DNA of 39,986 nucleotides from contig JAOTYB010000003.1 of the NCBI GenBank assembly GCA_029862065.1, forward strand, positions 1 to 39,986, written 5' to 3'. Source of the DNA: Acidimicrobiia bacterium. GTDB taxonomy: Bacteria > Actinomycetota > Acidimicrobiia > Spongiisociales > SHLN01. This document shows, piece after piece, positions 1 through 39,986 of the stretch; the first letter of the stretch is position 1; every line of letters begins with the position of its first letter. The translations under genes were made by a program, and so were the position numbers. The notes under the pieces are model-generated. The model was given only the letters and a program-made list of their open reading frames with translations, ran no database searches and had not been told where the DNA came from.

Positions 1-307
1 CGTACTGGCAATTCCCGGGGTTCGAGAGGCGGTGGCAGCTGCCGATCGGGTCGTGGCGATTAGCCCCCTCTTTGCCGGCAAGGCTCTCAAGGGCCCGGCC
101 GACCGGGTAATGGCCACCCTGGGCCTGGCACCCGGCAATCAGGGGGTGGCCGATGCCTACGCCGGTCTCCTTACCGACCTCGTCGTGGATGCAGAGGATG
201 CGGACGAGAAGGTTGCCGCCGACGCCACTATTCATGCTCTCGATACCCGCATCGCTAATCCGGAGCGGGCCGCCCGGTTCGCTCGCGCCATCGTTGAGCT
301 GCCGTGA
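1..307 (+). CDS. cofD: 2-phospho-L-lactate transferase (CofD/FbiA), C-terminal part, truncated by window start
   Basis: Frame open from position 2; translation VLAIPGVREAVAAADRVVAISPLFAGKALKGPADRVMATLG resembles the CofD C-terminus; stop overlaps the GTG start of cofE (GTGA). Confidence 0.85.
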   Translation, partial: VLAIPGVREAVAAADRVVAISPLFAGKALKGPADRVMATLGLAPGNQGVADAYAGLLTDLVVDAEDADEKVAADATIHALDTRIANPERAARFARAIVELP

Positions 308-996
308 TCGAACTTCACCCCCTTCCCGGCATCCCCGAGATCGAAAGCGGGGCCGACCTGGCCGCCGAGATCATGGCCGGGTGCGAGCGGGCCGCCCTCC
401 ACCTCACCGACGGTGACATCGTCGTGGTCACGCACAAGATCGTCTCAAAGGCCGAAGGGCGAACCGTCCGGGTATTGACCGACGCCGACTATCGGGCGGT
501 CATCGCCGAGGAGGCGGTCGACATCATCCGACGCCGCGGAGACCTTGTGATAACCCGTACGCGCCATGGCTTTGTGTGCGCAAATGCTGCGGTTGACCGG
601 TCAAACACACCCGAGGGAGTAGCCGTCCTGCTGCCGGTCGACCCGGATGGTTCGGCGCACAACCTCCGGCTAGCTCTGGAACGGGCTACGGGAGCCAAGC
701 TGGGCGTGCTGATAACCGACACGTTCGGCCGGGCATGGCGTCGGGGCCAAACCGACGTCGCCATCGGGATGTCGGGAGTGATCGCGGTCCTCGACCTTCG
801 GGGTACCACCGACACGGAAGGTCGCGAGCTCATGGCAACCGAGGTGGCCGTCGCCGATGAGCTGGCGGGAGCAGCCGACCTGGTAATGGGCAAGGCGACC
901 GCTGTCCCCGTCGCCATAGTGCGAGGAGCCAACCTCCTGGGCGAAGGCCGGGGAGACGATCTGGTCCGTGACCCCCAGGAAGATCTGTTTCTCTGA
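304..996 (+). CDS. cofE: Coenzyme F420:L-glutamate ligase (CofE / FbiB N-terminal domain type)
   Basis: 230 aa; HPLPGIPEIESGADLAAEI, VVVTHKIVSKAEGR and LITDTFGRAWRRGQTDVAIG motifs; overlaps cofD stop. Confidence 0.92.
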   Translation: MIELHPLPGIPEIESGADLAAEIMAGCERAALHLTDGDIVVVTHKIVSKAEGRTVRVLTDADYRAVIAEEAVDIIRRRGDLVITRTRHGFVCANAAVDRSNTPEGVAVLLPVDPDGSAHNLRLALERATGAKLGVLITDTFGRAWRRGQTDVAIGMSGVIAVLDLRGTTDTEGRELMATEVAVADELAGAADLVMGKATAVPVAIVRGANLLGEGRGDDLVRDPQEDLFL

Positions 997-1073
997 GTTG
1001 ACAGTTAACAGTCAACAGGCAACAGGCAACCCGCGCTTGACGCTTTCTGACTATGAACTGCCAACTGTGAACT
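997..1073. repeat. Degenerate heptanucleotide tract forming an imperfect inverted repeat between convergent genes
   Basis: GTTGACA GTTAACA GTCAACA GGCAACA GGCAACC (997-1031). AGTTGACAGTTAACAGTCAACAG (996-1018) pairs 17/23 with CTATGAACTGCCAACTGTGAACT (1051-1073). Confidence 0.7.
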
Positions 1074-2008
1074 CATTCCCTAAACGAGTCCACCGTCTTG
1101 GCGATGCCGGTCTCCAGGTCGGTCCAGGGCTCCCAGCCGAGGTGCTTTTTGGCGGCGGCGGCGTTAATGACTGAACGGTTGAGGTCTCCATCCTTGGCTG
1201 GGCCGTGTTCGGGTGAACCGTCGTATCCGGCGGCCCGGGCGATATGACCGTACAGCTCGTTGACCGTGGTGGGGATGCCGGTGCCGATGTTGAGGCGAAT
1301 AGGCCCGCCGATCTCCCCGGCCCGGGCAAAGGCATCAACAATGTCTTCAACGAACACGTAATCACGAGCTTGCTCACCGTCACCGTTAATCACCGGGCGC
1401 CTGCCATCCAGCATGAGCCGGGAGAAAATCGCCACCACTCCCGCCTCGCCATGGGGGTCCTGACGCGGTCCGTACACATTGCCGAGGGCGAGGATGACGT
1501 AGTCGATCCCTGAGTGCTGTTCGAAGTATCGAAAATAATCCTCGACGATCTTCTTTGATATGCCGTACGGCGAATCGGGAAGAGCCGGATAGTCCTCGGC
1601 GGCCGGCTTGCGCGGCACTTCCCCGAACATCGCTCCCCCCGAGGAGGCAAACACGATTCTCTGCGTGCCCGCTTCGGTCGCCGCCAGCTGGACGTTGAGC
1701 GTGCCCAGCACGTTCACCTCAGCATCGAACATCGGGTCTTCGACCGATGGACGCACCCCTGACTGAGCGGCCAGGTGATGGATGACGTCAGGCTCAAATC
1801 GGCGCACTGCCTGGCGGAACTCGTCGGTCCGGATGTCGAGCTGGTGGAAGTGGACCGAGCCAAGGCGGCGGGCGTCCGCCAATCGGTCGAGGTGACCCGT
1901 GGAGAGGTCGTCGACGGCCAGCACTTCCCAATCATCATCGACGAGGCGATCAACCAAGTGGGATCCGATGAAACCGGCTCCTCCCGTCACCAATGCTTTG
2001 CCGCTCAT
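1073..2008 (-). CDS. NAD-dependent nucleotide-sugar epimerase/dehydratase (extended SDR, UDP-glucose 4-epimerase-like)
   Basis: 311 aa; N-terminal TGGAGFIGSHLVDRL Rossmann motif, YGISK catalytic motif; SD-like AAGAAGGGA upstream of ATG. Confidence 0.88.
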   Translation of the reverse strand: MSGKALVTGGAGFIGSHLVDRLVDDDWEVLAVDDLSTGHLDRLADARRLGSVHFHQLDIRTDEFRQAVRRFEPDVIHHLAAQSGVRPSVEDPMFDAEVNVLGTLNVQLAATEAGTQRIVFASSGGAMFGEVPRKPAAEDYPALPDSPYGISKKIVEDYFRYFEQHSGIDYVILALGNVYGPRQDPHGEAGVVAIFSRLMLDGRRPVINGDGEQARDYVFVEDIVDAFARAGEIGGPIRLNIGTGIPTTVNELYGHIARAAGYDGSPEHGPAKDGDLNRSVINAAAAKKHLGWEPWTDLETGIAKTVDSFRE

Positions 2009-2051
2009 GGGGTCCCTTCTTCGTGCCTCGCCCGGCAGATCCTATCGGCGG

Positions 2052-3059
2052 TCATTCGGGTGGCGCGAAGGTGATCGATCCGGCAGGAAGCACCGATCCA
2101 GGGGCCACACGGGCACCATTGTCGAGCTCGCAGCCAGAGGAAACGACGGCTCCCTCGCCGACGAGAGTTGCGCCGCCAACGATCGCTCCCGATTCGATGC
2201 GGGCCCCCGGGCCGATAACCGCTCGGCGGACGGTGGCGCCGGCCTCAACGGTGGCACCGGCGAGCACGACCGCCTCGGAGACCTCAGCCCCATCCCCGAT
2301 CGTGGCGGTCGGGTCGACCCACACCCACGGCTCTGTCTTCTGAGGAAACTGAACGAGTCGCGACCGGCCGGCGGCAACCGCGTCATGGGTGTCCAGGTAC
2401 AACTCGTTGGTCCCGATATCGAGCCACACGCCCTCGATCACGACGCCGCCCAAGTGCCCGGCTTCGACCAGCTCCGGGAACACCGCCCGCTCGAAGGAGA
2501 GCCGGCCCTGCGGATAGCCCTCCAAGACCTCCCGCTTCATGAGGTACATGCCGGCATTCACCGTATCGGTGGGAGCCGTCCCGGCCGGCGGCTTTTCGAT
2601 GAACCGCTCAACCACGCCCTCGGGCGATGTCACAACGACGCCGTAGGCACTTGTGTCCTCCACTCGCACCAGTGCCAGGACCGCCGGCAGGTCGGGCGCA
2701 TTCGCGACGAACTCTGTGAGCTGGCCCTCCAGAACCACATCACCGTTCAATACGAGAAATCGCTCGTCGAGTCGATCGAGGGCGGCCGCTACCGGCCCGG
2801 CGGTGTCGAGCCGTGTCCGTTCGACCGACACCACCACGTGGGGCGTTGCGACCGACTCGGCGTATTCGCGCCACTCGCTCTCGTGATCGGTTCCGACAGC
2901 CAGAATCACCTCTTCCACCCCTACCTCGGCGAGGAGGCGGAACTGGAGCTCAATGAACGGCACACCAGCCACGGGAAGCAAGCCCTTGGGCATCGATTCT
3001 GTGAGGGGCCATACCCGCGTGCCTCGGCCGCCGACGAGTAGCACGGCCTGGCGAATCAT
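2052..3059 (-). CDS. Sugar-1-phosphate nucleotidyltransferase (mannose-1-phosphate guanylyltransferase-like) with C-terminal left-handed beta-helix repeats
   Basis: VLLVGGRGTRVWPLTESMPKGLLPVAGVPFIE signature; hexapeptide-like C-terminus (GAEVSEAVVLAGATVEAGATV). Confidence 0.88.
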   Translation of the reverse strand: MIRQAVLLVGGRGTRVWPLTESMPKGLLPVAGVPFIELQFRLLAEVGVEEVILAVGTDHESEWREYAESVATPHVVVSVERTRLDTAGPVAAALDRLDERFLVLNGDVVLEGQLTEFVANAPDLPAVLALVRVEDTSAYGVVVTSPEGVVERFIEKPPAGTAPTDTVNAGMYLMKREVLEGYPQGRLSFERAVFPELVEAGHLGGVVIEGVWLDIGTNELYLDTHDAVAAGRSRLVQFPQKTEPWVWVDPTATIGDGAEVSEAVVLAGATVEAGATVRRAVIGPGARIESGAIVGGATLVGEGAVVSSGCELDNGARVAPGSVLPAGSITFAPPE

Positions 3060-3769
3060 TTGAGAATCGCCGACTTGGCCGACAGGCGGACCCGCAACAG
3101 CATCAGGAGCGCCGGGAAGCCGTCACGCCACGAGATCTTCTTCCCCTCGTGGACCTCGCGGCCGGCGTAGGTAATGGGAACCTCCCAGATGCGCACCCCC
3201 AAGCGCAAAGCCTTGGCCGTCACCTCCGGTTCGAAGTCGAATCGGTTGGCCGACAGATTCAAAGATCGCAGGAGGTCGCCGTCGAACATCTTGTAACAGG
3301 TCTCCATATCCGACAGGGTGGTGTTGAACAAGACATTGGTCATGAGGCTGAGGAAGCGGTTGCCCACCCAGTGCCAGAAGAACATGTTGCGACGCTCGCC
3401 GGTGAACCGCGATCCGTACACCACCCGAGCCTGGCCCTCCTGGAGCGGACGGAGCATTCGAGCGAGATCGCGCGGATCGTATTCAAGATCAGCGTCCTGC
3501 ACGACGATGAGGTCTCCCCGAGCTTCCTCGATGCCCCGGCGCACCGCCGCTCCCTTGCCCCGATTGTCCGGATAGGACACCATCCGCACCGTCGAGTCGG
3601 CCAGTCGTTTGATGATGTCGGCGGTGCCGTCTTGAGAGCCGTCGTCGATGATGATGATCTCGCGCTCGATGCCGAGCGGGGCCTCCCGCAATCGCCGAAT
3701 CGCCTCACCCACCGTGTTCCGTTCGTTGAACACGGGAACAATGATGGAAAGCAGCTGGTAGTCAGCCAT
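3056..3769 (-). CDS. Glycosyltransferase family 2 (dolichyl-phosphate mannosyltransferase-like)
   Basis: LSIIVPVFNERNTVGEAIRRL, IIIDDGSQDGT, VVQDADLEYDP; 4-nt overlap with downstream gene. Confidence 0.9.
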   Translation of the reverse strand: MADYQLLSIIVPVFNERNTVGEAIRRLREAPLGIEREIIIIDDGSQDGTADIIKRLADSTVRMVSYPDNRGKGAAVRRGIEEARGDLIVVQDADLEYDPRDLARMLRPLQEGQARVVYGSRFTGERRNMFFWHWVGNRFLSLMTNVLFNTTLSDMETCYKMFDGDLLRSLNLSANRFDFEPEVTAKALRLGVRIWEVPITYAGREVHEGKKISWRDGFPALLMLLRVRLSAKSAILK

Positions 3770-4685
3770 CGATCAAGGAACGGAAATAGTCGACGGTGGG
3801 GGGCAGTCCTTCCGCCAAACCGACGGTCGGCTCCCACCCCAGGTGATGACGGGCTCGGCCGATGTCCGGCTGACGGCGGGCGGGGTCGGATTCAGGGAGC
3901 GGGAGATAGTCAATTCCCGTCTCGGCTATGGACTGCGCGATTGTGGTGGCGAGCTCCTTCATCGAGAGCTCTTCGGGGTTGCCGATGTTGACCGGGTCGG
4001 TGACGTCGCTGTTGGAGAGCCGCCACATCCCCTCAATGAGGTCGTCGACGTAGCAAAAGGATCGCGTCTGGGTTCCGTCGCCGTAGATCGTGAGCCGCTC
4101 ACCGGCCAGCGCCTGGTTGATGAAGTTGGAGACCACCCGACCGTCGTCTGGCGCCATTCCCGGCCCGTAGGTGTTGAAGATGCGAATGATCCGAGACTCC
4201 GGAACCAGGCCTTGCCGCTGATACGCATAAGTCAAGGCTTCGGCGTACCGCTTGGCCTCGTCATAGCAAGCACGAGTCGAGGTGACTTGGACCGAGCCGG
4301 TGTAGTCCTCGCGCTGGGGATGCTGGGTCGGATCGCCGTACACCTCGCTGGTCGAAGCGAGCAGGAATCGGGCACCTTGAGCAGCCGCCAGGTCGAGCAT
4401 GGCCCGGGTGCCTTCCCCACCGGTGCGGAGCGTTCCGATCGGGTCCAACAAGTAACGAGGCGGCGACGCCGGCGAGGCCAGGTGGTAGATCCGATCGAAA
4501 GAACCCGGAAGCTCCGGAGGGTCCACGACGGAGCCCTCAACAAACGTCGCGCCGTCGGCCGGGCCGAGTGGGCTGGGGCTCGACAGGTTGTCGAGCACGA
4601 CGACTTCCCAACCCTCGTCGAGGAGCCGAAGAGACAAATTCCGCCCGAGGAATCCCGCCCCACCCGTTACGAGGGCTCGACTCAT
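3762..4685 (-). CDS. UDP-glucuronate decarboxylase-like NAD-dependent epimerase (UXS type)
   Basis: MSRALVTGGAGFLGRNLSLRLL, YHLASPASPPRYLLDPIGTL, STSEVYGDPTQHPQREDYTG; start trimmed to the ATG overlapping the upstream stop (ATGA). Confidence 0.88.
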   Translation of the reverse strand: MSRALVTGGAGFLGRNLSLRLLDEGWEVVVLDNLSSPSPLGPADGATFVEGSVVDPPELPGSFDRIYHLASPASPPRYLLDPIGTLRTGGEGTRAMLDLAAAQGARFLLASTSEVYGDPTQHPQREDYTGSVQVTSTRACYDEAKRYAEALTYAYQRQGLVPESRIIRIFNTYGPGMAPDDGRVVSNFINQALAGERLTIYGDGTQTRSFCYVDDLIEGMWRLSNSDVTDPVNIGNPEELSMKELATTIAQSIAETGIDYLPLPESDPARRQPDIGRARHHLGWEPTVGLAEGLPPTVDYFRSLIDG

Positions 4686-5944
4686 CGACCGATGCCTTCG
4701 TACCGCATCCCGAGGTGGCGGACGGCATCGGGGTCGAGCATGTTGCGGGCATCGATGACGATCGCAGTCTTCATTGCCTCCCGTACTGCTCTCAAGTCGA
4801 CGGATTGAAACTCTGGCCACTCCGTCGCTATGAGCAAAACATCGGCGTCCTTGACCGCCTGAATAGCGTCGTCAACCCGGATGACCCCGTTGACGTGGGC
4901 TGCCTCAGGGTCATAGGCCTGGACGGTGGCCCCGGCCGCCATCAGCGCATCGGCCAGGAAGACCGCAGGCGACTCGCGGATGTCGTCGGTGCCGGCCTTG
5001 AAAGCCAGACCCCACATCCCGACCGTGGCTCCGTCGAGGTCGACGGCCGCTCGTACTTTGTCGACCACCCGGTGGCGCTGGAGCTCATTGACTTCAATGA
5101 CGCCTCGCAGCAGTGAGAAGTCGTACCCGGCATCGTCGGCGATCGAGACCAGGGCACGAGTGTCCTTGGGGAAGCACGACCCGCCGTAGCCGGGACCGGG
5201 GTTGAGGAAGTGAAAGCCCACACGCCGGTCATAGCCCATGCCCAACAGCACATCCTTGACGTCGGCGCCGACTGACTCGCAGAGGTTGGCTATGGCATTG
5301 GCGAAGGTGATACGGGTGGCCAAGTAGGCGTTTGAGGCGTACTTGATCATCTCCGAGGAGGGCGGATCGGTGACCACCACCGGTGCTTGCAGGGCTTGGT
5401 ACAGCTCGAGCATCACCTCGGCTGCTTCCTGGCTGCGAGTCCCGATGACGATTCGGTCCGGGTGGAGGAAGTCGCCAACCGCGCTCCCCTCGCGCAGGAA
5501 CTCCGGATTGGAAATGACGGTTGCCCCCCGCCGGAACGTGTCGACGTGGTCCTGGAACCGGGCAACCGAGCCAACCGGCACGGTCGACTTCAGCACCAAA
5601 ACCGCGTTTTGCTGCAACACCGGGCCGATGTCGTCGAGCGCACCTTCGATGTAAGTGGTGTCGGCCGAACCGTCTTCGGCCGGCGGGGTGGGAAGGGCGA
5701 TGAACACTACGCGGGCACCCGCCACCGCCTCCTTGTTGTCGGCGTGAAAGGACATCAGCTTGTTGGCGATGCCCTCAGACAGGAGCTGTTCGAGGCCGGC
5801 CTCAAAAAAAGGGACCTGGCCGGCCTCCAGTGTCTTGAGCTTCTCGGAATCTCGCTCCCCGAGACGGACTGTGTGGCCGAGGTAGGCGAGACCGGCACCG
5901 GTGACCAGCCCAACGTATCCGGCGCCGATGACGGCAACTTGCAT
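4682..5944 (-). CDS. ugd: UDP-glucose/GDP-mannose dehydrogenase family (UDP-glucose 6-dehydrogenase)
   Basis: 420 aa; MQVAVIGAGYVGLVTGAGLAYLGH; FLNPGPGYGGSCFPKDT catalytic Cys motif; GLAFKAGTDDIRESPA. Confidence 0.93.
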   Translation of the reverse strand: MQVAVIGAGYVGLVTGAGLAYLGHTVRLGERDSEKLKTLEAGQVPFFEAGLEQLLSEGIANKLMSFHADNKEAVAGARVVFIALPTPPAEDGSADTTYIEGALDDIGPVLQQNAVLVLKSTVPVGSVARFQDHVDTFRRGATVISNPEFLREGSAVGDFLHPDRIVIGTRSQEAAEVMLELYQALQAPVVVTDPPSSEMIKYASNAYLATRITFANAIANLCESVGADVKDVLLGMGYDRRVGFHFLNPGPGYGGSCFPKDTRALVSIADDAGYDFSLLRGVIEVNELQRHRVVDKVRAAVDLDGATVGMWGLAFKAGTDDIRESPAVFLADALMAAGATVQAYDPEAAHVNGVIRVDDAIQAVKDADVLLIATEWPEFQSVDLRAVREAMKTAIVIDARNMLDPDAVRHLGMRYEGIGR

Positions 5945-6063
5945 GTGTAATAAGCCTCAGATAGGTGTACGAATTAAGTCGGCGTGCGCGGGCCTCGACT
6001 TGACCGCCTTCCACCATAAGGTAGCGGGTGATGGCCACCGGCGCAGTAGGTCGAGCGACTCGC

Positions 6064-7362
6064 TCACTCCCCGAAGTCGGCGTCGGCACCGAGGAACACA
6101 ATGATGTCGACGCCGCCGGTGGTTGGATTGCCATCCTGCACCAAGCCGATCCCGATTTGGGCAACGAATGCATCGGCTGCGGCGATCTCGCCGGGGCGGG
6201 TTATCACCACGGTCTCGTCATACATCCGGTCGGCATTCCCGACCACAGCCACGACATGGCCAAGCGACTCGACAAGGTTCTTGAATTCCAGAGCGGCCCC
6301 GTTGCGGCCGTTTCCATTCCGTACCTCTATCCGCAAAGAGAACGCCGCATCTCCCGTCAGCGAGTTTCCCGCCCGGAAATCTTCCAACAACGCCGGCGCT
6401 TTTTCCGGATCGGGCCGAACATACGAGACCCCTTCGATGTTCTGAAAGTACACGGGGAGTGTGACCGCTTCGAGAGCGGCTGTGTCGAAGGACCGCATGT
6501 CCCAGGCCAGGTCGCGAAGCGTGTCGTAGTCGAGGCCGGCGTCGGTCTTCAGCTGCTCGCCGATTGCACCCACCAGCTCCCCCATGTCGAGGAGATTGGT
6601 CGGCCGCTTGGCTTCGTTGAGGATGGTGAACACCAGTTCTTGCTGGCGCTTGGTCCGGTCGAGATCGTCGCCGGGCACCCCCTGCCACTGGCCATCGACT
6701 AGCTCCTCGAGCGACCGGGCCCTGGCAAAGGAAAGAGCGGTTGGTCCGTCCATGTGGACAACACCGGCCGGCACGTTGAGGCCAGATTTGAGATCCCGGG
6801 TGGGGAGGGCAAAGAAGAAATCGATGCCATTCAGCTGGTCCACTATCGAAGAGAACCCCACGAAGTCAATCTCGACGTAGTGGTTGATCGAGACGCCGGC
6901 CACCGCCGAGGCCGCCTCGATCAACTGGTTCGGATCGCGGGCGTAGGTGGCGTTGAGCTTCTCACGGGATCCGTCGTCACGGATGACTAGTAAGTCGCGA
7001 GGGAGACTCACGAGCTGTGCGGTTTGCTTGGCCGGATCCAACCGGAACAGCATGATGACATCTGCCCGCTCACCTTCGAATTCGCCGAAGAACTCCAGGG
7101 ATCCGGTCAGGTTCTCGCAGGTGTCGCTCCCCACCAGCAAGAGGTACAAAGCCTTATCTGCTTCATCAACGGGCGCCACGAGCGCGGGCAGTTGCTCCTG
7201 AGGAATCTGTTCGATCGATCGATCGATCGCATCTTTGATGCCGTTGAGGTAGAAGAGCACGGCAAACACGACGACGTTGGCGAACAGAAGCAAGCCGATG
7301 AGGACCCGTTTCGTCACGACGCCAATTGGAAAGGGCACGGACGGTGCGGCAGAGCGCTGCAT
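6064..7362 (-). CDS. LytR-CpsA-Psr (LCP) family protein with LytR_C-like C-terminal domain
   Basis: N-terminal TM; DVIMLFRLDPAKQTAQLVSLPRDLLV; HMDGPTALSFARAR; C-terminal RIEVRNGNGRNGAALEFKNLVESLGH. Confidence 0.9.
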   Translation of the reverse strand: MQRSAAPSVPFPIGVVTKRVLIGLLLFANVVVFAVLFYLNGIKDAIDRSIEQIPQEQLPALVAPVDEADKALYLLLVGSDTCENLTGSLEFFGEFEGERADVIMLFRLDPAKQTAQLVSLPRDLLVIRDDGSREKLNATYARDPNQLIEAASAVAGVSINHYVEIDFVGFSSIVDQLNGIDFFFALPTRDLKSGLNVPAGVVHMDGPTALSFARARSLEELVDGQWQGVPGDDLDRTKRQQELVFTILNEAKRPTNLLDMGELVGAIGEQLKTDAGLDYDTLRDLAWDMRSFDTAALEAVTLPVYFQNIEGVSYVRPDPEKAPALLEDFRAGNSLTGDAAFSLRIEVRNGNGRNGAALEFKNLVESLGHVVAVVGNADRMYDETVVITRPGEIAAADAFVAQIGIGLVQDGNPTTGGVDIIVFLGADADFGE

Positions 7363-7369
7363 TTGGGCG

Positions 7370-7375
7370 AGGTTA
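7370..7375 (-). promoter_or_regulatory. Putative -10 element (TAACCT), leaderless-type, 7 nt from ATG of LCP gene
   Basis: Minus strand reads TAACCT-N7-ATG(7362). Confidence 0.45.
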
Positions 7376-7404
7376 CTACCGACCCGGATTCAGTTACGGC
7401 AGGT

Positions 7405-8076
7405 TCAGCTTGCCAACACCTGCGTGAAGTGAGCGACCGTTCGATCGGCGACGTCCTCGGCGACCTCCCACTGGTAGTCGGAGGCCGCCTCGTCGATCAG
7501 CCCATGGCCCACTCCCCCGTAGAGAACCCATTCTCCGGAGCTGAGTTGTGCCTGGGTTCGGTTCCGGTCGGCCCCGTCGACGATGGCGTCTTCTTTGCCA
7601 AAAAAGCCAAGGAGCGGGATGGGCGGAGCCGACGGACCTTCGCTCACGACCGGAGAGATCAGGACAACTCCTCCCACCATGTCTGAGGTGGCGACAAAGC
7701 CGAGGGCCGCAGGAGCCGCCCGGTCCATAGCGAGCAGACCAACCGCCCCGGATTGCACCCACGGTGTATCCGTACTGGCGATCCAGTGGGAGGCGTCGGC
7801 TAGGACCGAGGCCACCGCCTGATCCGCCGGCCAGTCGCTCGTCCGGCCGCGATACAGGTCGGGACAGGCCACCGCCAACCCGTATCTGGCCAACCGGCGA
7901 GCAAAGGCCTTGACCGAAGCCGTCACTCCATCGTGGCCGTGGACGAGCAGGATGGTCGGGAACGAACCGGTGTGATCGGGCCGAGCGAGGTAGCCGCGAT
8001 TGTGTCGAAGGCCAGAGAAGATATCGGCGGCGCCATAGAGGATCTGGTGAGTGCCCTCGCCCTTCAACAGTGCCAT
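7405..8076 (-). CDS. Dienelactone hydrolase-family alpha/beta hydrolase-like protein, nucleophile apparently missing
   Basis: TILLVHGHDGVTASVKAFARRLARYGLAVACPDLYRG; GFFGKEDAIVDG; VGHGLIDEA; nucleophile-elbow position reads GLLAMD. Confidence 0.78.
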   Translation of the reverse strand: MALLKGEGTHQILYGAADIFSGLRHNRGYLARPDHTGSFPTILLVHGHDGVTASVKAFARRLARYGLAVACPDLYRGRTSDWPADQAVASVLADASHWIASTDTPWVQSGAVGLLAMDRAAPAALGFVATSDMVGGVVLISPVVSEGPSAPPIPLLGFFGKEDAIVDGADRNRTQAQLSSGEWVLYGGVGHGLIDEAASDYQWEVAEDVADRTVAHFTQVLAS

Positions 8077-8093
8077 CGACGCCTTCCGCCTAA

Positions 8094-8783
8094 TCAGTCG
8101 GTGAGCGTAGTCGGGCGTACGGTGTGTACTTGGCCAGATCGCAGGACCTGGCGGCCGGTAGCCCCCTCCACCACCAAGCCCCCGGTGGCGTCGATCCCGA
8201 TGGCAGTGGCCGGGCCGCCTCCCTCCCAGGCAATCACCGATCCGATGGTGGCACTCACTTCTTCATACTCGGCGGGAAGGAAACCCTCGGGCCCGGCCGC
8301 CAGCTCCGCGAAGAGATCCTCGCACCATTGAGTTGCGATCCTCCGACCTGCCTCCGGCCCCGGATCGTCTCGGAAGAGGCCGGCCATCCCTTGCGGCGCA
8401 TCCGGCCAGTGCAGGTTGACTCCCATGCCCATCACCACCAGCTCTCCGGTCCTCTCGGCCAGCAAGCCCGCCACTTTCTCACCCGACTCGGTCAACACAT
8501 CGTTCGGCCACTTCAAGGCCACCGCCGGCCCCAGAACACGTTTGGCCGACAATCCGGCCACGAGTGTGATGAGCGGAACCTGGTCGACGGGCCACCATGT
8601 CTCGAAGGCCACGGATGTCGCCAGCGCCCGCGGAGCGCTAACCCATCCGGTCCCGCCCCGGCCCCGGCCGGCCTCCTGGGCTGTCGCAGTCACGAGGCAC
8701 GGACGTCCGTCAAACCGGGATCTCGCTTCGTCTTGAGTGGATGCCACACGTTCGAGGTGGTGGACAGCGTATTCTGTAGCCAA
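8094..8783 (-). CDS. birA: Biotin--[acetyl-CoA-carboxylase] ligase (BirA, no HTH domain)
   Basis: GRGRGGTGWVSAPRALATSV; LKWPNDVL; KVAGLLAER. TTG at 8783 preferred over the supplied ATG at 8816 because GGGAGG lies 6-7 nt upstream of it. Confidence 0.88.
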   Translation of the reverse strand: MATEYAVHHLERVASTQDEARSRFDGRPCLVTATAQEAGRGRGGTGWVSAPRALATSVAFETWWPVDQVPLITLVAGLSAKRVLGPAVALKWPNDVLTESGEKVAGLLAERTGELVVMGMGVNLHWPDAPQGMAGLFRDDPGPEAGRRIATQWCEDLFAELAAGPEGFLPAEYEEVSATIGSVIAWEGGGPATAIGIDATGGLVVEGATGRQVLRSGQVHTVRPTTLTD

Positions 8784-8816
8784 ATCAGACCTCCCAGGGT
8801 CTAAGGACGACAGCAT

Positions 8817-10364
8817 ATGAGCACCGACGACCGCATCAGCCGACTAGAAGCCCTCCGCGCGGAGAATTCAGCCGCCCACGAACGGGCTGTCGATCGTCAA
8901 CATGAGCGCGGCAAGCACACCGCTCGCGAACGCGTCGAAATGCTCGTCGACAAGGGCTCATTCCAAGAGATCGACACGCTCGTCCGACATTCGGCCGTCG
9001 GCTTCGGCATCGAAGAGCACCGGCCGCTTGGCGACGCGGTTATCACCGGGTGGGGCACGATCGATGGACGGAAGGTGTTCCTGTTTGCCGAGGACTTCAC
9101 CGTGTTCGGAGGCAGCCTGGGTGAGGTGGTCGCCGACAAGATCACCAAAGTCATGGACCTGGCGCTGGAAGTCGGGGCTCCGCTGGTCGGCCTCAAGGAT
9201 TCGGGCGGGGCCCGTATCCAGGAGGGGGTTGGCTCGCTTGACGGTTACGGCAGGATCTTTGAGCGCAACGTGCGGGCGTCGGGTGTCATCCCCCAGATCT
9301 CAGTGATCATGGGACCCTGCGCAGGAGGAGCCGTCTACTCACCGGCCCTCACCGACTTCATCTATCAAGTGAACGAAACCAGCCACCTTTTCATCACCGG
9401 ACCCGATGTAATCAAAACGGTTACCGGTGAGGACGTCACGTTCGAAGAGCTCGGCGGGGCCCATTCGCATTCGTCGGTGTCGGGTGTCACCCACTTCGTT
9501 GCCGCCGACGATCGGTCGGCCATGGAGGAGATCCGCTACATCCTGAGCTTCCTGCCGGCCAACAACCTCGAGGCCGCCCCCTACTTCACCCCGAACGACA
9601 AGCCGGACCGCATGGATGAGGAGCTGACGAGCATCATTCCTGATTCGTCGAACCAGCCCTACAACATGCACCATCTGATCGAGCTGGTGGTTGACGATGC
9701 CGAGTTCTACGAGGTCCACGAGCACTACGCCCAGAACATCGTGGTCGGCCTCGCCCGCCTCGACGGTCATTCGGTTGGCATCGTCGGTAATCAGCCCGCC
9801 TCGCTGGCCGGCACACTCGACATCAATGCCTCGGTCAAGGCCGCCAGATTTGTTCGGTTCTGCGATGCCTTCAACATCCCGATCATCACCTTTGTTGACG
9901 TGCCCGGGTTCCTGCCAGGGGTCGACCAGGAGCACGGCGGCATCATCCGCCACGGCGCCAAGCTGCTCTACGCCTATGCCGAGGCCACGGTCCCCAAGAT
10001 CACCGTGATAACCCGCAAGGCGTACGGCGGCGCCTACGTCGTCATGAACTCACGGAGCCTCCGAGCCGACCTCGTATACGCCTGGCCTTCGGCTGAGATC
10101 GCCGTCATGGGAGCAGCCGGCGCAGTCAACATCATTCACCGCCGCGAGCTGGCAACGACCGAAGAACCCGAAACCGAGCGAGCCCGGCTGATCGATGAGT
10201 ACGAGACAACGTTCAACAATCCCTACCTGGCTGCCGAAGCGGGCCTGGTTGACGAAGTCATTCTCCCCCGGGAGACCCGGCCGCGGCTGATCCGGGCGCT
10301 TGACATGCTCAGGACCAAACGCGAACAGCCTCCGCCCAAGAAGCACGGAAACATCCCTCTTTGA
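8817..10364 (+). CDS. pccB: Acyl-CoA carboxylase beta (carboxyltransferase) subunit, propionyl-CoA carboxylase type
   Basis: 515 aa; [47 protein letters not shown]-like AAGGA upstream. Confidence 0.93.
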
Positions 10365-12100
10365 TGGAGTCGCTCCTTGTTGCCAACCGGGGCGAAATAG
10401 CAGTCCGGATCATTCGCACGGCCCGCGAGATGGGCATCCGCACGATCGCCGTGTATTCCGAGATCGATCGCGGCGCACTTCACACCTCGCTGGCCGACGA
10501 GTCGTGGAACATCGGCGGCTCGACGGCCGCCGAGTCGTACCTCAACACCGAACGGGTTCTCGAGGTTGCCCGGGAGGCCAAGGCTGCGGCCGTTCACCCC
10601 GGCTATGGATTCCTGTCCGAGAACGCCGACTTCGCCCGGGCAATCGGCGACGCCGGGCTGGCATGGGTGGGTCCCCCGCCTGAGGCCATCGAAACCATGG
10701 GAGACAAAATCGCATCTCGCATGGCCGCCACGGCCGCCGGGGTGGCGGGCGTACCGGGAACCTCTGAGCCGCTCACCGATCCGGCCGAGGCGATCGCCTT
10801 TGCCGCCGAACACGGCTACCCGCTGGCGCTCAAGGCCTCACACGGAGGTGGGGGCAAAGGCATGCGGATCGTTCAGGCCGATGACGAGGTTGCTCCCGCG
10901 CTGGAAGCCGCCGCCCGAGAGGCTCAGGCCTATTTTGGGCGGCCCGAGGTGTATATCGAGCGCTACCTGGAGCGTCCCCGCCACATCGAAGCCCAGGTCA
11001 TCTTCGACACCCACGGCAACGGATTCTTTCTCGGAGAGCGAGATTGCAGCAGCCAACGCCGCAATCAGAAGCTGATCGAAGAGTCTCCAGCCGCCGGGGT
11101 GAGTGAAGATCTGCGCGGGGCGATCGGCGAGGCCGCCCTGGCCGTCGGCGAAGCCTGCGCCTATGTCGGAGCGGGCACCGTCGAATTCCTCCTTGAGCCT
11201 GATGGACAGTTCTACTTCCTCGAGATGAACACCCGCCTGCAGGTGGAGCACCCGGTGACCGAGATGGTGACCGGACTCGACCTGGTTCGCCTCCAGCTGG
11301 AAGTGGCAATGGGCGACGAGCTCGACTTGTGGGATGTGCCGAGCTCAGGGCACGCCATCGAAATGCGGGTGAACGCAGAGGACCCGGGACGGGACTTCCA
11401 GCCGTCCCCGGGCCGCATCACCGAGTATCGGGAGCCGGGAGGCTTCGGCGTGAGAGTCGACAGCGGGGTCGAGGCCGGCTCGACAGTTAGCCCCTACTAC
11501 GACAACTTGGCGGCCAAGCTGGTGGTGTGGGCGCCTAGCCGCCATCTGGCGATCGAAAAGGCGCTGCGGGCAGTGGCCGACTTCAAGATCGGTGGCATTC
11601 CGACCACACTCGCCGCCCACCCGTTGCTCCTCAGGCACGAGCTATTCCAGAGCGGCCGGCACTACACCAAGTTCGTCGAAGACCTCCTCGACTTCACCGG
11701 GGTTGGCAGCGACGAAGGGCCGGCGCTCCCCGAAGACGAGGCAACCACAATGCGCCAGGCCACGGTCGAAGTCGGCGGCCGTCGCTACGACGTCAAGATG
11801 TGGTTCCCCGAGGGGGAATTGTCCGGAACCGGGCCGCGCCGGCGTCCCCCGCGCCTGGAGCGCGGTGCCGTGCCCGGCGACGACGGCGGCATGATCACCG
11901 CCCCCATGCAGGGAACCATCGTCAAGGTGTCCGTCAAGGCCGGAGGTCAGGTCAGAGCGGGCGACACACTGTGCATTCTCGAAGCCATGAAGATGGAGAA
12001 CGAGATCAAGGCGCCGGCCGACGGTGACGTGGTCGACCTCCGGGTCCAGGCCGGCGACAGCGTGGCAGCCGGAGACGTCCTACTCGTCGTGCGCGGTTGA
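10364..12100 (+). CDS. Acyl-CoA carboxylase alpha subunit (biotin carboxylase + biotin carboxyl carrier domain)
   Basis: LLVANRGEIAVRIIRTARE; GGGGKGMRIV; EMNTRLQVEHPVTE; C-terminal ILEAMKMENEI biotinylation site; ATG overlaps pccB stop. Confidence 0.94.
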   Translation: MESLLVANRGEIAVRIIRTAREMGIRTIAVYSEIDRGALHTSLADESWNIGGSTAAESYLNTERVLEVAREAKAAAVHPGYGFLSENADFARAIGDAGLAWVGPPPEAIETMGDKIASRMAATAAGVAGVPGTSEPLTDPAEAIAFAAEHGYPLALKASHGGGGKGMRIVQADDEVAPALEAAAREAQAYFGRPEVYIERYLERPRHIEAQVIFDTHGNGFFLGERDCSSQRRNQKLIEESPAAGVSEDLRGAIGEAALAVGEACAYVGAGTVEFLLEPDGQFYFLEMNTRLQVEHPVTEMVTGLDLVRLQLEVAMGDELDLWDVPSSGHAIEMRVNAEDPGRDFQPSPGRITEYREPGGFGVRVDSGVEAGSTVSPYYDNLAAKLVVWAPSRHLAIEKALRAVADFKIGGIPTTLAAHPLLLRHELFQSGRHYTKFVEDLLDFTGVGSDEGPALPEDEATTMRQATVEVGGRRYDVKMWFPEGELSGTGPRRRPPRLERGAVPGDDGGMITAPMQGTIVKVSVKAGGQVRAGDTLCILEAMKMENEIKAPADGDVVDLRVQAGDSVAAGDVLLVVRG

Positions 12101-12104
12101 GCCG

Positions 12105-13664
12105 CTAGGGCCGGTACTCGCCAAAGACCTCGCGCAACACATCCGACACCTCACCCACTGTTGCCCCGGCCGCCAGCGCCGCCTTCATTGGGAACAAGAC
12201 GTTGTCTGACCCGGCGGCCGCGATGCCGATGGCTTCCAAGGCTCCGTCGACATCTTCTCGACCCTCTTTGAACAGCTTGAGACTGGCGATCTGATCAGCC
12301 TCGAGATCAGGGTCGAGCTCCAATGGCGGAACTCCGGTGGCTCCGTCTTCGACGTAGGCATTCAATCCCACGATGACCTGCTCGGCCGAGTCAACCGCCC
12401 GGGCAGTCCGGTACGCCGACTCTTCGATCGCTGCTTGGACCATTCCGGTCTCTATCGCCGCCACCGCCCCGCCGGCGGCGGCCACCCGGTCGACGATCGC
12501 CAGCGCCTTGGCCTCGAGCTGGTCGGTGAGGTGTTCGATGACGTAGGACCCGGCCAGCGGGTCGACGGTGTCGGTCACTCCGCTTTCGTGGGCAATGACC
12601 TGCTGGGTCCGCAACGCCAGCATGGCCGCTTCTTCAGTCGGCAACCCGAGCGCCTCATCAAATGAGTTGGTGTGCAGCGACTGCGTGCCGCCCAACACGG
12701 CGCTGAGCGCTTCGAGCGTGGTCCGGACCACATTGGTGAGCGGTTGCTGGGCGGTGAGCGAACTGCCGGCCGTCTGCGTGTGGAACCGCATTCGCCATGA
12801 GGCCGGTTGGCGTGCTCCGACTCGATCGCGCATGAGTCGCGCCCACAGCCGCCTGGCCGCCCGGTATTTGGCGACCTCTTCGAGGAAGTTGCTGTGGGCA
12901 TTCCAGAAGAACGAGAGGCGGGGAGCGAAGTCGTCGACCGCCAACCCGGCGGCCTGGGCGGCCTCGACGTAGGCCAGCCCATTGGCGATTGTGAACCCGA
13001 TCTCCTCGGCGGCCGTCGAGCCGGCTTCGCGGATGTGATAACCGGAGATGGAGATGGTGTTCCAGTCCGGGAGCTCGGCCGCGCAATAGGCGAAGAGGTC
13101 CGTCACGAGTCGCATCGATGGGGCAGGCGGATAGATGTAGGTACCCCGGGCCACGTATTCCTTGAGAATGTCGTTCTGCACGGTGCCACCGAGCCCGGCC
13201 GGTGTCACACCCTGCTCCTCAGCCACCAGTTGATAAAGGAGCAACAGGATGGCGGCCGTGGCATTGATGGTCATCGAGGTGGTGACCTCGCCGAGGGGGA
13301 TGTCGGCGAACAGCACCCGCATGTCGGCCAGGGTGTCGATGGCGACACCGACCTTGCCGACTTCTCCCTCCGCTCGAGGGTCATCGCTGTCGAGGCCCAT
13401 CTGGGTGGGAAGGTCGAACGCCACCGAGAGACCGGTTTGCCCGCCCGCCAGGAGTGCCCGGAACCGCTGGTTGGTGGCCGTGGCGCTGCCGAAGCCGGCG
13501 TACTGACGCATGGTCCACGGCCGGCCGGTGTACATGGTGGGATACGGCCCGCGGGTGAACGGGTACTCGCCGGGGGCGCCCAGATCCGGCTCGGACGTTG
13601 GAGGCCCATGGACCACGTCGAGCGGAATGTCACGGCTTGGGATGGGATTCGCGGGGTTATGCAT
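12105..13664 (-). CDS. Methylmalonyl-CoA mutase family catalytic (large) subunit lacking the B12-binding domain
   Basis: [59 protein letters not shown]; ends at FGEYRP with no DxHxxG domain. Confidence 0.92.
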
Positions 13665-13738
13665 GAGTCGGGTTTATGCTGGCCGAGGGCAAATGGTACC
13701 TGGAACCGATCCGGTGCCCGGCGCCCTCCAACATCCAC

Positions 13739-16297
13739 ATGAGTTTTCCCAACCCGGACCCAACGATTCACCAGGTCGAGTGGCGCGAGCGCCGCACGCG
13801 GCTTGTGCCTGCCCTGTCCATCCTGCTGGTGGCCGGGGTACTCATGGGCGCCTGGGTTGGCCTGTTCACCTTCTTGTCGACGAACCCCTCCGCCAAGGCG
13901 TTCGATTGGGTCGACGACACGCTGATCCCGGAGACCAACGCCGCCGGTATCCCCGAGTTCCCCAATCTGAGCAGACTCTCGACCCTGTTCTCCGCCGATG
14001 GTGTGCAGCTGGCCGAGCTCTCACTTCGGGGCAGCCTCCCGGTGCCGGTCGAAGAGATACCGGAGCAGGTGAAGGGGGCGATCCTGGCGGCCGAGGACGG
14101 CGACTTCTACAACCACCGGGGCGCCGACTTCGAGTCAACCCTGCGGGCAGCCGTCGCCACCGTGCGCGGCACATCGATTCAGGGTGGTTCGACCATCACC
14201 CAGCAGGTGGTGCGCAACCTCGGCATCGTCGGCAAGGAGAAGACAGTTCAGCGCAAGATCGCCGAGATCGCCTGGGCGGCGGAGATGGAGCGCAAGTACT
14301 CCAAAGACGCCATCCTCGAGTTCTATCTCAACTCGGTGTTCTTCGGGTGGAACGCCTATGGCATCCGGGCAGCCGGCCTTGAGTACTTCGGCAAGGAATT
14401 GGCTGAGTTGTCGGTGGGTGAGGCGGCCGCCCTGGCCACCGTCATCCGCAACCCGTCGCTCTACGACCCGCGCGACACCACGCCAAACGAGAGCGGTGTC
14501 ATCGGACAGGAGTTGGTCGAGCAACGCCGAATAAACGTCCTCGACGAGATGGTAGAAGCCGAATTGATCACCCCGGGCGAGGCCGAGGCCGCAGCCCAGA
14601 TACCCCTGGCCGCATCGGTCATACCTCACCAGAACTTCCCCGAGCCTGCCGAGCTGGTCCGGATTTCTGCCGTTGGATCGCTGCTCAATGACCCGAAGTT
14701 CGATCCCGTCCTCGGCACGACCCCGGAGGACCGCCTGGTCGCCATCTTCGGGTGCCCGGCCGACGACATCGAGTGCGAGTTGGAGCCTCGGCTCAAAGGC
14801 GGCCTGGTCATCACGACCACCGTCGATTTCCACTTCCAGACCCGCGCCAACGAGATTCTGCGCAGCTGGCTGCCCGTGTCCCCCACCGGTGACGCGGCCC
14901 CCACCGGGGCGATCACCACGGTCGAGAACGGCACGGGAGCCATCAAGGTGATGGCCGGAGGCCTCGACTTCGGCGACGATATCGAAGCCGGTCAGCGTGA
15001 CTACAACCTGGCAACTGAGGGCCAGCGTCAGCCCGGCTCCTCGGCCAAGCCCTTCGCCCTCATTGCCTACCTCGAGCAGGGCGGCAGCCTCAACTCCTAC
15101 TGGAACATCTCATCTCCTCTGGTCATCGAGTGCGACGTTCCGTGCGGTGATGATGGGGGGTTCGAGTGGACCGTCCGTGGTGGCCGCTCCGCGGGCGGCC
15201 TGCGCAGCCTGGAAGCGTCCACCTACTTCTCCACCAATCCGACCTTCGCCCAGGTGGCGGTGGAGGTGGGGCCCGAGGCGATGGCCGAGGTGGCCAACCG
15301 GCTCGGGGTCTCCGCCCAGCTCCCCCTCGTGTACTCCTTGTCCCTGGGAGCCGGCGAGGTGAGCCCGCTCGACATGGCGGCCGCCTACTCCACCATTGCC
15401 AACTACGGCACCCAGCACGACCCGTACCTCATCCAACGGATTGAGGACGAGGACGGGAACGTTTTGTTCGAGGCGGTACCCGAGGGAGAGCAGGTACTCG
15501 ACGAGACCCTGGCGGCGGTGGTCGTCAACACGATGAAGAAGGTGGTGTCCGTGCCGGGCGCTACCGGCAACAAAGCCAACATCGGGCGGCCGCAGGCCGG
15601 CAAGACCGGCACGAATCAGTCGTTCCGGGATGCCTGGTTCGTCGGGTATGTCCCGCAGTACTCGACGGCGGTGTGGGTGGGATACGCCGATGCTCAGATA
15701 CCGATGACCAACATCACGATCAACGGCGAGTTCTTCAGCCGGGTGTTTGGTTCGAGCGTGCCGGTGCCCATCTGGAAGGAGTACATGACGGAGTTCCTCG
15801 CCGATGTGCCGGTGGAGGACTTCCCGCCCATCCCGGCCGGCTCCGGCAAGTTCTACACCCTGCCTTCGACCGAGGTGCCCGACGTCCTGGCCGACCCGCT
15901 CATCACCCAGGAAGCAGCCGGTCAACTCGTGTATTTCGCCCACCTGCGCCCGGTGTTTGAGGAGGTGCCGTCTCTGGAGCCGATGGGCACCATCCTCAGC
16001 CAGACCCCAGAACCGGGAGCCAAATTGAGCCACAACGGAGAGGTCTTCATGGAGGTGTCAACCGGCGTTCCACCCACCTTCCCGCTGCCCGACCTCCGGA
16101 ACCTGACCCGGACCGAGGCCAACCTGGTGATGGCCAATCTGGCGGCCGAGACCGAGATCCTGGTGGCGCTTGTCCCCGAATTCGTGGTCTCAGATGAAGA
16201 GGCATGGGGCAAGGTCGTCACCACCAACCCGCCGCCGGGGACGGAGGTCGGCGCCGACGACATCGTGACCCTGTTCATTGGGCGTCCGCCCGGTTAA
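13739..16297 (+). CDS. Bifunctional penicillin-binding protein (GT51 transglycosylase + transpeptidase) with C-terminal PASTA-like domains
   Basis: EDGDFYNHRGADFESTLRAA..GGSTITQQVVRNL; SSAK, STN, KTGT active-site motifs; two PASTA-like segments at C-terminus. Upstream in-frame starts to 13676 possible. Confidence 0.92.
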   Translation: MSFPNPDPTIHQVEWRERRTRLVPALSILLVAGVLMGAWVGLFTFLSTNPSAKAFDWVDDTLIPETNAAGIPEFPNLSRLSTLFSADGVQLAELSLRGSLPVPVEEIPEQVKGAILAAEDGDFYNHRGADFESTLRAAVATVRGTSIQGGSTITQQVVRNLGIVGKEKTVQRKIAEIAWAAEMERKYSKDAILEFYLNSVFFGWNAYGIRAAGLEYFGKELAELSVGEAAALATVIRNPSLYDPRDTTPNESGVIGQELVEQRRINVLDEMVEAELITPGEAEAAAQIPLAASVIPHQNFPEPAELVRISAVGSLLNDPKFDPVLGTTPEDRLVAIFGCPADDIECELEPRLKGGLVITTTVDFHFQTRANEILRSWLPVSPTGDAAPTGAITTVENGTGAIKVMAGGLDFGDDIEAGQRDYNLATEGQRQPGSSAKPFALIAYLEQGGSLNSYWNISSPLVIECDVPCGDDGGFEWTVRGGRSAGGLRSLEASTYFSTNPTFAQVAVEVGPEAMAEVANRLGVSAQLPLVYSLSLGAGEVSPLDMAAAYSTIANYGTQHDPYLIQRIEDEDGNVLFEAVPEGEQVLDETLAAVVVNTMKKVVSVPGATGNKANIGRPQAGKTGTNQSFRDAWFVGYVPQYSTAVWVGYADAQIPMTNITINGEFFSRVFGSSVPVPIWKEYMTEFLADVPVEDFPPIPAGSGKFYTLPSTEVPDVLADPLITQEAAGQLVYFAHLRPVFEEVPSLEPMGTILSQTPEPGAKLSHNGEVFMEVSTGVPPTFPLPDLRNLTRTEANLVMANLAAETEILVALVPEFVVSDEEAWGKVVTTNPPPGTEVGADDIVTLFIGRPPG

Positions 16298-16314
16298 CCG
16301 CTCCGCCGGGATGG

Positions 16315-16728
16315 CTAGGACCGGCGACTGATCGCCGTGAGCTCTCGCTTGAGCCGCGGAGTGAGCCGGCCCATCAACTCCGCCGGGATCGGCGGCACGG
16401 TTGACCGCACGAAGATTCGCGAGCCCTTCTCAACCACCAGACCCACTCGGGCCAGGGCGGCCAGATTGATGGGACATTTGATGGCCTTTCGCCGCTTGGC
16501 CGCCTGCATGACCCTGAGCAGATCGGCAACTGCCCCCGCGCCGATCGCCGCCGTCCAGTAGCGACGCACGTAGTGATGGTTGACCGGATAGCCGCCCGGT
16601 GCGCTCCATATCAAGGGTCGGATGGTGGTTCGCCGGTGAACGGTCGGCCGGGTGAGGGGGCTGCGGTCCGCAGTGCCGGGCACCGGAATGGGAGGACGAG
16701 CATTTCGACGTGGCACTGCGGACCGCAT
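16315..16728 (-). CDS. Small basic conserved-looking hypothetical protein
   Basis: 137-aa ORF; globular C-terminus YVRRYWTAAIGAGAVADLLRVMQAAKRRKAIKCPINLAALARVGLV; AT-rich upstream region with TTGACG-N18-TATTGA on the minus strand. Confidence 0.55.
   Translation of the reverse strand: MRSAVPRRNARPPIPVPGTADRSPLTRPTVHRRTTIRPLIWSAPGGYPVNHHYVRRYWTAAIGAGAVADLLRVMQAAKRRKAIKCPINLAALARVGLVVEKGSRIFVRSTVPPIPAELMGRLTPRLKRELTAISRRS
16663..16726. repeat. Perfect 15-bp inverted repeat with 34-bp spacer
   Basis: GCGGTCCGCAGTGCC (16663-16677) and GGCACTGCGGACCGC (16712-16726). Confidence 0.9.
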
Positions 16729-16806
16729 GGCCTCATCAATACCATTTAGAACGATATTACGTCAATATTCGTGGTTTAAAACGCGAAAAGAATCATAGGC
16801 AGTACG

Positions 16807-16834
16807 CGGTCGGCTGTCGGCTGTCGGCTGTCGG
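16807..16834. repeat. Heptanucleotide tandem repeat (CTGTCGG) upstream of the MoeB-like gene
   Basis: CGGTCGG CTGTCGG CTGTCGG CTGTCGG. Confidence 0.85.
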
Positions 16835-16844
16835 CGAACTGAAA

Positions 16845-16850
16845 TAGACT
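16845..16850 (+). promoter_or_regulatory. Putative -10 element (TAGACT), 6 nt from ATG
   Basis: TAGACT-CTGCCG-ATG(16857). Confidence 0.5.
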
Positions 16851-16856
16851 CTGCCG

Positions 16857-18008
16857 ATGCCAACCTTCAAGGAACTCGTGGCGGCGGCCCGGGCCAGGAT
16901 CACCGAAGTCACGCCCGAGGAGGCTGAACAAGCCCTGGGGCGAGCGCTCTTCATCGATGTGCGGGAGAGCAACGAATACGAAACCGGCGCCCTCGCCGGC
17001 GCGGTCCACATTGCCCGGGGGGTGCTCGAGAGCAGCATCGGTTTGAGAGCCCCCGACACATCCGCCGAGATCATCCTCTATTGCGCCGTCGGCGAGCGCT
17101 CGGCACTGGCCGCCGAGACGCTTGAGGGCCTCGGCTACACCAACGTCGCGTCGCTGGCGGGAGGCGTTGAACGCTGGAAGCGGGAAGGGCGACGGTGGGA
17201 CACGCCCCTCACGTTGCGAGGAGACCAGCGCAGCCGCTACAGCCGCCACCTGCTCCTGCCCGAGGTGGGCGAGGCCGGACAGGCTGCCTTGCTCGACGCC
17301 CGGGTGCTCCTGGTGGGAGCCGGAGGGTTGGGATCGCCTGCCGCCCTCTACCTGGCAGCGGCCGGTATCGGGACCCTTGGCATCGTCGATCACGATGTGG
17401 TCGACGTTTCCAACCTGCAGCGCCAGATTCTGCACGGAACCGACCGCATCGGCAGCCCCAAAGTGGAATCGGCCCGGGAAACGCTTCGCAACATCAACCC
17501 CGACGTCGACGTGGTGCCCTTCAAGGAGCGGCTCTCGGCCGACAATGCGGTCGACCTGGTCGCCGCCCATGATGTGGTGGTGGATGGTGCCGACAACTTC
17601 CCCACACGCTACCTACTCAACGACGCTTCCTTGCACGCCCGCCGTCCCGTCGTGCATGGCTCGGTCTTCCGCTTTGAGGGTCAGGCGACCGTCTTCCAGC
17701 CATACGCCGGACCGTGTTACCGCTGCCTCTCACCGAGCCCTCCCCCGGCCGACCTCGCTCCATCGTGCGCCGAGGCCGGAGTGCTCGGTGTGGTGCCGGG
17801 CATCATTGGTTCGATACAGGCACTGGAGGCCATCAAATTGATCCTCGGCATCGGTGACCCACTCATCGGAACGCTCCTCGCCTTCGATGCCCTCGAGGGC
17901 GAATTCCGCCGCCTGACCTTCCGCCGTGACCCCGGGTGCCCGGCCTGCTCGGATGAGGGCTCCCCACCTCGCATCATCGAATACGACGAGTACTGCATCC
18001 CCGGGTAG
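16857..18008 (+). CDS. Rhodanese-ThiF fusion (MoeB/ThiF-family adenylyltransferase with N-terminal rhodanese domain)
   Basis: N-terminal LFIDVRESNEYETGAL..LYCAVGERSA rhodanese; RYSRHLLLPEVGEAGQ..VLLVGAGGLGSPAALYLAAAG E1-like; CYRC and CPAC zinc motifs. Confidence 0.92.
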   Translation: MPTFKELVAAARARITEVTPEEAEQALGRALFIDVRESNEYETGALAGAVHIARGVLESSIGLRAPDTSAEIILYCAVGERSALAAETLEGLGYTNVASLAGGVERWKREGRRWDTPLTLRGDQRSRYSRHLLLPEVGEAGQAALLDARVLLVGAGGLGSPAALYLAAAGIGTLGIVDHDVVDVSNLQRQILHGTDRIGSPKVESARETLRNINPDVDVVPFKERLSADNAVDLVAAHDVVVDGADNFPTRYLLNDASLHARRPVVHGSVFRFEGQATVFQPYAGPCYRCLSPSPPPADLAPSCAEAGVLGVVPGIIGSIQALEAIKLILGIGDPLIGTLLAFDALEGEFRRLTFRRDPGCPACSDEGSPPRIIEYDEYCIPG

Positions 18009-18039
18009 CTCGGCGATCGATGTATTTCTCTCGCTCGCG

Positions 18040-18045
18040 TAGCGT
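18040..18045 (+). promoter_or_regulatory. Putative -10 element (TAGCGT), 6 nt from ATG
   Basis: TAGCGT-GCACCC-ATG(18052). Confidence 0.45.
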
Positions 18046-18051
18046 GCACCC

Positions 18052-18687
18052 ATGAGACGACTAGCCATGGCAGTGGTTGTTGCCCTGATAGCTGCTTCTT
18101 GCGGTGGCGGCGAGGACAGCACGGCCACCGAAACAAGGGCTGACACGGCACCGGGCCCGGTTGTTACAACCGCTCAAACGACGACTACCGCTCAGACTAC
18201 GTTCACCACCGAGGCCTACGGACTGGACGATGCCGAAGAGGATCCGCCGACGAGCACCACTTCCGAAGGTGGCTCGGTGACGACTTCTACGGGGGGCACG
18301 ACGACGTCAGTCGCTCCCACGACCTCTTCGACGTCCACATCATCGGCGACCACCACCACGACACCGGCGAGCACCACGACTACGACAACCACCGCCCCAC
18401 CGACTACCACGACCACAACGACCCTGTCGGGTGGCTCGACCACTTCAGTGACGATTGCGAACTTCGCCTTTTCTCCACAGAACGTGTCTATCTCGGTCGG
18501 TGACACGGTGCGGTGGAGCAACACGGACGGTGCACCACATCGGGTCGGCCCCTCCGGGGGCGGCGCATGGACTGGGGACCTTGACAACGGCGGATCGGAC
18601 GTCGAGACGTTCAACTCTGCCGGCACCTTCAACTACATCTGTCAGATCCACCCTTCGATGACGGGCAGCGTGATAGTCACGCCATAG
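18052..18687 (+). CDS. Cupredoxin (plastocyanin/azurin-like) lipoprotein with Thr/Ser-rich linker
   Basis: Lipobox-like IAASC; Thr-rich linker; VTIANFAFSPQNVSISVGDTVRWSNTDGAPHRV..YICQIHPSM with His/Cys/His/Met copper ligands. Confidence 0.9.
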   Translation: MRRLAMAVVVALIAASCGGGEDSTATETRADTAPGPVVTTAQTTTTAQTTFTTEAYGLDDAEEDPPTSTTSEGGSVTTSTGGTTTSVAPTTSSTSTSSATTTTTPASTTTTTTTAPPTTTTTTTLSGGSTTSVTIANFAFSPQNVSISVGDTVRWSNTDGAPHRVGPSGGGAWTGDLDNGGSDVETFNSAGTFNYICQIHPSMTGSVIVTP

Positions 18688-18742
18688 GTCCCGCGTTGTC
18701 GGAGGATTGGCCTAGCTGCCGCGCCGCTGTCCGACCACAGAG

Positions 18743-19036
18743 TTGCCGTTTGCTGAGTGGTCCGAGTGGTGGATATACGAGGAGCCAACTCCAATGCTTC
18801 GCCCGGGGGTGTTCGTCAACTATGGAGGTTTCACTCTTGAACTTCCCACAGCCGACGCCACTTCGTTCCAGGCTGATGAGCAAACCCGGTTCTGGGGGCA
18901 ACTTGACCAGTACCAACGTGTCTCGGTGCTTGCCGAGGGTGACCTCACCATCGTCGTGACCCGCGACGTTCACGCATGGCGTCAAGTCAGCGACTGGGTC
19001 GAATCCGCACTAGATCACCCTGATCTCGCGCCATAA
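18743..19036 (+). CDS. Short hypothetical protein, possibly a remnant
   Basis: 97-aa ORF from TTG, codons open only back to an in-frame TAG at 18713; plausible globular sequence, no clear RBS. Confidence 0.4.
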   Translation: MPFAEWSEWWIYEEPTPMLRPGVFVNYGGFTLELPTADATSFQADEQTRFWGQLDQYQRVSVLAEGDLTIVVTRDVHAWRQVSDWVESALDHPDLAP

Positions 19037-19062
19037 CGCTCAGTTCGAAGAGTGCACTGGAA

Positions 19063-19079
19063 CGGCACATATTGAGTGG
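19063..19079 (+). repeat. 17-bp direct repeat, copy 1
   Basis: CGGCACATATTGAGTGG, exact match at 19941-19957. Confidence 0.85.
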
Positions 19080-19107
19080 TTTCAGCGCCGTTTTCCCCTG
19101 AGGGAAG

Positions 19108-19746
19108 TCAGAACTCCGCCTTGAGCGCATTGAGGAATCCGACCAGGTCGTTAACTGTGTCCACCATGGTGTCAGGTGAGCGTTCCATGTTGAGTGTCCA
19201 ATATTGGATACCTGAGGTTCCTACCTCGGCTCTGGGATAAGCCTCGAACGCATCCTTGACAGTTGGCGAGGCGTGAAGGCGCATCCGCAGGGCGTTCTTT
19301 TCGCTCTCAGAAAGCAGGTCGGCCTCGTTGTGATCGAAAGTGCCGACCCGATACACGGTGTTGTCGTTGACAAGCGCGATCTGGACCTCGATGCCGTTAA
19401 CGCGGCCTTCGAGGCCGAACGGCTTAGCCTTGGATGTCAGTCCAAGTCTTTGACCTGCTTTCTCCCACTCCTCGTGCCTTGCCTTCTTGCTCAGTACCAG
19501 TTCTAGCTGTCGTCGGATTCCCAGCCGTTGCACAGACCTCTCACGGTCCTCTGCGTAGATCCGCCAGCTTTTGAAGGCGGCCACATAGGCCAAGATCGCG
19601 ATTAGAAAACTCTGGGCGGAGCGCAAACCTGCCAACCCAACAACCACGAAAACGCTACCAATGACGAGCAGGATCAGCACGCGGGGCCGCGTTACTGAAC
19701 GCCACCAGTCATTTGCACCGCCTAACCTCTCCACTTTGTTCGCCAT
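19108..19746 (-). CDS. Membrane-anchored hypothetical protein
   Basis: Two hydrophobic segments near N-terminus (VLILLVIGSVFVVVGLAGL; SFLIAILAYVAAF); start trimmed to ATG at 19746 with GGAGGG about 8 nt upstream. Confidence 0.6.
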   Translation of the reverse strand: MANKVERLGGANDWWRSVTRPRVLILLVIGSVFVVVGLAGLRSAQSFLIAILAYVAAFKSWRIYAEDRERSVQRLGIRRQLELVLSKKARHEEWEKAGQRLGLTSKAKPFGLEGRVNGIEVQIALVNDNTVYRVGTFDHNEADLLSESEKNALRMRLHASPTVKDAFEAYPRAEVGTSGIQYWTLNMERSPDTMVDTVNDLVGFLNALKAEF

Positions 19747-19864
19747 ATAAGACCCTCCTTCCCGGAACCGCGCTACACCAACGGCCAAGGGCCCGCCCAC
19801 GTCCTAGGACGCAGCCGAGGGCTGCTTTCCACGAAAAGTAAGCGGAACGCCGGAGGCCGGATAA

Positions 19865-19910
19865 GGGCCAGAAGCCACAATCTGTGAGGGTCAGAAGCCA
19901 CAAAAAGTGA
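19865..19910 (+). repeat. Two tandem 23-bp repeats, possible IS terminal-repeat remnant
   Basis: GGGCCAGAAGCCACAATCTGTGA / GGGTCAGAAGCCACAAAAAGTGA, 19/23 identical. Confidence 0.55.
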
Positions 19911-19940
19911 GATAGTGAACGACTCACAACCCACACAGAT

Positions 19941-19957
19941 CGGCACATATTGAGTGG
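19941..19957 (+). repeat. 17-bp direct repeat, copy 2
   Basis: CGGCACATATTGAGTGG, exact match at 19063-19079. Confidence 0.85.
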
Positions 19958-20103
19958 GAACCAGCTCTCCCACACCGCCAAGCGTCCGGGATCCAACCGT
20001 CACCTCTCGACCGAAATCTGCCAACTGGTGAGCAGTGTTTCGCCAACCCTCTTACAATCGGCGTGGGCATCAAGGAAGCGGAGTACATGCCGAAATTGTT
20101 CCT

Positions 20104-22227
20104 ATGAGAACTCACCTAGCCGCGCGCGCTGGGCGCTGGCTCGGCATCGGGCTTGCTCTGTCGTTGGTGCTGCTCCCGGCTCCGGCATCGGCCGCCGACC
20201 CGAGCGAGCCAACCGAGCCCACGTTCACCTTCACAGGTGGCGGGTACGGCCACGGCACCGGCATGAGCCAGTACGGCGCCCAGGGTCAGGCACTGGAAGG
20301 ACGCAGTTGGCAAACCATCCTCAGCACCTACTTCACGGGGGTGGACTTCGCCCTGCTTCGCACCAGCCCGGCCCCCGGTCAGATCGGAGATGAGGGCCCG
20401 TTGTGGGTGGGACTCGGACAGGACCTCACCCACCAGGAAATCCGCATCTGGCCGATCGCCGAAAACCCCACCGCGGTAACCGTGACCCGCGGCGCCGAGA
20501 GCATCGCCGTCCTCCCCGGTCCCGACAACATCCTCACGTTCGACTTCACGCCCTCCGGCTGCACCTTCAGCGTGGCGGGCGTCAGCTGGCCGGCCGGCGC
20601 CTGCCACTTCGACATGGAGTGGGACGGCTGGGCCGAATCCCCCACAGTCGCCCTCGACACGACCCTCACCGACTTCGACCCCGAGTGCGATCGGTCCGGC
20701 GAACGCTGCTACTCGCGGGGCAGCATGAAGATCCGCCCCAATGTTGCCGTTGGAGACACCCCGAGCGGGTTCCACCTGGTGGTGAACGTCGACATGGAGG
20801 ACTACCTCTACGGGCTGTTAGAGGTCCCGTACAGCTGGCACCCCCAAGCCCTGGCGGCTCAGGCAGTGGCCGGACGCTCCTACGCCGCCAACAAGCAAGC
20901 ACTGCGAGGCTCCCCCGAGGAGAAGACCATCCGCCAGGAGCTGTGCTGGTGCGAGTTGTACGACTCGACTGTCGATCAGGTGTACGGAGGCTGGGGTCGC
21001 GGCGTGCCGGCCTGGCTGGACGCCGTCGACGCAACCGCCGGAATCGTCCTCTATCACCCGGCCGTGACGGCTCCGTCGTTCCATCCGCGGCCCGGCCAGC
21101 CGGTGGCAGTCCCGACGTTCTATTCCTCCTCCACCTTCGGCCACACCGAAGATTCGGGAGTCGCCTTCGGCGGCTCATTCACCCCCAGCTACCTGGTCGG
21201 CGTCCCCGACCCATGGTCCACCCTCCCTGCAACCGGCAACCCCCTCGGCACCTGGGAGAAGGAAATCACTCGCACCCAGCTAGCCGGCATGGTGGGCCTC
21301 GACACGGTGGATCACGTAGCCGTCGTCTCCTGGTTGCGACAGGGCACCGCCTACCAGAGCGCCTATCAGCTGACCTTTTCCGGGACCAAGAACGGTGAGT
21401 CCGACACCGTTACCCGCTTTGCTCGGCAGCTCAGGACTCCTCTCGGCTTGTGGTCGATGCAGATAACCGGTGTCACAAAATTCGTGCCCGACGGCTGGGT
21501 CGATACCGGCGGAGGCTCAGATGCCCCGGACCAGATCGGCATGCACGACCCGCTCACCGGCCGGTGGCATATTCGCGATGCCGATGGCACCGTCCGCCCC
21601 GCCTTCTACTACGGGGACCCAGGCGACATCCCCCTGACCTGCGATTGGAACTTCGACGGGGTGAGCACCGTCGGCCTCTACCGTCCCACCGCCGGCTTCA
21701 TGCATCTGCGCAACAGCAACGACCTGGGGGTGGCCGATCTCAGCTTCTACTTCGGCATTCCCGAGGACGTGCCAATCTGTGGCGACTGGAACGGAGACGG
21801 CTTCGAAACCATCGGCATCTACCGCCCGTCAACGCGTGTCTTCCACCTGGCCGACACCAACGAAACCAAGTTCGCCGACTACGACGTGGTGCTGGCCGCC
21901 CCCGGGTCGGTTCCGCTGGCCGGGGATTGGAACGGGAACGGCTTCGACACGATTGGCCTGTACGACCCGGTCAGCCGGGTCGTGTCCCTGACCAACTCGT
22001 TGAGCAACCCAACCATCGCCATCAGCTACGACTACAACACCATTCCCGAAGACAAGATCATCACCGGTGATTGGGACGGAGACGGTGACGACACCGTCGG
22101 GGTGTTTCGCCCGCCGGACCTGGCGTCCTATCTTCGAGACGACTTCGTGATGACATCCTCCAACCACCAGATAGAAGACTTCGGCGAGGCTCACTGGACG
22201 CCGGTAGCCGGAGTGTGGGCCGGCTAG
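20104..22227 (+). CDS. Secreted SpoIID/LytB-domain protein with C-terminal five-repeat module
   Basis: Signal peptide ending PAPASAA; GGYGHGTGMSQYGAQGQA; DYLYGLLEVPYSWHPQALAAQAVAGRSYA; repeats of F-Y-[YF]-G-x-P-x-D-x-P..GDWNGDGxxT from about 21530. Confidence 0.88.
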   Translation: MRTHLAARAGRWLGIGLALSLVLLPAPASAADPSEPTEPTFTFTGGGYGHGTGMSQYGAQGQALEGRSWQTILSTYFTGVDFALLRTSPAPGQIGDEGPLWVGLGQDLTHQEIRIWPIAENPTAVTVTRGAESIAVLPGPDNILTFDFTPSGCTFSVAGVSWPAGACHFDMEWDGWAESPTVALDTTLTDFDPECDRSGERCYSRGSMKIRPNVAVGDTPSGFHLVVNVDMEDYLYGLLEVPYSWHPQALAAQAVAGRSYAANKQALRGSPEEKTIRQELCWCELYDSTVDQVYGGWGRGVPAWLDAVDATAGIVLYHPAVTAPSFHPRPGQPVAVPTFYSSSTFGHTEDSGVAFGGSFTPSYLVGVPDPWSTLPATGNPLGTWEKEITRTQLAGMVGLDTVDHVAVVSWLRQGTAYQSAYQLTFSGTKNGESDTVTRFARQLRTPLGLWSMQITGVTKFVPDGWVDTGGGSDAPDQIGMHDPLTGRWHIRDADGTVRPAFYYGDPGDIPLTCDWNFDGVSTVGLYRPTAGFMHLRNSNDLGVADLSFYFGIPEDVPICGDWNGDGFETIGIYRPSTRVFHLADTNETKFADYDVVLAAPGSVPLAGDWNGNGFDTIGLYDPVSRVVSLTNSLSNPTIAISYDYNTIPEDKIITGDWDGDGDDTVGVFRPPDLASYLRDDFVMTSSNHQIEDFGEAHWTPVAGVWAG

Positions 22228-22248
22228 GCCCTAACCTCGCAGCTATTG

Positions 22249-23262
22249 ATGGATACCTCACTCGTCCTGGTCACCCACAACTCCGAAGCCCACATCGAAG
22301 CGTCCCTCGAAATCCTGCTCACCGACCCGCACGGCCCTGATGAGATCATCGTCGTCGACAACGCCTCGACCGACGCCACGATCGGCATCGTTGAGCGGAT
22401 GGGTGTCAAGCTCGTCACGCTCGATGAGAACCATGGCTTTCCCTATGGCTGCAACCTCGGGGCATCGCTCACCCGCGGGGAAGTCATTGCCTTCCTCAAC
22501 CCCGACACCGAGCCCAAGCCAGGATGGCTGCCGCCACTGGTAGCCGCCATCCAGCGCCCGGAGGTGGGAGCCGCCATGCCGGTGATGGACCTCACCTATG
22601 CACCCGACCACTGGTTCACCTCCGGCAGCGCCCTCACCTTTCTCGGCTTCGCCTGGTCTACCAACAGCGGCGACCCCATTCCCAATGGCCTGAGCGAGAT
22701 CGAAGTCCCGTTCGCCTCGGGGGCAGCCTGCGTCATGGACCGGGCACTGTTCGACCACCTTGGCGGGTTCCGCGATGAGTACTTCCTCTATCTCGAAGAC
22801 GTCGACCTCGGGTGGCGGATCCGGCTGATGGGCCTCAAGAGTGTTCAGGTTCCGGAGTCACGAGTGTCTCACGACTACGAGTTTGGACGGCATGAGCGCA
22901 AGATGTACTACCTGGAACGCAACCGCCTCCGCATGGTGTGGGCCAACTACCAGCCATCCACCCTGGCGCTCCTCGCCCCGGCTCTGATCCTGGTGGAGCT
23001 GGCGGTGGTGGCTGCCGCTATCCGGCATGGATGGATGCGGCAGAAAGTCCAGAGCTGGTGGGGGTTCTGGAAGCTGCGCTCGCTGTTGCATCAGGAGGCA
23101 TTGCGATCGCGTTCCATCCGGGAGGTCAGCGACGGCGAGATCCTCGCGTCAATGGATGCTTCCTTCGACGGAATCAATCAGTTCGAAATCCACCCGCTCG
23201 TCAGGTCCTTGAACCGCCTGGCCATTGGCTATCTCAAGCTGGTCCAACGCCTGGTTCGCTAG
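22249..23262 (+). CDS. Glycosyltransferase family 2 (rhamnosyltransferase-like)
   Basis: SLVLVTHNSEAHIEASLEILL; IIVVDNASTDATIG; FLNPDTEPKPGWL; FLYLEDVDLGWRIRLMG. Confidence 0.9.
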   Translation: MDTSLVLVTHNSEAHIEASLEILLTDPHGPDEIIVVDNASTDATIGIVERMGVKLVTLDENHGFPYGCNLGASLTRGEVIAFLNPDTEPKPGWLPPLVAAIQRPEVGAAMPVMDLTYAPDHWFTSGSALTFLGFAWSTNSGDPIPNGLSEIEVPFASGAACVMDRALFDHLGGFRDEYFLYLEDVDLGWRIRLMGLKSVQVPESRVSHDYEFGRHERKMYYLERNRLRMVWANYQPSTLALLAPALILVELAVVAAAIRHGWMRQKVQSWWGFWKLRSLLHQEALRSRSIREVSDGEILASMDASFDGINQFEIHPLVRSLNRLAIGYLKLVQRLVR

Positions 23263-24473
23263 TCCCAGGCTCCTGCCACCGGAGCCGAGCCGTTCGAACC
23301 GAACGCGACGATGACATCCTGTGCGCTCGGTTCATGACCGAGCAGCAGGTGGAACTCATCAGTGGCCGGGCGCAGATACCCGAGGGTGTCTGACCCATCG
23401 GCGTTCCAGTCGCCAACCACGATCTGATCGCCGGCCAGGATCTCGGTCCGTGGGAGTGCCAGGACGTTGCCCAATCGAGTTCCGCCGTCGGCCAGATACA
23501 CCATGCCGGTTGCGGGGCGGAATAGGCCGACGCTGTGATGGCCGTCGCCGAACCAGTCGCCGGCCAGTGGAACGTCGCCGACCTCGCCAAAGCGGATTTC
23601 GGCATCGGCAAACCCGTAGGAGTTGCTGTTGCGGAGATAGAAGGTCCGATCACTCGGTCGGTAGATGCCGATGGTCTCAAGCCCATCCCCATCCCAATCG
23701 CCACAGAGGGGGATGTCCTCGGGGATCCCGTAGAAGATGGCGACATCGGCAACTCCGAAGTCGTTGCTGTTGCGCAGGTAGAGATACCCGCTCGCGGCGC
23801 GGTACAGACCGACCGTGGTGTCACCGTCTCCATCCCAGTCGCAGGTAACCGGGACGTCGGACGGGACGCCGTAGTAGAAGCTCGACGGGGAGCCGTACAG
23901 CGCCCAGGTGCCGCGGGCGGGGTCGTGCAGGCCGACCCGGTCGGCGCCAGGCGGGAACCGGTAATCGTCGCTCTCGGCGGCGCCGGATAGCCCCTCCGGG
24001 CCACGCATGAACACGACGGTGACGAACATCGAGCCGTCCTCGCGGATCACCACTCCGACGCCCGCATAGTTGGAGTTGCCGACCACGTTGGCCCGGTGGA
24101 CGTCTGATTCCCAGAAGGCCCGATCCAGCCCGCCGACGTCGTAACCCACGCCAACATTCTCGCCAAGGGCGTACCAGTTGGTCGTGACGCTTCCCAGGGC
24201 CGGGTTGTGGCAGATTCGGTCACCGTTCGGACAGTGCCCCTGGGACTGAAACAGGCTGTGGTCGCGGGCGTCGTCCACCAGATCCCAGTAGGGGGCGAGC
24301 GGCGCCAGGCTGGCCTCGGCCCGGCGCTGGTTGATCAATCGCAGGAACTCAGATTCGGCCCAGGCCTCATTGGTGCCGGCGGCTCCGGCCGGCAGGCTCA
24401 CGGCAGACAGCACCATCAACACGGCCGTCATGAGGATGATCATCCGCCGAACTAACACCGGGGGGCCTAGCAC
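23259..24473 (-). CDS. Secreted CAP/SCP-domain protein with C-terminal five-repeat module
   Basis: LRLINQRRAEASLAPLAP; ALGENVGVGY; HRANVVGNSNYAGVGV (CAP motifs); repeats FYYGVPSDVPVTCDWDGDGDTT. Start may be an internal Met (24443 or 24431). Confidence 0.87.
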   Translation of the reverse strand: MLGPPVLVRRMIILMTAVLMVLSAVSLPAGAAGTNEAWAESEFLRLINQRRAEASLAPLAPYWDLVDDARDHSLFQSQGHCPNGDRICHNPALGSVTTNWYALGENVGVGYDVGGLDRAFWESDVHRANVVGNSNYAGVGVVIREDGSMFVTVVFMRGPEGLSGAAESDDYRFPPGADRVGLHDPARGTWALYGSPSSFYYGVPSDVPVTCDWDGDGDTTVGLYRAASGYLYLRNSNDFGVADVAIFYGIPEDIPLCGDWDGDGLETIGIYRPSDRTFYLRNSNSYGFADAEIRFGEVGDVPLAGDWFGDGHHSVGLFRPATGMVYLADGGTRLGNVLALPRTEILAGDQIVVGDWNADGSDTLGYLRPATDEFHLLLGHEPSAQDVIVAFGSNGSAPVAGAWD

Positions 24474-24563
24474 TTTCTGTGGTATTCCTGCTCACGGATA
24501 GCATCGGAATATGCCGGAATTACTGAAGGGGGCCAACGCCCAACGAACCGCTGTGGGGGGTCA

Positions 24564-24605
24564 GGCATCCGGCATCCGGCATCCGGCATCCGGCATCCGG
24601 CATCC
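24564..24605. repeat. Heptanucleotide tandem repeat (GGCATCC)x6
   Basis: Six perfect copies of GGCATCC. Confidence 0.97.
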
Positions 24606-24639
24606 GGGGCGTTCCCAACAAGACCTATTGACGCAAGAC

Positions 24640-24879
24640 CGGAAAGCGAGCGGAGCGAGCGCCTTCCCCCGGAAAGCGAGCAAAGCGAGCGCCGGACACC
24701 GGAAAGCGAGCAAAGCGAGCGCCGGACGCCGAAAAGCGAGCAAAGCGAGCGCCGGACGCCGAAAAGCGAGCAAAGCGAGCGCCGGACGCCGAAAAGCGAG
24801 CAAAGCGAGCGCCGGACACCGGAAAGCGAGCAAAGCGAGCGCCGGACACCGGAAAGCGAGCAAAGCGAGCGCCGGACGC
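24640..24879. repeat. 30-bp minisatellite, 8 tandem copies
   Basis: Consensus CGGAAAGCGAGCAAAGCGAGCGCCGGACAC; units start at 24640, 24670, 24700, 24730, 24760, 24790, 24820, 24850; first unit diverged. Confidence 0.97.
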
Positions 24880-24880
24880 C

Positions 24881-24930
24881 GGTAGCCGGTTAGCCGGTAG
24901 CTGGTAGCCGGTAGCTGGCTAGCGAACAGC
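24881..24930. repeat. Degenerate heptanucleotide repeat (GGTAGCC/GGTAGCT) running into the 3' end of the GH26-like gene
   Basis: GGTAGCC GGTTAGCC GGTAGCT GGTAGCC GGTAGCT GGCTAGC GAACAGC. Confidence 0.8.
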
Positions 24931-26664
24931 TAACGCATCTACGAACCCTGACTCCACAACGTCGAGGGTGTAATCGGCGGGTCCGACTGTGTTGGTCATT
25001 CGGAAGTAGACCTTGTCGGTTGACGACCGGTAGACGGCAACGGTGTCGAACCCGTCGCCGTTCCAGTCGCCGGCCATGATCCGATCGGAGGGATCGCCGT
25101 AGAAGAACTCGAACTCGGCGATACCGGTGGTGAGGCTGTTGCGGAAGTAGACGAGCCCGGTCGACTCACGGTAGAGGCCGACGGTGGTGAAGCCATTCCC
25201 GTTGAAGTCACCGGTAAACGGACGGTCCCCGGCCAGCCCGAACCAGAAATCGAAGTCGGCGGGTCCGGTCCCCAGCGTGTTCTTGATGTAGACCCGGCCC
25301 GTCCGGTAGATGCCGAGCGTGTCGCAGCCGTCGTTGTTCCAGTCCCCGACAATCGGGATATCCCCGGGGTCGCCGTAATAGAACTCGACGTCGGCCACGC
25401 CCACGGTGTTGCTGTTACGCAGGTACACGAAGCCGTTCGACTCGCGGTACATACCGGGGGTGGCCGTACCGTCGCAGTTCCAGTCCCCCATGAGCGGCGT
25501 GTCCGCCGGGTTGCCGTAGTAGAAGGCGTTGATCGGAGCTCCGGCCTGGACTTCCGCCAGGAGGTTGATTTCGGATCCGGGGTCGACGAACGCCACCGTG
25601 TCGCACTCGAAGCCGTCGGGACAGGGACCGTCGAACTGGGCAAACGGGAGCGGGCCAGCCTGGAACCAGTTGGTCAGCGGGAACTGATAGCTGGTGGTCG
25701 CTCGCCGCATCCCATCCCGGTAGCCCCACCATCCCGGCTTGATCGGTGATGGATCGTCGTTGTCCCAGATCCACCAGTCGTAGGACGGCACGACGGCAGT
25801 CTGATCCTTGTTGAAGTAGATGAAGCCGACCAAGTTGGGATCCTCTTCGACGAAGGTGAACATGTCCAGCATCCACTGGTTCTTGTCGCCTCCGGCAGTG
25901 ACGCTCCCCACCTGGGCAAGCAGGAACGGCTTGCCGGACGCTCCGGGGATGGTGGCCCGAGCCTCATCGACGTAGGGACCGATCGCCCCGGCCGGGGTCA
26001 ACCATCCGTTATAAACATCGGGGCTGCCGAAGTTGTAGGTGCTGAAGGAAATGACATCCACGTAGGCGTCGCCCGGGTAGTAGTCGGCTATCCCGTAGGG
26101 CAGCTCCGACCATCCGTTGGGAGAGAACGCCCAGCGCACCTTGTCGGGATCGGTGACCGTCGACTCGACGATCGACCGGATCTTGATGTAGGCGGTCTTG
26201 AAGTTGGCCGGGTCCATGCCGTACGGAACCCAGTCGCCGTTCATCTCCTGCATGGGAGCGATGATGAGCGAACGACCCCCGCCATCATCCAGCCAATCCT
26301 TGACTTTGAGGGCCCAGGAAGTGATCTGAGCGTCGCGCGACGGGCCGGCGAGGGTGGCCGCCGTCTCGGTGAACTCGAGATTCGAGAACGGGGTGGCCCC
26401 GGCCGCCCACATGGCTTCGAGCTTGTTGACGGTCCAGACCTCGTCGATGTTGTGAAACAGGCCGCCGAAGGTGTGGTACTGCCAGGCGGCGCCTGAGATG
26501 GCATTCAGTTCGGCGGTGTAGTCGAGCGTCAGGGGATACAGGCCGCCATGCACGGTGCCCTCTCCGAAGATCATGTCCGGGGGATCAGCATGGGCGGACT
26601 GGCCCATGCCGGGCAGCGTCGCCAGGAGGGCGAGCGCAATGACGGAAATGGCAATCCTGCGCAT
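24919..26664 (-). CDS. Secreted GH26-like glycoside hydrolase/pseudoenzyme with C-terminal five-repeat module
   Basis: Signal peptide MRRIAISVIALALLATLPGMGQSAHA; APMQEMNGDWVPYG (acid/base Glu motif); GKPFLLAQVGSVTAGGDKNQW (nucleophile position Gln); five repeats with FYYGDPGDIPIVGDWNNDGCDT. Confidence 0.83.
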   Translation of the reverse strand: MRRIAISVIALALLATLPGMGQSAHADPPDMIFGEGTVHGGLYPLTLDYTAELNAISGAAWQYHTFGGLFHNIDEVWTVNKLEAMWAAGATPFSNLEFTETAATLAGPSRDAQITSWALKVKDWLDDGGGRSLIIAPMQEMNGDWVPYGMDPANFKTAYIKIRSIVESTVTDPDKVRWAFSPNGWSELPYGIADYYPGDAYVDVISFSTYNFGSPDVYNGWLTPAGAIGPYVDEARATIPGASGKPFLLAQVGSVTAGGDKNQWMLDMFTFVEEDPNLVGFIYFNKDQTAVVPSYDWWIWDNDDPSPIKPGWWGYRDGMRRATTSYQFPLTNWFQAGPLPFAQFDGPCPDGFECDTVAFVDPGSEINLLAEVQAGAPINAFYYGNPADTPLMGDWNCDGTATPGMYRESNGFVYLRNSNTVGVADVEFYYGDPGDIPIVGDWNNDGCDTLGIYRTGRVYIKNTLGTGPADFDFWFGLAGDRPFTGDFNGNGFTTVGLYRESTGLVYFRNSLTTGIAEFEFFYGDPSDRIMAGDWNGDGFDTVAVYRSSTDKVYFRMTNTVGPADYTLDVVESGFVDALAVR

Positions 26665-26701
26665 GCCCGAAACATCGGCAAGGCGCCGGAAACCTGAAGG
26701 G

Positions 26702-26707
26702 TATGCT
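26702..26707 (+). promoter_or_regulatory. Putative -10 element (TATGCT), 6 nt from GTG
   Basis: TATGCT-CCCGCG-GTG(26714). Confidence 0.5.
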
Positions 26708-26713
26708 CCCGCG

Positions 26714-27694
26714 GTGCCGCCCTCCGTGTCCATCCTGCTCCCGGTACTCAACGAGGCCGACTTCCTCGACCCATGCCTGGCCAGTCTGACCGCCCAGGAC
26801 TACCAAGGCTCAATCGAGATCGTGGTAGCCGACGGCGGATCAACCGACGGCACCCGGGAACGGCTTGAGGAGCTGCACCGGCTCGGCCGGGTCGTCCTAG
26901 TTGACAATCCCGACCGGCGTCAGTGGGCCGGCCTCAACCGGTCGGCGGAGGTTGCATCCGGAGAAATCCTGGTGCGGGTGGACGGGCACTCGACCTACGA
27001 GCCGGATTACGTGGGTTCCTCGGTAGCGGCTCTTTCCGAGTCGGCGGCGACGGCGGTTGGCGGACGGATGATCCCAGAGAGCGACAATCCGATCGGCAAG
27101 GCGATCAGCTCGGCCATGGCCAGCCCCTGGGCTGTCGGACCCGCCCGCTATCGACATCAGACTCACCGATCCGAGGTAGACACCGTGTACCTCGGAGCAT
27201 TCCGGGCCGATGATTTCACCCGGCTGGGCGGCTATCGGGATCTGCCGGGGGTGGCCGAAGACACCGACCTGTATTACCGATGGCGAAAACAGGGTGCCTC
27301 AATCGTCCTCGACCCCGCCATCCGTTCCCGCTATCGCCCTCGCGACAGCTGGGGCGATCTTGCCCGCCAGTACTACCTCTACGGATGGGGCAAGGCCGAC
27401 ATGGTCTATGCCAATCATGAGCTCCCCAGTTGGCGTCCCTTGGCACCCTTAGCCCTGGTGGTTGGATTGATCGGAGGCGGGGTGCTGGCCGGCTTCCTGA
27501 TGTGGTGGCCGCTGCTGTCTCTGGTGGCGGCCTGGGCTGCCGTTCTCGGATGGGTGGCGTTGGCGGCGGGCGAAGGGCTCATCCATCGCCTCCGCACCGG
27601 ATTGGCCACCGCCACCATGCAGCTGGCCTTTGGCGCAGGGCTGCTGGGAGGCCTCCTGCGAGGGCCGGGACCACGGCGGCACCTCCGCGGGTAG
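26714..27694 (+). CDS. Glycosyltransferase family 2, membrane-associated
   Basis: VSILLPVLNEADFLDPCLASL; VVADGGSTDGTRE; C-terminal TM segments. Start trimmed from 26555 to GTG 26714. Confidence 0.9.
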   Translation: MPPSVSILLPVLNEADFLDPCLASLTAQDYQGSIEIVVADGGSTDGTRERLEELHRLGRVVLVDNPDRRQWAGLNRSAEVASGEILVRVDGHSTYEPDYVGSSVAALSESAATAVGGRMIPESDNPIGKAISSAMASPWAVGPARYRHQTHRSEVDTVYLGAFRADDFTRLGGYRDLPGVAEDTDLYYRWRKQGASIVLDPAIRSRYRPRDSWGDLARQYYLYGWGKADMVYANHELPSWRPLAPLALVVGLIGGGVLAGFLMWWPLLSLVAAWAAVLGWVALAAGEGLIHRLRTGLATATMQLAFGAGLLGGLLRGPGPRRHLRG

Positions 27695-27709
27695 TCACCG
27701 GGGAGCCCT

Positions 27710-28855
27710 TCAAGAATGGGGCGTGTGATACCACCCGCGAACCCGCGAGCTCATGATCCGCACCGGCAGCCATGCCAATCCGAAAACCACCAGCAGCGGA
27801 TAGCGCCAGAGGTAGCGGGCGGGGATTCGGTCCCGAATAAGGAAGATGATCGGCGCCCCGACCTGCAAGCCGACGATGATCGCCCACACCCACCACGGCC
27901 ACAGCAGATCGGTGAAGACGGCGGCGACCGCCAGGGCGGCTGAGATGGCCACCATGAAGGTGCGGCCGGGTTGGCTCTGACGGATGACCAGGTCGACCAG
28001 TCCCCACGAGCGGCGCCGGGCGGCTTCGATCAGCAGCGAGCGCCGGTATGTGCGGGCCACCGAGCGCTTGCCCGACATCCACCTGGCCCGCTGCCGCATG
28101 GCGACACCGATAGACGCCGGCTTCTGGTCGTACACCTTCACCGTGTGCAGCCAGGCAATCCGGTGGCCGGACATCACCAGGCGGGCCGCTTGTTCAGAAT
28201 CTTCCGTCAGTGCTCCGTTGTCGGACTCGAGCACCCAGGTAGCGGTTGGAGCAAAGGCGGTGCCGGTGCCGCCGAGGTCGGGGGCCCAGCCGAGGTTGTG
28301 TCTCGCCAGCTGAACCATCCGGTTGCTCGACCAGTAGCTGAGCGCTGAGGCAGTGGTGAGCCAGGAGGCGTCAGGGTTGGAGGTGTCAACGTAGGCCTGG
28401 GCGGCGTCGTAACCATTGTCGAGCGCCGCCGCCACTCCATTGAGGAAGGTCGGATCAACCCGATTGTCGGCATCCAATATCACCAACGACTCGTCCGGTT
28501 CGAGCGGGGCTGCGGCCAGATACCAGGCGAGGGCGGCCCCTTTTCCGTCCGGACCATCGTGGCGTTCGATCACCTGGGCAGGCGGGACGACCACTGCGGT
28601 GTCGTCGGTGCAGCGATCGGCAATCACAACCACCCGAACCTTTTTGGACGGATAGTCCTGGGCAGCCAGGTCGGCGAGAAGCGACCCGATGACGACCGCC
28701 TCGTTGTGAGCCGGGATGACAACCCGCAGCCGGCGTCGTCCCGACCCACGTCGGATGTTGGCCTGATGAGGCAGTCCCCACAATGCAACAACCAAGTTGT
28801 AGGCAGGCAGCGCGGCAACGAGTACCTGGGAAACGAGGAGAAGGATGCGTAACAT
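27710..28855 (-). CDS. Membrane glycosyltransferase family 2 (processive type)
   Basis: RVVIPAHNEAVVIGSLLADL; VIADRCTDDT; ILDADNRVDPTFL; QRARWMSGK (QxxRW); N- and C-terminal TMs. Start trimmed to MLRILLLVSQ. Confidence 0.9.
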   Translation of the reverse strand: MLRILLLVSQVLVAALPAYNLVVALWGLPHQANIRRGSGRRRLRVVIPAHNEAVVIGSLLADLAAQDYPSKKVRVVVIADRCTDDTAVVVPPAQVIERHDGPDGKGAALAWYLAAAPLEPDESLVILDADNRVDPTFLNGVAAALDNGYDAAQAYVDTSNPDASWLTTASALSYWSSNRMVQLARHNLGWAPDLGGTGTAFAPTATWVLESDNGALTEDSEQAARLVMSGHRIAWLHTVKVYDQKPASIGVAMRQRARWMSGKRSVARTYRRSLLIEAARRRSWGLVDLVIRQSQPGRTFMVAISAALAVAAVFTDLLWPWWVWAIIVGLQVGAPIIFLIRDRIPARYLWRYPLLVVFGLAWLPVRIMSSRVRGWYHTPHS

Positions 28856-28884
28856 CGCAGCCCGCAGGCTACCCGGGATGCGCC

Positions 28885-29976
28885 ATGTCCAACTCACACT
28901 CAATCGTCGTCGCCCTCGGCACCCGCCCGGAGATCATCAAGCTGGCGCCGATCATCCGCCTGCTCGGCGAGCGGGCCCGGGTCGTCCATACCGGCCAGCA
29001 CTACGATCCCGGCCTGTCCAAGGTGTTCTTCGATGCGTTTGGCCTCCCCGAGCCCACCTATCGGCTTGAGATCGGCGGCAGCACCCGGGCTACCCAATTG
29101 GGTGAGGCCACTCGCCTGATCGGCGAGCATCTCGCCAGTGAGCCCGCGGCGGCGGTAGTCGTGCAGGGCGACACCAACACCACTGCCGGTGCCGCCTTGG
29201 CCGCCAATGCCACCGAGACGCCGCTGGTGCACATTGAGGCCGGCCTCCGGTCGTTCGACCGGGCCATGCCCGAAGAGCACAACCGGATCGTCACCGACAT
29301 GCTGTCCGATCTGTGCTGCGCTCCGACTCAGGTGAGTGAGAAGAACTTGCTCGACAGCGGTATACCTGCCGACCGCATCGCCGTCACCGGCAACACGGTG
29401 GTGGAGGCCGTCCGTACCCTGCTGCCCGAAGACCGGTCCGCTTACCTCGAAGGTCATGGTGTCACCGCCAACGGTTATCTGCTGGCAACCTTCCACCGGC
29501 CGGAAAACGTTGATGACCCGGAGACGCTCGGGACCATCCTGTCAGAGTTGGCCGCCCTCGAGCTGCCCACCATCCTGCCAATCCACCCCCGAACTCGCGC
29601 CCGCATCGAGTCGTTCGGCCTGGGCGACCAGCTCGACCGCCTCATGGTCGTCGAGCCGATGGGCTTCCAGGAGTTCCTGGCGCTGTCGGCAGAGTGTGCG
29701 GCGCTCGTGAGCGACTCGGGAGGCGTCCAGGAGGAGGTCAGCGTGCTGAAAAGGCCGGTGCTGGTGGTGCGCCGCTCCACCGAACGGCCTGAGGTGCTGG
29801 GCACGTTTGCCGAGCGAGTTCTGCCGGGGCCCGAGATCAGCCGGATCGTTGGGCAGTGGATCGCCGACCTGCCGGCACTGCACGGCCGGCTAGCAGCCAT
29901 TCCCAGCCCCTACGGCGACGGGGATGCGGCCGAACTGTCGGTGACAGCGATCAACCAGCTGGTTGGGACCTCGTAG
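28885..29976 (+). CDS. wecB: UDP-N-acetylglucosamine 2-epimerase (non-hydrolysing)
   Basis: VALGTRPEIIKLAPIIRLL; VVHTGQHYD; VVQGDTNTTAGAALAA; HIEAGLRSFDRAMPEEHNRIVTD; SDSGGVQEE. Confidence 0.94.
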   Translation: MSNSHSIVVALGTRPEIIKLAPIIRLLGERARVVHTGQHYDPGLSKVFFDAFGLPEPTYRLEIGGSTRATQLGEATRLIGEHLASEPAAAVVVQGDTNTTAGAALAANATETPLVHIEAGLRSFDRAMPEEHNRIVTDMLSDLCCAPTQVSEKNLLDSGIPADRIAVTGNTVVEAVRTLLPEDRSAYLEGHGVTANGYLLATFHRPENVDDPETLGTILSELAALELPTILPIHPRTRARIESFGLGDQLDRLMVVEPMGFQEFLALSAECAALVSDSGGVQEEVSVLKRPVLVVRRSTERPEVLGTFAERVLPGPEISRIVGQWIADLPALHGRLAAIPSPYGDGDAAELSVTAINQLVGTS

Positions 29977-29990
29977 CTGCCCGCAGGGGC

Positions 29991-30016
29991 CGTGGCCGTT
30001 TACCATGAGGGCCACG
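29991..30016. promoter_or_regulatory. Inverted repeat (7-bp arms) enclosing a possible -10 element
   Basis: CGTGGCC (29991-29997) / GGCCACG (30010-30016); TACCAT (30000-30005) in the spacer. Confidence 0.35.
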
Positions 30017-30068
30017 TAAGGGAGGCGACAATCGTCAGGCGCGCACCATCATCCAGAGACGGCCGTTG

Positions 30069-31637
30069 ATGCGGTTCGCCTATGTCTCCTCCATCGTCCC
30101 CCGCCGTCGGGAGCTGGCATCTGGCCCCATCGACGCCGAGTGGGTCGTCGATGAACGCGGCTCTAACGAGGTGGTCGTCTTCGTCGATTACGAGAGTGAC
30201 GGCACCGACCTACTGCATGAGGCGGGAGTCGAATTCCATGTGGCCCCCAAGCGCACCGTCATCATGGCGGGCGACCAGGCCGAAACCTCCGAAGAGTTAC
30301 AGGCCCGCTTGCTCATGCAGCGGCATGCCGAGGCCCCGTTCGACGCCATCATTTACGACTCGGCGCACGCCACCGACTGGGCCTGGTACCAGCCGCAGCT
30401 AGCGGCCATCCCCCGTGGTGTCGCGCTCGGCGCAGGTCCGGCTCGCGACGTGCGCCTTGTCACGTCGGTCCCGGACCTGTTCGCCCGCCACGGTCGCACG
30501 CTGTGGGCGATGACGGGAACCCTGGCGTCCGCCGACTTCTTGATCAGTGACGTAGGGGCCGATGCCTACGGGATCGACCCGACCCGCCTGCCGCCCCGCT
30601 TTTCGCTCAACCCGCTGCCGACCGCCGTCGCCCCGAGCGGACCGGCCGGGCTGGTGGCCCTGGTGGCATTGAGCGAGAGCCCGACCGGGTTGGCGACGGT
30701 CGTTGAGCGGGGATTGGCCCAAGTGACGACCGACGAGAACACGGTGATGGCAGTCATCCACCCCGATGTGGCAGTCGGGAGCGAAACTACCCGCGACATC
30801 GTGTTCGCCAGCCTGCCGGCCAGCCTGCGCGGGCGGGTTCGGCTGGCGGAGCCGTCGAGCGACGGAGTGGCCGATGGGCTGCTGGCTCAAGCCGACGTCG
30901 TGGTGGCGGCACGGGTCTCAGACCTGGCCGTACGGGCGGTGTCGGACGCGGCCGCCAAGGTCGGCAGCGTGGTGCTGGAGGGAACCGGGTTTGAGGCGCC
31001 CCGCTTCGGTGACGGAGCACTCCGCAAGGCCGAGCATCCACACCCGGTGCTGATAGCCGTGGATGGTCCGCTGGATGCGCTCATTCCGGTAGTCGACGAG
31101 ATCATCGGGGAGGCCGCGGCGGTGGTCCTGCATACCGACAACGGCTCCTGGTCGGCCCGCCGATTGTGGAAGCTGCCGGGCTCGGCCCGCGGAGGTCTGC
31201 TGCTGGTGTGCGATCCGCTGCCCTATCACGGCGAGCCCGACCCGAGCAAGCCGGCCTTCGATCTCATCGGATTCGATGCCGCTTCCTGGCCGTCAATTCG
31301 GCGGATCATCCAGAGCTCCCAGACCCTGCACGACGTGGTGGAGATGGCAGCCAGTATCGCCAACGCCCATCGCGTGAACTTGCTGGCGTTGCCGGTGATG
31401 GGCATTGCCCACGGCCGCCTCAAATCCCAGCCTGAGGCTCCGGCCTGGATCACCGATTCGGGCTCGCTCCCCCAGCCGGTCCTGGGCACCGTCGACTCCG
31501 ACGGATCAGATGCTCCCGAAGTATCCACCGCCGGGGTCAAGGAGTGGGCGGAGTCGCATGGCTTCCGCGATCGAATTCGCCTCGCCCTTCCCTGGAAGTG
31601 GGGCATTCTCAACCGGGCGATGCGCGACCGGTGGTGA
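30069..31637 (+). CDS. Large uncharacterised protein of the polysaccharide locus, possibly GT-B-like
   Basis: 523-aa ORF; alternating alpha/beta-looking sequence without a recognised catalytic signature; stop overlaps next GTG. Confidence 0.65.
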   Translation: MRFAYVSSIVPRRRELASGPIDAEWVVDERGSNEVVVFVDYESDGTDLLHEAGVEFHVAPKRTVIMAGDQAETSEELQARLLMQRHAEAPFDAIIYDSAHATDWAWYQPQLAAIPRGVALGAGPARDVRLVTSVPDLFARHGRTLWAMTGTLASADFLISDVGADAYGIDPTRLPPRFSLNPLPTAVAPSGPAGLVALVALSESPTGLATVVERGLAQVTTDENTVMAVIHPDVAVGSETTRDIVFASLPASLRGRVRLAEPSSDGVADGLLAQADVVVAARVSDLAVRAVSDAAAKVGSVVLEGTGFEAPRFGDGALRKAEHPHPVLIAVDGPLDALIPVVDEIIGEAAAVVLHTDNGSWSARRLWKLPGSARGGLLLVCDPLPYHGEPDPSKPAFDLIGFDAASWPSIRRIIQSSQTLHDVVEMAASIANAHRVNLLALPVMGIAHGRLKSQPEAPAWITDSGSLPQPVLGTVDSDGSDAPEVSTAGVKEWAESHGFRDRIRLALPWKWGILNRAMRDRW

Positions 31638-33460
31638 CCGAATGGCCGACGGTCACCGTCATCATCGGTGGTGATGGTTCGACAGCGGAGGCCCGCCACA
31701 CAGCTGCGTCCCTCCGGCACAGTGTCTACCCGGGGGAGCTCCAGATCCTCAGCGGAGCCGAGGACGAGCTCGGCTCGCCGACGGAGATCGCCAACGATCA
31801 CGTAGGGGAAGCCAAAGGTGCATATATCTGGATGGTTCCCCCCGGCACCACCCTCGACCCCCACTGCCTTCACCGGCTGGTGATGCGTGCCGAGGCCGAC
31901 CCGGCGACGGTTGCCGTCGCCCTGCAGTGGCGGGCAAGTGACGGGTCGGTACTCGAGGCCGGCAGCCACCTGCTGGCCTCGGACGAAATCGGCCCGCTGT
32001 TCCACGGCGGTTCGCTGCCTGAGTGGCTGACCGGCGGACCCTATCGAACTCGGGTCAGCTCACAACCGTCGCTGCTCATCCGGGCGCAGGACTTCTTCGT
32101 CGCCGGTGGCTTCAATCTCGAGCTGGACGGGTCCCCCTATCAGGCCGCTTACCTGGCCCTCGCCCTGACGGCCGGTGGAAGCCGCATCGAGGTCGAGACC
32201 CGGGCCATTGCCTTCGCTCCCCCGGCCCAGCCGGTCAGCGAAAGCGAGCTGGTGCGGGGACGGAACGTCCTCCAGCGAGACTTCTCCGACGGCCTCAACC
32301 AGCTCCACTATCAGTCCTCTATCGACGCCGACCTCAGCGTGCTCCTCGGTGACCAACGCGGCACCCGCACGCTGTGGGCTGCCTCCCACTTGCCAGATCC
32401 CAACCGTTCGGGCGCTGATGCTCGCCACCTCGAGATGATCCAGGCGCTCGTGGCCGGTGAGGATGAGGTCGTTGTGTGGGCGACCCACACCGACGGATCG
32501 GACAGCCGGGCACTCGACAACCTGGGAATCCGGTGGGTGGCCCAACCGCACGTCCGCCGATGGGACCTGCGACAGAGCGACAAGAAGTTCCCCTGGCTGC
32601 GCGAGCTGGTTCGCCAGCTTCATTGGGATCACCTGGTGATCGCCGATCCAAACCTGGTGGCCAGGGTGGCCCCGCTTATCCGCGAGCATTCCCCAGACAC
32701 CGCCATCATTGCCGACCTGGGGAGTGTCCGCCACTCGGCCGCCCATGCTCCGGCGTCGGGGACCGCGGCCGGCTTCGACCTCCCCGGCCTCTCGGAGGTC
32801 GATGCCGTCGTGGCCGCCACTGGTCCCGACCAGGCGGCACTCGCCGGCGACCACCCTGCCTCGTTCGGGTTCTCCGCGCTCGGCCACGGTCAACCGGTAC
32901 CGGCCAACCGGGACGGCGGCCTTTTGTTCGTCGGCAATTTGCTGCATCGTCCGAATGCTGAGGCGATTGATTGGTGGACCGACTCCATCGCCGGACGGGT
33001 CGAGGCTCGCATGGGGCGACGAGTTCCGCTGCGGGTGGTTGGCAATGGCTCCGAGCTCTACCGCCACAACTGGAACCATCCCGCCAAGGTCGAGATCGGT
33101 GGATGGTGCCCGGACCTCAGTTTCGAGCTGAGCGACAGCCGGGTCTTTCTCGTGCCGCTCCTCTATGCGACTGGAACAGGCGGGCGCATCGCTACTGCCC
33201 TCGCCCACGGGGTCCCCACCGTGGTGTCTGTTCCCGCCGCCGCCATGCTGCCTGCAGAGCTGCGGGACCTGGTCAAGGTGGGAGAGACGGCCGACGAGTT
33301 GGCGGACCACGTCGCCACCCTCATGAGCGACGACGGGGCGTGGGGAGAGGCCTGTCGACGTTTGGCCGCCTGGGACGCACCCTTGTTCCGGCAACAACAG
33401 CAAGACGCGTTCGCCCGATGGGCAGCCACGCTTGAGACCTCGGTGCCCGCTTCGGCCTAG
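31634..33460 (+). CDS. Composite glycosyltransferase-like protein (degenerate GT2-like N-terminus + GT4/GT-B-like C-terminus)
   Basis: VTVIIGGDGSTAEARHTAASL; C-terminal LFVGNLLHRPNAEAIDWW, LRVVGNGSELY, VEIGGWCPDL, FLVPLLYATGTGGRIATALAHGVPTVVS. Confidence 0.78.
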   Translation: MTEWPTVTVIIGGDGSTAEARHTAASLRHSVYPGELQILSGAEDELGSPTEIANDHVGEAKGAYIWMVPPGTTLDPHCLHRLVMRAEADPATVAVALQWRASDGSVLEAGSHLLASDEIGPLFHGGSLPEWLTGGPYRTRVSSQPSLLIRAQDFFVAGGFNLELDGSPYQAAYLALALTAGGSRIEVETRAIAFAPPAQPVSESELVRGRNVLQRDFSDGLNQLHYQSSIDADLSVLLGDQRGTRTLWAASHLPDPNRSGADARHLEMIQALVAGEDEVVVWATHTDGSDSRALDNLGIRWVAQPHVRRWDLRQSDKKFPWLRELVRQLHWDHLVIADPNLVARVAPLIREHSPDTAIIADLGSVRHSAAHAPASGTAAGFDLPGLSEVDAVVAATGPDQAALAGDHPASFGFSALGHGQPVPANRDGGLLFVGNLLHRPNAEAIDWWTDSIAGRVEARMGRRVPLRVVGNGSELYRHNWNHPAKVEIGGWCPDLSFELSDSRVFLVPLLYATGTGGRIATALAHGVPTVVSVPAAAMLPAELRDLVKVGETADELADHVATLMSDDGAWGEACRRLAAWDAPLFRQQQQDAFARWAATLETSVPASA

Positions 33461-33468
33461 GCCGAAGC
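33449..33468. repeat. 20-bp perfect palindrome at the junction of convergent stop codons
   Basis: GCTTCGGCCTAGGCCGAAGC; central CTAG holds the TAG stop of both genes. Confidence 0.95.
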
Positions 33469-34197
33469 CTGATAGCCGTCGAACACGTCGCCGGCAGGAC
33501 CGAGCATCTTGATGTGTCCATGGTCTAGCCACAACGCCCGGGTGCTTACCTCCCGCAAGAGAGGGATGGAGTGAGAGACGATGACCACGGCCGCTCCCCC
33601 GGCAATGAGCTGCTTCATCCGGGCCTGTGACTTCTCCCGGAACGCCTTGTCACCCACCGACAACACCTCGTCGACTACCAGCACCTCGGGCTCGATATCG
33701 GTAGCGACGCTGAAAGCCAGACGGGCCAACATGCCGGAAGAGAAGGTGCGAGTCGGTACGTCAACGAACTCCTCAACCCCCGCCCATTCAACGATCTCGT
33801 CCACCCGATCCCGCAGCAGATTGGGATCCCGGCCCAACAGGGCGCCGTAGAGGACGATGTTTTCCCGAGCGGTTAGCTCCGGGTTCATGCCAGACCCGAG
33901 CTCAATCATGGGAGCCACCTGCCCCCGGACGATCACCCGCCCACCGGTGGGCGGCAACACCCGGGCTATGACTTTCATCAGTGTCGACTTGCCCGCTCCG
34001 TTCGGGCCGACCACACCGAAGATCTCCCCCTTGTTGACCGAGAAGCTCACTCCATCGAGGGCCTGAATCGACTCCATAGTCCGCTGCCTGCGCAGCGAAC
34101 GGAAGGTGGCTTCCTTGAGGGTGCCGACCTTTGATCGATCGAGGCGGTACCGAAGCGACACATCCCGCACTTCAATGGGCGGAGGGGCACCCGTCAC
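33457..34197 (-). CDS. wzt: Polysaccharide ABC transporter ATP-binding protein (Wzt/TagH-like, no C-terminal carbohydrate-binding domain)
   Basis: GVVGPNGAGKST Walker A; FSSGMLARLAFSVATDIEPEVLVVDEVLSVGD; start trimmed to GTG overlapping the permease stop. Confidence 0.9.
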   Translation of the reverse strand: MTGAPPPIEVRDVSLRYRLDRSKVGTLKEATFRSLRRQRTMESIQALDGVSFSVNKGEIFGVVGPNGAGKSTLMKVIARVLPPTGGRVIVRGQVAPMIELGSGMNPELTARENIVLYGALLGRDPNLLRDRVDEIVEWAGVEEFVDVPTRTFSSGMLARLAFSVATDIEPEVLVVDEVLSVGDKAFREKSQARMKQLIAGGAAVVIVSHSIPLLREVSTRALWLDHGHIKMLGPAGDVFDGYQASA

Positions 34198-35036
34198 AGT
34201 CGCGACACCACCCGGCGCCAGTTGCGAGAGAACACGTACACCCCGAAGATCAACGCCAGCACTGCCGAGCCGAACATCATCCCGATGGTCCACGCCGGGG
34301 GCGTCGGGCCCCCATACACCCACCACCGGAAGATAACCAGGAACGAATACACCGGATTGGCCTTCACGACATACTCGGCGGCCGTGCCTTCAACGAAGTC
34401 GATGGTCCAGAAGGTAGGAATGAGGTAATTGAATAGCTGCACGACCACCCGGGAGATATCCAGCACATCGCGGAAGTACACGGCGGCCGAGGCGATCACC
34501 AGCCCCGCTCCCGTGATGAGCATCAGCAACAGAACCAGCGGGATCGGAATCAGAATCACCGTCCACGGAATCCCCGGGCCAAGCACGAGAACCATGATGA
34601 AGAGCGGCAACAGGCTGAGGACGAAGTGGGTGGCGGCCGCCACCGCCGTGGCGAGAGAAAAGATCTCGGGCGGTATGTACATCTTGATGAGGATGTTGCG
34701 GCTGTTGACGATGGCCGAACCGGCGGCGATAACCCCCTGTGAGAAGTAGGTGGAGATGAGGATGCCGGCCGTCAGATACACCACATACGGTTCCTCCATA
34801 ACGCCGAATCGTCCGAAGATGTTGGAGAACACCACCCACAGCACGGCGATGGTGAGCATCGGGTTGAGAATGGTCCACCACACTCCCAACACCGATCGCT
34901 TGTAGCGAACGGTGAGGTCACGGGTCACCAGCAGCCGGATGAGCCCCCGGTATCTCCAGAAGTTCTGGAACTCAGATATCAGGGGCCGGCGGGCAAGGTC
35001 GGAGTCGTAATAGACCGTTGATTGGGCTGACGTCAC
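34194..35036 (-). CDS. wzm: Polysaccharide ABC transporter permease (Wzm/ABC-2 type)
   Basis: RDLTVRYKRSVLGVWWTILNPMLTIAVLWVVFSNIF and several TMs; GTG at 35036 preferred. Confidence 0.9.
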   Translation of the reverse strand: MTSAQSTVYYDSDLARRPLISEFQNFWRYRGLIRLLVTRDLTVRYKRSVLGVWWTILNPMLTIAVLWVVFSNIFGRFGVMEEPYVVYLTAGILISTYFSQGVIAAGSAIVNSRNILIKMYIPPEIFSLATAVAAATHFVLSLLPLFIMVLVLGPGIPWTVILIPIPLVLLLMLITGAGLVIASAAVYFRDVLDISRVVVQLFNYLIPTFWTIDFVEGTAAEYVVKANPVYSFLVIFRWWVYGGPTPPAWTIGMMFGSAVLALIFGVYVFSRNWRRVVSRL

Positions 35037-35102
35037 GGGACGGAATGGTACCCGGGGCCGGGTTATCGGGCGGGGATTGGCCTTGAGACGCCGGGGGTGG
35101 TC

Positions 35103-35108
35103 TACGCT
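35103..35108 (+). promoter_or_regulatory. Putative -10 element (TACGCT), 7 nt from GTG
   Basis: TACGCT-GCAATCC-GTG(35116). Confidence 0.45.
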
Positions 35109-35115
35109 GCAATCC

Positions 35116-36540
35116 GTGTACCACCCGTCCGACTCCCGCCGCGGATTCTGGCTGGCCACTTTGGCCGTCCTCCCCCTATTCGTATGGTGGCTCGGTTGGT
35201 TCCCGGGATTCCTCTCTCTCGACTCGGTCGACCAGCTCACCCAGGTCGAGACCGGTGAGTATGAGAACGACCATCCGGCCGCTCACACGCTCACCTTCTG
35301 GCTGATCACCCGCTTGTGGGACGACCCGGGCGCAATCAGCCTCGTCCAGATCGTTCTGTTGGCCCTGGTGCTGGCTCTCGTCTGCAAACGCACCATCGAG
35401 CTCGGGGTTCCGCTACCGCTGGCAGTCGGGGCAGCCTGGCTGGTCTCCCTCCTACCGGCGGTTGGCCCCACCGCCATCACCCTCTGGAAAGACGTGGCCT
35501 TCACGATCGCATTCGTGTGGGTCCTGGCCGAGCTACTAGCCCTGGCCGCCCAACACACCGACTATTGGGCGAACCGGAGCAATCCGCTCCGCCTGGGAGC
35601 AGCCCTTTCGTTGCTGTGGTTGTTCCGCCACAACGGAATCCTCACCGTCCTGGGAGTCATGGCCGTCCTGGCCTGGGCGTATCGACACGACCTCAAGGGA
35701 GTGGCGATCACCATGGTGTCCCTCCTGGCAATCGTGGCGTTCGTCCAGGGCCCGGTGCTGTGGCTGTTCTCGGTCGATCGCGGCCAACCGGTAGCCGCCG
35801 AGGTGCTGATCCCGGTCGTGGCATCGTCCTTCTTCCACGAGCCCGGCAACTTCAGCCAGGACGAGCGGGAGTTGCTGGCATCCATCGCTCCCCTCGACGT
35901 GTGGCGAGACAGCTACGACTGCGATAGCGCCAACCCCCTGCTCTTCGATCCGCAGATGAATATCGACACGATCCGGGCCGACCCGGCCCCCTTCTTCCGT
36001 CTCGGCCTCCGGACCACATTCCGGGACCTCGATACCAGCCTCGGGTTGCTGTGGTGTCGGTCGTCGTTCCTGTTTCAGCCGGGGCAACCCACGTCGACCT
36101 ACCTCGAACGGCCGCCGTTTCAGATTCACGAGAACGATTTGGGCATCGCCAGAGATCCGGTGTGGTCGGCGGCCTACGATTTCACGTTCGACATATTCGC
36201 CGCCACCGAGTCGAGGTCGTGGTTGTGGCTGACGTGGCGGCCGGCGGTTGTTACCTGGCTGACCATCGCCACCTTCGGCTTGCTGGCCTGGCGGCGCCAA
36301 TGGGGCCTCCTGGTGCCGGGGAGCTTGATCGGCATCCACCTGGTCAATGTGGCGACCTCTTCCCTCAACCACGAGTTCCGCTTCGCCTTCCCGCTGTACG
36401 TGGCCGGTGTGATGTGCCTTCCCTTGCTCTGGTTCGCGGTCTTCCCTGAGCCGCTACCGCGCTCGGTCAACCGGTTCGTATCGCACCGTCGGTCGTTCTC
36501 GAACCCGGATGTCACTGCCATCCGGGGGCGGGAGCGGTAG
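35116..36540 (+). CDS. Polytopic membrane protein, possible GT-C-type glycosyltransferase
   Basis: Many TM helices; GFLSLDSVDQLTQVETGEYENDHPAAHTLTFWLITRLW resembles the acidic first-loop region of GT-C-like proteins. Confidence 0.7.
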   Translation: MYHPSDSRRGFWLATLAVLPLFVWWLGWFPGFLSLDSVDQLTQVETGEYENDHPAAHTLTFWLITRLWDDPGAISLVQIVLLALVLALVCKRTIELGVPLPLAVGAAWLVSLLPAVGPTAITLWKDVAFTIAFVWVLAELLALAAQHTDYWANRSNPLRLGAALSLLWLFRHNGILTVLGVMAVLAWAYRHDLKGVAITMVSLLAIVAFVQGPVLWLFSVDRGQPVAAEVLIPVVASSFFHEPGNFSQDERELLASIAPLDVWRDSYDCDSANPLLFDPQMNIDTIRADPAPFFRLGLRTTFRDLDTSLGLLWCRSSFLFQPGQPTSTYLERPPFQIHENDLGIARDPVWSAAYDFTFDIFAATESRSWLWLTWRPAVVTWLTIATFGLLAWRRQWGLLVPGSLIGIHLVNVATSSLNHEFRFAFPLYVAGVMCLPLLWFAVFPEPLPRSVNRFVSHRRSFSNPDVTAIRGRER

Positions 36541-38115
36541 GTCAAGGGCCGCAAAGAGCCGCCCGACACGCTCGGCCCAGCCATGGGCGGCCCGGGCCCG
36601 GTCGGCGTCCAGGCCGGGCGCGGCCAGCGCAGCTCGCACCGCCTCGGGCAGATCCTCGTCTAGGAACGTTCCCTCGACGCCGACCAGCGGCTCGAGCGGT
36701 GGAGCCGCCACCGGCACGCCCATTGCCAGAGACTCGTAGGCCTTGAGGGGGCTGACGGCGTGGGTTGTCTCGTTCAGCTTGAAGGGAACCAGGCTGACAT
36801 CGGCGGCGGCCAGGTAGTCGGGTAGCTGGAATTGCGGCTTGAGACCGAGGAAGTGAATGTTGTCCGGCACCGGAGGGTGACCATGCTCGTCGCCGATCAC
36901 TTGCACTCGGGCCTCGGGGAAGGCTTCGGCCACTGCTCGGAGGGCGTCCCAATCAAACCAGTCGCCGTACAACGAGCCGTGATAGGAGAGCAGCGGCCCC
37001 GCACCCGGCGGGACATCGGAGGGAACCCCGCCGCCCGAGCCGGCGAACATGTTCTGATTGACTCCGTTGGGGATGTAGGTGACCGACCGGCCGCCGCTTC
37101 GCTGTTCCAGATTCCGGACCAGGGCGCGGGCCGACCCGGTGAGCGTGTCGGCCGAGCCGATGAATTGATCCTCGACTTCCGCCCGATACCACCATCCCCC
37201 CAACGCTTCATCCGACCAGTCGTCGATGAGGTCATACACCACCCGGAACCCGGAACGACTCAGGCGGCGGGTCGCATCCCACATCGGCTGGCTGGGTAGC
37301 TCAACCAGAGCCAGCTTCAGGTCGGTCTCGACCCGATCGAGGTAGGCGGCGACGTCGAAGTCCTGCCTGCGGTATTCCTCGAGCAGCGGATGAACGAAGC
37401 GCAGGCCGAGGTCCACCGAGTGTCCCGAGCCGTATTCGGCGACGTAGGCCACGTGAATACCCCTCCGGCACAGCTCCATCGCCAGCTGCGCCCCGCGAAA
37501 CCCCCCGCCGACATCATGGAGTGGGACGGCGGCGAGAATCACTGCCGCCCCGGCGGCCCGAATGGGGTCGACCCGCGGGGCACTGGCCGGTATGCCCGGT
37601 GTAGGACTGATGGCCAGACGATGGCCGGCCGCAGTGAGCCGGGCCAGCAGGCCGCGCAGGTTGACGTCGTCGGGCGGACTGCCGCCCACCTCAGCCCAGG
37701 CCGCCGGGGTAACGGCAATGGCCAGAGGCTCCACCCGCAAGCCAGATCCGCCATCCCACTCGGCCGGTCCCAGTACCGAAGCACCGACGGAATCGTCGGC
37801 CAGAGGGGCCGCCAATTGGCCTTTCTCTTCAGGGGAAAGCGGGCGGGTGGTGACCGCCCGCACGCCGGTGGCGGTCGGATCGCCCGTCCCGACAAGGCCA
37901 ACAGTTATCTCGGGCGGCGCGCCATACGTCTCGGGCGATACCAGTCGAACGGTCGGAGGGCTCGCCTCCAGCCAGGCCTGTCGGGCAGCCGGGTCGCCGA
38001 CGACCACGTCGACGTTGATCGGGCTTTGAGCCGGAATCATCCGTCGTCTGGCCAGCAGTCGAGTGGGCACCAACGGTTTGATGAGCCGCTTGACCCGTGC
38101 CATTAGGGAAGCCAC
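36454..38115 (-). CDS. Glycosyltransferase (GT4-like C-terminal half, variable N-terminal half)
   Basis: VTYIPNGVNQNMF; LLSYHGSLYGDWFDWDAL; ADVSLVPFKLNETTHAVSPLKAYESLAMGVPVAAPPLEPL. Confidence 0.85.
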   Translation of the reverse strand: MASLMARVKRLIKPLVPTRLLARRRMIPAQSPINVDVVVGDPAARQAWLEASPPTVRLVSPETYGAPPEITVGLVGTGDPTATGVRAVTTRPLSPEEKGQLAAPLADDSVGASVLGPAEWDGGSGLRVEPLAIAVTPAAWAEVGGSPPDDVNLRGLLARLTAAGHRLAISPTPGIPASAPRVDPIRAAGAAVILAAVPLHDVGGGFRGAQLAMELCRRGIHVAYVAEYGSGHSVDLGLRFVHPLLEEYRRQDFDVAAYLDRVETDLKLALVELPSQPMWDATRRLSRSGFRVVYDLIDDWSDEALGGWWYRAEVEDQFIGSADTLTGSARALVRNLEQRSGGRSVTYIPNGVNQNMFAGSGGGVPSDVPPGAGPLLSYHGSLYGDWFDWDALRAVAEAFPEARVQVIGDEHGHPPVPDNIHFLGLKPQFQLPDYLAAADVSLVPFKLNETTHAVSPLKAYESLAMGVPVAAPPLEPLVGVEGTFLDEDLPEAVRAALAAPGLDADRARAAHGWAERVGRLFAALDLPLPPPDGSDIRVRERPTVRYEPVDRAR

Positions 38116-39986
38116 TGCGGGAACCTCCCCTCGACCTCGGGCCGCACCCGGTAGAGGGGGGTTTCAAAATCGCCCGGATCAATCGCCCAGCGCGGATGGG
38201 GAAACGCCCCGAGATAGTCGGCCTCCGCCACGGCCGGCCCGGCGCCACGAGTTCCGGTCTTGGCCAACCGATGCGGGTCGGCGCCGGGATCAAGGAGCGA
38301 CCATCGTCGCCACAGGACGGGATGACATCCAGCCTCAACCGCGCAGCCATAGGCGTCGACGTCGTCCTCCAGCAGGCTTGCCAATTCCTCGAGCAGTTGG
38401 GGACCGGCATCGGTCACCGGGCGCCAATCAATCAGGAACTTCCCGCGGGACAACCGCACCGCCGACTCCAGCCCGGACCCACCGGCCCGCAGCGGCCATC
38501 CCCGCCGGGAGCACAACCCGGCCCACGGCCCCAGTTCGCTTCCGACGTAGACGATCTCGAGGTCGTCAAGGCTCTGCGATTCCAGCAATTCCTCCGACGA
38601 TGAGTCGTCGACCACGACGGACACCCACGGATACCACTCGGCCTTCATGGCCCGCAGCGCCTCCGGCTGATACAGCGCGGGATGGTCGCGAGCCATCTCG
38701 AGCCGGGCTTGCTCGAAGCGAGCTTCGGTCCGGACCGTGCTGGTGATGCCATGTTGGCGATAGCGGAACAAGGGCCGGGCCACCTCCACCTGTCCCCATC
38801 CGTGCTCGAGGAACCGAACCCACAAGTCCCAGTCCTCGTTGCCCTGGCGCAACGCCTCGTCGTATCCACCGACGGCGCGCATTGCCTCGGTCCGGATGAG
38901 GGCGCATCCCACGATCGAGAGGGAGAGAAGCAGTTGATACGGGTTGTAGGGACGGTCGACCCACACGAGGTTCTGGTGGCCGAAGAGCCTCGTCCCGGTG
39001 TGAGCGAAGCCGGCGTCCGGCCGGCCTTCCAGGGCGCTGACCGTCGCACTGAGAAAGGCGAGCCCGAGCTCGTCATCGGCGTCCAGCGGCACCAGATACG
39101 TGCCACGAGCGATCGCCACCCCGGCATTGCGGGCCGCCGACGGGCCCCGGTTGCGTTGGCGGACGATGCGAGTCCGCGGGTAGTGGAGGGCCCGCAGGAC
39201 CGCCGCCGTCTCCGGGTCGGTGGATCCGTCGTCCACCACGATGATCTCCCATGAGTCATAGGTCTGGCGCAGGACACTGCGAATGGCGTCATGCAGGAAC
39301 TGGCCCTGGTTGAAACACGGGATGATGATCGAGACGGCCGGGTCGGACAGCTCGGGATGGGTGCGCCACGATCGCTCCATCACCTCGCGTTCCCAAGCGC
39401 CGGCGGCCCGGCGCCGGCGCCAGCGGCGGACTGCCGGTGAATCGAGGTCGCGGCTCTCGAGCCAGCCGGCCGCCGACTCCGGGAGGGCATCGAGCAACCG
39501 GTCGCTCATCGGCTTCGGCGTCTCGGGAGCATTTGAGGTGGCGGCCGCTCGCATCCGGGAGAGGGCGGCTGTTGCCAAGCCGGCCTGGGTGCGGGTATGT
39601 CGAGGGGTATGCGGCGTATACGGGCTGAGTGGGTCTGGGTACTCGGGGCCCGGGGCGTCGGCCAGAAAGCTGCGCAACTCTGGGTGCTCGAGGATCTCGG
39701 CCAGGGCCGACCGCAGTCCCTCGACGGTGGTGTCGTAGACCAGGGCCCCGGTCCGGGAGCTGAAGAACGCGGCAAATTCGGGACGTTGGGGAACGATCAC
39801 CGGCAGGCCAAGCCGCCGGCACTCGTGGACCGCACTGCCAAAGGTGTCGAATCGGGAGGGGAAGACGGCCACCCAGCCGCCGGCCATCGCCGTCCCCAGC
39901 TGGGCTCTGTCGATGGGCGGCTCGAAGTGCACCCGGTCGGCGACGGCTTCCGGGATGAGGGAGGAAAGATGCTCCTGCACCGACCC
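38103..39986 (-). CDS. Two-domain glycosyltransferase (GT4-like C-terminal fragment fused to GT2), N-terminus outside window
   Basis: VAVFPSRFDTFGSAVHECRRLGLPVIVPQ (GT4) then VSIIIPCFNQGQFLHDAIRSVL..VVDDGSTDPET..LDADDE (GT2); frame open to window edge. Confidence 0.85.
   Translation of the reverse strand, partial: GSVQEHLSSLIPEAVADRVHFEPPIDRAQLGTAMAGGWVAVFPSRFDTFGSAVHECRRLGLPVIVPQRPEFAAFFSSRTGALVYDTTVEGLRSALAEILEHPELRSFLADAPGPEYPDPLSPYTPHTPRHTRTQAGLATAALSRMRAAATSNAPETPKPMSDRLLDALPESAAGWLESRDLDSPAVRRWRRRRAAGAWEREVMERSWRTHPELSDPAVSIIIPCFNQGQFLHDAIRSVLRQTYDSWEIIVVDDGSTDPETAAVLRALHYPRTRIVRQRNRGPSAARNAGVAIARGTYLVPLDADDELGLAFLSATVSALEGRPDAGFAHTGTRLFGHQNLVWVDRPYNPYQLLLSLSIVGCALIRTEAMRAVGGYDEALRQGNEDWDLWVRFLEHGWGQVEVARPLFRYRQHGITSTVRTEARFEQARLEMARDHPALYQPEALRAMKAEWYPWVSVVVDDSSSEELLESQSLDDLEIVYVGSELGPWAGLCSRRGWPLRAGGSGLESAVRLSRGKFLIDWRPVTDAGPQLLEELASLLEDDVDAYGCAVEAGCHPVLWRRWSLLDPGADPHRLAKTGTRGAGPAVAEADYLGAFPHPRWAIDPGDFETPLYRVRPEVEGRFPQWLP

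Follow-up and report, generated by a model that had tools for sequence, protein, structure and literature searches.

The window analysed here, a stretch of 39,986 nucleotides, derives from an Acidimicrobiia-like MAG that is 79% complete and carries a single copy of a GH26-like gene. This gene lies on the minus strand, with a likely ATG start at 26664 and a stop codon that ends at 24919. Its product consists of a signal peptide, a GH26 domain of ~300 residues and ~235 residues of GDWNGDG repeats. The original prediction had placed a GH26-like domain at 25600-26664; these coordinates hold for the domain, but the protein does not end there and runs on to 24919 with the repeat module. The features of the gene are:

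24919..26664, minus strand: whole gene for a secreted GH26-fold protein of 581 aa (ORF, ATG at 26664, signal peptide MRRIAISVIALALLATLPGMGQSAHA)
26587..26664, minus strand: predicted signal peptide, judged by eye from the sequence
25660..26568, minus strand: GH26-fold TIM-barrel domain, residues 33-335 (Pfam, phmmer, clade profile, model, Foldseek)
26257..26259, minus strand: Ala136 in place of the GH26 -1 subsite Arg (alignment; subsite as in PMC6556568)
26245..26247, minus strand: Glu140, acid/base position, kept within APMQEMNGDW (alignment columns)
26041..26043, minus strand: Ser208 in place of the Asp of most GH26 (DGYN; alignment)
25912..25914, minus strand: Gln251 (CAG), nucleophile position (codon, phmmer, clade alignment, clade profile)
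24922..25635, minus strand: C-terminal GDWNGDG-repeat module, predicted beta-propeller (sequence repeats, structure prediction)

Judged by fold and sequence, the protein is a descendant of GH26. It matches the Pfam family GH26 (PF02156) above the cut-off, with an E value of 2e-7; NCBIfam gave no match to it. The Pfam match ends at the DGYN-like region, leaving the nucleophile column outside this test, and other evidence was therefore needed for Gln251. A phmmer alignment to the Clostridium thermocellum GH26 lichenase CtLic26A (E ~1e-10) spans that column and places Gln251 opposite Glu in the wild-type chains and opposite Gln in chain 2cip. A profile made from 16 members of the clade described below matches CtLic26A in the same register, with E ~1e-35. 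The best-scoring PDB chain for this profile is 2cip, the Gln form of CtLic26A, whose entry title refers to a Michaelis complex; from the chain sequences we infer that 2cip is an engineered nucleophile Glu-to-Gln mutant. In an AlphaFold2 model of the barrel, which is weak (mean pLDDT 59, pTM 0.67, 5 alignment rows), strand 7 holds Gln251 and strand 4 is followed directly by Glu140; the top PDB matches of this model in Foldseek are CtLic26A structures. The protein thus has the TIM barrel of clan GH-A together with GH26 sequence kinship, as seen by Pfam, clade profile and Foldseek, and it has the acid/base Glu after strand 4; the nucleophile Glu at strand 7 is lacking. The central claim of the original prediction, a Gln at the GH26 nucleophile position with the acid/base motif intact, is borne out by the sequence, the clade profile, the fold prediction and the orthologues: Gln251 is encoded by CAG (25914-25912), one base from GAG, Glu140 aligns to its GH26 counterpart, no other Glu falls at the nucleophile position in the alignment to CtLic26A structures, and no clade orthologue has Glu there.

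CtLic26A (2bv9, 2bvd, 2cip and others) is the top match by both sequence and fold. It shares with the clade the fold, the strand positions of acid/base and nucleophile, and the YPGD..VD, W and K-P/W motifs; where the lichenase has LRPLHE, DGYN and the nucleophile Glu, the clade has IAP(L/M)QE, SxYN and Gln. The GH26 beta-mannanases (CjMan26A, BoMan26A/B) resemble the clade in fold, Pfam GH26 assignment, +1 Gly and Trp and -1 Tyr, whereas their -1 Arg, His and Phe and their nucleophile Glu are all replaced in it (PMC6556568).

The search for relatives took in 59 near genomes, 296 of the class, 397 of the phylum and 301 of Chloroflexota, with additional sequences from one scan of GTDB contigs; the genomes are mostly MAGs and cover two phyla. 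Profile scores split sharply between close members (E <= ~1e-104) and all others (E ~1e-49 or worse). The nucleophile column holds Gln in each of the 26 distinct close members whose sequence extends that far (the core) and in 6 more distant ones. Together these form a main clade of 32 domains (31 from Actinomycetota, one from Chloroflexota), with Gln in 32/32; among the remaining GH26 domains of the tree, 58 carry Glu and one very divergent row carries Val. Glu140 is retained by 31 of the main-clade domains, including 26/26 core members, and the exception is one distant member. In a tree built with the diagnostic columns removed, the 32 domains fall on one side of a branch with a bootstrap value of 99 and an SH-aLRT value of 55. 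No fewer than three Glu/Gln changes are forced by the tree, and two Gln cases from Chloroflexota, L096 and the L111 second barrel, lie beyond the main clade. By this reconstruction the Glu-to-Gln change has arisen at least three times and was once fixed across a large clade. The 34 Gln domains use CAG 22 times and CAA 12 times, and since both codons are used it would be the amino acid that selection holds. Within the genus, dN/dS is ~0.15-0.33, as estimated by a simple method and at high dS.

L111 (355-2532, minus strand; Chloroflexota) encodes tandem GH26 barrels, the first with LRFAHE and Glu, the second with LQFAHE and Gln, apparently an active/inactive pair in one chain. In the distant relative L019 (235-2622, plus strand; 796 aa), neither the acid/base nor the nucleophile is retained.

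The Gln is accompanied by other changes in the cleft, which we compared using the GH26 subsite roles described in PMC6556568. The -1 Arg, four residues before the acid/base, is present in 45/58 Glu-type domains and is Ala in every core member (26/26). Gln-Glu replaces His-Glu in 25/26 through loss of the -1 His, and the HE motif of GH26 is thus absent, as it is from GH26 xylanases too (PMC6556568). The -1 Phe/Tyr has become Thr or Val in 24/26 core members, and the +1 Asp is Ser in 26/26, a residue also found there in 14/58 Glu-type domains. Kept in the clade are Glu140, Asn142, the +1 Trp145, Asn183, Tyr196 and Tyr210, while Trp185 and Trp300 are each conserved in 22/26 members, unlike in the Glu-type domains. 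Another Glu serving as nucleophile was considered and rejected, as the alignment columns of the clade contain no invariant Asp/Glu beyond those general in GH26. As judged from the residues changed, the residues kept and the within-genus dN/dS, the cleft is under selection, yet rebuilt.

The partner module of the barrel varies by member: GDWNGDG repeats, CWB2, SLH or PEGA. Three CWB2 domains (E 1e-38 to 1e-53) are found in L035, L038 and L055, SLH in L042, L045 and L016, and PEGA in L034; L023 has no module. The window protein is not of the CWB2/SLH wall-anchored type and carries GDWNGDG repeats instead. Its C-terminal module is predicted to be a beta-propeller (pLDDT 69), with Streptomyces UmbA4 as top fold match (E 6e-8); GlcNAc-binding lectins of fungi and the heads of integrins match its fold weakly. 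A sequence search of the repeats against the PDB gave no match. The exported SpoIID (20035-22227, plus strand), CAP (23259-24473, minus strand) and GH26-like (24919-26664, minus strand) proteins of the window differ in their N-terminal domains but have one C-terminal repeat module in common, which looks like a shared surface anchor. At L120 (G027) the neighbours carry CWB2, as does the GH26-like protein there. At L117 and L121 (G048 and G029, respectively) the GH26-like gene adjoins arrays of several genes whose products all have GDWNGDG repeats.

Around the gene, the window contains several glycosyltransferases and the following features:

20035..22227, plus strand: exported protein with a SpoIID domain and C-terminal repeats as in the GH26-like protein (Pfam, repeat comparison)
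23259..24473, minus strand: exported protein with a CAP domain and C-terminal repeats as in the GH26-like protein (Pfam, repeat comparison)
26636..27694, plus strand: divergent family 2 glycosyltransferase (GT2), start approximate (domain match)
28783..29976, plus strand: UDP-GlcNAc 2-epimerase (domain match)
33457..35240, minus strand: ABC polysaccharide-exporter-like pair, ABC_tran and ABC2_membrane (domain match)

The order SpoIID, GT2, CAP, GH26-like, GT2, epimerase is conserved within the genus. That the gene lies in a polysaccharide region, as first proposed, is supported for this window by the glycosyltransferases, the epimerase and the exporter-like pair. Glycosyltransferase-rich surroundings were rejected as a mark of the Gln clade: in counts based on ORFs called by a simple script, GT2 makes up 14/101 neighbour proteins of Gln-type genes and 12/85 of Glu-type GH26 genes. 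Because GT2 is equally frequent in this control, the neighbourhood is moderate evidence only, and the ligand cannot be assigned from context alone. In counts uncorrected for relatedness, the only proteins that seem overrepresented near Gln-type genes are UDP-GlcNAc 2-epimerase (7/101 Gln-type vs 2/85 Glu-type neighbour proteins), Wzy ligase and GDP-mannose dehydratase. M23 peptidases occur near relatives.

In clan GH-A, double displacement needs the nucleophile. Since this residue and the neighbouring -1 residues are gone, GH26 double displacement by the window protein is very unlikely. We think it probable, if with considerable reserve, that the protein is a cell-surface, glycan-binding member of the GH26 fold, incapable of GH26 retaining hydrolysis. 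The secreted protein would sit at the cell surface, where the GH26-fold domain, having lost the nucleophile and the surrounding -1 residues, would bind a glycan in the former substrate cleft and not hydrolyse it in the canonical way. The most likely ligand would be a polymer of the wall or capsule that the neighbouring genes produce, held by Glu140, Asn142, Trp145, Asn183, Tyr196, Tyr210 and Gln251 together with the clade-specific Trp185 and Trp300. The C-terminal module (a propeller here; CWB2, SLH or PEGA in relatives) would fix the protein to the wall, a role that for the propeller is presumed. Several observations speak for such a binder: Gln throughout the main clade vs Glu in the 58 others, with -1 and +1 residues changed alongside; the swapping of surface modules and the presence of the same module on exported neighbours; and the propeller fold matches to UmbA4 and, weakly, to fungal GlcNAc-binding lectins. 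Loss of a catalytic residue that is kept lost across orthologues is also a feature of glycosidase-derived lectins. Chitinase-like lectins and heparanase-2 are glycosidase folds in which a glycan-binding groove has outlived catalysis, although they belong to other families and are animal proteins. Two observations point the other way. No core member has replaced the acid/base Glu, a constancy beyond the need of a pure binder, and the nucleophile site shows exact conservation of Gln rather than mere loss of Glu, which could mean a catalytic role.

These same two invariant residues, Glu140 and Gln251, are what commends the main rival, a single-acid enzyme, which we regard as possible but rather unlikely. 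Here Glu140 would be the acid/base, the substrate would supply the nucleophile (its C6-OH, the mode of lytic transglycosylases, or else a 2-acetamido group), and Gln251 would orient it. Lytic transglycosylases characteristically form a 1,6-anhydro product using a single acid residue. The task of such an enzyme would be trimming or remodelling, either of peptidoglycan or of a wall polymer of aminosugars, with which the SpoIID, CAP and UDP-GlcNAc 2-epimerase neighbours in the window and the M23 peptidases near relatives are consistent. There is also a precedent in Cwp19 of Clostridioides difficile, a CWB2-anchored TIM barrel in a wall-polymer locus in which Gly replaces the Glu of the nucleophile position (PMC5765458) and which is nevertheless an active lytic transglycosylase (PMC6016235). 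It resembles the clade as a surface-anchored barrel with that Glu missing, and CWB2 is found in some clade relatives. It is, however, a precedent only: Cwp19 belongs to another family, GHL10, has Gly and not Gln, and its activity has been measured, while the clade is known from sequence. Against single-acid chemistry, no Asp/Asn/Tyr pair of the kind usual in substrate-assisted enzymes was identified, and the -1 subsite is largely rebuilt, with Arg, His and Phe/Tyr lost, whereas a catalytic site more often keeps these. That a GH26-fold lineage exchanged double displacement for transglycosylation or substrate-assisted cleavage of its own wall polymer, with Gln standing in the nucleophile's place in a positioning role, we consider unlikely.

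We give little credence to a decaying gene, in which the barrel would be functionless and only the surface module would matter. The distant relative L019 without either catalytic residue would fit decay, but this reading was already disfavoured by purifying selection, a wide distribution, cleft residues that are invariant against a mean column identity of 45%, and no stop codons in any close member. Little credence can likewise be given to a protein that is still a retaining or inverting hydrolase, acting through some other carboxylate or through Gln251 deamidated to Glu. The fold and acid/base are conserved and deamidation of Gln is known in engineered mutants, but the clade has no specific invariant Asp/Glu column and the -1 Arg is lost as well. 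A sequencing or assembly error, CAG being one base from GAG, or a private point mutation can be dismissed, since orthologues from independent genomes all have Gln, encoded by CAA as well as CAG.

The glycan-binding pseudoenzyme of the original prediction thus stands as regards the loss of the nucleophile; its role as a binder is plausible and our first choice, with the retained Glu140 and the activity of Cwp19 without a Glu at the nucleophile position counting against it. Our search of the literature, with most subscription journals outside its reach, found no paper on a GH26 pseudoenzyme. At the family level these proteins would be annotated as GH26 glycosidases, an activity that the conserved sites argue against; because the nucleophile Glu is lacking, we would file them as a GH26-derived nucleophile-less group rather than as GH26 hydrolases. 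The clade appears to be a natural counterpart of the laboratory nucleophile mutant, clade-wide in many Actinomycetota and with several kinds of wall anchor. With it one can readily ask which way a GH-A barrel turns once its nucleophile is lost, to lectin or to new enzyme, and it gives access to the surface polysaccharides of Acidimicrobiia, which have been little studied.

A few further ORFs deserve mention. The polysaccharide cluster of the window includes a genus-conserved ORF of 523 aa (30066-31637, plus strand) with no Pfam match at E 0.01. Two long ORFs overlap at 31544-33460 (plus strand) and 32060-33532 (minus strand); the former has a glycosyltransferase match, and the latter, with no Pfam match, is probably spurious. 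At L145 and L146, Glu-type GH26 genes adjoin a UDP-GlcNAc 2-epimerase and also a very long protein (~1200 aa) that resembles a glycosyltransferase of the window.
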